Source: Saprospiraceae bacterium (GTDB lineage: Bacteria > Bacteroidota > Bacteroidia > Chitinophagales > Saprospiraceae). Taken from it: 64,000 nucleotides of DNA. The notes beneath the pieces were generated by a model. It ran no database searches. It was not told where the DNA came from and was given only the letters and a program-made list of their open reading frames with translations. How positions within the stretch are numbered: the stretch's first letter is position 1; each line of letters begins with the position of its first letter. Positions 1 to 64,000 of this stretch are shown piece by piece. A program made the position numbers and the translations under genes. The stretch spans positions 372,001 through 436,000 of the forward strand of contig JAQXDE010000035.1 of assembly GCA_029251525.1 (NCBI GenBank), given 5' to 3'.

Positions 1-1149
1 CCCGTCTAAGGCAAGTGTTTGCACATATTCATCTCTAATATGTGCACTTCCTTGATGAGCATTATCATTAATGGCTGGATAGTTGTCGTCACCAGAATTA
101 CGAAACATAAATTTTTGATATTCATCTCGATTAGAATAATTGAAGAGTGGCGCATTTACAGCCTTTGAATATCCCATTTCATCTCTTGAAACCCAGTCCA
201 AACTTCGATGAGGCAATACCCATGAATCCTGACCGTGCCGGTTCAAACTGCCAAAAGAAGTGGCTTCTCTTTCTTTATTTTTATTAAAATATTCTAAAGA
301 GCCAATTGGAATTACAGGGCCATTTCCGCCTGCTAAATCAAGCACAGAATCTGCTGCAACTGAAAAGACAGCTAATGTGAAATCTTCATCGATTAAATAA
401 GTGTTGAAATCCATTTTTCCAGCCAAAATAGTGGAATCGTTGCTAAATGATTGAGCTTTAATTACTTGGGTGAAAGCTAAGGGCAATGGATCAGTATAGA
501 TGGGTGATGTTTCTGTGGGGTTAGTTCCATCAGTTGTATATCGAAGTACAGAATTAGGTTCATTATTGGTCAAAGAAACCATCTGCAGACCTGAATAATA
601 TCCTGCAGCTAAATTCATACTTGGTGTTTGAGTATATCCTAAAAATTGTTTGGTGCTATCATTAGAGCTTCCCAAACTCGGTTCAGTGCTAACCACCCAA
701 TCTAGACCTCCATCGATTGATCGACACCTTGAGTGTTCTACTAATGTTAAGTCCATTGAAAACATTTCCATAATGGTACCACTAGGATCAGAAAGTAATA
801 CAACTTCTCCTATTTTTGTTTGAGCCAGCTTAAAATTTGTATGAAAAATAGATCCCTCTGATTCGTCACGTCCGGAACACCAAAAGACTAAATGTCCATT
901 TCCAGGAATAATTGTTCCAGTAGGAATGGCCCATTTTTGAGGTTTGGCTTCTTTATCAGAAATATGCCATCCTGTTAAGTCAACTGGATCTGAACTTGAA
1001 TTATATAACTCAATCCAATCTTCAGTTTTCCCATAATTATCTAAAAAAAATTCGAGGTTAGATGCAGAGTATTCGTTGATGTGGATTTGTGCAAATGAAT
1101 TTAGTGACCACAACAAGATAAGTAAAAGTGATGCGTAGTTTTTTTTCAT
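1..1149 (-). CDS. Secreted lamin-tail / CotH-type protein (3' part beyond left edge)
   Basis: I translated this by hand from the ATG at 1149 down to the window edge; it stays open for 383 codons with no stop, so the gene is cut off. The first 20 or so residues form a signal peptide ending in SLNSFAQ. Next comes a lamin-tail domain (INEYSASN, then DWIELYNSSSDPVDLTGW), a family often found on secreted bacterial proteins. Around residue 200 is a chitobiase/hexosaminidase C-terminal-like segment (LRYTTDGTNPTETSPIYTDP). The last visible part (FRNSGDDNYPAINDNAH, then HIRDEYVQTLALDG) matches the start of CotH-kinase-like domains. This order of modules is common in Bacteroidota surface proteins, many of which carry a T9SS tail; the tail would lie outside the window. 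The function is unknown; a secreted, possibly protein-kinase-like CotH enzyme is the best guess. Confidence 0.8.
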   Translation of the reverse strand, partial: MKKNYASLLLILLWSLNSFAQIHINEYSASNLEFFLDNYGKTEDWIELYNSSSDPVDLTGWHISDKEAKPQKWAIPTGTIIPGNGHLVFWCSGRDESEGSIFHTNFKLAQTKIGEVVLLSDPSGTIMEMFSMDLTLVEHSRCRSIDGGLDWVVSTEPSLGSSNDSTKQFLGYTQTPSMNLAAGYYSGLQMVSLTNNEPNSVLRYTTDGTNPTETSPIYTDPLPLAFTQVIKAQSFSNDSTILAGKMDFNTYLIDEDFTLAVFSVAADSVLDLAGGNGPVIPIGSLEYFNKNKEREATSFGSLNRHGQDSWVLPHRSLDWVSRDEMGYSKAVNAPLFNYSNRDEYQKFMFRNSGDDNYPAINDNAHQGSAHIRDEYVQTLALDG

Positions 1150-1332
1150 TTAAAATAATTTATATCCGTTAAAAATTTTTACTGGTGATTTTAAAAAAAA
1201 AATTATTGTTTTATTTTTAAAAAATTTTGCCTTGAATTCTAATTTTAGGAAGTCTATGACTTACTAATCTAAGGTGGTGGGTGAGATAAGTTATTATTCG
1301 AGAGTAAGAAACAATAATTTAAATTTATATTT

Positions 1333-1719
1333 TCATAGAACAAACTTTTCAAATAAGCTCAACATCGTTAATTCTGGGTCTTTACAAATACCACTATGAA
1401 CCTGAGAATGTTGAATAATAGTGCTCCTTGCTGCAGTCAACCAACGAAATCGCCCTGCCAAATCGAATTGGGCAATTTTCCCACCTTTTTCATCTCCTAA
1501 ACAAATGAATTCCCAACTTTTTAAATAATCCGAAAACTCTTGAAGATCCGCATCCTTTGAAAAAGCTTTAAGTCGAATTAAGTCTAAATGATATTTTACT
1601 CCCAAAAAATTTTTCCTCTTGGAATATAAAATTACACCTACATTTATAAATTCTTCTCGCTCTACCTTGGGAACAAATCGGATGAAGGCATATTCAAAAA
1701 CTTCATTTCCTTGCATCAT
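1333..1719 (-). CDS. DUF3037 family protein
   Basis: A 128-residue soluble protein with no signal peptide or membrane segment. The N-terminal stretch FEYAFIRFVPKVEREEFINV followed by GVILYS matches the start of the DUF3037 family, which has no established biochemical role. Two ATGs are adjacent at 1719 and 1716, and either could start translation. Its start overlaps the 3' end of the upstream HipA-like gene by about 14-17 bases, so the two are probably translated together. In other Bacteroidota and Proteobacteria, DUF3037 genes are often found beside HipA-like kinase genes, which suggests that the two proteins work as a unit. I cannot tell whether this is an antitoxin, an adaptor or something else. 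Confidence 0.75.
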   Translation of the reverse strand: MMQGNEVFEYAFIRFVPKVEREEFINVGVILYSKRKNFLGVKYHLDLIRLKAFSKDADLQEFSDYLKSWEFICLGDEKGGKIAQFDLAGRFRWLTAARSTIIQHSQVHSGICKDPELTMLSLFEKFVL

Positions 1720-2485
1720 TAGCTTCTTTAGTTAGTTTATCTAGATTAGATATTTTGGTTTTTAAAAATGAAGAATATATCTCTCTTTTTTCCATAGGAG
1801 GAATAGAATCAGAATTTTCCTCCAAGAAATCATCTGGAATTAATTCAATAATTTGATCTACCAATTCATCAGTTAATGTTGATTTTATTTCAGCTGAGGC
1901 AGCCGCTAATTCAGTTGCACGATCTAACATAACATGATCTTTGATTAAAGGGAAAGTTCCACTAGCATGTTTTTCCCAAGTAGTCCAACTGTGATGAAAG
2001 TAAAAACTGGCACCATGATCAATTAGCCATAATTCCTTATTCCAATTGAGCAGATTTGTGTTTTTTACTGTCCGATCCATATTGGAAATTATACTGTCAA
2101 GTAGCACTACCTTGGAGGCAGTCATCGAATCGGCAACCGAGATAATTGGATCATAAGTTATGGCGCCCGAAAGATAATGCAATCCAAAATTTAAACCAAC
2201 ACTAAATTTGAGCAAATCTTGAATTTCTTCATCTGCTTCAGATTGGCCAAATGAATTATCTAAATTCATAAAAACCAATTCAGGCATTTTTAAGCCAATT
2301 GCTCTAGCTAATTCTCCTCCAATTAATTCAGCCACTAATGCCTTTTTTCCTTGTCCTGCACCCCTGAATTTGATTACATAAAGAAAACCATCATCGGCCT
2401 CTACTATGGCTGGTAGTGAACCTCCTTCTCGAAGAGGTGTTACATAACGAGTAACATTGACAGTTCTGAGTTCTAATTTTTTCAT
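1703..2485 (-). CDS. HipA-like kinase
   Basis: About 260 residues. I place the start at the ATG at 2485 (MKKLELRTVNVTRY) because residues from an upstream in-frame start look like non-coding AT-rich sequence. Kinase features are visible: a lysine in FLYVIKF (about residue 39), a HipA-type catalytic segment ISNMDRTVKNTN (Asp about 137, Asn about 142), and LIDHG (Asp about 156) in the place of the metal-binding DFG motif. It is much shorter than classical HipA (about 440 residues) and lacks the N-terminal HipA subdomain. It therefore fits the short HipA-related family usually paired with DUF3037, the gene that overlaps its 3' end. No HipB-like HTH gene is next to it. The substrate is unknown, and a toxin role is inference only. 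Confidence 0.75.
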   Translation of the reverse strand: MKKLELRTVNVTRYVTPLREGGSLPAIVEADDGFLYVIKFRGAGQGKKALVAELIGGELARAIGLKMPELVFMNLDNSFGQSEADEEIQDLLKFSVGLNFGLHYLSGAITYDPIISVADSMTASKVVLLDSIISNMDRTVKNTNLLNWNKELWLIDHGASFYFHHSWTTWEKHASGTFPLIKDHVMLDRATELAAASAEIKSTLTDELVDQIIELIPDDFLEENSDSIPPMEKREIYSSFLKTKISNLDKLTKEANDARK

Positions 2486-2571
2486 ATTCAATACAAGGTA
2501 GAAAATCAGGTTGTAATCCAATATAATTTATTGAGAATTCACAAAAAAAAAAAAGTTTAATTATATTGTCG

Positions 2572-4326
2572 ATGGAAGTTAAAAATTCAAAATCACACAC
2601 AATGCAAATAAAAGAAAATACAAAGGAATACGACGTAATAATTGTTGGTTCAGGAGCTGGTGGCGGAATGGCAACTAAGATTCTATCTGAAGCTGGATTG
2701 TCAGTTGCTCTAGTGGAAGCTGGACCTTATTTTGATCCAAAGGATCCAATTACCCAAACTCAAATGAAATTTCCTTGGGAGTCTCCAAGGAGGGGAGCAA
2801 GTACTAAGCGAGCATTTGGAGATTTTGATATGTCTTGGGGTGATTGGAAAGTGGATGGCGAGCCTTATACTCAAAAAGAAGGAACTGATTTTATGTGGTG
2901 GCGTTCTAGAATGCTTGGTGGTCGAACAAATCATTGGGGTAGAATTTCTCTTCGTTTTGGACCGGATGATTTTAAACACAAGGATATAGATGGATTAGGT
3001 GAAAATTGGCCCATTAGCTATGATGACATTAAACCATATTATGATCGATTAGATAAAATGGTAGGTGTTTTTGGTTCAAAAGAAAAACGTAGAAATGACC
3101 CAGATGGATTTTTCCTTCCTGCGCCAAAACCTAGATTGCACGAACTATACTACATTAAAGGTGCTAAAAAAGCAGGTGTTGATGTGATTCCTTCTCGACT
3201 ATCCATATTGACAAAAAAGCTAAATAATGATCGTGGAGTTTGTTTTTATTGCGCTCAATGTAATCGATCTTGTAATGCCTATGCAGATTTTTCTTCTAGT
3301 TCTGTTTTTATCATTCCTGCTGTGAATGGTAGTGGTCAAGTTGATTTATATGTTAATAGTATGGTAAGAACAGTTACTACAAATGATGAGGGGAAAGCTA
3401 CAGGAGTTTCGTTTATCAATAAAGAGGATCGAAAAGAATATGAATTGAAAGGTCGCTCAGTGGTACTTGGTGCATCAGCTTGTAGTACTGCTCGAATATT
3501 ATTAAACTCGAAAAGTAAACAACATCCAAATGGTTTGGGAAATAGTAGTGATAATGTAGGTCGTTATTTGCATGATTCTACAGGTGCGGGTAGAGCTGGT
3601 TTTGTACCAGCATTGATGGATCGGAAGACCGATTATAATGAAGATGGAACAGGAGGATTACATGTTTATTCCCCTTGGTGGCAAGCAGATAAAAAACTAG
3701 ATTTCCCAAGAGGATATCATATTGAAGTTTGGGGAGGATTGGGAATGCCTGCTTATGGGTTTGGATTTAATGTTTCTGATTTGAATAAATATATAGGGGG
3801 AACAGTTGGTGGATATGGAGATAAGCTGAGAAATGATGCCAAGCGATTTAGGGGTGCAGTAGTTGGAATGGCAGGTCGAGGAGAGTCTATAGCAATGCGA
3901 GATAATCGTTGTGAAATTGATCCTGATGTAGTTGATCAATTTGGAATTCCTGTTTTAAGGTTTAACTACAAGTGGTCTGACTACGAACGAAACCAAGCAA
4001 AACATATGCAAGATACATTCGAAGAAATTATCCATGGAATGGGCGGAATTCCTCTTGGAGATAAGCCAGCTAAGGAACAGGATTGGGGATTGTTAAAACC
4101 TGGTCAAATCATTCATGAAGTTGGTACTACTCGAATGGGCAATGATCCTAAATCTTCAGTAACTAACAAGTTTTGTCAATTGCATGATGCGGATAATGTT
4201 TTTGTGGTAGACGCAGGTCCTTTTACAAGTCAGGCTGATAAAAATTGTACCTGGACAATTATGGCATTAGCAATGAGGACTTCTGAGTTTATAGTGGAAC
4301 AATATAAAAAGAAAAATATTCTATAA
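2572..4326 (+). CDS. GMC family FAD-dependent oxidoreductase
   Basis: Large flavoprotein subunit of a sugar or alcohol dehydrogenase. A Rossmann FAD motif, VIIVGSGAGGG, lies near residues 22-32. The C-terminal GMC signature is present (HEVGTTRMG, then ADKNCTWTIMALA). A cysteine-rich stretch, CFYCAQCNRSCNAYAD, sits mid-protein and is typical of the gluconate/glucoside-dehydrogenase branch of the family. I prefer the ATG at 2572 to the TTG two codons upstream, because nothing upstream requires the longer form. The next gene encodes a gluconate-2-dehydrogenase-subunit-3-like lipoprotein, so the pair probably forms a membrane-tethered dehydrogenase passing electrons to a quinone or cytochrome. 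No signal peptide is seen on this subunit, and export by hitchhiking on the Tat-exported partner is plausible. The substrate cannot be told from sequence; 3-keto-sugar formation is one known activity of related complexes. Confidence 0.88.
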   Translation: MEVKNSKSHTMQIKENTKEYDVIIVGSGAGGGMATKILSEAGLSVALVEAGPYFDPKDPITQTQMKFPWESPRRGASTKRAFGDFDMSWGDWKVDGEPYTQKEGTDFMWWRSRMLGGRTNHWGRISLRFGPDDFKHKDIDGLGENWPISYDDIKPYYDRLDKMVGVFGSKEKRRNDPDGFFLPAPKPRLHELYYIKGAKKAGVDVIPSRLSILTKKLNNDRGVCFYCAQCNRSCNAYADFSSSSVFIIPAVNGSGQVDLYVNSMVRTVTTNDEGKATGVSFINKEDRKEYELKGRSVVLGASACSTARILLNSKSKQHPNGLGNSSDNVGRYLHDSTGAGRAGFVPALMDRKTDYNEDGTGGLHVYSPWWQADKKLDFPRGYHIEVWGGLGMPAYGFGFNVSDLNKYIGGTVGGYGDKLRNDAKRFRGAVVGMAGRGESIAMRDNRCEIDPDVVDQFGIPVLRFNYKWSDYERNQAKHMQDTFEEIIHGMGGIPLGDKPAKEQDWGLLKPGQIIHEVGTTRMGNDPKSSVTNKFCQLHDADNVFVVDAGPFTSQADKNCTWTIMALAMRTSEFIVEQYKKKNIL

Positions 4327-4379
4327 TTAGGGGGCATATGAGAAACCTAATCATCTAATAAATTTTAAAAAATAGTAAA

Positions 4380-5099
4380 ATGAAAAGAAGAGATTCACTT
4401 AAATATATGTTGGTTGGAACAATTGCTGGAGCAACTGTAACTTCAACTACCAGTTGTAAAACAGAAATTGACGATGCAAAAGGAGTAGTAAAAGATAATA
4501 CTAAAAACCTTTACGGAAGAATTCCTTCCGAAATAGAACATGACGATAAAGTAAACGTAGAAACTTATTTTAATGAGCATGAAATGTTAACTATAGCAAC
4601 TTTGTGTGATATTATTTTGCCTGCAACTCCCTCAGCTGGTTCTGCAACTGAAGCCAAAGTTCCAGATTTTATTGAATTTATAGTAAAAGATTTACCCGGT
4701 AATAAATTACCTTTTCGTGGTGGTTTGATGTGGCTGGATACCGAAGCTAACCAGAGATTTGAAAAACGATTCATAGATTGTACGCCTGAACAGGAAATTG
4801 AGATTATTGATGATATTGCTTATCCTGATCCAGATGGAGAAAAACCCGAAATGGCACCAGGTATTAAGTTTTTTAATCAAATTAGAAACTTGACCATGAC
4901 AGGATATTATACTACTAAAATGGGATTTGAAGATCTTGGTGTGACCAGTAATTTTGCTAATGTTTGGGATGGTGTTCCAGAAGAAGTTTTGGCAAACCAT
5001 GATGTAGATTATGATCCTGAATGGTTAGCAAAATGTGTCGATCAAAGTAAAAGGAATGATATTGCTGAATGGGATGAGGAAGGGAACCTGTTGACCTAA
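4380..5099 (+). CDS. Gluconate 2-dehydrogenase subunit 3 family Tat lipoprotein
   Basis: A 239-residue small subunit. The N terminus combines a twin-arginine motif (MKRRDSLKYM) with a hydrophobic stretch and a lipobox-like TTSC at about residues 23-26, so it is probably a Tat-exported lipoprotein. The body (HEMLTIATLCDIILPATPS, then FIEFIVKDLPG) matches the gluconate 2-dehydrogenase subunit 3 family, which accompanies GMC flavoproteins. It begins 53 bases after the GMC gene on the same strand. Known role of the family: small subunit needed for export or assembly of the FAD subunit. No cytochrome c subunit follows, so the electron acceptor must be encoded elsewhere. Confidence 0.85.
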   Translation: MKRRDSLKYMLVGTIAGATVTSTTSCKTEIDDAKGVVKDNTKNLYGRIPSEIEHDDKVNVETYFNEHEMLTIATLCDIILPATPSAGSATEAKVPDFIEFIVKDLPGNKLPFRGGLMWLDTEANQRFEKRFIDCTPEQEIEIIDDIAYPDPDGEKPEMAPGIKFFNQIRNLTMTGYYTTKMGFEDLGVTSNFANVWDGVPEEVLANHDVDYDPEWLAKCVDQSKRNDIAEWDEEGNLLT

Positions 5100-5146
5100 T
5101 AATAACTACCAAAATATTCATTACCCTAAAATAACAGAAAATAGAA

Positions 5147-5443
5147 ATGAACGTAAATATTCAAGCTCCTTTTACCATAAAAAGCGATCAAGAAAGTGAA
5201 ATAATTAATCAGATAAAATCTTTGTCTACCTATAATGATCGAATCACCAATGCTGAAGTTTTTTTTAAAGTTGGAGATGGAAATGCCGCAGATTCAGTTA
5301 TTGCTGAAATAGAATTGCGAGTTCCAGGACCAGTTATTTTCGCCTCTGCAGATGATAAGCAATTTATCAATGCATTTGGCGGAGCAATTAATAAAGTAAA
5401 AAAGCAATTGATAAAAGCTAAAGAAACTCGCCGAAAGCACTAA
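5147..5443 (+). CDS. HPF/RaiA-like ribosome-associated protein
   Basis: 98 residues, with the size and pattern of the sigma-54-modulation / hibernation-promoting-factor family: an initial strand (MNVNIQAPFTIKSDQ), a helix with ITNAEVFFKVG, a central strand VIAEIELRVPGPVIFASADD, then a final basic helix INKVKKQLIKAKETRRKH. Short HPF proteins bind the decoding centre of the 30S subunit and inactivate ribosomes in stationary phase. It follows the dehydrogenase pair by 47 bases, and a strong hairpin at 5465-5505 ends the unit. It faces a universal stress protein gene, so two stress functions share one terminator. Family assignment is fairly secure; which HPF subtype it is remains open. Confidence 0.8.
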   Translation: MNVNIQAPFTIKSDQESEIINQIKSLSTYNDRITNAEVFFKVGDGNAADSVIAEIELRVPGPVIFASADDKQFINAFGGAINKVKKQLIKAKETRRKH

Positions 5444-5464
5444 TTATTTTTGCTTTTATAAAAT

Positions 5465-5505
5465 GACAGAATTTGAAAAGTATATATGAATTTTCAAATT
5501 CTGTC
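5465..5505. terminator. Bidirectional hairpin terminator
   Basis: A perfect 15-bp inverted repeat (gacagaatttgaaaa against ttttcaaattctgtc) with an 11-base loop lies between the converging HPF-like and universal-stress genes. T-rich sequence flanks it on the plus strand. It probably stops transcription from both sides. Confidence 0.75.
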
Positions 5506-5562
5506 TTAATATTTACTTACAAATTAAGCGAAGACTCTTACTGTTTAACTAAAAGGAAAATT

Positions 5563-6417
5563 TTATTTACCTCTTAAAACCAAGATTAGAGTTTTCGATT
5601 CCAATGCCATTTTTTTGGTAAAGCTACGATGCATTAACCGTTGCCAATAATTTCGATGAGGTTGGTAAGTCACCAACAAATTTGTTTTGAAAGTATTTAA
5701 AAATTCAAGCATGCTATCTAATTTATTTTCAGTAGCTATTTCATGAAAAGTTATTTGAAGCTCAGGTGCATTTTCAGAGAAGAAAGTTTTTAATTTCTCC
5801 ATATTAAGCGAAGTGTTTTGCTTTTCTTCAAATTCTGTAAAATGAACACATCGAATAATTGGGTGAAATGGTTCTAGTAATTTTGAAACTCTCCAAATTT
5901 CATAAGGATCAGTTTCAATAAAGTTGGTGGCATAAGTTACCAAAGTCGTCTTGCGATAAGCTGCATATTCGGGGATTACAAAAACAGGGCAAGGTGCTTT
6001 TTTTACAACATTGGCTGCAACACTTCCTAATATTTTATCTATAGCTCCATGTTCATCTCGAGTCCCAATACAAATAAAATCGTACTCATGTTCTTTTGCA
6101 AATTGATTAATTACTGCCTCAGGGGTTCCCATTTCGATTTTAGTTAAAATGACAGGGACGTTTTTTATTTGTTGAACTGTTTGAGACAGAATTCTACTTG
6201 TTAGTTCAAATAATTTTTGGTTAGCAATTTTCATTTTTTCAGTCATGGCAATTTCAATTGCAACAGGGACATCAATTACAGCTAAATCTGGATTGACTAC
6301 ATGTATTAGTGAAATATCCGCTTTCATTTGGTCTGCCATTAAAATAGCATGGCGAAAAGCATTTTCAGCTGAGAAGGAAAAATCTGTTGGAACAAGAATT
6401 TTTAATTTATTTTGCAT
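5563..6417 (-). CDS. Two-domain universal stress protein (UspA family)
   Basis: 284 residues, two Usp domains in tandem. The first starts MQNKLKILVPTDFSFSAENA and ends with the nucleotide-binding-type loop CIGTRDEHGAIDKILGS followed by CPVFVIPE. The second (about residues 150-284) is degenerate, with no clear G-2X-G-9X-G motif (NLLVTYQPHRNYWQRLMHRS). Two-domain Usps of this size are common in Bacteroidota and are linked to stress and low-oxygen survival. Two Crp/Fnr-like palindromes lie upstream (6462-6475 and 6484-6497), suggesting control by a Crp/Fnr-type regulator. A second, broken gene of the same family lies upstream at 7215-8077, so this locus once held at least two Usps. Confidence 0.9.
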   Translation of the reverse strand: MQNKLKILVPTDFSFSAENAFRHAILMADQMKADISLIHVVNPDLAVIDVPVAIEIAMTEKMKIANQKLFELTSRILSQTVQQIKNVPVILTKIEMGTPEAVINQFAKEHEYDFICIGTRDEHGAIDKILGSVAANVVKKAPCPVFVIPEYAAYRKTTLVTYATNFIETDPYEIWRVSKLLEPFHPIIRCVHFTEFEEKQNTSLNMEKLKTFFSENAPELQITFHEIATENKLDSMLEFLNTFKTNLLVTYQPHRNYWQRLMHRSFTKKMALESKTLILVLRGK

Positions 6418-6461
6418 AATTTTATTTTTACATAAACTCTATTTTTTTTGTTGGAAATTAA

Positions 6462-6497
6462 TTGACGAAAGTCAAGAATAATTGTGATTATAATCAC
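6462..6497 (-). promoter_or_regulatory. Two Crp/Fnr-like operator palindromes upstream of the Usp gene
   Basis: Two perfect inverted repeats with a 4-base spacer: TTGAC-gaaa-GTCAA at 6462-6475 and GTGAT-tata-ATCAC at 6484-6497. Both carry the TGA...TCA core recognised by Crp/Fnr-family factors. Their centres are 22 bp apart, about two helical turns, so they lie on the same DNA face. They sit 45-80 bases upstream of the Usp start. If the weak TAGAGTTTA element at 6441-6433 is the -7 box, the nearer site would centre near -41. That promoter placement is inference. Confidence 0.55.
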
Positions 6498-7214
6498 TAT
6501 TATAACAAAAGGAATTTTGAATATTCAACTATTATCTAAATTTAGATCAAAGTCCTTTGACTGAATATTGTTTAATAACAATTCTTTTACGACTAAAAAA
6601 AAGGATTTTTTGGGAGAATGAATTTCTCGATTTTTTTAACTAATATCGAAGTTTCAATACCCGAGAATTTAATTTGAAAATTATAGTAATACCAATAAAG
6701 ACTGCTTTAATTAGATCGATAGTATATTTTCCAAAATACTTCCTGCATTTTTTTTTGTGAAACTTCCATTATAAGCATTCCTAAAAGGAAAACTTCAAGA
6801 CTCATAAAAAAAACTCTCAAAAGTTAAATTAATCCATTACTCGAGCCTTGTTTTTTCAAAATTAGAATTCTTGAAAATGGTGACTAATGATTATCGTCAA
6901 AAGGTGAGGTATTTTTTGTCCCCTTTTAGATAAAGGTAGATATGACGAAGCGCTTTAGTTTTGTAATCATTATTATTGCTTAATAGTCAAAGTTAAGTCT
7001 ATTTTGTTGTCTTTCTTTATTCAATTTTTTTAAAAAGGTTAATGTATAAGTATTGTTAAGGGAAATGGATGGAATGATTTTTAGAATCTCATCCTTTTGA
7101 TAAAGATCAGTGTGATGAATTATAATAATCATTATCAGCTGAGATTTTTCAATTAATTTTAGGATTATTTTAAATTCCGATCAATAAAAAAATATTTTGC
7201 TTTTTGCACAAAAT
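6498..7214. other. Non-coding AT-rich spacer
   Basis: About 700 bases with stops in all frames. I see one further inverted repeat, TCAAAG-tc-CTTTGA at 6547-6560, and no recognisable gene remnant. Confidence 0.5.
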
Positions 7215-8077
7215 GTTTCCGTAGCAGTTGCTTTATCCTCAACCGATGATAAAGTTTTGCGTTAAACTGAATTCCTTTCTGATAAATTGAAAATTAAAAA
7301 ACTTAATTTAATTCATGTCATCTCAAATATTCTCTCTCCTGTAGATACAGATTGGGAAACATATGAAATATTAGGGCCAATTTTTAATCTTAAAAGGGAA
7401 ATAAAAGATCGGTTTTTAACTAAGGTTGAATCTCTATTTTCTAGAGAAATTATATTGAAAATGGAGGTAGTTGAGGGAAATCCTTATCGAGAAATACTTC
7501 TTGCTGCTAAAAATTTGGATTCTAATTTAGTAATTGTCCCTCGTAAAGAATAAAGTAATGGGAGTGGAATTACAGCCAAAAGAACTGTTAGGGATTTTTT
7601 AAGAAATGTTTTACTTGTTCCAATAAATGCTTACGTAAGGATTAATAGGAATTCCGTTTCTTTAGATTTTTCGGAGAACTCAGCAAGAGCGCTCGCTGAA
7701 AGGAGCATCGTACCTTTTCAATAAAATGAAAAATGTACTTTAAAATGTGTTCATATCGTTGTTCTGATCTATCAAATTATTATTTAGACATAAAAACTAG
7801 AACTCAATTATACAATCAATTTTACAAAGCGCAAAAATGGCTTGGGATATTTTTGTAAAATAATATGATTTTAAAAAAGGGAGTTGCTAATTGATTTTGT
7901 GCAAAATATCAGTGAGAGTAGTTCTGATCTGTTATCAAATTATTTTATAATCAAAAATCTGACTTTGTTGTGATGGGAGCGAAAGGACATAATGTTTTCG
8001 AAAATTTTCTTTACGGAGGTGTAACTAAAACGTTTTTGGATAAATTTGATGCTTGTCTAGTTATGATTGTGAGATAA
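7215..8077 (+). pseudogene. Degraded two-domain universal stress protein gene
   Basis: Translating the plus strand recovers a Usp-like protein interrupted by several lesions. From 7215 one frame reads VSVAVALSSTDDKVLR, then a TAA at 7263-7265, then TEFLSDKLKIKKLNLIHVIS. It continues to a TAA at 7551-7553 and runs on in the same frame with SGITAKRTVRDF and VLLVPINA, which match the end of a first Usp domain. SVSLDFSENSARALAE then matches the start of a second domain. After stops near 7724 and later frame changes, the final part KSDFVVMGAKGHNVFEN and CLVMIV ends at the TGA at 8075-8077. The only open piece (7287-7553, 88 codons from a TTG) is a fragment of this gene, not an independent one. No start codon survives upstream. 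Confidence 0.8.
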
Positions 8078-8800
8078 TAATTAGAAATGGAAAATTGCTT
8101 GCCTATGGAGCAGGTCAATATTTTTATTCGTTTAAATTATCATTGATTTTTGAGGAAGTTTACTGAATAAAGTGTTTAGTTCAAAAGAATTCTTTTAGAT
8201 AAAGTTAATCGCTATAAATATACATTGGAACTGTTACGATTATTGAATATTTTTCAGAAACAGGTTGAATTGATCCTTATTTTAATCTTAACCTTTCTTA
8301 CTTTTTTTTAGTTGTTGTAGTCAAGCTGAATTTAGGATGCAATTAGCTAGCAAAAGGTCTTTTGTTATTTTAGAACTAATATTTGAATTTGTTGAAGGAA
8401 TGATATTTTTTGTTTTTGAAAGAAAGGTGGAAATATAATTTCGAAATATAAACTTTTAATTTGATATGTTGTCTTTGTTTTTTTTTGGTAAAGAATTTCT
8501 AGATGAAGAGCTCCAAGAGCTAGTTTGTTCAATGCTAAAATAGGTTATGTGACCTAAATTAAAATAAATACTTGTCTAATGGATTTTGTCTTGAAATTAT
8601 TTCCGAACAATAACCGAGTTTCAATATCTCATAATTTTAAAAATACTTTTTGAAAATTATCCTAAGTTGTCAAGAAATTTTTTCGTTTATTTTGACTTCG
8701 TATCCGTGGTTAAAAAGGATTATTTTGGTATCGAATAAGCTAAAATTGTCCTACGATTTGTATTTTTCTATAATCATTTAATAGCGATTTATTTTTTGTA
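8078..8800. other. Non-coding spacer before the surface-protein island
   Basis: Roughly 720 bases without an open frame of note. Composition matches the decayed DNA to its left, so it may be the remains of lost genes, but I could not recognise any protein in it. Confidence 0.45.
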
Positions 8801-8808
8801 TATATTTG
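8801..8808 (+). promoter_or_regulatory. Bacteroidota-type -7 element (TAnnTTTG)
   Basis: TATATTTG sits 18 bases before the ATG at 8826 and fits the TAnnTTTG -7 consensus used by the primary sigma factor of Bacteroidota. I do not see a convincing -33 TTG at the usual distance. Confidence 0.45.
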
Positions 8809-8825
8809 TAATAAAAATTTAATCT

Positions 8826-11036
8826 ATGAGATATTCTTTTTTGGGATTACTTTTTATAACTACGTCACTTTTTAGCCAAGCCCCTCTTTTTAATGACATT
8901 ACTTTTGATGCTGGAACAGGTATTGGTGCTATGAATAATAATGGAATCGTTATTGGTGACTTTGATAATGATGGGAATGAAGATATTTTTGTTCCTTCTC
9001 GGTTGGATGAAAATCGTCTTCTAAAAAATATGGGTGACGGTACTTTTCAAAATGTTACAGCTCTAAGTGGAATCGAAAATGGAGGTTTAACAATGACAGG
9101 AGCTTGGGGTGATGTAGATAATGATGGAGATTTAGACCTATTTATAGGGAACTACTACACTCAAACAGCTTCTTTTACAAATTATTTATATTTAAATGAT
9201 GGAAATGGTGTTTTTACAGATATTTCTACAACATCAGGAATTGATACGGAAGATCAAACTAGGTCAGTTCACATGGTTGATATCAATCAAGATGGATATC
9301 TAGATATATATGTTTGTAATTTATCACAACAAAATGTGTTATGGCAAAATAATGGAAATAACACTTTTTTTAATGCTACGTTCTCTTCAGGACTTTATGA
9401 TGCATCTATTTCTATGGGGGCAATTTTTTTTGATTATGATAATGATGGTGATCAAGATGTTTATTTGACACACGATGGGAATCAAGCCAATATTATGTAT
9501 GAGAATAATGGTTTCGGTTTTTTTTATGATGTATCGTTGCTAACAAATCTAAATGTGGCTGGGCAAGGAATGGGAGTTGATCATGGTGATGTAAATAATG
9601 ATGGACACCTTGATATTTATGTTACTAATCTAGGTCCTAACTTTTTATTGTTAAATAATGGGAATGGATCTTTTGGTGAGATTGCTATTGATGCAGGTGT
9701 TGCAGATGAAACAGGTATGGGCTGGGGATGTTTTTTTGTTGATTATGATAATGATGGTTGGGAAGATATTTATGTGATCAATGATTCCAATTTTAGCCCA
9801 TCAACAAATAAGTTGTACAAAAATAATGGGGATACCACTTTTACTTTAGTAAGTTTTGGATCTACAATAAGTAGTTTTTATGCTGGCAGAGGAGGGACCT
9901 GGGGAGATTTTAATCATGATGGATATCCAGAAATTATTGTTGCTAATGGGCAAGAGTTTGTAGGTGTTCAGATTTTTGAAAATCTAAATTTGGGAAATAA
10001 TTGGATTGGTTTTGAGGTAGAAGGAACTACTGATTCCAAAAATGCTTTCGGAACTCGAATTCAGTTAACAACGGAGAATGGAGTTAAGATAGATGAGAAA
10101 ACATGTGGATCATCTTATGCCTCGCAAAGTTCACATAGAATTTATTTTGGGCTAGGGCAGGGAGAGGTTTCTGATATTTATATTTATTGGCCTGATGGTT
10201 CGATAGGTTTTATTGATAGTTTGGAAATTAATCAGGTTCATTCTATTCAACAAGGAATATACAATGCTGATGTGGATGGAGATGGATATTTAGTTGATGT
10301 GGATTGTGATGATATGAATGAGAATGTGAATCCAGGAATTTTGGAAGTAGTTTACAATGGATTAGATGATGATTGTGATCCATTGACCTTGGATGATGAT
10401 TTGGATGGAGATGGTTTTGTTTTGGCTGATGATTGTGACGATATGAATGAGAGTGTAAATCCAGGAATTTCAGAAGTTGTATATAATGGTGTGGATGATG
10501 ATTGTGACCCTTTGACCTTGGATAATGATTTGGATGAGGATGGTTTTGTTTTGGCTGATGATTGTGATGATATGAATGAGAATGTAAACCCAGGAATTTC
10601 AGAAGTTATATATAATGGTGTGGATGATGATTGTGATCCATTGACCTTGGATGATGATTTGGATGAGGATGGATTTGTTTTGGCTAATGATTGTGATGAT
10701 AATAATTCGGAGATCAATCCTAATGCTACAGAAATTGCTAATAATGGAATTGATGAGGATTGTGATGGGGAGGATTTGATGATGACTTCAACTCATGAAC
10801 TAGCGGATTTGGTTATTGATATTTTTCCAAATCCAACTTTAGATTATTTGAATATAGTGATTTGGGATAATTTAGATTTTGAAGTGAAAATGTTTAGCCT
10901 GAAAGGAGAGTTATTGTATTTTGGATTGAACAAGAATTTAATTGATTTGGAAAATTTTAATAGCGGTATCTACCTGCTTAAAATTAGAGATCTTGAATCT
11001 CAGCAAATGGTGATAGAAAGAATTGTTGTAGAATAG
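8826..11036 (+). CDS. Secreted FG-GAP/ASPIC protein with MopE repeats and T9SS tail
   Basis: 736 residues. A signal peptide (MRYSFLGLLFITTSLFSQ) is followed by about seven FG-GAP/VCBS blades with calcium-loop motifs such as GDFDNDGNEDIFV and GDVDNDGDLDLFIGN (residues about 40-385). An ASPIC/UnbV domain follows (about 390-467: NAFGTRIQL, YFGLGQGEVSDI). Four copies of a 43-residue MopE-type metal-binding motif come next (about 480-650: DCDDMNENVNPG, YNGVDDDCDPLTLDD). The end is a type A T9SS sorting domain (IFPNPTLDYLNIVIW, GIYLLKI). The protein is probably exported by T9SS and anchored on the surface, where it binds calcium; an enzymatic role is not evident. The MopE repeats are nearly identical at DNA level, so their number may change by recombination. 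It opens a run of four T9SS substrates on this strand. Confidence 0.9.
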   Translation: MRYSFLGLLFITTSLFSQAPLFNDITFDAGTGIGAMNNNGIVIGDFDNDGNEDIFVPSRLDENRLLKNMGDGTFQNVTALSGIENGGLTMTGAWGDVDNDGDLDLFIGNYYTQTASFTNYLYLNDGNGVFTDISTTSGIDTEDQTRSVHMVDINQDGYLDIYVCNLSQQNVLWQNNGNNTFFNATFSSGLYDASISMGAIFFDYDNDGDQDVYLTHDGNQANIMYENNGFGFFYDVSLLTNLNVAGQGMGVDHGDVNNDGHLDIYVTNLGPNFLLLNNGNGSFGEIAIDAGVADETGMGWGCFFVDYDNDGWEDIYVINDSNFSPSTNKLYKNNGDTTFTLVSFGSTISSFYAGRGGTWGDFNHDGYPEIIVANGQEFVGVQIFENLNLGNNWIGFEVEGTTDSKNAFGTRIQLTTENGVKIDEKTCGSSYASQSSHRIYFGLGQGEVSDIYIYWPDGSIGFIDSLEINQVHSIQQGIYNADVDGDGYLVDVDCDDMNENVNPGILEVVYNGLDDDCDPLTLDDDLDGDGFVLADDCDDMNESVNPGISEVVYNGVDDDCDPLTLDNDLDEDGFVLADDCDDMNENVNPGISEVIYNGVDDDCDPLTLDDDLDEDGFVLANDCDDNNSEINPNATEIANNGIDEDCDGEDLMMTSTHELADLVIDIFPNPTLDYLNIVIWDNLDFEVKMFSLKGELLYFGLNKNLIDLENFNSGIYLLKIRDLESQQMVIERIVVE
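10268..10770 (+). repeat. Four tandem 129-bp repeats encoding MopE-type motifs
   Basis: Four consecutive units of about 129 bases within the FG-GAP gene, each encoding D-x-D-x-DG, then DCDDMNE, then YNGxDDDCD. Units 2 and 3 differ by only a few bases, which indicates recent duplication. Confidence 0.8.
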
Positions 11037-11148
11037 GGAAAGCTCAAATAAAATTTCAAATTATTTTTAAAAGCATAGTATAATAAAATTACTTACCTTG
11101 AAGGACCTGGGCCGGTTTATTGTTACGGAATAACTCTATCATATTAAA

Positions 11149-11814
11149 ATGAAAATTTTATTAACTCTATTTCTGGTTTTATCGTCCTTTGTATTTTCCG
11201 CTCAGAATAATAATGATTCTCATAGCCAAGACTTCTCTAATGAAACAAATGACTCTTCCGTAGAATTGGAAGTAACCTCTACTATTCATACCGCTTCTGA
11301 TTTAGAAAAAACTTCTACAAATATCAATGAAAAGACTAAATCAGATTTAAAAAAAGAATTAATAATTATCCAGAATCAATCAAGAAATTTAGTTTTATTC
11401 TGTTTTATAATTTTCTCTTTAGCAGTTTTAGGTTTATGGTATTATTTTAAGAATAAAGAAAAACAATACCTAATTGTTCAAGAAGAGTTGCTTTTGGAGC
11501 TAGAATCTTTAAAAAAGAAGTTCTCTGTCCAAGCTGTTTCTACTCCAATTCATGATAAAGAATTGCTCACTTTAGATAGGCTAAAAATTGAAAAAGCCAT
11601 CAATAGTAAACTAGGTAAATCTTCTTGGACAATTCTAAATCTTATCTTTTCTAATCCTTCTATTAGTAATAAAGAGCTTGCAAAGGAAGTTTCTTTAAGT
11701 TTAGAAGGATTAAGTTCCTCTTTGAGAAGGATGTACCAAACATTCGATATTCCTGCCACAAGCAATAAGAAAGTAACCTTGATCATAAAGGCTGTAAGGT
11801 TGTCCCTTAAATAA
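11149..11814 (+). CDS. Membrane-anchored protein with C-terminal LuxR-like HTH
   Basis: 221 residues. A signal peptide (MKILLTLFLVLSSFVFSAQ) is followed by a short polar, probably periplasmic, segment of about 60 residues. One transmembrane helix follows (about 81-100: LVLFCFIIFSLAVLGLWYYF), then a charged coiled-coil-like stretch. The C-terminal cytoplasmic domain (about 140-221) contains ILNLIFSNPSISNKELAKEV and LEGLSSSLRRMYQTFDI, the pattern of a LuxR/GerE-like helix-turn-helix. Bacteroidota often have membrane-tethered HTH regulators of this layout, frequently with TPR repeats in the periplasm; this one has only a short periplasmic tail. Lying between two large T9SS substrates, it may regulate them. 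That role is inferred from position only. Confidence 0.7.
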   Translation: MKILLTLFLVLSSFVFSAQNNNDSHSQDFSNETNDSSVELEVTSTIHTASDLEKTSTNINEKTKSDLKKELIIIQNQSRNLVLFCFIIFSLAVLGLWYYFKNKEKQYLIVQEELLLELESLKKKFSVQAVSTPIHDKELLTLDRLKIEKAINSKLGKSSWTILNLIFSNPSISNKELAKEVSLSLEGLSSSLRRMYQTFDIPATSNKKVTLIIKAVRLSLK

Positions 11815-12072
11815 TGAGTAGTAAAATAGGGTGTTTTTAGTTTGAACGGATGAACGTTCAATCAACTGTTTGCGTAACGTGCGTAGTTTAATAGTTGCCC
11901 GCTTTTGTTTCATTTTAGTAAGTTTAGGTTGTAATCGGTTCGAAAATAAGACTTTGATCCGATTTATTAATGTGTAGTCAATGTTTACATCATGTGTATT
12001 GAAGTAAAATAGTTGATAACATTTTAAGGTATTAACTCACTAATAAACTTTTAGAAACAAAATCAAACAACG

Positions 12073-15000
12073 ATGAAAAAAATTATCCTCCTCTTTTTTT
12101 TTATTCACACAATGTTTTCGGGATTTGGAAATGCTACTTCCATAATTTCTAATAACATATCAGAATTATCAGCAGATATTGAGTTGTGTGTAGATATCTC
12201 CTGTTTCAATTCAGTAACAGCTCCATCAGTATTTGGAGCATTCAATGGATGGAATGCTGGAGCAAATCCAGTCACTGATCCAGATGGTGATGGAATTTAT
12301 TGTGCAACTGTAATAATGGATCAAGGACCCCAAGAATATAAATTTTTCTTTCAAGAAGAAGGTGAAGAGAACATGACTCCAGGAGACCCATGTACAGTCA
12401 CCAATTTTGGTTTTACCAATAGGGAAGTAAATGTAGTAAATGGTGTTAACCAGAGTCTAACTTTTGGTTGGGAGGTATGTGACCCAAATTGTCCAGCTCC
12501 ACCACCAGCAACAGATATTGAATTATGTGTAGATATCTCTTGTTTTTCCTCCACAACAGCTCCTGCAATAATGGGGGCTTTCAATGGATGGTGTGCAGGT
12601 TGTAATTTCATGTCGGATCCTGATGGTGATGGAACATGGTGTGGAACTGTTGCACTTTTAGAAGGTCCTCAAGAATATAAATTTTTCTTTCAAGAAGAAG
12701 GTGAAGAGAACATGACTCCAGGAGACCCATGTACAGTCACCAATTTTGGCTATACAAACCGGGTAGTTGAAGTAGTAGCTGGAGTTACTCAGTCATTAAC
12801 TTTTGGATGGGAAGTATGTGATCCTAACTGTTCAGCTCCACCAGTAGCAACAGACATTGAACTTTGTGTAGATATCTCTTGTTTTTCTTCCACAACAGCT
12901 CCTGCAATAATGGGGGCTTTCAATGGATGGTGTGCAGGTTGTAATTTCATGTCGGATCCTGATGGTGATGGAACATGGTGTGGAACTGTTGCACTCTTAG
13001 AAGGATCTCAAGAATATAAATTTTATTTTCAAGAAGAAGGTCAAGAGGTTATGAGTCCGGGGGACCCATGTACAGTCACCAATTTTGGCTATACAAACCG
13101 AGTAGTTGATGTAGTAGCTGGAGTTCCTCAATCATTAACCTATGGTTGGGAAGTATGTGATCCTACATGCCCAGTTGGTACAACGGCTGAGGTTACTTTA
13201 TGTGTAGATATTTCGTGTTATAGCAATGTAACTGCTCCTTCCGTTTTTGGTACTTTCAATGGATGGAATGCTGGGGCAAATCAAGTAATAGATCCTGATG
13301 GTGATGGAACTTATTGTACAACTGTAACAATGGATGCCGGAGCACAAGAATATAAATTTTTCTTCCAAGAGGAAGGAGAAGAGCAATTTGTTGAAGGAGA
13401 TCCTTGTACAGTTACTTGCTGTGGTGGAGCTTTCACTAATCGAGTTATAGATGTAGTTGCAGGAGAAAACCAAACAGTAAATTTTGGTTGGAATTCATGT
13501 GATGAAAATTGTTCAATCACTACAGCAGATATTACATTTTGTGTAGATATTTCCTGTTACAATACAGCGACAGCTCCAACAATATTTGGGGCATTTAATG
13601 GATGGAATGCTGGAGCAAATCCAGTTACTGATCCAGACGGTGATGGAATTTTTTGTACAACTGTAACAATGGATCAAGGAGCACAAGAATATAAATTTTT
13701 CTTTCAAGAAGAAGAGGATGAAGATTTAGCTCCAGGATCACCTTGCACAGTTACGAACTTTGGATTCACTAATCGAATTATTAATGTAGTACCTGGGCAA
13801 AATGAAACAGTTACCTATGGTTTTGGAAGTTGTGGTCTTGATTGTATTGTTCAGACTCCTCAAGTAGCAGCACCAGATCCAACTTGTGTTGAATCTGAAG
13901 TGATTTCAATGTTTAGTAACTCTTACACTGATGTGCCTGTAGATACATGGAGGACATTTTGGTCTCAAGCATCTCTTGCTGATGTTCAAATTTTAGGCAA
14001 TGATACTAAGAAATATTTTAATGTAAACTTCCTAGGAATTGAGACAATTGCTAATCAGTTAGATGTTACTGATATGAATTTTTTCAATGTTGATATTTGG
14101 ACTCCCAATATGACTACTTTTCGAGTGAAGTTGGTTGACTTTGGTCCTAATGGTGTTTTCCAAGGAGGAGATGATACTGAGTTTGAAATTGTAATTAATA
14201 ACCCTGCACAGAGTGAATGGGTATCCTTACAAATTCCACTTTCTGATTTCGTAGGAATGAATATGGAAAATATTTCTCAATTAATTTTTTCAGGATTACC
14301 TGTGGGTGGAGGAACAGTATACGTAGATAATGTTTACTTCTCACATAGGACTTGGTATGCTGATAACGATGGCGATGGATTTGGAGATGCCAATAGTTCA
14401 TTAGTTACATGCAATCCTCCTGCTGGATACGTGATGAACGATATTGATTGTGATGATAATGCACCTAATACTTTTCCTGGAGCAATTGATATTCCATGTA
14501 ATGGTATTGATGAAGACTGTGATGGATCAGATTATATTCCTGCTGAAGCAGTTGCAACTCTACCAACTTTACCTGTATCAATTACCTGCGAAATAGCTGA
14601 AATGTTTTCTGCAACGGAAGGGACTTATACTAATGGTGAGTCAGGAATTTATAATATATCAGGGAGTATGCCAGCTGAGATTTTTAATTTTTGGGATAAA
14701 TGCGGAGGTGTAATAGTAGTTAACTATGCAGATGTAATTGATATTTGTGGTCGAACTATTGAAGGAGGAAACTTTACTATTGAAGTAGCCGCTGCACCAA
14801 TTCCAATAATTACACTTCCTAACTTACCAGTTAACCTTTCCTGTGGAGGTGCTCAAACTTTTATACCACCAAGTGTAATTGCTGATAATGGTTTGACTGG
14901 GGCATGTAATATTTCTGAACCAGCTCTAGTTAAAATGAATCATTTTTACGACGGATGCGGTGGAACATTGGAAGTTATTTATTATGGTACTGATGTGTGC

Positions 15001-16695
15001 GGTCGAAACATTGCTGCGATGGTTGGATATATTGCTATTGATCCAGCACCTGTGCCGACAATAGCTGTTCCAGTTTATCCTGCAGCAATGACATGTAGTG
15101 AAGCTGAAGAATTAACTGGAATTACTGCTCAATATTCAAATGGATCAAATGGAGTTTGTGAAATATCTGGATTGATAGAGCCAACGTTTACCTATAATGT
15201 AGATGCCTGTTCAGGAGGAACAGTTACCGTTAATTACGATGGTCAAGATAATTGTGGAAATGCAATTTCTTCCACTCCAGTTATAATTACTGTTTATCCT
15301 GCTGAAGCTGCAGTAATATATGCTCCTGAAGATATGCCGAATTCAATTTATTGTTGGGAGGCGTTTGAATTTGTTGCTCCAAATGCAACATTCAGTAATG
15401 GATCAGATGGATTTTGTGAAAATTCAGGGGAAATTGAAGCTGAGGTTATTGAATTTTGGAATAGCTGCGATGGTGGATATATAATAATGACTTACGATGG
15501 TACAGATAATTGTGGAAATGAATTGGAGTCTATCATTTTGAAGGTTTCGGTAACTCCAGATGTTTGGGCTCCAACTGGAGAATGTGTAGCAGTCGAAGAA
15601 ACTATGGGACTAATTTCAGATGTTCCAGAAGTAGATGAATTAGATGATTACTTAGCAATGGTAGCAAGTGGATATTCAGAAAATTGTGGAGATGTTTTAG
15701 TTAATGTCATTGATGATTCAGGAAGTCCAGTATGTGATGAGCTAGGTAATTTCGAGCGAATTTACACGGTAGAAGTAACGGACAAATGTGGAAATGTAGC
15801 AGGAAACTGTTCTATTATTTTTAATGGTAATTGTAGCCAAGATTTCTGTACAATGACTCAGAAATTTTATGGAAATCCAGATGATGCTTTGTTTGGTGTA
15901 TCTTCTGAAGAGATTATTAATACACTAATAGATAATGGAAACAACCCAATTGAAATCGGAAATGGTGCTTGTGGAATTATTGTAGATAATGCTCAATGTA
16001 TACAATCAATGATGAATAGTTATGGTGGATCCGTCTCATTACCAGCGGGTGCAACCTGTGATGGTACATTTAATTCACTCGTGAATCAAGTTATTACCAC
16101 CTCACTAAATATTCGATATAATGAGTCAATGAATCCAAATGGGTCATTTGATCTAGGAGGGTTTGCATTAAGCGCTACTTGTATGAATATTCCTCAACAT
16201 ATTCTGAACGGTTTGCCAGATAATCCAACTGTAAACGATTTGATTAAATATGCTAATGACTTTTTGGCTTGTCAATGTACTTCAACTTGTTCAAACTTTG
16301 AAGAAAACATGGCTGATCTAACAAGCTTATTATGGGGACTAAACTCAAGGTTCAATCTTTGTTATGTACCAACTCCTTGTTCTCCTTCCCAACCAGGTTA
16401 TAGCGATCCTAACTTTACTGGAGGAGGAAGTCATAATTCAGTAGAATCAATTACTTTATATCCAAATCCAATTAATGATATCATCAATTTAACGGTAAAA
16501 GAGTTTGTTGGACTACCTGCAGTTGTTGAAATTTTTGACACGAGAGGTGTAAAAGTGGGAGAAAAGTCATTCTTACCTATTGATCAAAGTACATTACAAT
16601 TTGAAGTGAATGATTTCAAATCAGGTTTGTATTGGTTATCAATTAAAGTGGAAGGACATGATTTTATGACTAAGAAGTTTATTGTCAGTAAATAA
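12073..16695 (+). CDS. Giant secreted protein with five CBM48-like cysteine-rich repeats and T9SS tail
   Basis: 1540 residues. After a signal peptide come five repeats of about 108 residues (about 34-593). Each contains ELCVDISC, a FNGWNAG-type motif, DPDGDG, QEYKFFFQEE and a terminal CDPNC. The FNGW/DPDGDG/EYKF pattern resembles the E-set glycogen/starch-binding fold (CBM48/AMPK type), here with added cysteines. Residues about 605-760 form a carbohydrate-binding-like jelly roll (RTFWSQASLADVQI, VYVDNVYF). A MopE-type motif (DIDCDDNAPNTFPG) follows. Four cysteine-bearing repeats of about 85 residues (824-1170) contain CGGVIVVNYAD- and CGNAI-like motifs related to HYR/Ig-like domains. A unique cysteine-rich region precedes a type A T9SS sorting domain (LYPNPINDIINLTV, SGLYWLSIKVEG). 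No catalytic domain is recognised. It is likely a surface glycan-binding or adhesive protein. Confidence 0.88.
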   Translation: MKKIILLFFFIHTMFSGFGNATSIISNNISELSADIELCVDISCFNSVTAPSVFGAFNGWNAGANPVTDPDGDGIYCATVIMDQGPQEYKFFFQEEGEENMTPGDPCTVTNFGFTNREVNVVNGVNQSLTFGWEVCDPNCPAPPPATDIELCVDISCFSSTTAPAIMGAFNGWCAGCNFMSDPDGDGTWCGTVALLEGPQEYKFFFQEEGEENMTPGDPCTVTNFGYTNRVVEVVAGVTQSLTFGWEVCDPNCSAPPVATDIELCVDISCFSSTTAPAIMGAFNGWCAGCNFMSDPDGDGTWCGTVALLEGSQEYKFYFQEEGQEVMSPGDPCTVTNFGYTNRVVDVVAGVPQSLTYGWEVCDPTCPVGTTAEVTLCVDISCYSNVTAPSVFGTFNGWNAGANQVIDPDGDGTYCTTVTMDAGAQEYKFFFQEEGEEQFVEGDPCTVTCCGGAFTNRVIDVVAGENQTVNFGWNSCDENCSITTADITFCVDISCYNTATAPTIFGAFNGWNAGANPVTDPDGDGIFCTTVTMDQGAQEYKFFFQEEEDEDLAPGSPCTVTNFGFTNRIINVVPGQNETVTYGFGSCGLDCIVQTPQVAAPDPTCVESEVISMFSNSYTDVPVDTWRTFWSQASLADVQILGNDTKKYFNVNFLGIETIANQLDVTDMNFFNVDIWTPNMTTFRVKLVDFGPNGVFQGGDDTEFEIVINNPAQSEWVSLQIPLSDFVGMNMENISQLIFSGLPVGGGTVYVDNVYFSHRTWYADNDGDGFGDANSSLVTCNPPAGYVMNDIDCDDNAPNTFPGAIDIPCNGIDEDCDGSDYIPAEAVATLPTLPVSITCEIAEMFSATEGTYTNGESGIYNISGSMPAEIFNFWDKCGGVIVVNYADVIDICGRTIEGGNFTIEVAAAPIPIITLPNLPVNLSCGGAQTFIPPSVIADNGLTGACNISEPALVKMNHFYDGCGGTLEVIYYGTDVCGRNIAAMVGYIAIDPAPVPTIAVPVYPAAMTCSEAEELTGITAQYSNGSNGVCEISGLIEPTFTYNVDACSGGTVTVNYDGQDNCGNAISSTPVIITVYPAEAAVIYAPEDMPNSIYCWEAFEFVAPNATFSNGSDGFCENSGEIEAEVIEFWNSCDGGYIIMTYDGTDNCGNELESIILKVSVTPDVWAPTGECVAVEETMGLISDVPEVDELDDYLAMVASGYSENCGDVLVNVIDDSGSPVCDELGNFERIYTVEVTDKCGNVAGNCSIIFNGNCSQDFCTMTQKFYGNPDDALFGVSSEEIINTLIDNGNNPIEIGNGACGIIVDNAQCIQSMMNSYGGSVSLPAGATCDGTFNSLVNQVITTSLNIRYNESMNPNGSFDLGGFALSATCMNIPQHILNGLPDNPTVNDLIKYANDFLACQCTSTCSNFEENMADLTSLLWGLNSRFNLCYVPTPCSPSQPGYSDPNFTGGGSHNSVESITLYPNPINDIINLTVKEFVGLPAVVEIFDTRGVKVGEKSFLPIDQSTLQFEVNDFKSGLYWLSIKVEGHDFMTKKFIVSK
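12175..13850 (+). repeat. Five tandem ~325-bp repeats encoding the CBM48-like domain
   Basis: Five units of about 324-330 bases. Units 2 and 3 share long identical stretches (for example around 12555-12660 and 12897-13000), and units 1 and 2 share an identical block around 12331-12410 and 12669-12750. This indicates recent duplication or gene conversion. Confidence 0.8.
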
Positions 16696-16706
16696 TATTT
16701 ATAATT

Positions 16707-16767
16707 TAAGAGACTGTTTGAAAAATGCGTTTAAATATTTAGCGGCGTGATTTCATACAGTCTCTTA
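16707..16767 (+). terminator. Inverted repeat after the CBM48-like gene
   Basis: Perfect 11-bp arms (taagagactgt / acagtctctta) with a 39-base loop start 12 bases after the stop codon. It could act as a terminator or processing hairpin. The long loop and the lack of a clear T-tract make it weaker than the next hairpin. Confidence 0.45.
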
Positions 16768-16821
16768 GTTATATTTTCAAACTACTGTTTAACAACTATC
16801 GTTTAAGTTTTATTCGAAGTC

Positions 16822-16867
16822 AAAAGACTTTTCCTTTTTTTTTCAAAAAAAAGGAAAAGTCTTTTTT
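16822..16867 (+). terminator. Strong Rho-independent terminator
   Basis: A stem of about 20 bp (aaaagacttttcc plus T-run paired with A-run plus ggaaaagtctttt) with almost no loop, ending in T residues. It separates the 1540-residue gene from the next one. Confidence 0.8.
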
Positions 16868-17020
16868 AAAAGAATGTTAAATAAAAAACCGAGAAAAGCT
16901 TTGAATGATTCATTGCTAAAAATTATTCCTGATTATAATCTTTGTGCATAGTTTAATAAAACCTAAATAGGAATATGCCCTCTTGTAACTCAATAGAATT
17001 AGGGAGGTTTTTTATATGAA

Positions 17021-20000
17021 ATGAGTTTTCAAAAAACAAAACACAAAATGACACATCCTCATTTGTTTTTAAAATCGATATTTATTTTAATTTTTTTTAC
17101 TGTTTCTCATTACAGTTTAGGTCAATATACCACAACAGAGTGTCAAACTATCACTACTGCATTGATTGGGCCAGATAGGAATGACTTTGTTCACAATAAT
17201 GGAATAGATGTTAGTGAGGGTTACTTACATAATTTTGATCCGCCAGCACTACCATGTGGAATTAATAATCCAGGGATTACTTCACTATTAGTAAATATCG
17301 ACATAACAAGTATAACAACAAATGGGGGATGTACAGGAATACCTATTTTTGGAAATGTTTTATTAAACTGCCCACTAACTAACACTTCAGTTTGTCCAAT
17401 TATTCAAGATGTTTTGACTACTGGTTGTAATACTTTCGGAGGAGGAACTACAACCACCGGGATGTATTCCTTAGATATAGCCTCTTGTAACACAATAAAT
17501 TCAACTGATGTAATTGGAATAGATTTAATTCCTGCAACTGATTTTTCTCCATCATGTCCATCCAGTGGTACAGCGATTACTGACGGTCTTGTCTCCGTAA
17601 CTTATCAAATTTGTTTAGATTATACCTACGACCAATCAGTGCCCGCAGCTTGTGTAAATACCATTTTGATTAGTTGTGACGATGGTGATCCTTGTACAAT
17701 TAATGACATGACAACTGTAGATGATTGTGACAATACAATTATTTGTATTCCATGTACTGGAGTTTTAGCTGATTGTTCAAACATGGCCTGTCAAACTACA
17801 TTGCCATGCGATGATGGTGATGGATGTACTGAAAATGATGTGGAAACTCTAGCGGCAGATGGAAGTGTATGTGTTCCATGTGCGGGAGTTTTAGTTAATT
17901 GCTCGAATGTTGCCTGCCAAACTGCATTGCCATGTGATGATGGTGATCCATGTACCGAAAATGATGAAGAGATATTAGCGGCAGATGGAAGTGTATGTGC
18001 TCCATGTGCAGGAGTTTTAGTTGATTGTTCAAATGTTGCTTGCCAAACCACATTGCCGTGTGATGATGGCAACCCGTGTACCGAAAATGATGAAGAGATA
18101 TTAGCAGCAGATGGAAGTGTATGTACTCCTTGTGGTGGAACTACAATAGACTGTTCAAATGGGACAACTACAACTCAAGGCTGTGATGATGGTAATCCTA
18201 ATACAATTAATGATAATGAAACTATTTTAGACTGCGATGGTAGTATTTGTATTCCATGTTCTGGAACTTTAGTAAATTGTAATACTGGTCCAACATCAGA
18301 TGTACCATGTGATGATGGAGATCCTTGTACGATAAATGATATTGAAACAATTTTGAATTTGAATGGTAATGTTTGTGTACCATGCATGGGTATACCTGCA
18401 CCTTGCAATACAGACCCTACTTGTCAGGCTACTATTTCATGCGATGACAATGATCCCTGTACGATAAATGACGTGGAAACTATTTTGATTTCAGATGGAA
18501 GTGTTTGTATTCCGTGTTCAGGGATTGCGATTGATTGTACCACAGGAACAACTACAGTGCAACTATGCGATGATGGAGATCCATTTACAATAAATGATAT
18601 TGAGACCATACTAGATTGCGATGGCAGCATTTGTATTCCTTGTTTAGGTACTGCTGTAAATTGTTCAACTGGTTCAACTACAATTGTTGTTTGTGATGAT
18701 GGAGATCCATGCACTAATAATGATGAACAGACTATCCTAGACGCAACTGGTGCAATCTGTGTTCCATGCGCAGGGACTGTTATTGATTGTTCAACAGGTT
18801 CTACTACTGTTCAGATATGTGATGATGGAGATCCATTTACAATAAATGATATTGAGACAATACTAGATTGCGATGGCAGTATTTGCATTCCATGTATAGG
18901 CACTGCCGTAAATTGCTCTACTGGCACAACTACAATTGTTGTATGCGACGATGGTGATCCATGTACTGAAAACGATGAACAGACTATCTTAGATGCAACT
19001 GGTGCAATCTGCGTTCCTTGCATAGGAATTGTTATTGATTGTTCATCAGGTTCTACTACGGTTCAGATATGTGATGATGGAGATCCATTTACAATAAATG
19101 ATATTGAGACAATACTAGATTGCGATGGTAGTATTTGTATTCCATGTTTAGGTACTGCTGTAAATTGTTCAACTGGATCTACCTCAATCGTACCATGTGA
19201 CGATAATAACCCTTGTACAATTAATGATGAACAAACAATTTTAGATTCTGATGGAACCATTTGTGTGCCTTGTCAAGGAATAGCATTAGATTGTACATCG
19301 GGAACAACGACTATAATTATATGTGATGATGGAGATCCCAATACAATTAATGATGAGCAAACGATCCTAGATTGTGATGGTAGCACTTGTGTTCCTTGCC
19401 AAGGTACACCAGTAAATTGTACAAATGGATCAACTTCAATTGTTGCGTGTGATGATAGTGATGCATGTACAATTAATGATGAACAAACAGTTTTAGATTC
19501 TGATGGCAGTATTTGTATTCCATGCCTAGGTACGCCAATAAATTGTTCATCAGGATCATCTACGATAGTTTCATGCGATGATGGTAATCCAAATACGTTT
19601 AATGATGAACAGACAATTTTAGATTGTGATGGCAGTATTTGTATTCCATGTCAAGGTACGCCAGGATTATATACTATTACAGAATGTCAAACGGTTTCAA
19701 CTGCTTTAATAGGACCTGATAGAAATGATTGGTCCCATGCTAATTTACCTATTGTAAATGAAGGATACTTGCATAATTTTGAACCTCCAACTTTACCTTG
19801 TGGATTGAATAATCCTGGATTGAGTTCAGTAGTTGTGAATATTGACTTGACAGATATTATAACTTCAACAGAATGTACTAATATACCAATATTTGGAAAT
19901 GTATTGTTAGGTTGTCCATTAACGAATACAGCAGTTTGCCCGATAGTCCAAGATGTGTTAACTCCGGGATGTAACACTTTTGGTGGAGGAGCAACAACTA

Positions 20001-23000
20001 TTGGGACTTATTCATTGAATATTTCTAATTGCAATACAATAAATGCAACAGATGTTATCGGAGTTGATTTGATTCCTGCAACAGATTTTAGTGCTGCTTG
20101 CACTTCAGATGGTATGGCAATTTCAAACGGGACTATTTCGGTTTCTTATGAAATTTGTCTGGATTACTTTTATGATCAATCAGTTCCTCAACCTTGCACC
20201 AATACAATAGTTATAGCCTGTGATGATGGAGATCCATGCACTGTAAATGATATGGTGACAGTTGATGATTGTGATAACACAATTGTTTGTATTCCATGTT
20301 TTGGAGTAATAGCTGATTGTTCGAGTAATGTTTGTCAAACTACAATACCATGTGATGATGCAAATCCATGCACTCAAAATGATGTAATAACTCTAGCTCC
20401 CGATGGTAGCATTTGTATTCCGTGTACTGGTGTTTTAGTGGATTGTTCTAATGTTGCATGTCAAACATTTTTACCATGTGATGATGGAAATCCGTGTACT
20501 GACAATGATGTTGAGATACTCGCGTCTGATGGTACTATTTGTATACCATGTGCAGGTGTTCTCTCTGATTGTTCCAATATTGCTTGTCAAACTACCTTAC
20601 CATGCGATGATGCTGATCCATGTACTTCAAATGATATTGAAACATTGGCTGCAGATGGTAGTGTATGTGAACCTTGCGAAGGAATATTGATAGATTGTTC
20701 AAATGGAACAACTTCTGTAATAGTATGTGATGATAATAATTCAAATACAATAAATGATGAACAAACCATTTTAGATTGCGACGGAAGCATATGTATACCA
20801 TGTCAAGGAACTTTAGTAGATTGCTCAAATGGTTCGACTACAGTTATTGCTTGTGATGATGGCGATGCTTGTACGATAAATGACGAACAAACAGTTCTAG
20901 AATTAAATGGAGCTATTTGTGTTCCATGTCAAGGTACAATGATAGATTGCTCGACAGGAACAACTTCAGTAATAGCTTGTAATGATAATGATCCGAACAC
21001 AATAAATGATGAACAAACGATCTTAAATTGTAATGGCAGTATTTGTATCCCATGTTTAGGAACACCGGTAAACTGTACAACAGGGGTTACTTCAATTGTA
21101 CCATGTGATGATGGCGATGCTTGTACAATAAATGACGAACAAACAGTACTGGTTTCAGATGGAACAATTTGTATTCCGTGTCAAGGAATTATAATAAATT
21201 GTTCAACCGGAACAACTTCCATTGTAACTTGTAATGATAATGATCCAAATACAGTAAATGATGAACAAACTATTTTAGATTGCGATGGTAGTATTTGTAT
21301 ACCATGTCAAGGGATTCCTGTAGATTGTTCAAATGGTTCGACATCAATTGTGCTATGTGATGATAACGATGCTTGTACGATCAATGACGAACAAATAGTA
21401 CTAGATTCAGATGGAACTATTTGTATACCATGTCAAGGTATAGCGATAGATTGTTCGACAGGAATAACCTCTGTTGTATCTTGTAATGATAATGATCCAA
21501 ATACAGTAAATGATGAACAAACCATTTTAGATTGTGATGGTAGTATTTGTATACCATGTCAAGGAATTCCTGTAGATTGTTCAAATGGTTCAACATCAAT
21601 TGTGCTATGTGATGATAACAATGCTTGTACGATAAATGACGAACAAATAATTCTGGATTCAGATGGTACTATATGTACACCATGTCAAGGTACAGCGATA
21701 GACTGTTCGACAGGAACAATCTCTATGGTAGCTTGTAATGATAATGATCCAAACACAATAAATGATGAGCAAACGATCTTAGATTGTGACGGTAGTATTT
21801 GTATCCCTTGCCAGGGAACTCCTGTTGATTGTTCAAATGGAACTACCTCGGTTGTTACTTGTGATGATAACGATGCTTGTACAATAAATGATGAACAAAC
21901 CATACTAGATTCAGATGGAACTATATGTATTCCTTGTCAAGGGACATCAGTAGATTGTACAATAGGTTCAACATCTATTTCAATATGTGATGATAATAAC
22001 CCCAATACAATTAACGATGAGCAAACGATATTAGATTGTGACGGTAGTATTTGTATACCATGTCAAGGGATTCCTGTAAATTGTTTCAACGGCACAACTT
22101 CAGTCGTCTCATGTGATGATGGAGATGCATGCACTATAAATGATGAACAAACTGTTCTTGATGCAAATGGAGTAATTTGTATTCCATGCCTTGGAACATT
22201 AGTGGATTGTTTAGTAGGAACAACTTCCAATTTACCTTGTGATGATGGAAATCCAAATACCTTCGATGATACAGAAATTATTCTTGATTGCGATGGTAGT
22301 ATTTGTACTCCATGTTCTGGTACCCTTTGTAATGTTGTAGCAATTATTCAAAATCCAGTTGGATCATTAAATTGTCAGAGTTTAATGACAGGATTCATTC
22401 TAGAGAGCACTGGGTCATCAACTGGAGCGAACTACAGTTACCAATGGATTTATTCTAATAATATTATCGGTACGGATTCATCAATTGAGATTTTCGAGGA
22501 GGGAAATTATACTCTTCTCATCTCTGATATTTTAAATGGATGTTTTAATTCATTTGAAATTAATATTGTTATTCCACCGGTGACTCTTGATCCAACAATC
22601 CAAATAATTCCTGAATCTTGTCAAAATGAAGAGGATGGAAGTATTATAATCGATACAGTTGTTGGAGGTCAACCTCCTTATCTCTTCAGTTTAAATTCAG
22701 ATCCTTTTGTTTTTAACACTCAGTATCAAAATCTTAATCCGGGGGTTTATAATTTAATTGTTCAAGATGCCGACGGTTGTGAAACCTTTTTAGAATTAAA
22801 TGTTCCTGCGGCAACTTCCTTAATGTTAGATATTGGACAAGACGAGGAGATATACTTAGGTGATAGCGTTCAACTTTCTGTTTTTTCAAACTTAATTATT
22901 GATTCTATAATTTGGGATTATGATGAGAGTTTAAATTGTTTAGATTGTCTTGATCCGATAGTGAGTCCAATTGATGAAACTGAATATTCGGTGACTTTGA

Positions 23001-23350
23001 TTGATATAAATGGGTGTGAAATTAGTGACCAAATTGTAATTTTTGTAGATAAAACTCAAAAGGTATTTATACCAAATGGGTTTTCACCAGATGGAGATGG
23101 AGCTAATGATTATTTTATGATTTATGCAGGCTCTGATGTCAGAAGCATTCGTAATTTTAGAATATTTGATAGGTGGGGCGCAAATTTATTTTCTCGAAGT
23201 AATTTCAATCCGAACGATCCTCAATATGGTTGGGACGGAATTTATAATGGAGAAGTGGTCGTCTCTGGTGTATACATTTATTATGCAGAAATAGAATTTG
23301 TAGATGGAAGGGTAGAAGTGATGAGTGGTGATATTACGGTGATAAAATGA
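17021..23350 (+). CDS. Giant cysteine-rich repeat protein with type B T9SS (gliding-associated) tail
   Basis: 2109 residues. A signal peptide (hydrophobic core IFILIFFTVSHYSLG) starts at MSFQ (17021) or MTHPH (17048). An N-terminal domain of about 180 residues (TTECQTITTALIGPDRNDF) is followed by 16 cysteine-rich repeats of about 42 residues. The same N-domain then occurs again (about 884-1065), followed by 17 more repeats, so the protein is a duplicated domain-plus-array module. Each repeat reads roughly CDDxDPxTINDEQTIL, then DGxICIPCxG, then xDC. From about 1766 come less repetitive Ig/PKD-like segments, and residues about 2012-2109 are a type B T9SS sorting domain (FIPNGFSPDGDGANDYF, FDRWGANLF, GWDGIYNGE). 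I do not recognise the repeat as a named family; its acidic DxDxD and paired cysteines suggest disulfide-stabilised calcium-binding modules. A surface stalk or adhesin is the likely role. Confidence 0.88.
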   Translation: MSFQKTKHKMTHPHLFLKSIFILIFFTVSHYSLGQYTTTECQTITTALIGPDRNDFVHNNGIDVSEGYLHNFDPPALPCGINNPGITSLLVNIDITSITTNGGCTGIPIFGNVLLNCPLTNTSVCPIIQDVLTTGCNTFGGGTTTTGMYSLDIASCNTINSTDVIGIDLIPATDFSPSCPSSGTAITDGLVSVTYQICLDYTYDQSVPAACVNTILISCDDGDPCTINDMTTVDDCDNTIICIPCTGVLADCSNMACQTTLPCDDGDGCTENDVETLAADGSVCVPCAGVLVNCSNVACQTALPCDDGDPCTENDEEILAADGSVCAPCAGVLVDCSNVACQTTLPCDDGNPCTENDEEILAADGSVCTPCGGTTIDCSNGTTTTQGCDDGNPNTINDNETILDCDGSICIPCSGTLVNCNTGPTSDVPCDDGDPCTINDIETILNLNGNVCVPCMGIPAPCNTDPTCQATISCDDNDPCTINDVETILISDGSVCIPCSGIAIDCTTGTTTVQLCDDGDPFTINDIETILDCDGSICIPCLGTAVNCSTGSTTIVVCDDGDPCTNNDEQTILDATGAICVPCAGTVIDCSTGSTTVQICDDGDPFTINDIETILDCDGSICIPCIGTAVNCSTGTTTIVVCDDGDPCTENDEQTILDATGAICVPCIGIVIDCSSGSTTVQICDDGDPFTINDIETILDCDGSICIPCLGTAVNCSTGSTSIVPCDDNNPCTINDEQTILDSDGTICVPCQGIALDCTSGTTTIIICDDGDPNTINDEQTILDCDGSTCVPCQGTPVNCTNGSTSIVACDDSDACTINDEQTVLDSDGSICIPCLGTPINCSSGSSTIVSCDDGNPNTFNDEQTILDCDGSICIPCQGTPGLYTITECQTVSTALIGPDRNDWSHANLPIVNEGYLHNFEPPTLPCGLNNPGLSSVVVNIDLTDIITSTECTNIPIFGNVLLGCPLTNTAVCPIVQDVLTPGCNTFGGGATTIGTYSLNISNCNTINATDVIGVDLIPATDFSAACTSDGMAISNGTISVSYEICLDYFYDQSVPQPCTNTIVIACDDGDPCTVNDMVTVDDCDNTIVCIPCFGVIADCSSNVCQTTIPCDDANPCTQNDVITLAPDGSICIPCTGVLVDCSNVACQTFLPCDDGNPCTDNDVEILASDGTICIPCAGVLSDCSNIACQTTLPCDDADPCTSNDIETLAADGSVCEPCEGILIDCSNGTTSVIVCDDNNSNTINDEQTILDCDGSICIPCQGTLVDCSNGSTTVIACDDGDACTINDEQTVLELNGAICVPCQGTMIDCSTGTTSVIACNDNDPNTINDEQTILNCNGSICIPCLGTPVNCTTGVTSIVPCDDGDACTINDEQTVLVSDGTICIPCQGIIINCSTGTTSIVTCNDNDPNTVNDEQTILDCDGSICIPCQGIPVDCSNGSTSIVLCDDNDACTINDEQIVLDSDGTICIPCQGIAIDCSTGITSVVSCNDNDPNTVNDEQTILDCDGSICIPCQGIPVDCSNGSTSIVLCDDNNACTINDEQIILDSDGTICTPCQGTAIDCSTGTISMVACNDNDPNTINDEQTILDCDGSICIPCQGTPVDCSNGTTSVVTCDDNDACTINDEQTILDSDGTICIPCQGTSVDCTIGSTSISICDDNNPNTINDEQTILDCDGSICIPCQGIPVNCFNGTTSVVSCDDGDACTINDEQTVLDANGVICIPCLGTLVDCLVGTTSNLPCDDGNPNTFDDTEIILDCDGSICTPCSGTLCNVVAIIQNPVGSLNCQSLMTGFILESTGSSTGANYSYQWIYSNNIIGTDSSIEIFEEGNYTLLISDILNGCFNSFEINIVIPPVTLDPTIQIIPESCQNEEDGSIIIDTVVGGQPPYLFSLNSDPFVFNTQYQNLNPGVYNLIVQDADGCETFLELNVPAATSLMLDIGQDEEIYLGDSVQLSVFSNLIIDSIIWDYDESLNCLDCLDPIVSPIDETEYSVTLIDINGCEISDQIVIFVDKTQKVFIPNGFSPDGDGANDYFMIYAGSDVRSIRNFRIFDRWGANLFSRSNFNPNDPQYGWDGIYNGEVVVSGVYIYYAEIEFVDGRVEVMSGDITVIK
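17678..19667 (+). repeat. Cysteine-rich repeat array 1 (16 units of ~126 bp)
   Basis: Sixteen tandem units of 123-132 bases. From unit 7 onward two unit types alternate, giving a 252-bp higher-order period. Units 8 to 12 are nearly identical at that period. Confidence 0.85.
20217..22320 (+). repeat. Cysteine-rich repeat array 2 (17 units of ~126 bp)
   Basis: Seventeen tandem units after the second N-domain. Units 5 to 17 alternate strictly between the two cysteine patterns, and units 9 and 11 encode the same protein sequence. Confidence 0.85.
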
Positions 23351-23446
23351 TAAAAATCCTATAGTTAGTTGTTATGGAATGTTAATGTTTCTGACAATTG
23401 ACTTGTAAAAAACTGATTCCAAATATAAACTAATAAAAATAACAAC

Positions 23447-24733
23447 ATGAAACAATTATACTCAATAGTATTTCTTTTTGTATTATCAAGTTCATTTGCT
23501 CAATCCTTACCAATTGATTTCGAATCTTCTATTACCACAACTGACTTTGTAAATTTTGATGGTGGAGAAGGTACTGTTATTTCAAACCCGCAATCTAATG
23601 GTATCAATACGAGTTCAATGGTAGCTCAAATTGTAAGAGACGGAGGTACGGTATGGGCGGGTAGTAAAATTATATTATCAGAAAATTTGGATTTTTCCTC
23701 AAATTCAATTCTATCAATGAAGGTCTTTACTACTGCTCCAATTGGGACAACTATAAAGTTTAAGTTGGAAGGAGGGACTCCAACTGAGAAAGATGTTCTC
23801 ACAAAAACAACTAGTGAATGGGAAACTCTAACTTGGGATTTTACCGGTGCGCCCAATGATAATAATCAAGTTGTTTTCATGTTTGATTTTGGAAATACTG
23901 GCAATGGTTCAAATACTTCAACTTTCCTTTTTGATGATGTAGAACAACTTTTTGCGGGGGAGCAGATTGATCTACCTGTTAGCTTTGAAGGAACTTCTGT
24001 AAATTACACTACTACAGATTTTGGGGGGAATTTTTCTACCCTAGTTGAAGATCCTACTAATAATAGCAATACGGTTGTTGAAGCAATAAAAACTGCTAAT
24101 GCCGCAACTTGGGCTGGAACTACGATAGGAACGCCTGGAGGTTTTGCAACTAATATTCCTATTACATTAATGGATTCAAAAATGACTGTTAAAGTATGGT
24201 CACCTGATAGTGGAACCCCTATTCGACTTAAAGTTGAAAACTCTAATGACCCGACACAAACTTGCGAAACCGAGATTGTTACTACACTTTCTGCTGAATG
24301 GGAGATTTTAGAATTTGATTTTACAAATGAGGCAACTGGGACAGCAGCTTTAGATTTTGGGTTAAATAATGGTTGGATTTATAATATGGCATCCATCTTT
24401 TTCAATTTTGGAACAGACGGAGCCACAGCTGGAGAAAAAACTTACTATTTTGATAACGTCGCATTTGGAGACTTTGTATTAAGTGATAATAATTTATTTC
24501 TGGAAAAGATAAATATATTTCCAAACCCAGCTAATGGTTTTTGGAATGTTTCATCAAAAGATGCCACGATAATAAAGGTTGAAATTTATAATATACAAGG
24601 ACAACTTGTTTTATCGACTCAGCCTAAATCTAATTTTGAAAAGATAAGTTCTGAAGGATTTATATCAGGTATGTATCTATTAAAAGTTACAACTGAAAAA
24701 GGGAATAAAACCTTTAAGGTATTAAAAAATTAA
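23447..24733 (+). CDS. Secreted protein with two carbohydrate-binding-like domains and T9SS tail
   Basis: 428 residues. A signal peptide (MKQLYSIVFLFVLSSSFAQS) is followed by two related beta-sandwich domains. The first (about 20-170) has LPIDFESS, ISNPQSNGINTSSM, AGSKIILSEN and FLFDDVEQ. The second (about 175-345) has LPVSFEGTSVNYTTTDFGG, VEAIKTANAATWAGTTIG and TYYFDNVAFG. Such paired modules without an enzyme are found in Bacteroidota secreted polysaccharide-binding proteins. The end is a type A T9SS sorting domain (IFPNPANGFWNV, SGMYLLKVTTEKG). It is the last gene of the plus-strand surface island. Ligand unknown. Confidence 0.85.
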   Translation: MKQLYSIVFLFVLSSSFAQSLPIDFESSITTTDFVNFDGGEGTVISNPQSNGINTSSMVAQIVRDGGTVWAGSKIILSENLDFSSNSILSMKVFTTAPIGTTIKFKLEGGTPTEKDVLTKTTSEWETLTWDFTGAPNDNNQVVFMFDFGNTGNGSNTSTFLFDDVEQLFAGEQIDLPVSFEGTSVNYTTTDFGGNFSTLVEDPTNNSNTVVEAIKTANAATWAGTTIGTPGGFATNIPITLMDSKMTVKVWSPDSGTPIRLKVENSNDPTQTCETEIVTTLSAEWEILEFDFTNEATGTAALDFGLNNGWIYNMASIFFNFGTDGATAGEKTYYFDNVAFGDFVLSDNNLFLEKINIFPNPANGFWNVSSKDATIIKVEIYNIQGQLVLSTQPKSNFEKISSEGFISGMYLLKVTTEKGNKTFKVLKN

Positions 24734-25074
24734 GGTCAAATAATAATTATTTTTTACAATAATAGTCTTCGGAGGTCTTTTCAAAATTTGGAAAGACTTC
24801 CGAATTATTAGAAAATTTCCACACCTCACATAAACCAAGAATAAACATTATTAGATAGAGAACCACATGGTTTGACTATATTTTTATATAGTCTTATGAT
24901 CTAAGTAACTGATGTGTTTTTGGAGATTAAAGAACAAAATCAATACGTACTTTTTTATTAAATAAATATTTATTACACTATAAATATGAGATATAGTAAA
25001 GGAGTTCCTTTTTATTGGTTTATATTTAATTCTTACAAGTAAGGACCAATTTATTGGAATTACGAAACGATTAT
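24734..25074. other. Intergenic spacer closing the surface island
   Basis: The only structure I see is an imperfect hairpin at about 24768-24805 (cggaggtcttttc / gaaagacttccg), a likely terminator for the preceding gene. The rest is AT-rich with no open frame. Confidence 0.5.
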
Positions 25075-25464
25075 CTAGTCATTTGGTGTGAACCATAATG
25101 GAGCTTCCTCTTTACCTCCATCAGTATAGTCAATGAATATTTCATTACCTGGTTCAATCTTTTTACTTGCCTGAATTTCAATTTCCTTTTTTTCATAATC
25201 AAAGATTACAATTGCATTTGGTTCTGATTGGTGGTTATAAATTGAACCATAACCTAATGCTATACAGGCAGCTCCATTTGGTTTTTCTAACAAAAAGTAA
25301 TAATCATGTAGTACAGTCTTATGAATTGCAGAGACGTCCTTCTTTGGAATAATTAGGAGTGGACAAATTTCAATTAAATCACCTGTCTCTATTTCTTGAG
25401 CTGTAAAAACACCTCGTCCTCGATTACTAGAATTAGCAATATATAAACCTGGAATATGAAGCAT
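25075..25464 (-). CDS. SET-domain protein
   Basis: 129 residues, essentially a bare SET domain. An N-terminal part (NSSNRGRGVFTAQEIETGDLIEICP) precedes the conserved NH motif region GYGSIYNHQSEPNA and the GEE[LI]..DY-like motif GNEIFIDYTDGG. These match the S-adenosylmethionine and lysine-channel motifs of SET methyltransferases. There are no pre-SET or post-SET zinc clusters. It starts one base after the stop of the amine oxidase gene (TAA-A-ATG), so the two are probably translationally coupled. Bacterial SET proteins of this size are little studied, and the substrate is unknown. Confidence 0.85.
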   Translation of the reverse strand: MLHIPGLYIANSSNRGRGVFTAQEIETGDLIEICPLLIIPKKDVSAIHKTVLHDYYFLLEKPNGAACIALGYGSIYNHQSEPNAIVIFDYEKKEIEIQASKKIEPGNEIFIDYTDGGKEEAPLWFTPND

Positions 25465-25465
25465 T

Positions 25466-26536
25466 TTATTTTGTAATTATAATGTTGTAAATTTTTTCTG
25501 AAGTTGAAAGGGCAGACTTAATCGCGCCTTCCATATAGCCACCGAAATGTGAAACTGTTTCTGTGCCGGCCATAAAAAATGAATTATTCCAAAACGAATT
25601 TTGATAAATAGTATGTCCATTATTATAGTGTGAAGGAAGGAAATTTATAGTCGGAGAAAAAGTAAATTTTTCATTTTCCCAAATTTTGTCAAAATATCCA
25701 ACATGATTTTCTGCATCTTTTCCAAAGAATTTCCTTAAGTTTTCGATGACCATCTTTTCACGATCTTCTTTGGAGTATTGTACTATTGTTCCATTTAAAA
25801 ATCCCTTTAAAGCAAATTTATTTTTTTCATAATTAGTATGGTCATACATTTCTGGAATCAAACTTGACTGGCTGAATATTGCTCCTGAAAGTCCTTTTTC
25901 TCTCCAAAATGGTGAAGCATATTCTACTGCAAATTTTACGGAACTCTCCATCCATATTTGGGTGTTTTTAAAAATTTTAATGGCATTTTTAGGTAATGTT
26001 GGAGAGCAATTAACTGATTGAACAAAAAGCTTTGCAGGAATAGTTGAAATAACTAAGTCTGCTTCAAAAATATTACCTTCAGTAGTATAAATTGAAATGT
26101 AATTTTCTTTTTTTTCAAGATTGGAAACAGGTTGACCTAGTGAAATGTTTTCCAATCCAATCTTATCAGCTAGTTTTAAAATAATAGAAGAAGTCCCACC
26201 TTGAATTCGAAAAGAAGGTTCTTCAGATTCAGGAACTTCAAATTTTTGAGGAGGAATGAAGGACATTGTTTCAAAAAAAGTAGTTCCGCTAATGAATTGT
26301 TGGAATATACCAATTTCAAGTTCTTCCAAAAAAGCTACAAGGTTTTGATGTTTTTTTCCGAACCAAGTAGCTCCCATTTCCATAGGAGAATTTTGATTTC
26401 CTTTTATCGTCTCGATTCGTCCCCCAATTCTATTTCGAGCTTCAATTATATGGACATTGATTCCTCTTTTTTTTAATAAATATGCAATGCTCAAACCACT
26501 CAAACCTGCTCCAATAATTATTACTTTTTTTGTCAT
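25466..26536 (-). CDS. Flavin-dependent amine oxidase family protein
   Basis: 356 residues. The N-terminal dinucleotide motif VIIIGAGLSGLSIAYLL is followed by EARNRIGGRI, the typical FAD-binding arrangement of the monoamine-oxidase/phytoene-desaturase group. A C-terminal FAD contact, FMAGTETVSHFGGYMEGAI, is present. It is shorter than classical monoamine oxidases (about 450 residues). No signal peptide, so cytoplasmic. It lies directly upstream of, and nearly abuts, the SET-domain gene, suggesting a functional link, for example oxidation of an N-methylated or amine substrate; that is inference. The reaction cannot be assigned from sequence. Confidence 0.85.
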   Translation of the reverse strand: MTKKVIIIGAGLSGLSIAYLLKKRGINVHIIEARNRIGGRIETIKGNQNSPMEMGATWFGKKHQNLVAFLEELEIGIFQQFISGTTFFETMSFIPPQKFEVPESEEPSFRIQGGTSSIILKLADKIGLENISLGQPVSNLEKKENYISIYTTEGNIFEADLVISTIPAKLFVQSVNCSPTLPKNAIKIFKNTQIWMESSVKFAVEYASPFWREKGLSGAIFSQSSLIPEMYDHTNYEKNKFALKGFLNGTIVQYSKEDREKMVIENLRKFFGKDAENHVGYFDKIWENEKFTFSPTINFLPSHYNNGHTIYQNSFWNNSFFMAGTETVSHFGGYMEGAIKSALSTSEKIYNIIITK

Positions 26537-26637
26537 AATATAAAAAATAAACTTTTTAAAGCAAAAAAAATCAAGTGACAGTTTTCGCCCCTTTTCAGTT
26601 AAAAACTACATTGTTTAGGTTGTTACTTTAGACTTTC

Positions 26638-27615
26638 TTACAATTCTTTAAACTCTTGTTTTAATTGATTTTTATCAACAGGAACAACTCCCACTTTTTC
26701 ACAAACTTGTCCCCCGGCAAGGTTAGCTAATTTAGCAATTTCATTCAATTCTAATTTTATTGCCAGTCCTAAGGCTGTTAAGCTAATTACCGAATCTCCG
26801 GCTCCACAAACATCAGTAATATTTCGAATTTGAGTTGGAATTATTTCAATATTTTGACCATCGTCTATAAACATTCCTTTTTCTGAAAGGGTAATTATGG
26901 TATTCTTTGCTCCCGATTTTTTTCGTAAAAACTCACTAGCTTTTTTTAAAGAATCAAGGTTTGGAAGCACTTGAAATGGTGTACTCTCTTGAATCTCTTT
27001 TAAATTAGGCTTGAATATTTCTACATTTTTATATGCTAGGAAATTAACTTTTTTGGGGTCTACAACAATTGGAATTTCATTTTTTTCAGCCAAGGAAAGG
27101 ATTTTACTGATGACAGGTAGAGAAAGCACACCTTTGTTGTAGTCCTGTAAAATAATAACATCAATATTTTGTCCTGCTAAAAAAGTTTTAATTTTATTGA
27201 TAAAATTATCTTCTTCTGATTTTGAAAGATCAATAGTATCTTCTCTGTCAACTCGAAGTAATTGTTGATTATTTGCCATAACTCTAGTTTTGACAGTTGT
27301 ACACCTTTCCTTAGATCTTAGAATTCCGTTTTGCCATAAATTATTTTCAGGCATTAACTTTTTAAATATTTCACCATTCTCATCGTCTCCAATTACACTA
27401 AATAAAAATGGAGTTGCTCCCATAGCTTTTATATTTAATGCAACATTTCCTGATCCACCAAGCCGGTTATCTTCTCTTTTCAAATGGATAATGGGTACAG
27501 GAGCTTCAGGAGAAATACGATCTACATTTCCATTTAAATATCGATCGATGATGACATCTCCGATAATTGCAATATTGATGTTGTTAAATGCTTTGAAAAG
27601 CTGATTGGCATCCAT
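26638..27615 (-). CDS. Heptose-7-phosphate kinase (HldE kinase-domain type, PfkB family)
   Basis: 325 residues of a ribokinase-like PfkB kinase. Visible features are DVIIDRYLNGNVDRISPEAP (the substrate region diagnostic of the RfaE/HldE kinase domain), LGGSGNVALNIKAMGA, and the C-terminal catalytic signature DVCGAGDSV. The nucleotidyltransferase domain found at the C terminus of bifunctional HldE is absent, so this is a stand-alone kinase. Known role of the family: phosphorylation of D-glycero-beta-D-manno-heptose 7-phosphate at C1 in the ADP-heptose pathway. It is followed on the same strand by an oxidase and preceded by the Kdo-transferase gene, so the neighbourhood is lipopolysaccharide-related. 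Confidence 0.85.
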   Translation of the reverse strand: MDANQLFKAFNNINIAIIGDVIIDRYLNGNVDRISPEAPVPIIHLKREDNRLGGSGNVALNIKAMGATPFLFSVIGDDENGEIFKKLMPENNLWQNGILRSKERCTTVKTRVMANNQQLLRVDREDTIDLSKSEEDNFINKIKTFLAGQNIDVIILQDYNKGVLSLPVISKILSLAEKNEIPIVVDPKKVNFLAYKNVEIFKPNLKEIQESTPFQVLPNLDSLKKASEFLRKKSGAKNTIITLSEKGMFIDDGQNIEIIPTQIRNITDVCGAGDSVISLTALGLAIKLELNEIAKLANLAGGQVCEKVGVVPVDKNQLKQEFKEL

Positions 27616-27705
27616 TTTTGATTCTTTCTTTTTCTTTAAGTTAAGAGTACAAATTTTATAAAAACGAAGGGATATTCCTAGTTAATGAGTAATTAGTTCA
27701 ATTGA

Positions 27706-28941
27706 TTATTTTCCTTTAAAAATAAAATCAAAAATTTTCATTGTTGCACCTTGGTTTTTTAGAACATATTTTTCAGCATTTGTAGAAGCATTGTTGTAAA
27801 AATCGTCATTTTCTAGACTCTTCATAATGTAGTTAAATTCATCGTAATTTTTAATAGAATATCCTCCTCCCGTTTCCACAAGTTTATTTGCTTCTTCAAA
27901 TTTTTGATATTTTTCTCCGAAAATAACTGGTAAACCAAATGTGATTGGTTCCAATGTATTATGAATGCCATTTCCAAAACCACCTCCAATCAAAGCAATT
28001 TTTCCATATTGATAGAGACTTGAGAGCATTCCTATATTATCGATTATCATCACTTTTGCAGCAGCTGAATTCAAGGCGTTGGCTTTAGAGAAACGAACTG
28101 AATTGACGTTTAATTTCTTTTCAATTTCCAACAAACGATGTTCACTAATATCATGGGGTGCAATAATGAATTTCCAATGCAAATCGTTTTGAGTATAAAT
28201 CCATTTTATTAGAATGTCTTCCTCTGATGGCCAAGTACTTCCACCAATTAAAATTTCAGTGTTACCTTTGAAAAAAATTATCTCGTCAAAAGATCTTTTG
28301 TTTTTTTGTATTTCTAAAACTCGATCAACTCGTGTATCACCCGCAACAGAAACATGAGAAACTTTATTTTCTAAAAGAATGGATTTTGAATATTCATTTT
28401 GGACAAAAATATGATCAAAAAAGAATAACATTTTTTTAAAAAAAGAACCATACGGTTTAAAGAAAATTTGGTCCTCCCTGAAAATGGATGAAACTAAATA
28501 AGTAGGAATTTTTTCTTGATTTAGCTGTTTTAGATAGTTATACCAGAATTCATATTTTACAAAAAAAACAATCTGGGGTTGAACAATTTTAAGAAACTGT
28601 TTTGCATTTTTCGTGGTATCTAAGGGAAGGTAAAAAATGTGATCAGCATATTTGTAATTCTTTCGGATTTCAAGTCCTGAAGGAGAAAAAAAAGTCAAAA
28701 ATATTTTATAATCTGGAAGGTCCTTTTTTATTTTTTCAATTAGAGGTCTGCCTTGTTCAAACTCTCCAAGAGAGGCACAGTGAAACCATACAGTCGGTTG
28801 GTTATCAGTGATTTGTGAACTTATGTTAGAAAAAATGTCTTGTCTGCCCTGAACCCATAGTTTTGCTTTTTTATCAAAAAAAGAAGCTAACCATAATCCA
28901 AAACCATAAAGCCATATTCCAAAATCATACAATCTAATCAT
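27706..28941 (-). CDS. waaA: 3-deoxy-D-manno-octulosonic acid (Kdo) transferase
   Basis: 411 residues, the usual length for WaaA/KdtA. An N-terminal membrane-associated segment (IWLYGFGLWLASFF) is followed by the catalytic-base region WFHCASLGEFEQGRPLIE. The second GT-B domain has LIGGSTWPSEEDIL and IALIGGGFGNGIHNTLEP, the CMP-Kdo-binding region. It transfers Kdo from CMP-Kdo to lipid A precursor at the inner face of the cytoplasmic membrane. It sits 90 bases upstream of the heptose kinase and 42 bases downstream of the membrane SGNH hydrolase, consistent with an envelope operon. Confidence 0.92.
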   Translation of the reverse strand: MIRLYDFGIWLYGFGLWLASFFDKKAKLWVQGRQDIFSNISSQITDNQPTVWFHCASLGEFEQGRPLIEKIKKDLPDYKIFLTFFSPSGLEIRKNYKYADHIFYLPLDTTKNAKQFLKIVQPQIVFFVKYEFWYNYLKQLNQEKIPTYLVSSIFREDQIFFKPYGSFFKKMLFFFDHIFVQNEYSKSILLENKVSHVSVAGDTRVDRVLEIQKNKRSFDEIIFFKGNTEILIGGSTWPSEEDILIKWIYTQNDLHWKFIIAPHDISEHRLLEIEKKLNVNSVRFSKANALNSAAAKVMIIDNIGMLSSLYQYGKIALIGGGFGNGIHNTLEPITFGLPVIFGEKYQKFEEANKLVETGGGYSIKNYDEFNYIMKSLENDDFYNNASTNAEKYVLKNQGATMKIFDFIFKGK

Positions 28942-28983
28942 GAATAATGGTTTCTGATTTAATGATAAATTTTGTCTTTATAT

Positions 28984-30138
28984 TTATTCTCTCAATTTTA
29001 TTTTTTCTGCAATTTTTTCGGCCAGGATTTTAGCACCTAGCGAGGTGAAATGAACATCATCAATAAAATAATCTAAGTCTTTAGGTATCGCAGGTTCACC
29101 ATGAACAAAAGTAGTCTTATATTTCGCAGCAATTGCAGCTGCACTCATATTGTAGGCATCCATTGCTAAAGCCATAGTTTCTTGGTTTGGATACTTACCA
29201 TCTAAAATACACATTCCACGATCCATCCAAAGTACTTTTTCTTCTTCTGTGGACATCTCGGTTTTGTAAAAGTAGGGTTGAGAAACTAGGATTACTTCTG
29301 CCCCATCATTTTGTAGAATCTCAACAATATTACTCATGTACTTTCTGAAATCTTTTAAGGATTTGAAAACAGAAATGTCAAAACTTGCTGGATCCAAAGT
29401 TGGAGTATACCAAAATTTTCGAATGACATAATTTATTCGTGATTCAAAAGTAGGTGGTTTTGCACCATTAATGCTTGGTCCATAAAAATGAGTATAATCA
29501 CTTTTGTATTCTCCAATGGCTAAAGTTGCAGGGGAAAATGATCGATATAAATCATTGATTCCATGCATGACAATTACTATGTCAGGTTGGAAATCTCTAG
29601 CGTATACAGTATAGTTGATGATAGTATGCTTACTTGTGTACCAATCCATTCCCGCATTAAGAACTTCAATTTTTTTATTGGGGTATTTTTTATTTAGAAT
29701 TCGTTGCAAAACGGAGGGATAGCGATTTACAGTATCTAACCTTACATTTCGAGTAGTGGAACCTCCAATGCATAGTACTCTGAAGGTTGTAGTATCTTTT
29801 TCAGAACTAAATTCATATTTATTGGGTGGAATTTGTAAGAAAGGATCGAAGAGGTGCTCCTGTGTTTGGTAATAGTAGTAATGTCCACCCAGATAAACGA
29901 AAAACAACGTCATCAATGAGGGAATTAGCGTCATGAATAAAACCTTCACTCCATTCTTTCTCATGAAACTATTGATCCACCATGGAATTGCAATTAACAA
30001 TATTATTGCTAATGCCACCAAAATCACAAAATACTTTTTTGAGTAGATAAATATTTCAGGGGCGTCAGATCCATGTGAAATGAATCCAGTAAAAATGAGT
30101 ATTGCGCATATATAGTAGGCAAAAATTACCTTTTTCAT
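28984..30138 (-). CDS. Membrane-anchored SGNH/GDSL hydrolase
   Basis: 384 residues. Three N-terminal transmembrane helices (about 1-20, 34-54 and 65-87) are followed by a periplasmic SGNH-hydrolase domain. Block I is CIGGSTTRN (serine nucleophile), block III is MHGINDLYRS (Asn), and the C-terminal Asp/His block is IDDVHFTSLG. Membrane-anchored SGNH proteins often remove or add O-acetyl groups on envelope glycans. The next gene encodes Kdo transferase, so a lipopolysaccharide or capsule modification role is plausible but not shown. Confidence 0.8.
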   Translation of the reverse strand: MKKVIFAYYICAILIFTGFISHGSDAPEIFIYSKKYFVILVALAIILLIAIPWWINSFMRKNGVKVLFMTLIPSLMTLFFVYLGGHYYYYQTQEHLFDPFLQIPPNKYEFSSEKDTTTFRVLCIGGSTTRNVRLDTVNRYPSVLQRILNKKYPNKKIEVLNAGMDWYTSKHTIINYTVYARDFQPDIVIVMHGINDLYRSFSPATLAIGEYKSDYTHFYGPSINGAKPPTFESRINYVIRKFWYTPTLDPASFDISVFKSLKDFRKYMSNIVEILQNDGAEVILVSQPYFYKTEMSTEEEKVLWMDRGMCILDGKYPNQETMALAMDAYNMSAAAIAAKYKTTFVHGEPAIPKDLDYFIDDVHFTSLGAKILAEKIAEKIKLRE

Positions 30139-30378
30139 TTTGTTTCTTGATAAAATATTATGAAATGTGTTATCGAATAAATATTAAAATAGTCAATCCT
30201 AAATAAAGCAAATATAATAAAGTCTAATAAATTTATTTTTTTAATAATTAAGGGATAGGAATTTCAATTCATTTAGTAGATACAATTTTCAAAAAGATAA
30301 TTTAACAAGAAAAGGTGACGTGAAATTTCACATCTTTATATTAGATTAAATTTATTGAAGGGATTTAAAAAAAAATAT

Positions 30379-31407
30379 TTATTGGGACACAGCAGCGGGT
30401 TTTAATTCCTTTTTTGGTAGAATAATTTCTAATTCTCTGAGAGGGAGACCATTTGAGTTGATACCCAGGAAACGTTGTTCAGGGGTATTTCCAAAAGCAT
30501 ATTCGCAATTTTCACCTTTTCTACTACAATTAAGAAGTGCATCAAAAATTTTCCAATATCCATAGTAATCTACATTGTTGGTGATTGCCTTTCGAAGAGA
30601 ACGTCGAGCTGTGGCATTTCTAACACCATTATCAAAATCCATGTCAAGTGCGTAGCTTTCATTGTGCCCTGCTCGATGAGGGGGGGTTGTTGAATTATCA
30701 TGAAGTTGTCTAATGTAATTTCGTTGAATAACATTGGTAGCAGTCTTGAAAACTTTTTCTCCAAATTTTTCTCCAACTATTCTATCATTTTCTGCAACCA
30801 TTATAACCATTTTAATATCAGAAGCCATCGTCTTATAATTATCTAAAATTCCTCCATTAAATGGTCCTGATCCCGGGGAACACAGTAAAATGGCAATAGG
30901 TTTAGGGATATTATGTTTTTCATAATTGATTGCTAAATCTGCTGTTATAACTCCTCCGTAGGAATGCCCAACCATTGCTAAATTTTTTATTTTGGGTTTG
31001 ATAAAATTATTATTTTTCATTTTTTTTAATGCATCTCGAATTGCTTGACTAACATTGGTTGAAAATTTACTAGGTTTCGGGGAGTATACATTTTTTTGGT
31101 AACGTGGAAATATTACAATATTCCCTTTTCGAACTAAATGTTTAATCCACTGTCCATATATCATTGGATTATAACCACCATATCCATGATTGAATACAAC
31201 CACATTAGCAGAGTCAGGTCGAGGGCTTGAGGGTTCATATAGCCAAAAGCCATCAGGTGATTGTGCGAAGTCATGCTGAATTACTTTCTCATGGAGGTAA
31301 ACCGAGCTTCCAGGGCCTTCATTTGGCTGTGTTGGATTAAATTTAGTTTGTGAAAAAAGGACAGAAGAATTTAAAATAAGAGTTAAGACTAAAATATTAT
31401 TTTTCAT
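30379..31407 (-). CDS. Secreted alpha/beta hydrolase
   Basis: 342 residues. A signal peptide (MKNNILVLTLILNSSVLFSQ) is followed by a PET-hydrolase/chlorophyllase-like alpha/beta-hydrolase domain. An HG oxyanion motif (VVVFNHGYGGYN) is present. The nucleophile elbow is GHSYGG with Ser at residue 159, the acid is likely in MVAENDRIVG, and the catalytic His in GHNESYALD. No T9SS tail, so the enzyme is probably periplasmic. The substrate is unknown; esterase or lipase activity is the family expectation. The gene is separated by 240 bases from the downstream SGNH hydrolase and divergent from the TlpA lipoprotein gene. Confidence 0.8.
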   Translation of the reverse strand: MKNNILVLTLILNSSVLFSQTKFNPTQPNEGPGSSVYLHEKVIQHDFAQSPDGFWLYEPSSPRPDSANVVVFNHGYGGYNPMIYGQWIKHLVRKGNIVIFPRYQKNVYSPKPSKFSTNVSQAIRDALKKMKNNNFIKPKIKNLAMVGHSYGGVITADLAINYEKHNIPKPIAILLCSPGSGPFNGGILDNYKTMASDIKMVIMVAENDRIVGEKFGEKVFKTATNVIQRNYIRQLHDNSTTPPHRAGHNESYALDMDFDNGVRNATARRSLRKAITNNVDYYGYWKIFDALLNCSRKGENCEYAFGNTPEQRFLGINSNGLPLRELEIILPKKELKPAAVSQ

Positions 31408-31514
31408 GGTTTGTTATTGTATTGATTCAATCAATGCGAACGAAATAAAGGAAAAATGGTTGTTTAAATCTTGTAAGTTTGCAAACATAATATTATCTCA
31501 AATAATTTTTAAAT

Positions 31515-32600
31515 ATGAAAATAATAAATAGCTGTTTATTGTTAATTTTATTTTTTGGTTGCAACCCAAAAAAAAATGAGAGTATTTTAGAAAAAAGCCC
31601 AAAAATCAAATCTGGAGTAGTAGAATACAATATTAGTGTTGAACCTAAAAATGTGGAACTTTTTGATGCCGGAGACTTTGGAACTCGAGCACGAGGTGTC
31701 TTTAATGATGGAAAATTGCACTTTGTAAAACTTGGCAAAAAAGATCAAGAATCATTTCAAATAATAGATTTAAAAACTAATAAAGAGACTAATTATCTAG
31801 TTTTTAGAGGTGAAAAGTATGCTTTAGAAAACTCAGATGAGATGATTCCAGAAATGGGGGAGTTGATTTTTCAAGATGAGAAAAAGATAATAGCTGGGTA
31901 TGAGTGCCAGAAAGCAATTGCAAAAATGGGAGATGGTTTTTTAATTGCTTGGATGACTTTAGAATTGGGGGTTAATTTTTGTCCTTATGTTATCTCAAAA
32001 GGATTTGCTTTAGAATATTCATTAAATATGCCATTTGGGAAGGTAAATTATCTTGCAACAAAGGTTGAATTAAAACAAATTGAGGAAAACTTATTTCAAC
32101 CTTCAAAAGAATTTAAATCTATTACATTAAATGAATTGCAAACTAAAATAATGGGCCTTTCTGCAGAATCTGCTTTTGAAAAAGGAGCAGTTTTACCTAC
32201 ATTTGATTTGGAAAATATGGCTGGTCAAAAAGTAGGTTTGGAAAGTTTTAAAGGAACGGTAGTTTTGATTAATTTTTGGTTTATTAATTGTCCCCCTTGC
32301 CAAATGGAAATTCCAGACTTAAATGAATTGAGAGCTGAGTATGAAGGAAGGAATGTAGCATTTTTAGCTATTACTTTTGACGTAAAAAGTAAAGTAAAGT
32401 CTTTTCTGCAAGAATCGCCTTTTAATTTTCAGCATTTTCCTAATGCTCGGTCTATCATAGAACTATACGGAATACAAGTTTTTCCAACGAGTGTAGTAAT
32501 TAACAAAGAAGGAAAAGTAGTGAATAGTAAAATTGGTGGGTCAATGAATATCAAAGAAGAATTAAAGGTTTTTATTGAAGAAGCATTGGCTCAGAATTAA
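31515..32600 (+). CDS. TlpA-like thioredoxin-domain lipoprotein
   Basis: 361 residues. A lipoprotein signal peptide ends with LFFGC (Cys about 16). An N-terminal domain of about 190 residues (GVVEYNISVEP, EKKIIAGYECQKAIAKMGDG, WMTLELGVNFCPYV) resembles the Bacteroidota GLPGLI/DUF4412-type lipoprotein domain. A C-terminal TlpA/ResA-like thioredoxin domain carries the CPPC motif in FWFINCPPCQMEIP near residue 259 and the cis-Pro segment QVFPTSVVIN. It probably acts as a periplasmic disulfide reductase. GpsA follows on the same strand at a 45-base distance; no functional link is evident. Confidence 0.85.
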   Translation: MKIINSCLLLILFFGCNPKKNESILEKSPKIKSGVVEYNISVEPKNVELFDAGDFGTRARGVFNDGKLHFVKLGKKDQESFQIIDLKTNKETNYLVFRGEKYALENSDEMIPEMGELIFQDEKKIIAGYECQKAIAKMGDGFLIAWMTLELGVNFCPYVISKGFALEYSLNMPFGKVNYLATKVELKQIEENLFQPSKEFKSITLNELQTKIMGLSAESAFEKGAVLPTFDLENMAGQKVGLESFKGTVVLINFWFINCPPCQMEIPDLNELRAEYEGRNVAFLAITFDVKSKVKSFLQESPFNFQHFPNARSIIELYGIQVFPTSVVINKEGKVVNSKIGGSMNIKEELKVFIEEALAQN

Positions 32601-32645
32601 TAATATTAAGAGTAGCTAAAGTAGCTCTTTAAAAAATGAAAAATA

Positions 32646-33686
32646 TTGGAAAAGTCGCAACAGGTAGGTATTATTGGTGCAGGTAGTTTTGGAACTGCAA
32701 TCGCTCAACTCATTTCAGAAAATGCCAATGTATTGCTATTTGCAAGAAATAGAAGCCTTGTAGAAAAGATAAATGCCTCTCATAAACATCATGGGATTCA
32801 ATTGAATAAGAATATCATTGCTACTTCTGATCCGGAATTTTTAGCAAAGAGTTGTACTTTGATTTTTCCAGTAGTACCTTCGGTAAGTTTTCGAGCTATG
32901 ATGAAAAGTTTCTCACCCTACTTGCATCCGTATCATATACTGATACATGGTACAAAAGGATTTGATGTTAGAGAAGCAGATATGACTAAATTGGAAGCTG
33001 GGAAAATTACTCGCCATGAAGTGCATACAATGAGTAATGTAATTGAGCAGGAGAGCTCTGTTGTAAGAATAGGTTGCTTAAGTGGTCCTAATTTGTCATC
33101 TGAAATTATGGCTGGTCAACCAACGGCAACTTTAATAGCAAGTCGATATGATGAGGTTTTTGAACTGGGAAAAAAAGTGTTAAAAGGGCAAAGGTTTCAA
33201 GTTTTTGGTTCTAGGTCGATGTTAGGTGCTGAAATGGCTGGAGCATTGAAAAATGTATATGCAATTGGTTCTGGTATACTTGGTGGATTAGGGATGGGGA
33301 AAAATATTCAGGCCATGTTGATTACTCGAGGATTGGTTGAAATGATTTATTTTGCCAAAGCATTTAATATTGATAAAAGTGCTTTTTTAGGAACAGCGGG
33401 CATAGGAGATTTGATTGCAACGGCAACTAGTGAAGATAGTCGGAATTTTACATTTGGAAAAAGGCTAGGGCAGGGTGAATCTCTAGAGGAAATAATGGAA
33501 ACTATGCCTGAGTTAGCGGAGGGGGTTAGAACTTTAAAGATATTTAAACATTTATCAAGACAGCATAAAATTAGAGTGCCTATTACACAAATGCTTTATA
33601 AATCTGTTTTTGAAGGATTTGCGGTAGAGAAGGCATTGAAATATTTGATTGCATATCCTTATGATGTAGATGTAGACTTTTTATAA
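32646..33686 (+). CDS. gpsA: NAD(P)-dependent glycerol-3-phosphate dehydrogenase
   Basis: 346 residues. N-terminal Rossmann motif VGIIGAGSFGTAIAQL, a FARN substrate loop, CLSGPNLSSEI, and the catalytic-lysine region MAGALKNVYAIGSG with NIQAMLITRGLVEM. It makes sn-glycerol 3-phosphate from dihydroxyacetone phosphate for phospholipid synthesis. The start is odd: the reading frame has a TGA at 32637-32639 and no ATG before deep inside the domain, so translation must start at the TTG at 32646 or a nearby non-standard codon. An ATG at 32636 is in another frame. Either this is a true TTG start, rare in Bacteroidota, or a small indel separates the ATG from the gene. Confidence 0.9.
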   Translation: MEKSQQVGIIGAGSFGTAIAQLISENANVLLFARNRSLVEKINASHKHHGIQLNKNIIATSDPEFLAKSCTLIFPVVPSVSFRAMMKSFSPYLHPYHILIHGTKGFDVREADMTKLEAGKITRHEVHTMSNVIEQESSVVRIGCLSGPNLSSEIMAGQPTATLIASRYDEVFELGKKVLKGQRFQVFGSRSMLGAEMAGALKNVYAIGSGILGGLGMGKNIQAMLITRGLVEMIYFAKAFNIDKSAFLGTAGIGDLIATATSEDSRNFTFGKRLGQGESLEEIMETMPELAEGVRTLKIFKHLSRQHKIRVPITQMLYKSVFEGFAVEKALKYLIAYPYDVDVDFL

Positions 33687-33736
33687 AGAGGGTCTATTTA
33701 ATTTATAACTCTGGTCAAAGTTATGGTGGTTAGAAG

Positions 33737-33820
33737 ATGACATACATACAAATATTCGTTTTATGTATTTATATTTTCCCTATTAGCATGTAATGAACCT
33801 AAAATAAAAAAGGACATTTC
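33737..33820 (+). pseudogene. Remnant of a lipoprotein signal peptide
   Basis: Reading TAC AAA TAT TCG onward gives YKYSFYVFIFSLLACNEP followed by KIKKD, an excellent lipoprotein signal sequence with lipobox LLAC. The start codon ATG at 33737 is out of frame with it. Removing one copy of the 4-base duplication in catacata (33741-33748) restores MTYKYSFYV. The frame then runs straight into the terminator hairpin, so the body of the gene is missing. This is probably the leftover 5' end of a deleted lipoprotein gene; chance is possible because the segment is short. Confidence 0.4.
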
Positions 33821-33842
33821 TTTAACCGAAATGTCCTTTTTT
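33806..33842. terminator. Bidirectional Rho-independent terminator
   Basis: A perfect 15-bp stem (aaaaaaggacatttc / gaaatgtcctttttt) with a 7-base loop separates gpsA from the converging sppA gene. It has A/T tracts on both sides and so suits both directions. Confidence 0.85.
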
Positions 33843-33863
33843 ATTTTTAAATATTCCTATCAA

Positions 33864-35657
33864 TTAATCAACATCAATTATATACGGCATTCTAGCTTGC
33901 ACTCCTTTTGCTTGCATCATTTCTTTTAATGCCTTTACATGAGGGTATAATTCACCTAACTCACTTTGTAACAATTTATTTACAGATTTATTAGCCATTG
34001 GTTCTTTGCTGTTATTTCCTGTAATATTGTCAATGAATTGTTGAAGGGGTTCTTTTACTTGTGGGAATTCCTTTAATCGATAATCTGAAATCCCTGCCTT
34101 TTCTGCTGCGAGATTAATTGCATCATTAAGGTCACCTAACTGATCAACAAGGCCGATTTTTAAAGCGGTTTTTCCAGTCCAGACTCTCCCTTGTGCGATC
34201 TCATGAGCTTGTTCTTTAGTCATTCCTCTTCCTTCTGAAACCCTTAGTAAAAAATGATCATAAAATTCATCTATGTATTTTTGAATTCGATCACCTTCTT
34301 CTTTATTCATATCAAAGAAAGGAGAAATGCTGGTTGCAAATTTTGTTGTTTTAACGGTATCTACTTCAATTCCTAAATGGTCACGCATACCATCCTGGAA
34401 ACTAGGAATCATTGCAAATACTCCAATCGAACCTGTTATTGTATTTGATTGGGCTAAAATAGCATCTGAATTACATGCAATATAGTATCCACCAGAAGCT
34501 GCTACATCCCCCATAGATGTAATTACTGTCTTTCCATCAGCTTTAGCTAATTCAATTTCTCTCCAAATATTTTCTGAAGCCATTCCACTTCCTCCACCTG
34601 AATTTACTCGAATAACAATCGCTTTTACATTATCATCTTGTCTAGCTTTTCGAATAATTCTAGCATAATTATCTCCACCAACACTACCCAAAGTTCCTTC
34701 TCCGTCGACGATGGAACCTTCAGCATAAATTACGGCAATCTTGTTACTTGATTTGAAATCTATTTTGTTTCCTACATATTCTGCATAATCATACAATCCA
34801 ATTGTTGGAATTTTGTCCTTTTCAGCTAAACCCAAACGAGTTCGTAGTTCCATCAAAACTTCATCTTTATATTTTATTCCATCTACTAGACCTGATTCCA
34901 TAGCTTCCTTAGAATTTAATAAAATTCCTTCATTCGCAATAGATTTTAATTGTTTAGGTGTCAAATTTCGTGAAACTGCAATATCATTTAAGTACACCTC
35001 GTACATGCCTCCTAAGTATTCTCGAACTTGCAATTTATTTTGTTCACTCATTTCGAATAATCGGAATGGTTCTGTTGCACTCTTAAATTGTCCTGCATAT
35101 TTAACCTGCATTTTTACACCGATTTTATCTAACATTCCCTTAAAAAAAGGAATACTTGCGGCAAATCCATCAAATTCCATTACTGAAAATGGATTGATAT
35201 AGACTTGATCTGCTGCAGATGCTAAATAGTAAGTCCCTTTAGAATAAGTAGGAGCATAGGCTAAAACAAATTTTCCACTTTCCTTAAATTCATCTATAGT
35301 TTTTCTTAGGTAAGCAGCGTTAGCTTGTCCTAAACTTGCATTAGTTAAATCAATCATAATTCCCTGAATGTTATCATCAGTTTTGGCGTGATTGATACTA
35401 TGAACAATATCATGTACACCCAGAATATTATCCATTTCTAATTGGAATTGATCCGCCTGAACATTATTTGTTTTTTCTGGAATTTGATTTTTAAGTGAAA
35501 TGTTTAGAACTGAATTTGGTTTAGCAGCAGCTTTATTTTCACCACTTGCTTCTGATACTAATCCAGCAACAGCAGAACTTCCAATAAAGAATAATGCTAT
35601 TCCAGAAAGTGTTACTCCCAAACAAGAAGCGAAAACAAACTTGAAGAAATCTTTCAT
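33864..35657 (-). CDS. sppA: Signal peptide peptidase SppA (67 kDa type)
   Basis: 597 residues, the double-domain form of SppA. One N-terminal transmembrane helix (about 6-28) anchors it in the inner membrane. The catalytic lysine lies in the N-terminal repeat (GQFKSATEPF, Lys about 192) and the nucleophilic serine in the C-terminal repeat (GDVAASGGYY, Ser about 388), as in E. coli SppA (Lys209/Ser409). Other conserved segments are VIRVNSGGGS and TGSIGVF. It digests cleaved signal peptides in the membrane. No partner gene is adjacent. Confidence 0.93.
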   Translation of the reverse strand: MKDFFKFVFASCLGVTLSGIALFFIGSSAVAGLVSEASGENKAAAKPNSVLNISLKNQIPEKTNNVQADQFQLEMDNILGVHDIVHSINHAKTDDNIQGIMIDLTNASLGQANAAYLRKTIDEFKESGKFVLAYAPTYSKGTYYLASAADQVYINPFSVMEFDGFAASIPFFKGMLDKIGVKMQVKYAGQFKSATEPFRLFEMSEQNKLQVREYLGGMYEVYLNDIAVSRNLTPKQLKSIANEGILLNSKEAMESGLVDGIKYKDEVLMELRTRLGLAEKDKIPTIGLYDYAEYVGNKIDFKSSNKIAVIYAEGSIVDGEGTLGSVGGDNYARIIRKARQDDNVKAIVIRVNSGGGSGMASENIWREIELAKADGKTVITSMGDVAASGGYYIACNSDAILAQSNTITGSIGVFAMIPSFQDGMRDHLGIEVDTVKTTKFATSISPFFDMNKEEGDRIQKYIDEFYDHFLLRVSEGRGMTKEQAHEIAQGRVWTGKTALKIGLVDQLGDLNDAINLAAEKAGISDYRLKEFPQVKEPLQQFIDNITGNNSKEPMANKSVNKLLQSELGELYPHVKALKEMMQAKGVQARMPYIIDVD

Positions 35658-36485
35658 ATTAGTATTTTAATTTTAGAATTTTATTTTAACTATTATTTAT
35701 TCACAAAAGTATAATAATACAAGTTATTTACTATTATAATTTTTTGTAAAAATAAATGATAATTGAATTTAGGAGGTTATTTTTAGATGAAACATGCATA
35801 ATATGGGATTGAGTGTTACTTTTTACTACTAGTATGATTTCCTCAAAAATTTATTTTAAAATTCCTCAATTTTTTTTGTGTTTTTATTGTTTCATTAAAT
35901 CTATTATTTGGACTCTCCCGGTTTCAAAAATGAGTTACTCAAATCTTAAAGATTTAGTCTCCTTTATTATTCTCTCTATCACCTTGTTTTAAAAATGATG
36001 ACCTACCAAGGTTAAAGGCAGGGACAAGTTTTACATTTCCAGTTATAGAATATGGAAAAGTTAACTTGAACTAAAAGAGTTAACGTTTTTTTTATAAAAA
36101 TCATTTATTCCAATTTGAGAGCTAGCTAGGTGAAAATTAATGTACAACAGTTATAATATTAGACGCAGTTGTCTTTTGTTTTAAGATAATTTCACAGGAA
36201 AAGGTGAAAAATGGCTAAACTGAACAATAAATAGGGCAAAGAAAAATGGTTTCCTGATAGTTGGAAAGAGAGAGGGGATTAGGTAGACATATTATGGAGA
36301 GGAAATTTTAGGCCTTTCAATCAAGTATATCTCATTATATGAATTACTATAAGTTTAAATATATTGAAACCGAGTGAAAAAAATCTTTGCTTTTATTGTG
36401 TGGGATTGACTTTGTTGTGGATAGGATAATGGTTTATCAAGATTGACAAATGAATTTTATGAATTAGATTGGATTTTAAAAGACA
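35658..36485. other. Long non-coding spacer
   Basis: About 830 bases with stops in all frames. I found no hairpin of terminator type, RNA gene or recognisable protein remnant. It is probably decayed sequence plus the promoter of sppA near the left end. Confidence 0.45.
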
Positions 36486-37286
36486 TTATTTAGATTGATA
36501 TAATCTTTGATAAATATCAAAATAATAGGTAGTTCTTCCTGCTATTTTTTCGACTTTACAAACTCCTTTTCCTTTTGGGGCTTTTTGTCCTTTGACCCTC
36601 CATTGAAAAAAGTCGTCTTCCGTTTTTTCTTCCTTATAATTTCGGGCTCGGTTAACTGCGATGGATAAAATATTTTGCATGACTTTGTAGATATCTTTCT
36701 TTTGTTTTTGTCTCAAAGCACTTATCGAGGAGCCTGGATGAATGCGAGTTTGAAAACAAATCTCATCTGCATATAGATTTCCAACTCCAGCTAGTAACTT
36801 TTGATTTAGTAAGAAACCTTTAATTGAAGTTTTCCGACCTTCCAATTTTTCTAAAAAACTGTTTTCTGAAATTATTAATGCATCTTCTCCAAGTCCAATT
36901 TCTGAGATGTATTTTTCTAAATCTTTTAAATATAATATACGAGCAAATTTCCTAGGACAATCAAACCCTAACCGGTATCCGTTGGTAAAATGAAAGGCAA
37001 ATCGTTCATGTCGAGGTTGATCCATATCATCTTCATAGTATTTAATATCTCCTGTCATCCCAAAATGAAAAAGAACATCGTTACCATCATCTAATTTCCC
37101 AAACAGGTATTTTCCTCTTCTGTAGGAGTTAACGAAAGTTCTGCCAGTTAGTTTTTCAATGAAGTCATCGCCATTTATGTTTCGCATTATTTTATCATCT
37201 TGAACTTCAACTTCTCTAATCTTTTGATTTAAAGTGGTTTTATCAAAATAAAGTTTAAAAGAATTGACTTCTGGTAATTCTGGCAT
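36486..37286 (-). CDS. Fpg/Nei family DNA glycosylase without a zinc finger
   Basis: 266 residues. The invariant N terminus MPELPEV gives the catalytic Pro2 and Glu3, and RRGKYLF (Lys about 59) matches the conserved Lys57 of Fpg. The H2TH region contains LLNQKLLAGVGNLYADEICF. At the C terminus, where Fpg/Nei proteins have a four-cysteine zinc finger, this protein reads VKGQKAPKGKGVCKVEKI then RTTYYFDIYQRLYQ, with only one cysteine. This is the zincless-finger arrangement known from NEIL1-type enzymes. It excises oxidised bases and nicks the DNA. It is shortly downstream (24 bases) of a small membrane protein gene. Confidence 0.88.
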   Translation of the reverse strand: MPELPEVNSFKLYFDKTTLNQKIREVEVQDDKIMRNINGDDFIEKLTGRTFVNSYRRGKYLFGKLDDGNDVLFHFGMTGDIKYYEDDMDQPRHERFAFHFTNGYRLGFDCPRKFARILYLKDLEKYISEIGLGEDALIISENSFLEKLEGRKTSIKGFLLNQKLLAGVGNLYADEICFQTRIHPGSSISALRQKQKKDIYKVMQNILSIAVNRARNYKEEKTEDDFFQWRVKGQKAPKGKGVCKVEKIAGRTTYYFDIYQRLYQSK

Positions 37287-37310
37287 TTTTGTTAGGTGTT
37301 TTAGATTGTT

Positions 37311-37877
37311 TTACTCTTCAATAAAATACTCATATCCCCAGAATCCTTTCCTTGTAACAATTTGTACACGCTCTCCTTTTTTTGAATTTGGGAAAAGTAT
37401 TTTTTGAGTTTTGACTCTTTGTATTTTTTGATCTTTTATAAAAAATAAAAATATTCCATCTTTTTTAGTATTCATACTGACTCGTCCAAATCTACTTTGG
37501 AGATAAGCTGCTTGACTTTGGAGTTCAACTTCTATTTTTTGTTTAGGAGAAAAAGACAGCAATCTATTGGATAGACTACCTAGTAACGGGAGTAATAACA
37601 ACGAAATTGTAAGAAAAAAAACATATATTTTCAGTTGTTCTAACACATCATTAAATTGTTTGGAAAAATAATATCCCGCCGTGATTCCAATAAAAATTCC
37701 CGAGTAAAGTGTTTGCCAAACTAAGCTTTTTACTTCGAAAGTGTTACTAAAGTATTTAACCTCAAAAGCGTATAAAAAAGCCACAAAGAAAACAGATAAG
37801 GCTCCTAGGATACCAAGTGTATATTCTGACCTTTTTAAATTCTCTCTATTTTGTCCTCCATATGGTAAAGGAATCAT
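37311..37877 (-). CDS. Small membrane protein of unknown function
   Basis: 188 residues, not recognised. Three hydrophobic helices are visible (ILGALSVFFVAFLYAFEV; LYSGIFIGITAGYYF; VFFLTISLLLLPLLGSL). They are followed by a soluble C-terminal part of about 75 residues rich in beta-strand patterns (DGIFLFFIKDQKIQRVKT, FWGYEYFIEE). It is 24 bases upstream of the DNA glycosylase gene on the same strand, probably co-transcribed. Lone membrane proteins with such tails are common in Bacteroidota, and I see no motif that assigns a role. Confidence 0.7.
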   Translation of the reverse strand: MIPLPYGGQNRENLKRSEYTLGILGALSVFFVAFLYAFEVKYFSNTFEVKSLVWQTLYSGIFIGITAGYYFSKQFNDVLEQLKIYVFFLTISLLLLPLLGSLSNRLLSFSPKQKIEVELQSQAAYLQSRFGRVSMNTKKDGIFLFFIKDQKIQRVKTQKILFPNSKKGERVQIVTRKGFWGYEYFIEE

Positions 37878-38416
37878 TATTTATTAAGTTTAATTTGAAA
37901 AGAAAAAACAATACTTCTCAGTTGTTGTGGTTTGGGTTCTTTGACAAAGCAACAGCGGAATAAGAGGTAATTTTACTGCAAAATGGGAATGATTTTTTAT
38001 TCCTTTTAAAGTCTTAATCTTCTAATATTCATTGAGTGAATAGACTATTTTAACTTGGTTTTTTTAAAAAATAATCTTCCTCTTTTTTTCAAAATAAAAA
38101 ATTATAAGGTTGAGAAATTGGTTACTACTTTTTACTAAAGATAAAAACCACTTATGCTTACAAAATTAATTTTTCTTTTTATCAAAATAAACGGTATCTA
38201 GTTTTTCTTAATCCAATAATGATCACGGAAAGGAAATGTGGAGTCTTAAGCTACTTATCCTAGAAGATATCTAAGAAAATTAGTTTTAATTTTTTCTTAG
38301 ATATGGATTTAGTGGATCGTTAAGATCTTCTTTGTGGATTTTGGTAAAGAACACTAATTGACACTTTTCTATAATATTAAATTGATTATTAAATCGTAAA
38401 GTTATTAGCAAGTTTT
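37878..38416. other. Non-coding spacer
   Basis: About 540 AT-rich bases between the membrane-protein gene and the ABC transporter gene. No open frame or strong hairpin was seen. Confidence 0.45.
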
Positions 38417-40222
38417 TTATACATTTTCAAACTGTAATTTTGCTAATCCTGCGTATGCTCCATTTTCAATACTTGAAAGTTCTTCATGTGTACCTTGCTC
38501 AATAATTCTTCCGTTGTCAATAACAAAAATACAATCAACATCTCGAATTGTTGCCAGTCTATGGGCAATAATGATAGATGTCCGACCCTCCATTAGATTA
38601 TTTAGAGCATCTTGTACAACCTTCTCAGATTCAGCATCTAAAGCAGAGGTTGCTTCGTCCAACAATAATATGGAAGGATTTTTTAGAATTGCTCTTGCTA
38701 TTGCAATTCGTTGGCGTTGTCCACCAGATAATTTAATACCTCGTTCACCAACTACCGTATCCAATGCCTCGGGAAAGGTTTGAATAAATTCCCATGAATT
38801 AGATTTTTGTGCTGCCTTTATGATTTCTTCATTAGAAGCTGATGGATTACCATAGGCAATATTTTCTCTTATTGTTCCTCCAAATAAAATAACTTCTTGA
38901 GGAACAATCGCAAAGTTTCTTCTAAAGGCTGAGATGTTGTAATCAAAAATACTTTTGTCATCGACCTTGATATCACCATCTTGAATATTATAAAACCGTA
39001 AAAGTAATTGAACAATTGTAGATTTCCCTGATCCACTTGGCCCAACCAACGCCACTTTTTGACCTGCTTTTATTTGAAAATTGATCCCTTTCATTACTTC
39101 AATATCCTCTCGTGTAGGATAGTGGAAGTTAACGTTGGAGTATTCTATATTACCTTCAAATCTTTTAAACTCTTTGTCTATGCTAGGATCTCTCGGGTTA
39201 ACTTCGCTTTTCATTGAGAGTATTTCTCGAATTCTTTCAGTTGCACCAACTGCACCCAAAAGTTCTGTATAAAAATTACCAAGGCCTGCTATTGAGCCGC
39301 CAATGATGGCAGTCACAAAAGTAAACATCACTAATCCACCAGAAGTCATGGTACCTTCTTGTATTAAAACAGCTCCCTCATAAATTACAAAAATCAATGC
39401 TCCAAATAAAATAGAAACAATGAAGGTGGCAAAAATGGCTCTACCATTGGCAAATTTCAAAGCGATTTTCACCATTGTATCATTTGATTTACCGTATCGA
39501 ATGGCTTCAAATAATTCATTGGAAAAAGCTTTAACCACACTTATTGATTGCATGGTTTCACTTAAAATAATATTGGTATCCGCTAAAGTTTGCTGTCTTT
39601 CTTTTGATAATGTTCTTATCCAGCGACCAAAAAACATTCCTAAAACTACAGCAACTGGAAAAGTTAATAGCATAATAAATGCTAATTCCGGTGTTTGTAC
39701 TCCTAAAAAAAGTAAGCCTGCAACTAATAGTAAAATTTGCCTCAAAAATTCTGCAATGGTTATTGAAAAAGCATTGTACAACCTTTCAACGTCGGCAGTC
39801 AATCTACTCATTAATTCACCAACTCGGTTTTCTTCGTAAAAAACAATCGGAAGAGAAACTAATTTTTCATAAAGGGCAATTCTAAGATCTGCGATTCCTT
39901 TTTCACTCAATCTTGCAAATAGTAAAACTCGAAAATAAGAAACTACACCTTGTGCAACCAATACAACAAACATTAGCCAGAAAATATCATTTAAATCCAT
40001 TCCATAGAAATCAACACCTGAAGCTATGTCCATCATTTTTCCAATTAAATATGGAAAAAGCATGAAAACCATACTACTGACAAAAAGTAAAATCATCCCA
40101 ACCACAAGAGACAGTCGGTAGGGTTTAACAAATTCAAAGATCTTCATCGCTTCGCGAAAGGTCTCTGTATTCATTTTTCTATTTTTATCTTCTTCTAATG
40201 TTTCTGGACGATTGCGAGCCAT
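38417..40222 (-). CDS. MsbA-like ABC exporter (fused permease and ATPase)
   Basis: 601 residues: an N-terminal six-helix exporter transmembrane domain (about 35-330), then a nucleotide-binding domain. Walker A is GPSGSGKST near residue 395, the signature is LSGGQRQRIAIARA, Walker B is ILLLDEATSALD, and the switch His is in IIAHRLATI. The homodimeric half-transporter layout matches MsbA/LmrA and Bacteroidota multidrug or lipid exporters. Lipid A flipping is possible given Kdo transferase 10 kb away, but the substrate is not determined by sequence. The gene stands alone. Confidence 0.9.
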   Translation of the reverse strand: MARNRPETLEEDKNRKMNTETFREAMKIFEFVKPYRLSLVVGMILLFVSSMVFMLFPYLIGKMMDIASGVDFYGMDLNDIFWLMFVVLVAQGVVSYFRVLLFARLSEKGIADLRIALYEKLVSLPIVFYEENRVGELMSRLTADVERLYNAFSITIAEFLRQILLLVAGLLFLGVQTPELAFIMLLTFPVAVVLGMFFGRWIRTLSKERQQTLADTNIILSETMQSISVVKAFSNELFEAIRYGKSNDTMVKIALKFANGRAIFATFIVSILFGALIFVIYEGAVLIQEGTMTSGGLVMFTFVTAIIGGSIAGLGNFYTELLGAVGATERIREILSMKSEVNPRDPSIDKEFKRFEGNIEYSNVNFHYPTREDIEVMKGINFQIKAGQKVALVGPSGSGKSTIVQLLLRFYNIQDGDIKVDDKSIFDYNISAFRRNFAIVPQEVILFGGTIRENIAYGNPSASNEEIIKAAQKSNSWEFIQTFPEALDTVVGERGIKLSGGQRQRIAIARAILKNPSILLLDEATSALDAESEKVVQDALNNLMEGRTSIIIAHRLATIRDVDCIFVIDNGRIIEQGTHEELSSIENGAYAGLAKLQFENV

Positions 40223-41053
40223 AATTTTATTTATATTTTTCTCCTACCTCTAAAGAATCTTAAATTAAGTTTTATTTTAACATCGTAATTTAACGAGTGC
40301 AAAGTTACGTAAAGTGGGTTTTAATTTTGTTTTAACTTGGACTACGAATGTATTTGTTTTGTAAAATTTTATGTTCTTTTTTTTGTTGGACTTTAGATTT
40401 CACCTAAAATTAATATCGTTTTAAAACAGCAAGATATTAAGGTTGAACTTTAAAATAACTCTACCGCTTTTAGTTATGCTTTCTAATAAGTTATACCTAA
40501 ATACAAGAAAATCTTCATCGAAAAGATACACTAGGATATAAAACTTTTTGTCTTGCTTTTTAAATATATATGGATTGATATTAATTAACCTTTTTGTTTG
40601 ATTCAATGACTATTGGCTTAAAAAAAAAGTTAAAAAATGATACTTTTTTGTAACCTTCATTTATCAAACGGAAAGATATACATTCTCAAGAATTGCTATT
40701 TTATTTTTAGATTCTCCTTTTTAGAATTTGTTTTTAATCAGCATTCTAGATGTCTAAATTTTTTGGATCGACCTATTCATTTATATCAATCAGTAATCAT
40801 TTTAGTTGTATGTAAATATACCATTTACGGAAAATGTATTAATTCACCTACAAAAATACCTTTGTTAAGCGAGCTATTGAACTTTTTTGATACTCGATTT
40901 AGGAAGAATGGGATAGAATAAACTGTATATTAAAAACGACTTCTTTAATATTTGAAAATCTAATTTTGGATAGTTTTTGATTTGTTAAAGAAATGCTATG
41001 TTAACAGAAGACAGAAATTTACGACTGCTTTCTGTCAACATAGTTTTTATTGT
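40223..41053. other. Non-coding spacer with terminal hairpin
   Basis: About 830 bases. Two short open frames (40421-40606 minus and 40637-40921 plus) look random: rich in Phe/Ile/Leu/Asn with no family resemblance. An imperfect hairpin at 40996-41043 (ctatgttaacag / ctgtcaacatag) probably ends the neighbouring BNR gene. Confidence 0.5.
40996..41043 (-). terminator. Hairpin terminator of the BNR-repeat gene
   Basis: Arms ctatgttaacag and ctgtcaacatag pair with one mismatch, and a further agacagaaa / tttctgt pairing is possible inside. It lies 10 bases downstream of the minus-strand stop codon. Confidence 0.55.
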
Positions 41054-44000
41054 TTAAGGATTTTTCTTTCGATTTAACCTTTCACAAATAATTTGAACAC
41101 CAAGTGATTTTCCTTTTTCATTAATTCCTTTTAATTTTTTTAATAACAAATTATCTAGTTTCAAAAGTTGATCATTTAAGTCTTTAGTCAATTCCTCTCG
41201 AACTTGTTCTGCTTGATCGGTGGGAGGAAAATCTCCTCTTTGCTGATCAGCTAGAAGAAATGCAAGTCGATTGTTAACACGGATTCCATAATTAAGTGGG
41301 TCTTGCCGGCTCTCATTGCTTGTCATGTGAATGTTGTTTTCAATGACTGACATATCTTTTTCTAAACTGGATAGAAGCTCTAATAGTTCATTGTACCCCT
41401 TTTTGTCTGCTAATTTGTTTTGAAAATATTCCACATCATCTCGAACATTCTTGATGTCAGTCATAGCTTGATGAGCCTCACTTACTTTATTGCGAACTTG
41501 TAATAAGAAACTTAATTGGTTTCGATAATCTTCATCTGAATTTTTTAAACGAGGATCTTTTGAGATAGTAAATTTTATGGTCTCAGATTTTTTTCCAACA
41601 GTAAGGGTTGCAGAGTAATCACCAGGTGTTGCTTTGGGTCCTCGGTTAGGAGAAGAATATAATACCATTCCGTCAAACTCTTTAAAACCAGGGTATCTCA
41701 TATCCCAAATAAATCTATTGTTGTTTTGCTTTACGCTAAGTTTCTGTTTTCTATCCTTTGAATAGGACGAAAATGTTTGAATTATTTTTCCATTATCATC
41801 TTTAATTTCAAGTTTGACTTTTTTCTTTTTCCCGTCTTTTCCGTTTAACAAATCCTTAATGAAAAAATTAAATAATACGCCATTTGGATGATTTTGACCT
41901 ACTTTATTGAAATTTGGCTTGCCCCAGCCTTGAGATTGAGCCATGCGATAGGCTGGTTTTGGATCATAAAGATGGTGGGTTTTAGAAACGACTTTTTGAT
42001 TAAGTTGCTGAATTGGTCCCAAATCATCAATCATCCAAAAACTTCGACCATGTGTTGCAGCTATCAAAGTATTGTCTCGAATATGCAAATCTCGAATAGA
42101 GACAATTGGCAAATTCAATTGGAATGACTGCCAACTAGCTCCATCGTTAAATGAGATATACATTCCCCATTCTGTGCCGGCATAAAGTAATCCTTTTTTA
42201 ACAGGGTCTACACGTATGGCTCTAGTATAATGATTTTCAGGAATTCCATTAGTAATTTTTGTCCAAGTTTTTCCATAGTCAGATGTCTTATATAAATATG
42301 GGGTATAATCTCCAAACTTGTAAGATGTTGCGGCTAAATATGCTCCACCTTTTTGATGAGGATCTACATCGATGCAATTCATCATGTTGTATGTAGGAGA
42401 ACCTTTAGGTGTTACGTTTGTCCAGTTTTTTCCACCGTCTAAGGTTACATGTACTAGGCCATCATCACTACCTGTCCATATTACACCTTCTTCTATATGT
42501 GATTCAGTCATTGCAAAAATATTTGCGTAATGTTCGGCACCTGTATTGTCTTGGGTAATTGGACCACCTGAAGATCTAATCGTTTCTGGATCATTTCTAG
42601 TCAGATCAGGGCTAATGACTTGCCATGACTGACCTTCGTTTATTGTGGAATGAAGATAGTTAGAACCTGCATATAATTTTTTGGGATTATGAGGAGAAAA
42701 CATAATAGGGTAGTTCCAATTAAATCTATATTTCATCACTTCTGCCCCAGATCCTGCTGGGTTAAAAGGCCAAACATTTGTCGAACGCATTTGGCCATTT
42801 GAATGATCTTTTCGCATCATGTAGCCTTTATAAGTTCCACCATATACAATATCTGGATTATCAGGGTCAGGCGCTAAATGAGCACTTTCTCCACCAGCGG
42901 TGGATTGCCAATCTTGATCGGAAATTGAGCTACTTGACGAACGATGAGAAATTCTAATCGCAGAGTTATCTTGTTGAGCTCCGTATATTCTAAATGGAAA
43001 ATAATTATCAGTAGTTACACGGTAAAATTGAGAAGTAGGTTGATTGTGGTAGGTAGTCCAATTTTCTCCTGAGTCAAAACTTACTTGTCCACCACCATCA
43101 TCAGCAATCGCCATTCGATTATTATTATTAGGAGAAATCCAAAGATCATGATGATCGCCATGCGGCGTATCAATTCTTTCAAATGTTTTCCCACCATCAT
43201 TTGATTTCCAAAATCCGACATTTAAAACATAGACTCGATCTACATTTTTGGTGTCTGCATAAATTCGAGAATAGTACCAAGCTCTCTGTCGAAGGGAACG
43301 GTTGCTACTTGTTTTTATCCAGGTCATACCACCATCATCGGAACGAAATACACCGCCATTTTTTGCTTCAATAATAGTCCAAAGCCGATCTGAATTTAAA
43401 GGAGAAACAGTTACACCAATTATTCCGAGTACACCTTTTGGCAGTCCAGGTTTATTAGTTAATTTTTCCCAATTGTCTCCTCCATCAGTACTTTTCCATA
43501 GGTGACTTCCTGGACCACCACTATCCATTCTATATCCATTTCGTTTGATTTGCCAGGTAGAGGCATATATAATTCTTGGGTTATTAGGATCTAAGATAAC
43601 ATCAACAGCACCGGCTTTGTCACTTACATAAAGTATTTTTTCCCAAGTAGTTCCACCATCTTTAGATCGATAAAGTCCACGCTCTTTATTTGGGATCCAC
43701 AGATTTCCCATTGCTGCTACATATAATATATCAGGGTTAGTTGGATGAACTCGTATCCTACCGATATGTTCAGATTTTTTTAATCCAATTGAACTCCATG
43801 TATCACCTGCATCAGTAGATCGCCATAAGCCTTTTCCCGAGGAAACGTTTCCTCTAACTGTTTGCTCTCCTTCACCCACATATATAACGTTAGGGTCATT
43901 TTCTGATACAGCGACTGCACCTATTGATCCTCCAAAATAGCCATCTGAAACACAGTTCCAAGTATTTCCACCATCTTTTGTCTTCCAAACACCTCCACCT

Positions 44001-44248
44001 GCAGTACCTATATAGTATAAATTAGGGTTGTCAACTACACCAGCTACAGTTCCTGCTCGACCTCCTCTGAATGGTCCAACCAGACGCCACTCCATGGTGT
44101 TATAATAAAACTCATCAAATGAGTTCGGAGAAGGATTATTCTTTTTTTGTGCAAAGTTTTGAGAGGGCATAATGAAAATAAAGAATAAGCTCATTGAAAA
44201 AAGAATAAGGTGCTTTTTACAAAGTTTAGGTATGATTGGGTAATTCAT
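41054..44248 (-). CDS. Sortilin-like (VPS10) BNR/Asp-box repeat protein
   Basis: 1064 residues. The N terminus has a signal-like helix (LILFSMSLFFIFIMPSQNFAQ). It is followed by repeated Asp-box motifs, for example VWKTKDGGNTWN, LWRSTDAGDTW, LYRSKDGGTTWE, LWKSTDGGDNWE, VFRSDDGGMTW and FWKSNDGGKTFE. This ten-bladed pattern matches the sortilin/VPS10-type beta-propeller proteins often annotated as glycosyl hydrolase in Bacteroidota. The last 250 residues contain a beta domain (ATPGDYSATLTVGKKSETI) and a helical tail (MTDIKNVRDDVEYFQNKLAD). No T9SS sorting domain is present, so it is probably periplasmic. Enzymatic activity is doubtful; binding of peptides or glycans is more likely. Confidence 0.8.
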   Translation of the reverse strand: MNYPIIPKLCKKHLILFSMSLFFIFIMPSQNFAQKKNNPSPNSFDEFYYNTMEWRLVGPFRGGRAGTVAGVVDNPNLYYIGTAGGGVWKTKDGGNTWNCVSDGYFGGSIGAVAVSENDPNVIYVGEGEQTVRGNVSSGKGLWRSTDAGDTWSSIGLKKSEHIGRIRVHPTNPDILYVAAMGNLWIPNKERGLYRSKDGGTTWEKILYVSDKAGAVDVILDPNNPRIIYASTWQIKRNGYRMDSGGPGSHLWKSTDGGDNWEKLTNKPGLPKGVLGIIGVTVSPLNSDRLWTIIEAKNGGVFRSDDGGMTWIKTSSNRSLRQRAWYYSRIYADTKNVDRVYVLNVGFWKSNDGGKTFERIDTPHGDHHDLWISPNNNNRMAIADDGGGQVSFDSGENWTTYHNQPTSQFYRVTTDNYFPFRIYGAQQDNSAIRISHRSSSSSISDQDWQSTAGGESAHLAPDPDNPDIVYGGTYKGYMMRKDHSNGQMRSTNVWPFNPAGSGAEVMKYRFNWNYPIMFSPHNPKKLYAGSNYLHSTINEGQSWQVISPDLTRNDPETIRSSGGPITQDNTGAEHYANIFAMTESHIEEGVIWTGSDDGLVHVTLDGGKNWTNVTPKGSPTYNMMNCIDVDPHQKGGAYLAATSYKFGDYTPYLYKTSDYGKTWTKITNGIPENHYTRAIRVDPVKKGLLYAGTEWGMYISFNDGASWQSFQLNLPIVSIRDLHIRDNTLIAATHGRSFWMIDDLGPIQQLNQKVVSKTHHLYDPKPAYRMAQSQGWGKPNFNKVGQNHPNGVLFNFFIKDLLNGKDGKKKKVKLEIKDDNGKIIQTFSSYSKDRKQKLSVKQNNNRFIWDMRYPGFKEFDGMVLYSSPNRGPKATPGDYSATLTVGKKSETIKFTISKDPRLKNSDEDYRNQLSFLLQVRNKVSEAHQAMTDIKNVRDDVEYFQNKLADKKGYNELLELLSSLEKDMSVIENNIHMTSNESRQDPLNYGIRVNNRLAFLLADQQRGDFPPTDQAEQVREELTKDLNDQLLKLDNLLLKKLKGINEKGKSLGVQIICERLNRKKNP

Positions 44249-45020
44249 AATGATTATTTATTATTGAAGAAAACTTAATGAGACTAAGTTAAAAATTCCT
44301 TTATTCTTATTTTGTTTTTTTGATATTTTTAAATAAACATTATTTCTTGTTCTCAAAAAAAATATTCAGCAAACAAAGTGCGGTACTTTTTATTTTGCAA
44401 AAACAAATGTTTCATGCAATTTGACTTTGGAAGTTGATTAAACAATGTTTGCACCAATAAGCTATGCGAATTCGAATTCTTTAGGGGCTAAAGGGACTGA
44501 GGAAATCATTTATCAAAATTCGATGGCCAATTTTTAAAATTTTAATTTAATAGATGGGATGGAATTTTAGCTTGGCATGCATTTAATAGCTCTAACAGGT
44601 TATATTGGTCAATTTGTTATCTCCGATGATAATATTGATAGACATTCAATAGCTTATGTAATATTAGAATCAACTAATTAGATAAATTTAACTTCCCTTA
44701 ATAGGTTAGAAATTCCACAATCTACAAAAGAATTTAACCAAGATACCTTATCCTTCTATTGAATTAATTTATATATGCCTGTGTTGAATGTTATATTGAG
44801 TATAATTGGCAAATGCGCAATTATATCCAAGAAGTATATTATTAATAGTTTTTGTTAAAAATACGATTAGTTGAGATTTTAAAGTTGGGTACTAGATTTA
44901 GTGGACCAACCAAAAAATATTTTTTGAAGCGGATTAAAACTTAATATCAACAGATGAAAATTCACTAAATAGTAAATTGGAAAAACAAAAAGACTAGTGA
45001 AGTATCGAAATAAAGTCATC
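44249..45020. other. Non-coding spacer
   Basis: About 770 bases. A short run from an ATG near 44445 (MFAPISYANSNSLGAKGTEE) stops after 30 codons, and a second open stretch around 44610-44760 contains one internal stop. They could be fragments of a lost gene, but I recognise no family. Confidence 0.4.
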
Positions 45021-47909
45021 CTACCTTCCAGATCGGTCTAAGTTACTACTATTTGCTTGTTGTCTCCCCATCATCAAAACATCTTGAATATTCACGTGAG
45101 CTGGTTGAGTTGCAATAAAGTAAATTGTATTCGCAACATCCTCTGCTCGAAGTGGTTGAAAATCTTCATAAATCTTTGCTCGCTCTTCATCCCAGTCAAA
45201 TCGAACTCTGGCAAATTCTGTTTCTTCCACATGTGCTGGACTTACTTGGCTAACTCGTAACCCATATTTATATAGATCCAATCGCATACCTTTTGTCAAG
45301 GCATCAACTGCATGTTTCGTAGCACAGTAAACATTGCCCTTCGGATAAACCTCATGGCCGGCAGTAGAGCAGACATTGATAATATGTCCTTTTTTTCGAG
45401 CAACCATTCTCGGAGAAATTAAGCGGGTCAGGTATAACAATCCTTTTACATTAGTATCAATCATCGTTTCCCAGTCAACCAATTTACCTTCATGAATAGG
45501 GTCAAATCCTTTGGCTAACCCGGCATTATTAATTAATAAATCAATTGAGTTGAAACCTTTAGGAAGTCCGGCGATTGCAGTTTGAGCTTGAGCAATTTTT
45601 CTAACGTCAAAGTCTAAAGTCTGAACTTCTGTTGGATAATTTTCCTCAAAATCAGCTTTGATTTCTGCAAGCCTATCAGTACGCCTTCCTGTTAAAATTA
45701 ATCGAAAGCCGTTTTGAGCAAAAATAGCAGCAGTTGCTTTTCCGATTCCTGAGGTAGCACCTGAAATAAAAACTACTTTGTCAAAATTTTCATTTTGACT
45801 AGTAGCTTCATGAGGCAATATCAATTTATTAATACTTTTTGATGGTTGAGTTTTTTTAATTTTTGATTTTTCTTTTCTTTTAGCTGAAGTATTCGAAGCT
45901 TCTTGAGTTTCTTTGTCAAAGTTTTTTTTACTTGACTTGAGGGCATTTAGGAATGCTCGGTCATTAGCTTTTGTTTTTAATTCTGGGTTAATTTTACAGG
46001 CTTGGCGATAGTACTTTTTGGCCTTTTTATACTTTCCAATACGATGGAATAATAAGGCTAAATCGTAACTAACAAATTTGTGGTTGTCTTGTAATTTTTT
46101 GGTTATTTTAAACTGCCGTAGTGCCTTTTTTGGTTTTTTTAGATGCTCAACTAAAATTAATCCATAGCGGTAATGAGCATCGGTAATACTATTATCAATT
46201 TTGATTGATAATTTTAAATAATTGGCTGCTTGATTTTGTAAGTCAGGAAATTTAGTCATTATTAAAACACCTAGCTTGTATAATAAATCAGCATTTTTCT
46301 GATCGGAATCTATAGCCTGTTCAAGATAATTCTTGCTCAATGCATAATCACCTTTGTTAGAAGCAAACTCAGAGAGTTGAACCAAAGCACCAATATGATT
46401 AGGATTCAATTTGAGCAGCTTTTCTAATTCATGTTGAGCTGATGCAGTATTTTCTCCACTTTTCAATAGATTCAAAGCATATTCATATTTTAATACCTGA
46501 TTATCCTCATTTTTTTCTGTCAGTTCTCTAAGATGTTTTAGTCCTGCATTTAGTTCTCCATTTTTGATTAGTTCATTTCCTTTTTCTAATTGTTCCTGCC
46601 ATGTAGGATTTACCTTTTCAATACTCTCTGATTCAGGCTTTGCAATACTGGATAATGTAAAACTTCCAATCATATCATCTGAATCTAATTCATCATCGTC
46701 ATCATGAAATATCTCATTTAAAATATGGTGAGAAGGAACATTGCTTTTTGTTGATTTATGGTTTTTCCTTTCTAGTTTATCCTCATCTAAATTTTTTTTC
46801 TCAATTGCTTTTTTATCTGCATTTTCAAAGACTTCATCCTTTTTATCATTTTCTAAAAGCATAAGATCAATTAATTTTGAATTATTTTGATTAAGGTTTT
46901 CGTCAGGTAGAATAGTAGTTTTCACTGATTGATCCCCGATTTGAAAATCAATTTTTCGTTGTTCAATTAACTTATCAATTGTAGGGGCTTTGTTTTTTTT
47001 CTTTATGTTGTCCTTTGAAACCTTAAGTAAATTGGTATCATCTTTTTGAATTAATTCTTGTTGAAAAGATGGAATATCCTTTGAGTCATTAATATCTTCT
47101 ATTCGTTCAATTAAATTTTTATTGGACAATTCTTCTTCAATAGATTTTTCATCATTAGTTGCTAATTCCCTTTTAGATTCATCTTTTTTTAGATTTAAAT
47201 TTAATAGAGAGTCTTTATTTTCATTTGCAGGTTTTGTGGAAGGAGGAGTAATTATATTGGGAATAGTACTGTTTACTTTGGGGATTTCATTAATATTAAT
47301 TGCTTGCTTTAGTGCTGCATGCAAAGCGGGTTTCTTTATGGATTGAAAAAATAATTCATAATTATTATGTGTAAATTTTTCAAATGTCCAACAGTTTGAA
47401 TTTTTTAATAATTTTAAAAAGTCACCCATTTCTGAAGAGATACTTCTAATTATTTTTAGATTTTCGTCAAATTTATCTAAATCAGAGATTGAAGTTGATC
47501 TTCGTTCTTTTCTTAAGTCTAAATATCGATCCTGCCAAAAATTCATATATTGAATTACATGTGTCATTCGATCAAAGACTGTTTTTACATTTTTAAATGA
47601 ATTTGCTCCTTCGACTGGTTCACGGCCATCAATAATGATCGGTTGGACACGATTATTCATAGTCAATTCTTGAAGCATAAAAAGGCTTTGATTCATACAA
47701 TTGACATTCTTTAAAAAGTTTTTACTTACGAGAATGAAAACAAAATATGGAACAGTACTCAATCGCTCTTGTAATTGTTTTTCATCTCTTGCATGATTTA
47801 TCCTGATATGATCTAATTCGATTCCAACTTTGGATAGTTGATGATCAATTTGTTGTGCAATGTATTGATTGTCAACTGAATACGCAAGATGGAATTTATT
47901 GTCGTTCAT
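45021..47909 (-). CDS. TIR - TPR - short-chain dehydrogenase fusion protein
   Basis: 962 residues with three parts. Residues 1 to about 190 look like a TIR domain: strand-helix opening FHLAYSVDNQYIAQQIDHQL, then VPYFVFILVSKNFLKNVNC and LQELTM (Glu about 81 in the place of the catalytic Glu of TIR NADases), then VQPIIIDG. Residues about 210-430 are a charged, Lys/Asp/Glu/Asn-rich linker. Residues about 432-650 hold several TPR repeats (GDYALSKNYLEQAIDSDQKN, GKYKKAKKYYRQACKINPEL). Residues about 708-955 are a complete SDR: FISGATSGIGKATA for NAD(P), NNAG, NVCSTAG, and YCATK with catalytic Tyr/Lys, most like the YdfG-type 3-hydroxy-acid dehydrogenases. One continuous frame supports a true fusion. 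No signal peptide, so cytoplasmic. Combining a potential NAD-cleaving or signalling domain with a NAD(P)-dependent enzyme is unusual; the function is unknown. Confidence 0.8.
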   Translation of the reverse strand: MNDNKFHLAYSVDNQYIAQQIDHQLSKVGIELDHIRINHARDEKQLQERLSTVPYFVFILVSKNFLKNVNCMNQSLFMLQELTMNNRVQPIIIDGREPVEGANSFKNVKTVFDRMTHVIQYMNFWQDRYLDLRKERRSTSISDLDKFDENLKIIRSISSEMGDFLKLLKNSNCWTFEKFTHNNYELFFQSIKKPALHAALKQAININEIPKVNSTIPNIITPPSTKPANENKDSLLNLNLKKDESKRELATNDEKSIEEELSNKNLIERIEDINDSKDIPSFQQELIQKDDTNLLKVSKDNIKKKNKAPTIDKLIEQRKIDFQIGDQSVKTTILPDENLNQNNSKLIDLMLLENDKKDEVFENADKKAIEKKNLDEDKLERKNHKSTKSNVPSHHILNEIFHDDDDELDSDDMIGSFTLSSIAKPESESIEKVNPTWQEQLEKGNELIKNGELNAGLKHLRELTEKNEDNQVLKYEYALNLLKSGENTASAQHELEKLLKLNPNHIGALVQLSEFASNKGDYALSKNYLEQAIDSDQKNADLLYKLGVLIMTKFPDLQNQAANYLKLSIKIDNSITDAHYRYGLILVEHLKKPKKALRQFKITKKLQDNHKFVSYDLALLFHRIGKYKKAKKYYRQACKINPELKTKANDRAFLNALKSSKKNFDKETQEASNTSAKRKEKSKIKKTQPSKSINKLILPHEATSQNENFDKVVFISGATSGIGKATAAIFAQNGFRLILTGRRTDRLAEIKADFEENYPTEVQTLDFDVRKIAQAQTAIAGLPKGFNSIDLLINNAGLAKGFDPIHEGKLVDWETMIDTNVKGLLYLTRLISPRMVARKKGHIINVCSTAGHEVYPKGNVYCATKHAVDALTKGMRLDLYKYGLRVSQVSPAHVEETEFARVRFDWDEERAKIYEDFQPLRAEDVANTIYFIATQPAHVNIQDVLMMGRQQANSSNLDRSGR

Positions 47910-47965
47910 TATTAAACTATTTGAATATTGCTATACTGAATCATGTCTAGTTGATTAAACTTGAA

Positions 47966-49300
47966 CTAGTTAACGTTTCCAACCAAGATCTCTTGAACAC
48001 TTAATTTAAATTCTTTTTTAAAATTTTCAAATTCGCTTGTTGCAGGTCCATTAAAGCCAGTATGGATTTTTGTCACTTTATCATTTTTATCAATAAAAAT
48101 CATAGTAGGAAAGGATAAAATATGATTCAACATTGGTAACGACTGAGCGGCTTCTTTTTTATCAGAATAACCTGCAATTAATATTTCGTAAGGTAATTTT
48201 AATTTGTTTTTATATCTTTTTACAGAGGCAGTTGCTTTATCTATTTCCCTGTGTTTTTCGAAAGCTAATGCTACTACTTCTAAATCTGTGTGTTTATTGT
48301 TATTTAAATAATCTTTAAGGAAGTTGGTTTCGTCTCGACAATTTGGGCACCAAGTTCCAAAGATTTGGATGATTTTTGCTTTACCTCTAAATTTCTCATC
48401 ATTAAGGGAAACGATCTTTCCATCAGTATTTGGAAATTCAAATTCAATCTTATCATACCCCTCCTTTAAAAAAGTCAAATCGTTTGGGTTCGTTAATTTT
48501 GCGTTATTATTTTTTTTGGCTTTCCAAACTGTTTTGTAATGTTTTCCAGAACGAAAAGAACCTATCATAGTACTATCAGAGGTATTTATTTTTGCTTCAT
48601 ATAAAAAAGCATGAGCACCATCAAATACGGAAAGATAAACTTTACTATCTTGAATCTCTCCCTCTAGAAACCTATAATCACCAGTTTCAGTCATAAAAGT
48701 TCCAGTCACTATATTACCATTTTGTTTAAATTCTCCAATACCAAAATAAGGGGTTTCGTCAAGAAATGTAACCTCCCATTTCCCACTAATATCCATTACT
48801 GGTTTTTTTCGGACAGTTGAGAACCGATAAGTTTCTCCATGTTTCGCAATGAACGGTATTTGGTAATTACCTCGAGATGGAACTACCCAAACACCTTCCA
48901 TAACCCTTTCTTCAAAAATTGCTTTGATGTAGGTTTCATATAGTGGGAAATTGATAACCACCGTATCCTTTGCAGTTGAACGATCAAGCCCAATAGTTAC
49001 ATCATCTATTCTAATTCGTTCCTCACCATTTATTATCTCGATGTGAAATTCGGATTCTGAATCATGAATTACTTCAAAGTTAAATGGTAACTCACCATCT
49101 GTTACTTCATCAAACTCAAGACCCATTAGTTCAGGAAGTGGTTCTGCTTTTTTATTGACGACCTTTGGTTTATTATCTAGTTTCAAAACTGCTCGCCATT
49201 TGCCTGGAGGCAGCCCCTCAAATCCTGTATCAACTGTAATGCAAGATTGAAACATCATACTCACAAAAAGACAAAAAAATAAGATTAGTGAATTTTTCAT
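47966..49300 (-). CDS. TlpA-like thioredoxin-domain lipoprotein
   Basis: 444 residues. The signal peptide ends in a lipobox-like FQSC (Cys about 19). Residues about 30-285 form beta-rich domains (GKWRAVLKLDNKP, ISGKWEVTFLDETPYFG) typical of the N-terminal DUF4369-like part of Bacteroidota TlpA proteins. The C-terminal thioredoxin fold has the redox motif in IFGTWCPNCRDE near residue 318 and the cis-Pro segment LSFPTMIFID. It is probably a membrane-anchored periplasmic thiol-disulfide oxidoreductase. It lies 56 bases downstream of the TIR-TPR-SDR start region, with the same orientation. Confidence 0.85.
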   Translation of the reverse strand: MKNSLILFFCLFVSMMFQSCITVDTGFEGLPPGKWRAVLKLDNKPKVVNKKAEPLPELMGLEFDEVTDGELPFNFEVIHDSESEFHIEIINGEERIRIDDVTIGLDRSTAKDTVVINFPLYETYIKAIFEERVMEGVWVVPSRGNYQIPFIAKHGETYRFSTVRKKPVMDISGKWEVTFLDETPYFGIGEFKQNGNIVTGTFMTETGDYRFLEGEIQDSKVYLSVFDGAHAFLYEAKINTSDSTMIGSFRSGKHYKTVWKAKKNNNAKLTNPNDLTFLKEGYDKIEFEFPNTDGKIVSLNDEKFRGKAKIIQIFGTWCPNCRDETNFLKDYLNNNKHTDLEVVALAFEKHREIDKATASVKRYKNKLKLPYEILIAGYSDKKEAAQSLPMLNHILSFPTMIFIDKNDKVTKIHTGFNGPATSEFENFKKEFKLSVQEILVGNVN

Positions 49301-49366
49301 AAATTGAAGCTTGATTATACTATTTTAATTATTTTGGAGACTATTTTAAAATCAATTAGGAAAATA

Positions 49367-49903
49367 CTAAGTTCGACCTCCTACAAAGTGATCGTTTTTA
49401 TATTTGAATAAAATATTAAAGGAAGTCAAACTTCCATAAATTCGGGTTATATATTGTTGTAAGTTTACTTTTTCCTCATCTGTTAATTTGCTGCTGTTAA
49501 TACGTTGCTCCATTACCCGCAATCTATCCCTAACCATCACTATTTTATGAAAAAAGGTGTCAATTGGCATCTCCTTAGATTTCATATTATCATCAGCTGG
49601 TTTTAAAACTAAAGTCCCACCATCCCATTTATCTCCCAATTCTACAACATCAGTTAATCCAGCCCACTTATATAAAATTTTCTCTAATGATTTTTCTGCT
49701 TCTGAGAAAGAAACTTCAGCATCGGGAGGCATTGCCTCAATGACCTCCCATTTAGTATATTCTTTGCCGACATTTTTAATACCATAAGTCATGAAGCAAA
49801 CTTCATAAGCAATTTTATGTAAACGGATAACTACGCCTTGTCCATATGAAGGGTGGGTTACTCGACTTCCAATACCTAAAATTTGAGATGTTATTTCTGT
49901 CAT
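49367..49903 (-). CDS. Hypothetical protein with an N-terminal SH3/Tudor-like domain
   Basis: 178 residues from the ATG at 49903 (MTEITSQILGIGSRVTHPSY); an upstream in-frame ATG at 49927 is less likely. The N-terminal 60 residues (GSRVTHPSYGQGVVIRLHKI, YEVCFMTYG, WEVIEAMPP) resemble the small beta-barrel found at the UvrD/PcrA C terminus and in CarD-like proteins, where it contacts RNA polymerase. The rest is helical, with charged residues (MVRDRLRVMEQRINSSKLTD). No signal peptide. I do not recognise the full-length family. A role in transcription or repair by contact with RNA polymerase is a guess from the barrel-like motif only. Confidence 0.6.
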   Translation of the reverse strand: MTEITSQILGIGSRVTHPSYGQGVVIRLHKIAYEVCFMTYGIKNVGKEYTKWEVIEAMPPDAEVSFSEAEKSLEKILYKWAGLTDVVELGDKWDGGTLVLKPADDNMKSKEMPIDTFFHKIVMVRDRLRVMEQRINSSKLTDEEKVNLQQYITRIYGSLTSFNILFKYKNDHFVGGRT

Positions 49904-50039
49904 ATTTGTAAATAAGATTTTATTCAAAGTAAAAATATCAAAAGTTGTACGCCTAAAAATACAAAAAAGTTTATTGTTTTATAATAAGTCTTGTACTCCC
50001 AAAAATATGTACCTAAAATGATAAATTATACCTATTATT

Positions 50040-52667
50040 TTACTTTTGCAAGATGATTTTTTTAGTCCCTATTTTTTCATTAGCTTCAATTTTTAAGATG
50101 TAGCTCCCGCCATTCAATTGACTTAAATCCAAAGTCTTTTTGTTTTTAAATACATTATCAATATTAAGTGTTTCCTCTAAAACTAATTTCCCTGATATGT
50201 CGTAAAGTTGTGCATTAACATTCTCATCATTTTTATCATTCCATTCAACATTAACTAACCCTTCAGATGGGTTTGGATAAGTTTTAAATTCAAAAACATT
50301 TTTGACAAAATTATTATTTCCAACTTCTTCTTTAATTTGGAAATCCCAAATTCCGCGTCCATAAGTTCCATACCGAACGATATTATCCTCTTCTAAATAC
50401 TCCACAGACCAGTATGTTTGAGCCGGTGCATACAAACCAGACATATCATACCAGGAGTTTTCTGACACAACATAAACGAAAGGTCCAGCTTCGGTTGCTG
50501 CAAAAATCAAACTTTCATCAGCATTGGCGGCTAAATCGAAGACCATAGTCTGGGGTAATCCATTTGACATCTCAACAAAATTTAGTCCACCATCAGTACT
50601 TTTTAGAACGCCAGAATTGCTATATCCACTCCCACCTAAGTATACAGTTTCTTCATTAATTTTTGAGGGTAGAATTGATTGTCCATAAAGGTAGTGTCCA
50701 TTTGGTACGTTTTGATTGCCTTGTTCCCAAGTCATTCCAGAATCATCAGACTTAAAAAATGAACCATCACTGGTAGCAACATAAAATCGATTGAAATTCA
50801 CTTTAGAGGAAGCAATAGCTGATAAAATCCCAGTCCCATTTGCTTTAAAATCATATGGTAAGTTGGTAGCAATTATATCTCCTGCTAAATATTCTAGCTT
50901 AATTAAAAAAGATCCTTCACCATTTGCTTCAGCACTTCCGCCTGCTACATAAACTAAGTTATCATTCATATCTGGAGCATCCATCATCGGTGGTATCCAT
51001 ACTGATTCGTCTTGTGAATCAATATTGAATGATGCGATTACTCCTCCACTTTGGGGATTAAAATAATGAGTGCACCACCCACCTGGATAAACATTCCACA
51101 TCCTCTCTCCATTAAGACTGAAAGAAATATGACCATAGTCTCCAGAAATTACTTGCTCGAATTCCAATGTCCCTTCGTTAGAAAAATTAGTAAAAGCTCG
51201 TTGAAATCCTTGATCCTGAGAACCAGCATAAATATAATAATGACTTGGATCAAGGTCAGATCGAACATCATAATATTGACTGACATTTAAATTTTCTAAC
51301 CCGATATTTTGGTATCCTAATTGAAAATTCGAGTAGTCATTATTATTAATCGAAATTCCACCATCGTTTCCAATTAGCAAAAATGGTTCACCTGAGATAG
51401 TCTCAAATTCGTTAAATGACATCATGTCGGCATGTAGCTTATATTCAACATTGCTATAATATGCTCCCCAATTTGACATTTGTACCCAGGTTGAACCTCC
51501 ATCATCAGAGGTATAACAATCTTGACTTCCTGAAAATAAGATATCAGGGTTAGATTTTAAAACGTAAATTCCAACTCCCCAAGGTCTGTCAGGAATGGTA
51601 TCTTTTTCATTCCAAGTTTGCCCTGCATCATTGCTTGAATAAGATATCAAGTCTTTATCATGAGTATATAATATAGTATCTGAATTGAAAATTGTTGCTG
51701 AAAAGTTTATCCGCTGATTGTCCAATTCAATTCCAGTTTCGCTAACTAAATTAATTTGTGATCCATTTATTTCATATATAGAGATATCTCCCGAGACTCT
51801 TCTAGCGATATAAGAAAAATCAGAATGATGTGGAGAAACCATTTTAAATTCATTAAAATCTGAGGTAGGGAAAGAGGCTATTTTAACGAAAATTTCTCCT
51901 TGATTAGTAGATCTGTAAAGTTCAATATCATCCCAATAGGAATTTTTTTTCAGAACATAAATAGTATTTAAGGAATCATTTAAAATTACTGGAGAATGAA
52001 ATCCACCATTATTATTAGTATAAAATATTCCGAATGATTCAGACCAACTTATTCCATCATCATCAGAATAATAGGGTGTATCTTCTATAAATGCTATCCA
52101 CCTTCGGTTTCCATTATGGTTTAAGTGTTTTAGAAAACCACCATTAAAACGTAGATCGTCATTAACCACCTCCCAGCTGGATCCATCTTTTTCTCCTTTA
52201 AAAAGTGTTCCTCCATCGGAAAGCATAAATATTTTATCCAATTCCGGAACATAATCAGTTGCGATAATTCGTCCAGCTTGGTTATTACTTCCGCGTTCTA
52301 CCCATTCTCCAAAAAGGTTGCCTTCAGCCAATAATTCATCCTCTCTAATTTGAGTAGATTTCTTAGCAATTACCCTTTTTTGATGTCTAGTGTACCTAGT
52401 TCTAGCTTCGATAGCTTTCCAATTGGTTCCTGGTTCTGCATTGTGCATCATTTCAATCCAAGCTTCTCTTTTTGCTTGACTTTCAGCTTCTTCCGACGTA
52501 TTTTCCTCACCTCCAATTTCAGTAGGAGTTGGATAGTTACTTTTGGATTTTAAAAAACTTGGAGAATGTTTTATCGAAGATTTAAAGGAAGTTGGAGCTT
52601 TATCCAAAGAGATAAAGAAGGCAGTAAGTGCAATGATGAAGAGGGAAATCGATAATATTTTTTTCAT
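50040..52667 (-). CDS. Secreted BNR/sortilin-like repeat protein with T9SS tail
   Basis: 875 residues. A signal peptide (MKKILSISLFIIALTAFFIS) is followed by a propeller with Asp-box-like motifs (CYTSDDGGSTWVQM, SNDAGQTWNEK, FFKSDDSGMTWEQG, LKSTDGGLNFVEM). Residues about 795-875 are a type A T9SS sorting domain (FKTYPNPSEGLVNVEW, LNGGSYILKIEANE). It is therefore exported to the surface, unlike the related protein at 41054-44248. The propeller is the VPS10/exo-alpha-sialidase-like type, but sialidase catalytic residues are not evident. Ligand unknown. Confidence 0.85.
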   Translation of the reverse strand: MKKILSISLFIIALTAFFISLDKAPTSFKSSIKHSPSFLKSKSNYPTPTEIGGEENTSEEAESQAKREAWIEMMHNAEPGTNWKAIEARTRYTRHQKRVIAKKSTQIREDELLAEGNLFGEWVERGSNNQAGRIIATDYVPELDKIFMLSDGGTLFKGEKDGSSWEVVNDDLRFNGGFLKHLNHNGNRRWIAFIEDTPYYSDDDGISWSESFGIFYTNNNGGFHSPVILNDSLNTIYVLKKNSYWDDIELYRSTNQGEIFVKIASFPTSDFNEFKMVSPHHSDFSYIARRVSGDISIYEINGSQINLVSETGIELDNQRINFSATIFNSDTILYTHDKDLISYSSNDAGQTWNEKDTIPDRPWGVGIYVLKSNPDILFSGSQDCYTSDDGGSTWVQMSNWGAYYSNVEYKLHADMMSFNEFETISGEPFLLIGNDGGISINNNDYSNFQLGYQNIGLENLNVSQYYDVRSDLDPSHYYIYAGSQDQGFQRAFTNFSNEGTLEFEQVISGDYGHISFSLNGERMWNVYPGGWCTHYFNPQSGGVIASFNIDSQDESVWIPPMMDAPDMNDNLVYVAGGSAEANGEGSFLIKLEYLAGDIIATNLPYDFKANGTGILSAIASSKVNFNRFYVATSDGSFFKSDDSGMTWEQGNQNVPNGHYLYGQSILPSKINEETVYLGGSGYSNSGVLKSTDGGLNFVEMSNGLPQTMVFDLAANADESLIFAATEAGPFVYVVSENSWYDMSGLYAPAQTYWSVEYLEEDNIVRYGTYGRGIWDFQIKEEVGNNNFVKNVFEFKTYPNPSEGLVNVEWNDKNDENVNAQLYDISGKLVLEETLNIDNVFKNKKTLDLSQLNGGSYILKIEANEKIGTKKIILQK

Positions 52668-52756
52668 TTTTAGCTATTTTAATAAAGTGAAAATGTAGAT
52701 TTATTGTTTGAGGTTAGTTTTATCTCATTAAAAAAATGGAAACTTTTAATGAACTG

Positions 52757-52802
52757 AAAAAGCCAACCAAATTCTTTTAAAAAAGAAACAGGGCTGGCTT
52801 TT
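52757..52802 (-). terminator. Rho-independent terminator of the symporter gene
   Basis: Stem aaaaagccaacc / ggctggctttt around an AT-rich loop, 27 bases after the minus-strand stop; the run of A on the plus strand gives a T-tract in the transcript. Confidence 0.7.
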
Positions 52803-52828
52803 GATTATCAATATATCGAGAGCTAATA

Positions 52829-54190
52829 TTAAATTATAGCATCGAGGTTATCATCCCAATCTTTTACTCTAGGAGGTCCTAATTTACCAACACTTTTTCC
52901 AACTAGCATTGCAACAGTTGCATCTCCAGTGACATTGACAACTGTCCGACACATATCTAATGGTCGGTCAACTGCAAAAATTAAGGCAAGTCCGATAGCT
53001 AACTTCTCTTGTGGTAATCCTATAGTTTCAAGTACGACTACTAACATGACCATGCCAGCACCTGGAACTGCAGCAGAACCGATTGAGGCTAAAGTTGCAG
53101 TTGCGATAATTGTTAATTGGTCAGCAAAGGAGAGGTCATGTTTAAGTGCGAGACAAATAAATACAGCGGCAACGGCTTGATATAAACTTGTTCCATCCAT
53201 ATTTACAGTTGCACCAACGGGACAAACAAATGCAGTAACCTCTTTTTCCACTCCAATGTGTTCTTCGACTCTCTCCATAGTAACAGGCAAGGTTGCTGCA
53301 CTAGAACTTGTTGAAAAGGCAACTAATTGAGCAGGAATTAATGCTTTGATAAATCCGATCGGTGAACGTCCTGTGAAAAAGTAAACCAAGGTCATGTAAA
53401 AAACAATCATTGACAGTAATCCTAACAAGACGGTAAAAGAATATTTTATTAACTCGACCAAAATTTCAGGATCACCTGCTGAGACAATTACTCCGGCTAA
53501 AAGAGCAAAAACTGCATAAGGAGCAATTATCATTATTAAATCCACCATTTTTAGGATGACTTCGTTCAATCCATCGAAAAAACCTTTTACATAAACGGAT
53601 TTTTCTCTATCTATCAATAATAAACTTATCCCAAAAAACAGCGCAAAGAAAATAACTTGCAACATTTTTCCATTATCAGTGGTTGCCTTGAATATATTAT
53701 TAGGAACTATATCTACTACAAATGCTAGTGGCCCGCTTCCTTTTTGACTTTGAGCAGTAGCCATTTTTTTGTTTACATTAGCCACCGCTGACGCATCATT
53801 ATTATGTGCTGAAATTAATTTATCTAAAGTCTCTTGAGAAATATCTGCCCCAGGCTGGATTACATTTACAACAGTTAATCCTATGGATACCGCAATAATG
53901 GTAGTTATTAAATAAATGCCGATTGTGCGTCCACCAATTTGGGAAAATTTTGTAATGTCGCCTAAATCAGCAATTCCTTTAATTAAAGAAGCTAGGATCA
54001 AAGGAATGGCTATTAACTTTAACAGGTTAATAAAAATAGTGCCAATGGGAGCTATCCAATCGTTTACAAACTTGACTCCTTCATGAATTTCTGGAGTAGT
54101 GGAACTATCCCATTGAGTCATCCCCATACCAAAAAGTACCCCGAGAACCATTCCAATTAATATTTTCCAGTGTAATGCTAAATTTTTCAT
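52829..54190 (-). CDS. Dicarboxylate/amino-acid:cation symporter (DAACS family)
   Basis: 453 residues with about eight hydrophobic helices and two re-entrant loops. Family signatures are the serine-rich loop AFSTSSSAATLPVTM, the MDGTSLYQA segment and the C-terminal FAVDRPLDMCRTVVNVTGD motif with the Asp/Arg/Thr/Asn substrate-binding pattern. Family members import glutamate, aspartate or C4-dicarboxylates with sodium ions or protons. An extra loop of about 50 residues (INVIQPGADISQETLDKLIS to SQKGSGP) is typical of the Bacteroidota branch. It lies next to alanine dehydrogenase, so amino-acid uptake and use may be linked. Exact substrate and cation are not fixed by sequence. Confidence 0.9.
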   Translation of the reverse strand: MKNLALHWKILIGMVLGVLFGMGMTQWDSSTTPEIHEGVKFVNDWIAPIGTIFINLLKLIAIPLILASLIKGIADLGDITKFSQIGGRTIGIYLITTIIAVSIGLTVVNVIQPGADISQETLDKLISAHNNDASAVANVNKKMATAQSQKGSGPLAFVVDIVPNNIFKATTDNGKMLQVIFFALFFGISLLLIDREKSVYVKGFFDGLNEVILKMVDLIMIIAPYAVFALLAGVIVSAGDPEILVELIKYSFTVLLGLLSMIVFYMTLVYFFTGRSPIGFIKALIPAQLVAFSTSSSAATLPVTMERVEEHIGVEKEVTAFVCPVGATVNMDGTSLYQAVAAVFICLALKHDLSFADQLTIIATATLASIGSAAVPGAGMVMLVVVLETIGLPQEKLAIGLALIFAVDRPLDMCRTVVNVTGDATVAMLVGKSVGKLGPPRVKDWDDNLDAII

Positions 54191-54686
54191 AAGTAGGTTG
54201 TTTTCGTTTAAGGGATAAAAATATTATTTATTTGGTGACTTATTGCTTAATTGAGAGATTATTTAAATTTCTGCCTTATCTATCCAAATAGATTTAATTT
54301 CCAAGAGAATATTTTTCTACAAAAATTACTGTTCCTTATTTTAATATTTTTTCCAAAAAAGTGTCCTTAACTAATTTAATTTAGAAAGCTGGTCTTGGCC
54401 GTGACTAGCGCCTTAATTTTTTACAATAGCATTAGAATATTTTTATTAATTAATTTCGGAATTATCCAATCTTTTTATGGTCTTTCTATATTTATTTTTT
54501 CCATGTTCCCATTTGTTTTGAAAATAACTTAGAGCTAAGGTATTTTATTGGTAATAGTTCCAATTTGAAGTTACGTAACCCTAGTTTGCTAAGGTTGAAT
54601 TTGTTGCAGCTAAATTGCAAAAGGTGCTAACATAAATTAATGTCAGCACCTTTTTATTTTTATTATTATTAAAATGTTTAGAGTTG
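54191..54686. other. Intergenic spacer with terminator
   Basis: About 500 AT-rich bases between the symporter and alanine dehydrogenase genes. Apart from the hairpin at 54619-54655 I see nothing recognisable. Confidence 0.5.
54619..54655 (-). terminator. Rho-independent terminator of alanine dehydrogenase
   Basis: 15-bp stem with one mismatch (aaaaggtgctaacat / atgtcagcacctttt), 6-base loop, downstream of the minus-strand stop, with A/T tracts at both ends. Confidence 0.8.
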
Positions 54687-55802
54687 TTATTTCAAAAATT
54701 CTTTAACATCATGTAATTTTAAATTGAAAGCCTCTGCCACACCTTTATAAACAACTTTTCCATTAATTACATTCAGTCCTAATCTTAAACTGGTATTATC
54801 ATTGCAAGCGGCTTTCCAACCTTTTTCCGCTAATTGAATTGCATAAGGGAGCGTTGCATTCGTCAATGCGACTGTTGAAGTATAAGGAACAGCTCCTGGC
54901 ATGTTGGCTACTGAATAATGTAAAACATCATCAATTATAAATGTAGGTTTTTCATGTGTAGTTGGCTTTGTAGTTTCCATACATCCACCTTGATCGACAG
55001 CAACATCAACTAAAACAGTTCCAGGTCGCATTAATTTTAGCATGTCTCTCGTTATTAAGTTAGGAGCTTTAGCTCCTGGAATTAATACTGCTCCAACGAT
55101 CAAATCATGTGACTGGATCAATTCTCGAATATTATATTCATTAGAGTACATAGTATCTACATTGGCAGGCATTACATCATTTAGATAACGTAACCTCGTT
55201 AGATTAATATCTAAAATTGTAACAGCAGCTCCTAATCCTGCCGCCATTTTTGCAGCTTGGGTTCCAACGATTCCACCTCCGATGATTAGAACTTTCCCTG
55301 GAGGGACACCAGGGACACCACCTAACAATACACCTCTTCCTCCTGCAGGCTTCTCTAAAAATTTTGCTCCTTCTTGAATAGCCATTCTACCTGCTACTTC
55401 TGACATTGGAATTAGTAGAGGTAATGATCGATCAGTTAATTCTACCGTCTCGTAAGCCAAGCAAATTGCCTTACTTTTAATCATAGCAGTTGTTAACGGT
55501 TTATGCGATGCAAAATGAAAATAAGTGAATACTAATTGATTTTCTTTAATCAATTTATATTCAGACTTAATTGGTTCTTTGACCTTCATGATCATTTCGG
55601 CAGCTGCATAGGTTGTTTCAATGGTTTTTTTTATTTTCGCACCTGCATTTTTGTAATCCTGATCTGAAAATCCACTTCCCAAACCTGCTGTTGATTGGAC
55701 ATAAACGGTGTGACCCCGTTTAGTCAATTCAAGTACCCCTGCAGGTGTGAGCGCAACTCTGTTTTCGTTGTTTTTAATTTCCTTTGGTACTCCAATAATC
55801 AT
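54687..55802 (-). CDS. ald: Alanine dehydrogenase
   Basis: 371 residues from the ATG at 55802 (MIIGVPKEIKNNENRVALTP), the canonical start of the family; an in-frame extension to 55877 adds an unrelated AT-rich tail and is rejected. Conserved features: MIMKVKEP (substrate lysine), YFHFAS (catalytic histidine), the NAD-binding motif GGGIVGTQAAKMAAGLGA, and VAVDQGGCMETTKPT. It interconverts L-alanine and pyruvate plus ammonium with NAD. It adjoins a dicarboxylate/amino-acid symporter gene, consistent with amino-acid catabolism. Confidence 0.93.
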   Translation of the reverse strand: MIIGVPKEIKNNENRVALTPAGVLELTKRGHTVYVQSTAGLGSGFSDQDYKNAGAKIKKTIETTYAAAEMIMKVKEPIKSEYKLIKENQLVFTYFHFASHKPLTTAMIKSKAICLAYETVELTDRSLPLLIPMSEVAGRMAIQEGAKFLEKPAGGRGVLLGGVPGVPPGKVLIIGGGIVGTQAAKMAAGLGAAVTILDINLTRLRYLNDVMPANVDTMYSNEYNIRELIQSHDLIVGAVLIPGAKAPNLITRDMLKLMRPGTVLVDVAVDQGGCMETTKPTTHEKPTFIIDDVLHYSVANMPGAVPYTSTVALTNATLPYAIQLAEKGWKAACNDNTSLRLGLNVINGKVVYKGVAEAFNLKLHDVKEFLK

Positions 55803-56326
55803 GATTATTTGTATTTTATTTTGGTTAAGAAACTTGGTTTGAAATGGTTTTGATTCTAGCGTATAAAAATCGAGCAAATATAGTAGAAATGAAGGAATGG
55901 AAAAATAAAAAAAGGGAAAAGTTTAAGAACTTAATGGTGTTTTAATAGAGAAATATTTAAGAGAATAAATTGGTGGAGTTATTTAATGAGCGTCTTAGAG
56001 GTAGGCAAACATTTTCATCGGCTGAATTTCATTTTTGAAAAAAAATAGCCCGTAAAAAATTACGGACTGAAACGAATCTTACAATTCTTTAACCAAAACT
56101 TACACATTATAAAAAAAACTCAATATTTATGCCAAAAGCAACCTTTTTATCCATGCAACACATTAATATTTTAATTAATATATGTTCTATTAATAGAACC
56201 GAAGAAAAAATACTTTATTAATATTATTACAGCTATTTTTGCGTACTTTTTACACCGAGGAAAAATTGTTTAACTATGCTAAAGTTTTAAAGGATACCAT
56301 AGTTTTGCAAATTAAAATAAAATAAA
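55803..56326. other. Divergent promoter region
   Basis: About 520 bases between divergent ald and the pseudouridine synthase gene. It holds a short inverted repeat ccgtaa-aaaa-ttacgg at 56050-56065 and a TAGTTTTG (-7-like, TAnnTTTG) at 56300-56307, 20 bases before the plus-strand ATG. No gene seen. Confidence 0.5.
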
Positions 56327-57040
56327 ATGGCATTAGATATTACAGGGTTACAAGTTATATATGAGGATAATCATTTGATTGCAGTCAATAAACCTGCTCG
56401 GATGTTGGTGCATGGAGATTCCTCGGGTGATACTCCATTAGTGGATTATGTTAAGCAATATATAAAAATGAGATATGGAAAACCAGGTGATGTTTTCCTT
56501 GGGGTGGTTCATCGATTAGATCGACCGGTAAGTGGGACAATTGTTTTTGCTAGAACTTCCAAAGCATTATCTAGAATGCCTAAATTATTTGCTAATAGAG
56601 AAATAAAAAAAACATATTGGGCTATTTCCAAAAAACGACCTCAACCCCTTGAAGGGCATTTGAAGCATTATTTAATTAAAGATAATGCAAAAAACATGGC
56701 GAAGGCTTTGGACAAACCAAGCCGAAGAAATCCTGATGCAAAATTAGCTGAATTAGATTACAAAATGATAGGAGAGGTTAGTGGTAATCATTTGATTGAG
56801 GTAAATCCACTAACGGGAAGACCTCATCAGATTCGAGTTCAATTAGCAAGTATGGGATGTATAATTGTTGGAGATGTAAAATATGGTTTTCCGAGAATGC
56901 AATGGAAAGGAAATATAAATTTACATAGCCGAGGGTTGGAGTTTATTCATCCGGTAAAAAAAGAACTAGTAAAAATTGTAGCTGATCCGCCAAAGAATGA
57001 TCAGATTTGGAGGATGTTTAATGAAGGTGGATTCTGGTAA
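56327..57040 (+). CDS. RluA-family pseudouridine synthase
   Basis: 237 residues. The catalytic Asp lies in HRLDRPVSGTIVFARTSKA, preceded by LIAVNKPARMLVHGD. The C-terminal motif ETNPLTGRPHQIRVQL-like region appears as VNPLTGRPHQIRVQLASMG. There is no N-terminal S4 domain, so it belongs to the short RluA/TruC-like branch rather than RluC/RluD. It converts specific uridines in rRNA or tRNA to pseudouridine; the target position is not determinable here. It converges with the WG-repeat gene. Confidence 0.9.
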   Translation: MALDITGLQVIYEDNHLIAVNKPARMLVHGDSSGDTPLVDYVKQYIKMRYGKPGDVFLGVVHRLDRPVSGTIVFARTSKALSRMPKLFANREIKKTYWAISKKRPQPLEGHLKHYLIKDNAKNMAKALDKPSRRNPDAKLAELDYKMIGEVSGNHLIEVNPLTGRPHQIRVQLASMGCIIVGDVKYGFPRMQWKGNINLHSRGLEFIHPVKKELVKIVADPPKNDQIWRMFNEGGFW

Positions 57041-57107
57041 AATGAATAGGTGATATAAATTATGAAAAATCAAATAATTTTTTGTAAAATTTTTATTCTT
57101 TTCTTTT

Positions 57108-60100
57108 TTAATCTTGTAGCTGCCATAGCCATACCGCATTATTTGCAAAATATCCGATTTTACTTCCTTGCTCTACTCTAAAGATGTTTTGTCGTTGTTC
57201 CAACTCTATGAAATCATAAATTGATTCCAAAATCATATTTCCATCTTCATCGTACAATCCAAAAAGTTCGGTGGCAATGGCAGAAAACATATTTTTTTGA
57301 AGCGGAAATATTTTTTGAAACTTATAAGGAATGATTTGATAACCACGTTGAGTTAGTGTGCCCCATTTTTGATTAGCAAGTTGTGATAGTCCAATATTAT
57401 TTTGAAAAGGTTCAACATTATTAAACCTCTTTCGATTAAAAAGGTGTTTCCCTTGAGAATTTGTATAATAGCAATAGGTACTTTGAACGTTTCCATTATT
57501 ATCTCTAATAAATCTTCTAAGGCCATATTTGTTTTCTGCAAAATGGAGTACCATTCCATTATTTTTCAATTCAATATGTTGTCCATTTTTATCAATCACT
57601 AAATTTGCACTTTTTTCTGAACGACGAAGAGTTACGATTGCTTTTCCATTTTTAAAAGGTTCTGCCTTTGAAAATTTTCCTTTAAAGGCAATTTTATTTT
57701 CCATATTGATATATTGCCACATAAAGGAAAAACCATGTTGAACAGCAACTAAACCCTCTGATAATTCACCAACTGCTCGATATCGTGGAGGAATTACTTC
57801 ATTACCGAGTGAGTCTACAAAACCAATTCCTTTCGAGGTTACTATTTTGGCATAACCTTTATTGAATGGAAAAATTTTTTTATAGATGCATGGAGTTAAT
57901 ATCTGACCCTCTCGATTGATTAATCCATAATCTCCCATAAAATTTACTCGTGCCTGTGCAATTCCATTTTCTTCAAAAGGGAAAACTAAGTCGTATTTTT
58001 TAGCAGGCATTATAAAGTTTCCATTCACATCAATCAGCCCTGTTTTTCTATTTTTTACTACCCGAGCTCTACCTTGCTGAAAATCAAAAGCTTTAGTGAA
58101 AACAGAATTGATCATTGATTTTCCAGTCTTATCCATGAATCCGTAATAAAATTTATTGTTTCTTTTGATTTTATACCAACAAAGACCTGCTGAAAAATTT
58201 CCAATGGACAAATATTCTGTCTCTCTTAGGTCCAATATTATTTCTAAAGTTGAATCAATAAAATACCAACCCATCTTATCTTGTACAGCTGCCCAACCTT
58301 CACTAAAAGAATTAATAACATTATATTCACAGGGTAAAACTTCTTCCCCATTCTCATTAACTAAGCCCCATTTTCCATTTTTATTAACGGCACAAAACCC
58401 TTCAGAAAATTCTTTGAATTTATCATAGCCCCAATCCACAACAGAGTTACCAAGTGAGTTGTAAAATACTGGTCGTTTATTTTTTACGCCTACCTTCATA
58501 TAATTATCTTCCCATTGGATACTTCGATATTTAAAATCTAAAACAGGTCTATTATATTGATCTATAGCTCCCCAATATTCTTTATTTTCACAAATTGCAG
58601 TTTTGTTTTCAAAGTCTCTGACATATTCATAAGTAGGTGGAATGATTACATTTCCAATAGTATCAATAAATCCCCAAGTTCCACCAACTATAAATAAGTC
58701 ACTCGTTGGTAATGTATTGAAACGATTGAACCTTATTTGATAGTTATATTGAAAGGTGGTAGTTGTGTTAATTTTATTGCCTTTTTCTTTTCCATTTTTT
58801 ATTTTTCTAACAACTCCCCCTAAACAAATTCTAGCTTTGCCTTCATAAAAATCTCCTATGTAATTAAAGGTTCTTTTGTTTTGGTAAATTTTTCCCTTTT
58901 TGTCAATGAGCGTAAATTTTCCGTCTTTATCCAAAACCCTAGCCAGAGGCAGGTCATAATAAAAATCCTCTATTTGTATACCAAGAAATTCAAAGTCAGT
59001 AACAAATTTTTCTTGTTGATGACTATAAAATGCAATTCCAAAAGATCCTGTTTTAGGCCGAATGGATAACATATTTAGAATTTCATTTTCCTCTATTTTT
59101 TTATCATAATTATAGACAATTGTTAAATCCGTAAAAGGTAATTTTTTGATGAATTCATATTGGGGTTTAATTAAAATTTCATTGGTGCTTTTCCTTTTTA
59201 ACCCCCAAAGCCCCCAGTCAAAATACCATAACACATCACTATCATTTATTAAACTGTAATTTGGCTTTTTCTTTTTACCTCTGCCATTATTTACTCTTCT
59301 TCTTCGATTTCCTCGTTGGTTAAAGTTGGTAATATTGGGTAGTATATCTACTGTATCATCATAACCAATTCGGAGAGTGTAAACTTCTGGATAAATTTCC
59401 AATAGCTTTAGTTGATCCAAAGAGTCGACTTGGAAGTAGTGCATTTTGGTACCCAGAAATGCTTTGACAAATTTATCTTGGAATTGGAAATACTCAAATT
59501 TGGTTTTTGCAATTTCTTCACCTTTTCGATTAATTAAACCTGATTTTCCTTTAACACTAACTTCAGCAAATTGATTTTGAAATGAGTTAATTACGTCATA
59601 AATAATAGAAGCCACTAATCCTTGATTTAAGTTATAAACTCCCCACTGAAATTTTTGCACTTTAAATAAAGTATCTCCTTCTAAATGTAATATTTGTTTA
59701 TATCGTGGAGGAATAACTATTTTTCCTAGAGTATCGATTAGGCCATATTTGCCATCCTTTTTTCCTAAAAGAAAATTACTTCGAAATTTAGTGTATTCAT
59801 CAAATTCAGTTTTGACCGAAATAAATTTTTTACTTTTTAATGAGTAAATTTTTGTTCTATTTTTAATATTACTAGAAAAGGAGAGGAATGAGGAAGATAA
59901 TATGTTGACTTCGGACCATTTATCTTTTTCAGATATGTAAATATTGTTTTTATTGTCTCGTAGCTCGAAAAACTCTTTTTTGGTCAGATAGAGATTTTCA
60001 TTTATCATTTTGATAGAATCAAACTCGGCAGGTAAAACAATATTGTTTTCAAAATCTATAATCCCGTATTTTTCTTTTTTAGCAGAAGTCTCTGTTTTGA

Positions 60101-60638
60101 ATTCTAGAAAAGGTTTTCGATTTTTATGAATTTTAAGTAGAAGATATTCAGGTTGGATAATATACCCTTCGCCTTTTTTTAGTAAGCCATATTTCCCATT
60201 CTCTCTAATAATATAAAAATTCCTAATAGCGGAAATAGGAATAACTTCTTCATATTTTCCATCAAATAAAGTTTCTCCTTTTTCATTAACAACTAATAGT
60301 TTCCCATCATTCTTTACTGTAAAAACAGAGTCAGGGAAAACATCAATTACTTCGTCGAAAAGTGGTGCTAAAATTTCTTCTCCTTGAAAAGTAATTAGTC
60401 CAATTTTATTATCTGATTGCACAGTTATATAATTGGAGGTAAATCTAGAAACTGTAGTTCTTTGCATGCCAAATTTATTCCCAATTAGATCATATTTTGG
60501 CTCCATAACTATATTTCCATTTTCATCAATCAATCCCCATTTTTGCTTTATCTTTATTGGCAATAAGTTACTTGCTTCAAATTGTGCAGAAGTTAAAAGA
60601 TATAAGATGGAAAAAAGAAAGGTGAGACGGTACCGCAT
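57108..60638 (-). CDS. Giant WG-repeat protein
   Basis: 1176 residues. After a signal peptide (LTFLFSILYLLTSAQ) the protein consists mostly of WG (KWG) repeats of about 25-50 residues. Examples are KWGLIDENGNIVMEPKYDLI, KYGLIDTLGKIVIPPRYKQI, GKWGLVNENGEEVLPCEYN, RKTGLIDVNGNFIMPAKKYD and KGIGFVDSLGNEVIPPRYRA. I count more than a dozen clear copies. A basic insertion (RGNRRRRVNNGRGKKKKPN) lies mid-protein at about residues 440-460. No T9SS tail or lipobox is seen, so the location is probably periplasmic. WG-repeat proteins have no firm biochemical role. The gene follows a probable lipoprotein gene by 131 bases, with a stable hairpin just ahead of its start. Confidence 0.85.
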   Translation of the reverse strand: MRYRLTFLFSILYLLTSAQFEASNLLPIKIKQKWGLIDENGNIVMEPKYDLIGNKFGMQRTTVSRFTSNYITVQSDNKIGLITFQGEEILAPLFDEVIDVFPDSVFTVKNDGKLLVVNEKGETLFDGKYEEVIPISAIRNFYIIRENGKYGLLKKGEGYIIQPEYLLLKIHKNRKPFLEFKTETSAKKEKYGIIDFENNIVLPAEFDSIKMINENLYLTKKEFFELRDNKNNIYISEKDKWSEVNILSSSFLSFSSNIKNRTKIYSLKSKKFISVKTEFDEYTKFRSNFLLGKKDGKYGLIDTLGKIVIPPRYKQILHLEGDTLFKVQKFQWGVYNLNQGLVASIIYDVINSFQNQFAEVSVKGKSGLINRKGEEIAKTKFEYFQFQDKFVKAFLGTKMHYFQVDSLDQLKLLEIYPEVYTLRIGYDDTVDILPNITNFNQRGNRRRRVNNGRGKKKKPNYSLINDSDVLWYFDWGLWGLKRKSTNEILIKPQYEFIKKLPFTDLTIVYNYDKKIEENEILNMLSIRPKTGSFGIAFYSHQQEKFVTDFEFLGIQIEDFYYDLPLARVLDKDGKFTLIDKKGKIYQNKRTFNYIGDFYEGKARICLGGVVRKIKNGKEKGNKINTTTTFQYNYQIRFNRFNTLPTSDLFIVGGTWGFIDTIGNVIIPPTYEYVRDFENKTAICENKEYWGAIDQYNRPVLDFKYRSIQWEDNYMKVGVKNKRPVFYNSLGNSVVDWGYDKFKEFSEGFCAVNKNGKWGLVNENGEEVLPCEYNVINSFSEGWAAVQDKMGWYFIDSTLEIILDLRETEYLSIGNFSAGLCWYKIKRNNKFYYGFMDKTGKSMINSVFTKAFDFQQGRARVVKNRKTGLIDVNGNFIMPAKKYDLVFPFEENGIAQARVNFMGDYGLINREGQILTPCIYKKIFPFNKGYAKIVTSKGIGFVDSLGNEVIPPRYRAVGELSEGLVAVQHGFSFMWQYINMENKIAFKGKFSKAEPFKNGKAIVTLRRSEKSANLVIDKNGQHIELKNNGMVLHFAENKYGLRRFIRDNNGNVQSTYCYYTNSQGKHLFNRKRFNNVEPFQNNIGLSQLANQKWGTLTQRGYQIIPYKFQKIFPLQKNMFSAIATELFGLYDEDGNMILESIYDFIELEQRQNIFRVEQGSKIGYFANNAVWLWQLQD

Positions 60639-60657
60639 TAATTAGCTTTATTTTTTT

Positions 60658-60684
60658 CAGAGACTGGCTATAAGCCAGTCTCTG
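60658..60684 (-). promoter_or_regulatory. Perfect hairpin in the leader of the WG-repeat gene
   Basis: A 12-bp perfect stem (cagagactggct / agccagtctctg) with a 3-base loop, 19 bases upstream of the ATG at 60638. On the minus strand it is followed by A residues rather than T, so it does not look like an intrinsic terminator for the upstream gene. It may affect translation or mRNA stability. Confidence 0.55.
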
Positions 60685-60769
60685 GTCATTATTTCGCGAA
60701 GAAAGTCAATAAATGATAATATTTAGAATAAATAATAATTATTGGTTACTTAATAATGTTTTATTCAAA

Positions 60770-62185
60770 TTATAAAGCAGCCATTGCCACTGTCAGATCC
60801 TCTACGTTCTCGATTGTTTCAGTTTCTACATTCATTTTAAAAGTGAATACTTTTCCATTCGAATTTTTAATTTCTTCAAAATTTGCATCAAAGTCATCTT
60901 GGGAGAAAGTTGCATATTTATTATTTGGTAAAATTGCTATTAACTGATTATCCATATTTGGATCTAAGATGAATTGACTTCTTTTAGAATAAGGGTAAGC
61001 AATTACTGAACGAGCATCATTTGTTATCAAGTATACATTTACTTTATTATGTGCAATAGGGATGTCTGATCCAAAATCAAATTTTGCTTGAAAAGCTAAT
61101 GCTTCAGGGTTTCCTATTAAAGCATCACAATTATATATTCCCATATTTTGAATTTGAAAACTTCGAACGAATTTAGATTGTCGTTCCATGAAGTTTATTC
61201 GTTCCTCTTTTGTCGTTTTATTTGATTTATAGTCTTTCAATGCATTTTCATAATTAGATAATGCCTCATCAAATTCTTTTCCTTTTTGGCTAGGGCAAAC
61301 TGTTGTAGAAAAGTTTTTATTTTCGTTTTTTAAATACATAATGTATTCATTTCCCCTAGATCCTTTTTTAATATCACCCGAGGTCCATTTTTCTTCAAAA
61401 ATCCAAGGATTATTTTTCGGGTTTTTACCTTTTCCTGTGAATTGCCAAAAAACATTTTTCATAGATTTTAATTCAGGGTAATCCTCTAAATTCAAATCAA
61501 AATTTAAAACAGCTTTTGTTTTGTCAAATTTGGCAGGTGGCGTAGGAATTTTTATTTTTGAAAGAGTTGCAATTTCTTTTTGAGCTTTTTGTTTTTCTAA
61601 GTTTTCTTGAGCAGCAGAGTTACCTAGGTTTGCCCATGCTCCTGTTTTTAGGTTTAATTCCCAAAAATCGTAATTGTCTCCATCAACATTCGTAGCCATA
61701 TTTACACCTACACTTTTTCCTTCTGCTACAAAAACTTCAAGATTGTTACTATATGCCTTAATTTCAAACATGCCAGCAGTTTGCATATCTCCATTAATCC
61801 CGTTGTGAGAAGCTTTCATTGGGATACCACTTATCAATAAATCGGCTGCTGTATGAAACTCTCGATAACTAATAATTACCTCAGATTTGATAATGTCGCC
61901 TTTAGCATCAACAAATGTGTTGGAAGGTATTTCTATGGTTGTTCCATTGTTTAAGTTTAAAGTATTATCAGAGGAATTTGTAACAATGAAGTCTTGAAAA
62001 GGAATATTAACAGAATTTAATGGTGGGGTAATTTTTTGCCCTTCAAAATTTAAAGAAATTTCGTCAATGGAGGTCTCAGAATTTATTTCTGAACTTTTTG
62101 GATTAGTTGTTCCGGATGTACAATTCTGAAAGGCCAAAGAAAAAGTAATTAAGAGGAAAAAGCAAAACAGAAGAAAAGTTTTCAT
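60770..62185 (-). CDS. Probable lipoprotein of unknown function
   Basis: 471 residues. The N-terminal hydrophobic stretch FLLFCFFLLITFSLAFQNC ends at a cysteine (about residue 22), so it may be a lipoprotein, although FQNC is not an ideal lipobox. Residues about 60-180 contain a ZU5-like pattern (NNGTTIEIPSNTFVDAKGD, VIISYREFHTAADLLISGIP, AGMFEIKAYSN) seen in Bacteroidota surface proteins. The rest has helical segments (FDEALSNYENALKDYKSNK) and a C-terminal beta domain. I do not recognise the full family. It lies upstream of, and co-oriented with, the WG-repeat gene, and may form a unit with it. Confidence 0.65.
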   Translation of the reverse strand: MKTFLLFCFFLLITFSLAFQNCTSGTTNPKSSEINSETSIDEISLNFEGQKITPPLNSVNIPFQDFIVTNSSDNTLNLNNGTTIEIPSNTFVDAKGDIIKSEVIISYREFHTAADLLISGIPMKASHNGINGDMQTAGMFEIKAYSNNLEVFVAEGKSVGVNMATNVDGDNYDFWELNLKTGAWANLGNSAAQENLEKQKAQKEIATLSKIKIPTPPAKFDKTKAVLNFDLNLEDYPELKSMKNVFWQFTGKGKNPKNNPWIFEEKWTSGDIKKGSRGNEYIMYLKNENKNFSTTVCPSQKGKEFDEALSNYENALKDYKSNKTTKEERINFMERQSKFVRSFQIQNMGIYNCDALIGNPEALAFQAKFDFGSDIPIAHNKVNVYLITNDARSVIAYPYSKRSQFILDPNMDNQLIAILPNNKYATFSQDDFDANFEEIKNSNGKVFTFKMNVETETIENVEDLTVAMAAL

Positions 62186-62726
62186 AATTGGTATTTTATT
62201 TTAAATGAAAAAATATAAAAAGTAATATTTCAAAATTAAATATGACTAATATTTCTTAGCGCACTAATTTCAGCATGGTTCTGGCAATTTAATAACAAAT
62301 TCCTAATGATGAAAAATAAAAAAGTAACATTTTTTGATTAAGAGGGGAGATGAACAAGTGGAGAATTTTCAAAAAAAAGAGGGTAACAACTAAAAGTTGC
62401 TACCTCTCTCATACAGAAAACTTATTATATAAAACAACACCCTTTTCTTTACCAATAAAGGATTATTGATATAATTTCTTTTAATATGGGTTCTTGGAAA
62501 ACAATTGATTTGGCGACAATTCTAATAACTGTAGATAAAATTCCTTTGCAATGTAAACATAACTCAAAAAAAAACTAACTCAAAAAAAAAATAAAACTTT
62601 TTTTAAAATAAATGATCTTTATTCCTGCATTTTGTAAAATATATAGGAGGTGAAACTCAAGATTATCCTTTTATTACTATTTACATCTTTGGTTTCGTAA
62701 CAAAGCAAGGTTAGTTCAAAAAATTA
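62186..62726. other. Intergenic region with terminator and possible leader remnant
   Basis: About 540 bases. It contains the terminator at 62371-62410. On the plus strand it also has AGGAGG followed by a short frame 62650-62700 (VKLKIILLLLFTSLVS then stop) that looks like a severed signal peptide. No full gene seen. Confidence 0.45.
62371..62410 (-). terminator. Rho-independent terminator of the two-component operon
   Basis: Hairpin gagggtaacaact / agttgctacctctc with a run of eight A on the plus strand (62371-62378), which gives a U-tract in the minus-strand transcript. It lies about 315 bases downstream of the response-regulator stop. Confidence 0.7.
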
Positions 62727-63413
62727 TTATTGTAATGCATTAAACTTATAACCAACACCTCGTATTGATAAAAAGTGCTTGGGTTCTCGTGGATTTTTTT
62801 CAAAATATTTTCTAAACGAGAGGATAAAATTATCAATTGTTCTAGTCGAAGGATAGACATCATATCCCCAAACTGATTGAAGAATTTGTTGCCTTGATAC
62901 TACTTCATCTTTTCTATCGATTAGTAATTTTAGTAACTTAACCTCCTTTTTGGTTAGGTTAAAACTTCCATTGATAGTTTCTGCTACAAAAGTGGTGAAA
63001 TTGATTTTATTGTTGCCAAAGGTGTAAATTTTTAAAACATTTTCGGATGACTTACTGCTTCGTTTTATCAAATTATTGACCCTTAATAGCAACTCTTCCA
63101 AGTGAAAAGGTTTCGTTAAATAATCGTCGGCTCCCTTTTTGAGTCCATTAATCCTGTCTAGCGAAGTGTCTTTGGCTGTTAAAAATATAATGGGTACTTC
63201 CATATTTGATAGACGGACTTGCTCGCATATTTGGTAACCATCGACATCAGGAAGCATTACATCCAAAATCAATAAATCAAAATGTTGTTCTTCAATTTTT
63301 TTTAATGCGTCTTTTCCATTTCCGGAGGTAATAACCTCATAATCTTCTAATTCCAAATTTAGTTTGACGACATCTCTAATATTTTCTTCATCTTCAACAA
63401 GTAAGATTCTCAT
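62727..63413 (-). CDS. OmpR-family response regulator
   Basis: 228 residues. The receiver domain (1-120) has the acidic pocket VEDEE, the phospho-acceptor Asp51 in LILDVMLPD, Thr79 in FLTAKD and Lys101 in YLTKPF. A winged-helix trans_reg_C domain (about 130-228) contains FNLTKKEVKLLKLLIDRKDE and VVSRQQILQSVWGYDVYPST. The sensor kinase gene lies immediately upstream (28 bases) on the same strand, so they form a two-component pair. This RR/HK type is common in Bacteroidota; the signal is unknown. Confidence 0.93.
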   Translation of the reverse strand: MRILLVEDEENIRDVVKLNLELEDYEVITSGNGKDALKKIEEQHFDLLILDVMLPDVDGYQICEQVRLSNMEVPIIFLTAKDTSLDRINGLKKGADDYLTKPFHLEELLLRVNNLIKRSSKSSENVLKIYTFGNNKINFTTFVAETINGSFNLTKKEVKLLKLLIDRKDEVVSRQQILQSVWGYDVYPSTRTIDNFILSFRKYFEKNPREPKHFLSIRGVGYKFNALQ

Positions 63414-63441
63414 TCTTTGACATTTTAAATTATGATAAAAA

Positions 63442-64000
63442 TTATTTTTTAGGAAGAACTATTTTAAAGATTGTTCCTTTGGGAATATTATCAGCTACCG
63501 TGATCTTACCTTGATGAGCCTTTACAATTTGAGATACAATGTATAAACCTAAACCTGTCCCTTTAGTTCTTCTTGTGTCTTCATTTCCTACTCGATAAAA
63601 ACGTTCAAATATTTTATTTTTTTCTCGATCAGAGATGCCAATTCCGTTATCAGATATATTTAAAAATATTTTTTCATTTCCTTGTTGTAGGTCAATTTCG
63701 ATTTTAGGTTGCGTTGTAAAATTATATTTTATTGCATTTTCAACCAAGTTTGTGATTACTGAAACTATTCCATTTTGATCACCCTCAATAATTGGAATTC
63801 CATTTTGAATGTTTTTTAGGAATATAACTTTTGGATGTTTTTCACTTATTGAATCAACTATATTATTGATAAGATAATCTAATCGAACTGGCTCTAAATG
63901 AGGTTGATAAGCAGATTCTAGCTTAGCAGCAAAGAGCAAATTATTGACTAACTCGTTTAGTCGTTCTGAATCTTTAATTGCATTTTTTCCAAACCGTTCA
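63442..64000 (-). CDS. Sensor histidine kinase (N-terminal part beyond right edge)
   Basis: The frame continues past the right edge: reading the minus strand from 64000 gives ERFGKNAIKDSERLNELVNN, the end of the dimerisation helix, leading into LLFAAKLESAYQ. The HATPase domain shows the N box NLVENAIKYNF, G1 box DNGIGI, F box IFERFYR and G2 box GTGLGLYIV, ending in KGTIFKIVLPKK. The His-box and sensor region lie outside the window. It partners the response regulator 28 bases downstream. Confidence 0.9.
   Translation of the reverse strand, partial: ERFGKNAIKDSERLNELVNNLLFAAKLESAYQPHLEPVRLDYLINNIVDSISEKHPKVIFLKNIQNGIPIIEGDQNGIVSVITNLVENAIKYNFTTQPKIEIDLQQGNEKIFLNISDNGIGISDREKNKIFERFYRVGNEDTRRTKGTGLGLYIVSQIVKAHQGKITVADNIPKGTIFKIVLPKK

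Follow-up and report, generated by a model that had tools for sequence, protein, structure and literature searches.

A gene on the minus strand of the window (the whole stretch of Saprospiraceae DNA analysed here, 64,000 nt) codes for a 962-residue protein that joins a TIR fold, a charged linker, a TPR superhelix and an intact SDR domain, and its TIR carries a glutamine at the position of the catalytic glutamate. Since the NAD-cutting glutamate has apparently been lost, the TIR probably does not work as a defence enzyme but as a scaffold on which a metabolic enzyme is clustered. The reading that we favour, with a probability of roughly 0.55, is that the pseudo-TIR and the TPR serve as a scaffold for clustering or docking a YdfG-like, probably NADP(H)-dependent reductase.

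Domain layout of the fusion protein

The gene is a single 962-codon frame with an ATG start and no internal stops, and it encodes the uninterrupted order of TIR, charged linker, TPR and SDR that an earlier note on this DNA had described. The features of the protein are:

45021..47909, minus strand: TIR-linker-TPR-SDR fusion protein, 962 aa (ORF; order kept in relatives)
47295..47909, minus strand: TIR fold with a helical extension, residues 1-205 (structure prediction and structure matches)
47688..47690, minus strand: CAA codon of Gln74, where TIR NADases have their catalytic Glu (family motif C-M-x-x)
47667..47669, minus strand: codon of Glu81, the earlier note's catalytic candidate; not conserved and not the catalytic position
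46611..47288, minus strand: Lys/Glu/Asp-rich disordered linker, residues 208-433 (full-length model; dN/dS)
45870..46601, minus strand: TPR superhelix, residues 437-680 (Pfam and full-length model)
45021..45791, minus strand: SDR domain of the classical, YdfG-like type, residues 707-962, with catalytic S848, Y861 and K865

In the 962-aa protein, Pfam places adh_short at residues 711-905 (E 6e-51) and several TPR models, all above cutoff, inside residues 449-680, where the full-length model forms an alpha-solenoid, as expected of a TPR protein. The same model is ordered in residues 1-205 (TIR and helices), 437-680 (TPR) and about 707-950 (SDR) and disordered in 208-433; with a pTM of 0.37, it is uninformative on the contacts and placement of the domains.

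The TIR_2 match at residues 8-98 reached 20.0 bits (E 0.001), against a Pfam gathering score of 28 that is exceeded by the relatives L006 (30.6 bits) and L009 (29.6). Residues 1-205 were modeled by AlphaFold2 from an alignment of 23 relatives with a mean pLDDT of 94.9 and a pTM of 0.89. When this model was matched against solved structures, for which Foldseek was also run, the best PDB matches were TIR domains, namely TcpB (Z 11.1), PdTIR (11.0), BtTir (10.9) and AbTir (10.0). Structure prediction, which the earlier note had proposed as a check of its N-terminal domain, thus returns a TIR fold (pLDDT ca. 95, Z ca. 11). Compared with the sequences of solved structures, a profile of the family TIRs has MyD88 as its best match (E 1e-4). 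The SDNFLK motif and Gly95 are strongly conserved in the family TIR alignment, and Y121 and W125, within the helical extension, are invariant. No TIR paralogues were found elsewhere in the same genome.

The SDR domain contains all the motifs of a classical SDR (GATSGIG at 717-723, NNAG at 794-797, and the catalytic S848, Y861 and K865), as the earlier note had read it, and orthologues, whether fused or stand-alone, have kept its catalytic residues intact. The top-scoring model family was YdfG, with 234 bits against an equivalog cutoff of 411 (NCBIfam NF007829), so that the domain is YdfG-like and falls short of the equivalog. Its closest solved relatives are E. coli 3asu (YdfG / serine dehydrogenase), sulfoacetaldehyde reductase 6ixj and yeast YMR226C, which have all the SDR catalytic motifs in common with it but, in contrast to it, are stand-alone enzymes. 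A pair of arginines, R742 and R743, follows beta-2 of the SDR and, together with the YdfG-type relatives, suggests NADP(H) as the cofactor, in place of the NAD linkage by which the earlier note had named the protein.

The glutamate position of the TIR domain

In the family alignment, the column of the NADase glutamate corresponds to residue 74, and the window protein reads C71-M72-N73-Q74 there, with no glutamate at the WCxxE position after the alpha-C cysteine. Among 111 family TIRs this residue is G in 34, Q in 18, R in 14, N in 14, D in 8, E in 6 and K in 6, plus others, and is thus different from Glu in 105 of them. All three outgroup TIRs from other families have Glu at this position (L044 CMME, L045 CMHE and L046 CMFE), and that of L046 falls, in the alignments, on the catalytic-Glu region of Roq1 (motif WCLEEL) and matches BtTir. 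Glu81 was rejected as the catalytic residue, being off-register and poorly conserved (Glu in 31/111); the true position is that of Gln74. All prokaryotic TIRs examined require this glutamate for NADase activity, and TLR4 and MyD88 are without such activity (review, PMC7282519). In the profile alignment, MyD88 carries Gln at the NADase-Glu position, like the window protein. Judged from these residues, the TIR of the window protein is probably not an NADase.

The six bearers of Glu at position 74 (L092, L158, L176, L190, L195 and L202) form one nested clade in the TIR tree and share the motif CMYE/CMFE...NFLQNPS. Because of this glutamate, some family members could be active NADases, a point against the scaffold reading, and the clade is possibly NADase-competent, with the residue either retained or regained. 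These members, and the TIR fold itself, are what speaks for the proposal of the earlier note that an active TIR NADase, or cyclic-ADPR signaller, is coupled to the SDR as effector or sensor, possibly in defence. We consider this proposal very improbable for the window protein, given Gln74, the absence of Glu from 105 of the 111 members against its presence in 3/3 outgroups, the lack of a PADLOC match and a near-universal SDR at a syntenic locus, which is not a variable island.

PADLOC returned no family for the fusion protein or for its two adjacent upstream neighbours, and thus nothing that corresponds to an anti-phage TIR system already described, such as Thoeris. An orthologue of the SDR occurs in 195 of 217 good genomes of the family, nearly always in single copy. 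As these proteins lack a PADLOC match and their locus is syntenic, a defence island was rejected, and the defence role suggested earlier is not borne out. Elsewhere in the window, a 228-aa ORF (62727-63413) gave weak PADLOC candidate-defence matches (PDC-M60B, E 2e-7), probably through a shared generic domain, and 57108-60638 codes for a 1176-aa WG beta-repeat protein (Pfam E 4e-102). In other Bacteroidota families, a TIR is joined to a dynamin-like GTPase (L045:1336-3537 and L046:1-2085), and the L046 gene adjoins a DNA-methylase-like gene, an arrangement that resembles a defence system.

Where dS could be measured in pairwise comparisons of relatives, dN/dS was 0.03-0.14 for the TIR, 0.05-0.12 for the TPR, 0.015-0.12 for the SDR and 0.11-0.38 for the linker, values that are rough because dS is high in those pairs (0.5-3). 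The linker, residues 208-433, is the fastest-evolving part of the protein. The values for the TIR reject a decaying pseudo-domain; as estimated from these comparisons, strong purifying selection is maintaining the TIR despite the loss of the glutamate.

In an alternative reading, the pseudo-TIR is a nucleotide sensor that would bind NAD(P)(H) or an ADP-ribose product, leave it uncleaved and thereby gate the SDR. The fold of the TIR nucleotide pocket is retained, the SDNFLK motif and Gly95 are strongly conserved, and the SDR uses the same cofactor class; however, the residue at the pocket position is free to vary (G, Q, R, N, D, K), and we regard gating by a bound nucleotide as unlikely.

Distribution of the fusion and its locus

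A search for the fusion protein in 61 related genomes showed its domain order in many genera of the family, for which the matching records give the name Saprospiraceae, whereas the SDR stands alone in the order's other families. Of the 42 family loci that were fetched and have a TIR, 39 have the whole fusion in a single frame. The exceptions are L099, at a contig end, L100, which lacks the SDR, and L105, in which the genes are split. A set of 80 named loci, overlapping the 42, comprised 70 fused, 7 ended by the contig, 2 without the SDR and 1 with a separate SDR, that is, 70 fused among 73 complete loci. Recurrence of the domain order in dozens of independently assembled genomes means that it is due neither to a chance frame nor to an assembly error, and both were rejected; the search for this order in other genomes that the earlier note had called for therefore comes out in its favour across Saprospiraceae.

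A TIR match with E of 1e-5 or better was present in 175 of 298 sampled family genomes, covering 75 of 112 genera, although a few of the 175 have weak matches that may be other TIRs. Among 395 class-level genomes, strong TIR matches occurred in three, all Saprospiraceae, and weak ones in five from other families. In the genus of the window genome, one genome (G004, 96% complete) lacks the SDR orthologue and has only weak TIR matches. A contig labelled Thermoanaerobaculia (L200, JAKLJF010000276.1) carries the fusion and a redoxin gene, and is probably misbinned, or else reflects transfer.

Upstream of the fusion gene there are three genes that recur in relatives:

47966..49300, minus strand: probable lipoprotein, 444 aa, with a C-terminal Redoxin/AhpC-TSA domain (ResA/TlpA-like) and a GTWCPNC motif
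49367..49927, minus strand: second conserved neighbour, ca. 177-186 aa, without a match in Pfam or NCBIfam
52829..54190, minus strand: sodium:dicarboxylate symporter family gene, upstream in about half of loci

The redoxin gene lies on the same strand, 56 bp upstream of the fusion gene; of 42 fusion-type loci 36 have this neighbour, as do 6 of 7 unfused family loci. Since this gene for a thioredoxin-like lipoprotein precedes the SDR whether or not the genome has the fusion, there is a partner locus, contrary to the earlier view that there was no obvious partner gene. In the unfused genomes, the SDR gene lies almost directly behind the redoxin gene, which places the TIR-TPR module between two otherwise adjacent genes. 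Redoxin genes of this kind occur widely through the order, but there on contigs other than that of the SDR (e.g., G037). The 177-186 aa neighbour and its orthologues share the motif GIGSRVxHPxxGxGVxIxLxxxxYEVCF. In L085 (10312-11145) and L087 (10210-11076) the upstream redoxin gene codes for only 278-289 aa, with the match ending near residue 267; the redoxin domain seems to have been lost there, the N-terminal part and the fusion being kept. A scan for promoters and terminators was uninformative, with promoters near the shuffle expectation.

Support was poor for a tree of the SDR only and better for a tree of redoxin plus SDR, on which the fused state is clustered (2 state changes vs. 4.7 in shuffles); the fusion locus looks vertically inherited. 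The TIR-TPR module was either added once within the family and then occasionally lost, or added early and then lost.

The linkage to the redoxin gene raises the possibility that TIR-TPR mainly serves the locus of the redoxin lipoprotein and the 177-aa protein, for instance in envelope redox stress, and that the SDR was fused as a neighbour, more for co-expression than for mechanism. Besides the 36 linked loci, two of the exceptional loci favour this. In L105 (7405-9908, genome G467), TIR-TPR (562 aa) and SDR (268 aa) are separate neighbours, with a gap of ca. 8 bp, that stay behind the redoxin gene. L100 (7194-9716, genome G518) has a TIR-TPR gene without SDR, also with the redoxin gene directly upstream; as close SDR orthologues are missing from this genome (best identity 34%), the module can have an SDR-independent role, which also counts against the scaffold reading. 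However, the redoxin is probably exported as a lipoprotein, whereas TIR, TPR and SDR should be cytosolic, since a signal is absent. The fusion is moreover retained in 39/42 loci and persists in L095, L108, L110, L112, L113 and L117, where the redoxin is unlinked or absent nearby. A main role in the redoxin locus is thus conceivable but rather doubtful. Some share of probability, beyond the scaffold and the three alternatives weighed above, belongs to an explanation outside those considered.

A proposed scaffolded reductase and its relation to known systems

According to the preferred reading, of a scaffold that clusters or docks the reductase, a near-universal and single-copy YdfG-type SDR would have gained a TIR-TPR module at its N terminus in Saprospiraceae. 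The TIR, without its NADase glutamate, would be a non-enzymatic assembly domain, MyD88-like, acting through self-association, with presumed oligomerisation, or through partner binding. The TPR superhelix would hold a putative client and the disordered linker would serve as a tether. Clustered or docked in this way, the SDR would carry out ordinary small-molecule redox chemistry on a presumed carbonyl or hydroxyacid substrate with its predicted cofactor. The fusion protein may also be functionally tied to the redoxin.

There are precedents for TIR scaffolds, for TIR-TPR proteins and for YdfG-type SDRs. MyD88 and TIRAP share the TIR fold with the window protein and are non-enzymatic, and MyD88 is the solved protein that the family profile resembles best; they are, however, animal immune adaptors with a death domain, whereas here a bacterial TIR is placed on a TPR and a metabolic enzyme. 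The TIR of the window protein resembles MyD88 in sequence and would most likely be a scaffold of the same kind. The bacterial TIR NADases AbTir, BtTir, TcpB and PdTIR have the closest folds (Z 10-11), but the window protein differs from them by Gln74 in place of Glu and by an extra helical extension with the invariant Y121 and W125. The L044-L046 proteins, including the TIR joined to a dynamin-like GTPase, have an SDxxLKSxxCM motif and a YxxxW helix in common with the family, but they keep Glu and have other domains attached.

What may be new is the combination of TIR, TPR and YdfG-type SDR, which was not found in the literature searched: searches on TIR with SDR and TPR, and on Saprospiraceae with TIR, returned nothing within a scope that excluded subscription papers and preprints available only on bioRxiv. 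The parts seen of an eLife 2020 survey of conflict systems in multicellular prokaryotes mention TIRs and TPRs and do not describe the TIR-TPR-SDR architecture. As regards the earlier note as a whole, its domain order, its intact SDR and its statement that it was aware of no described system of this order stand, and NAD signalling, the lack of a partner, the role in defence and an NAD-linked SDR were not upheld.

To our knowledge, nearly all bacterial TIRs studied are NAD-consuming defence effectors. A broader proposal, which we put forward tentatively and hold less probable than the scaffold itself, is that Saprospiraceae domesticated an immune-type TIR, which lost its NADase activity and may act in most genera as a MyD88-like scaffold on a housekeeping NADPH reductase, while one clade either got the glutamate back or never lost it. 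The hypothesis is testable, since the architecture has cultured carriers (Phaeodactylibacter xiamenensis, P. luteus and Flavilitoribacter nigricans). If it is true, the scaffold TIRs of animals would have a counterpart in bacteria, a TIR that lacks the glutamate and is selectively kept across the family at a near-universal metabolic locus, and the family would offer a case of immune-module domestication, in the form of a TIR-assembled metabolic enzyme.
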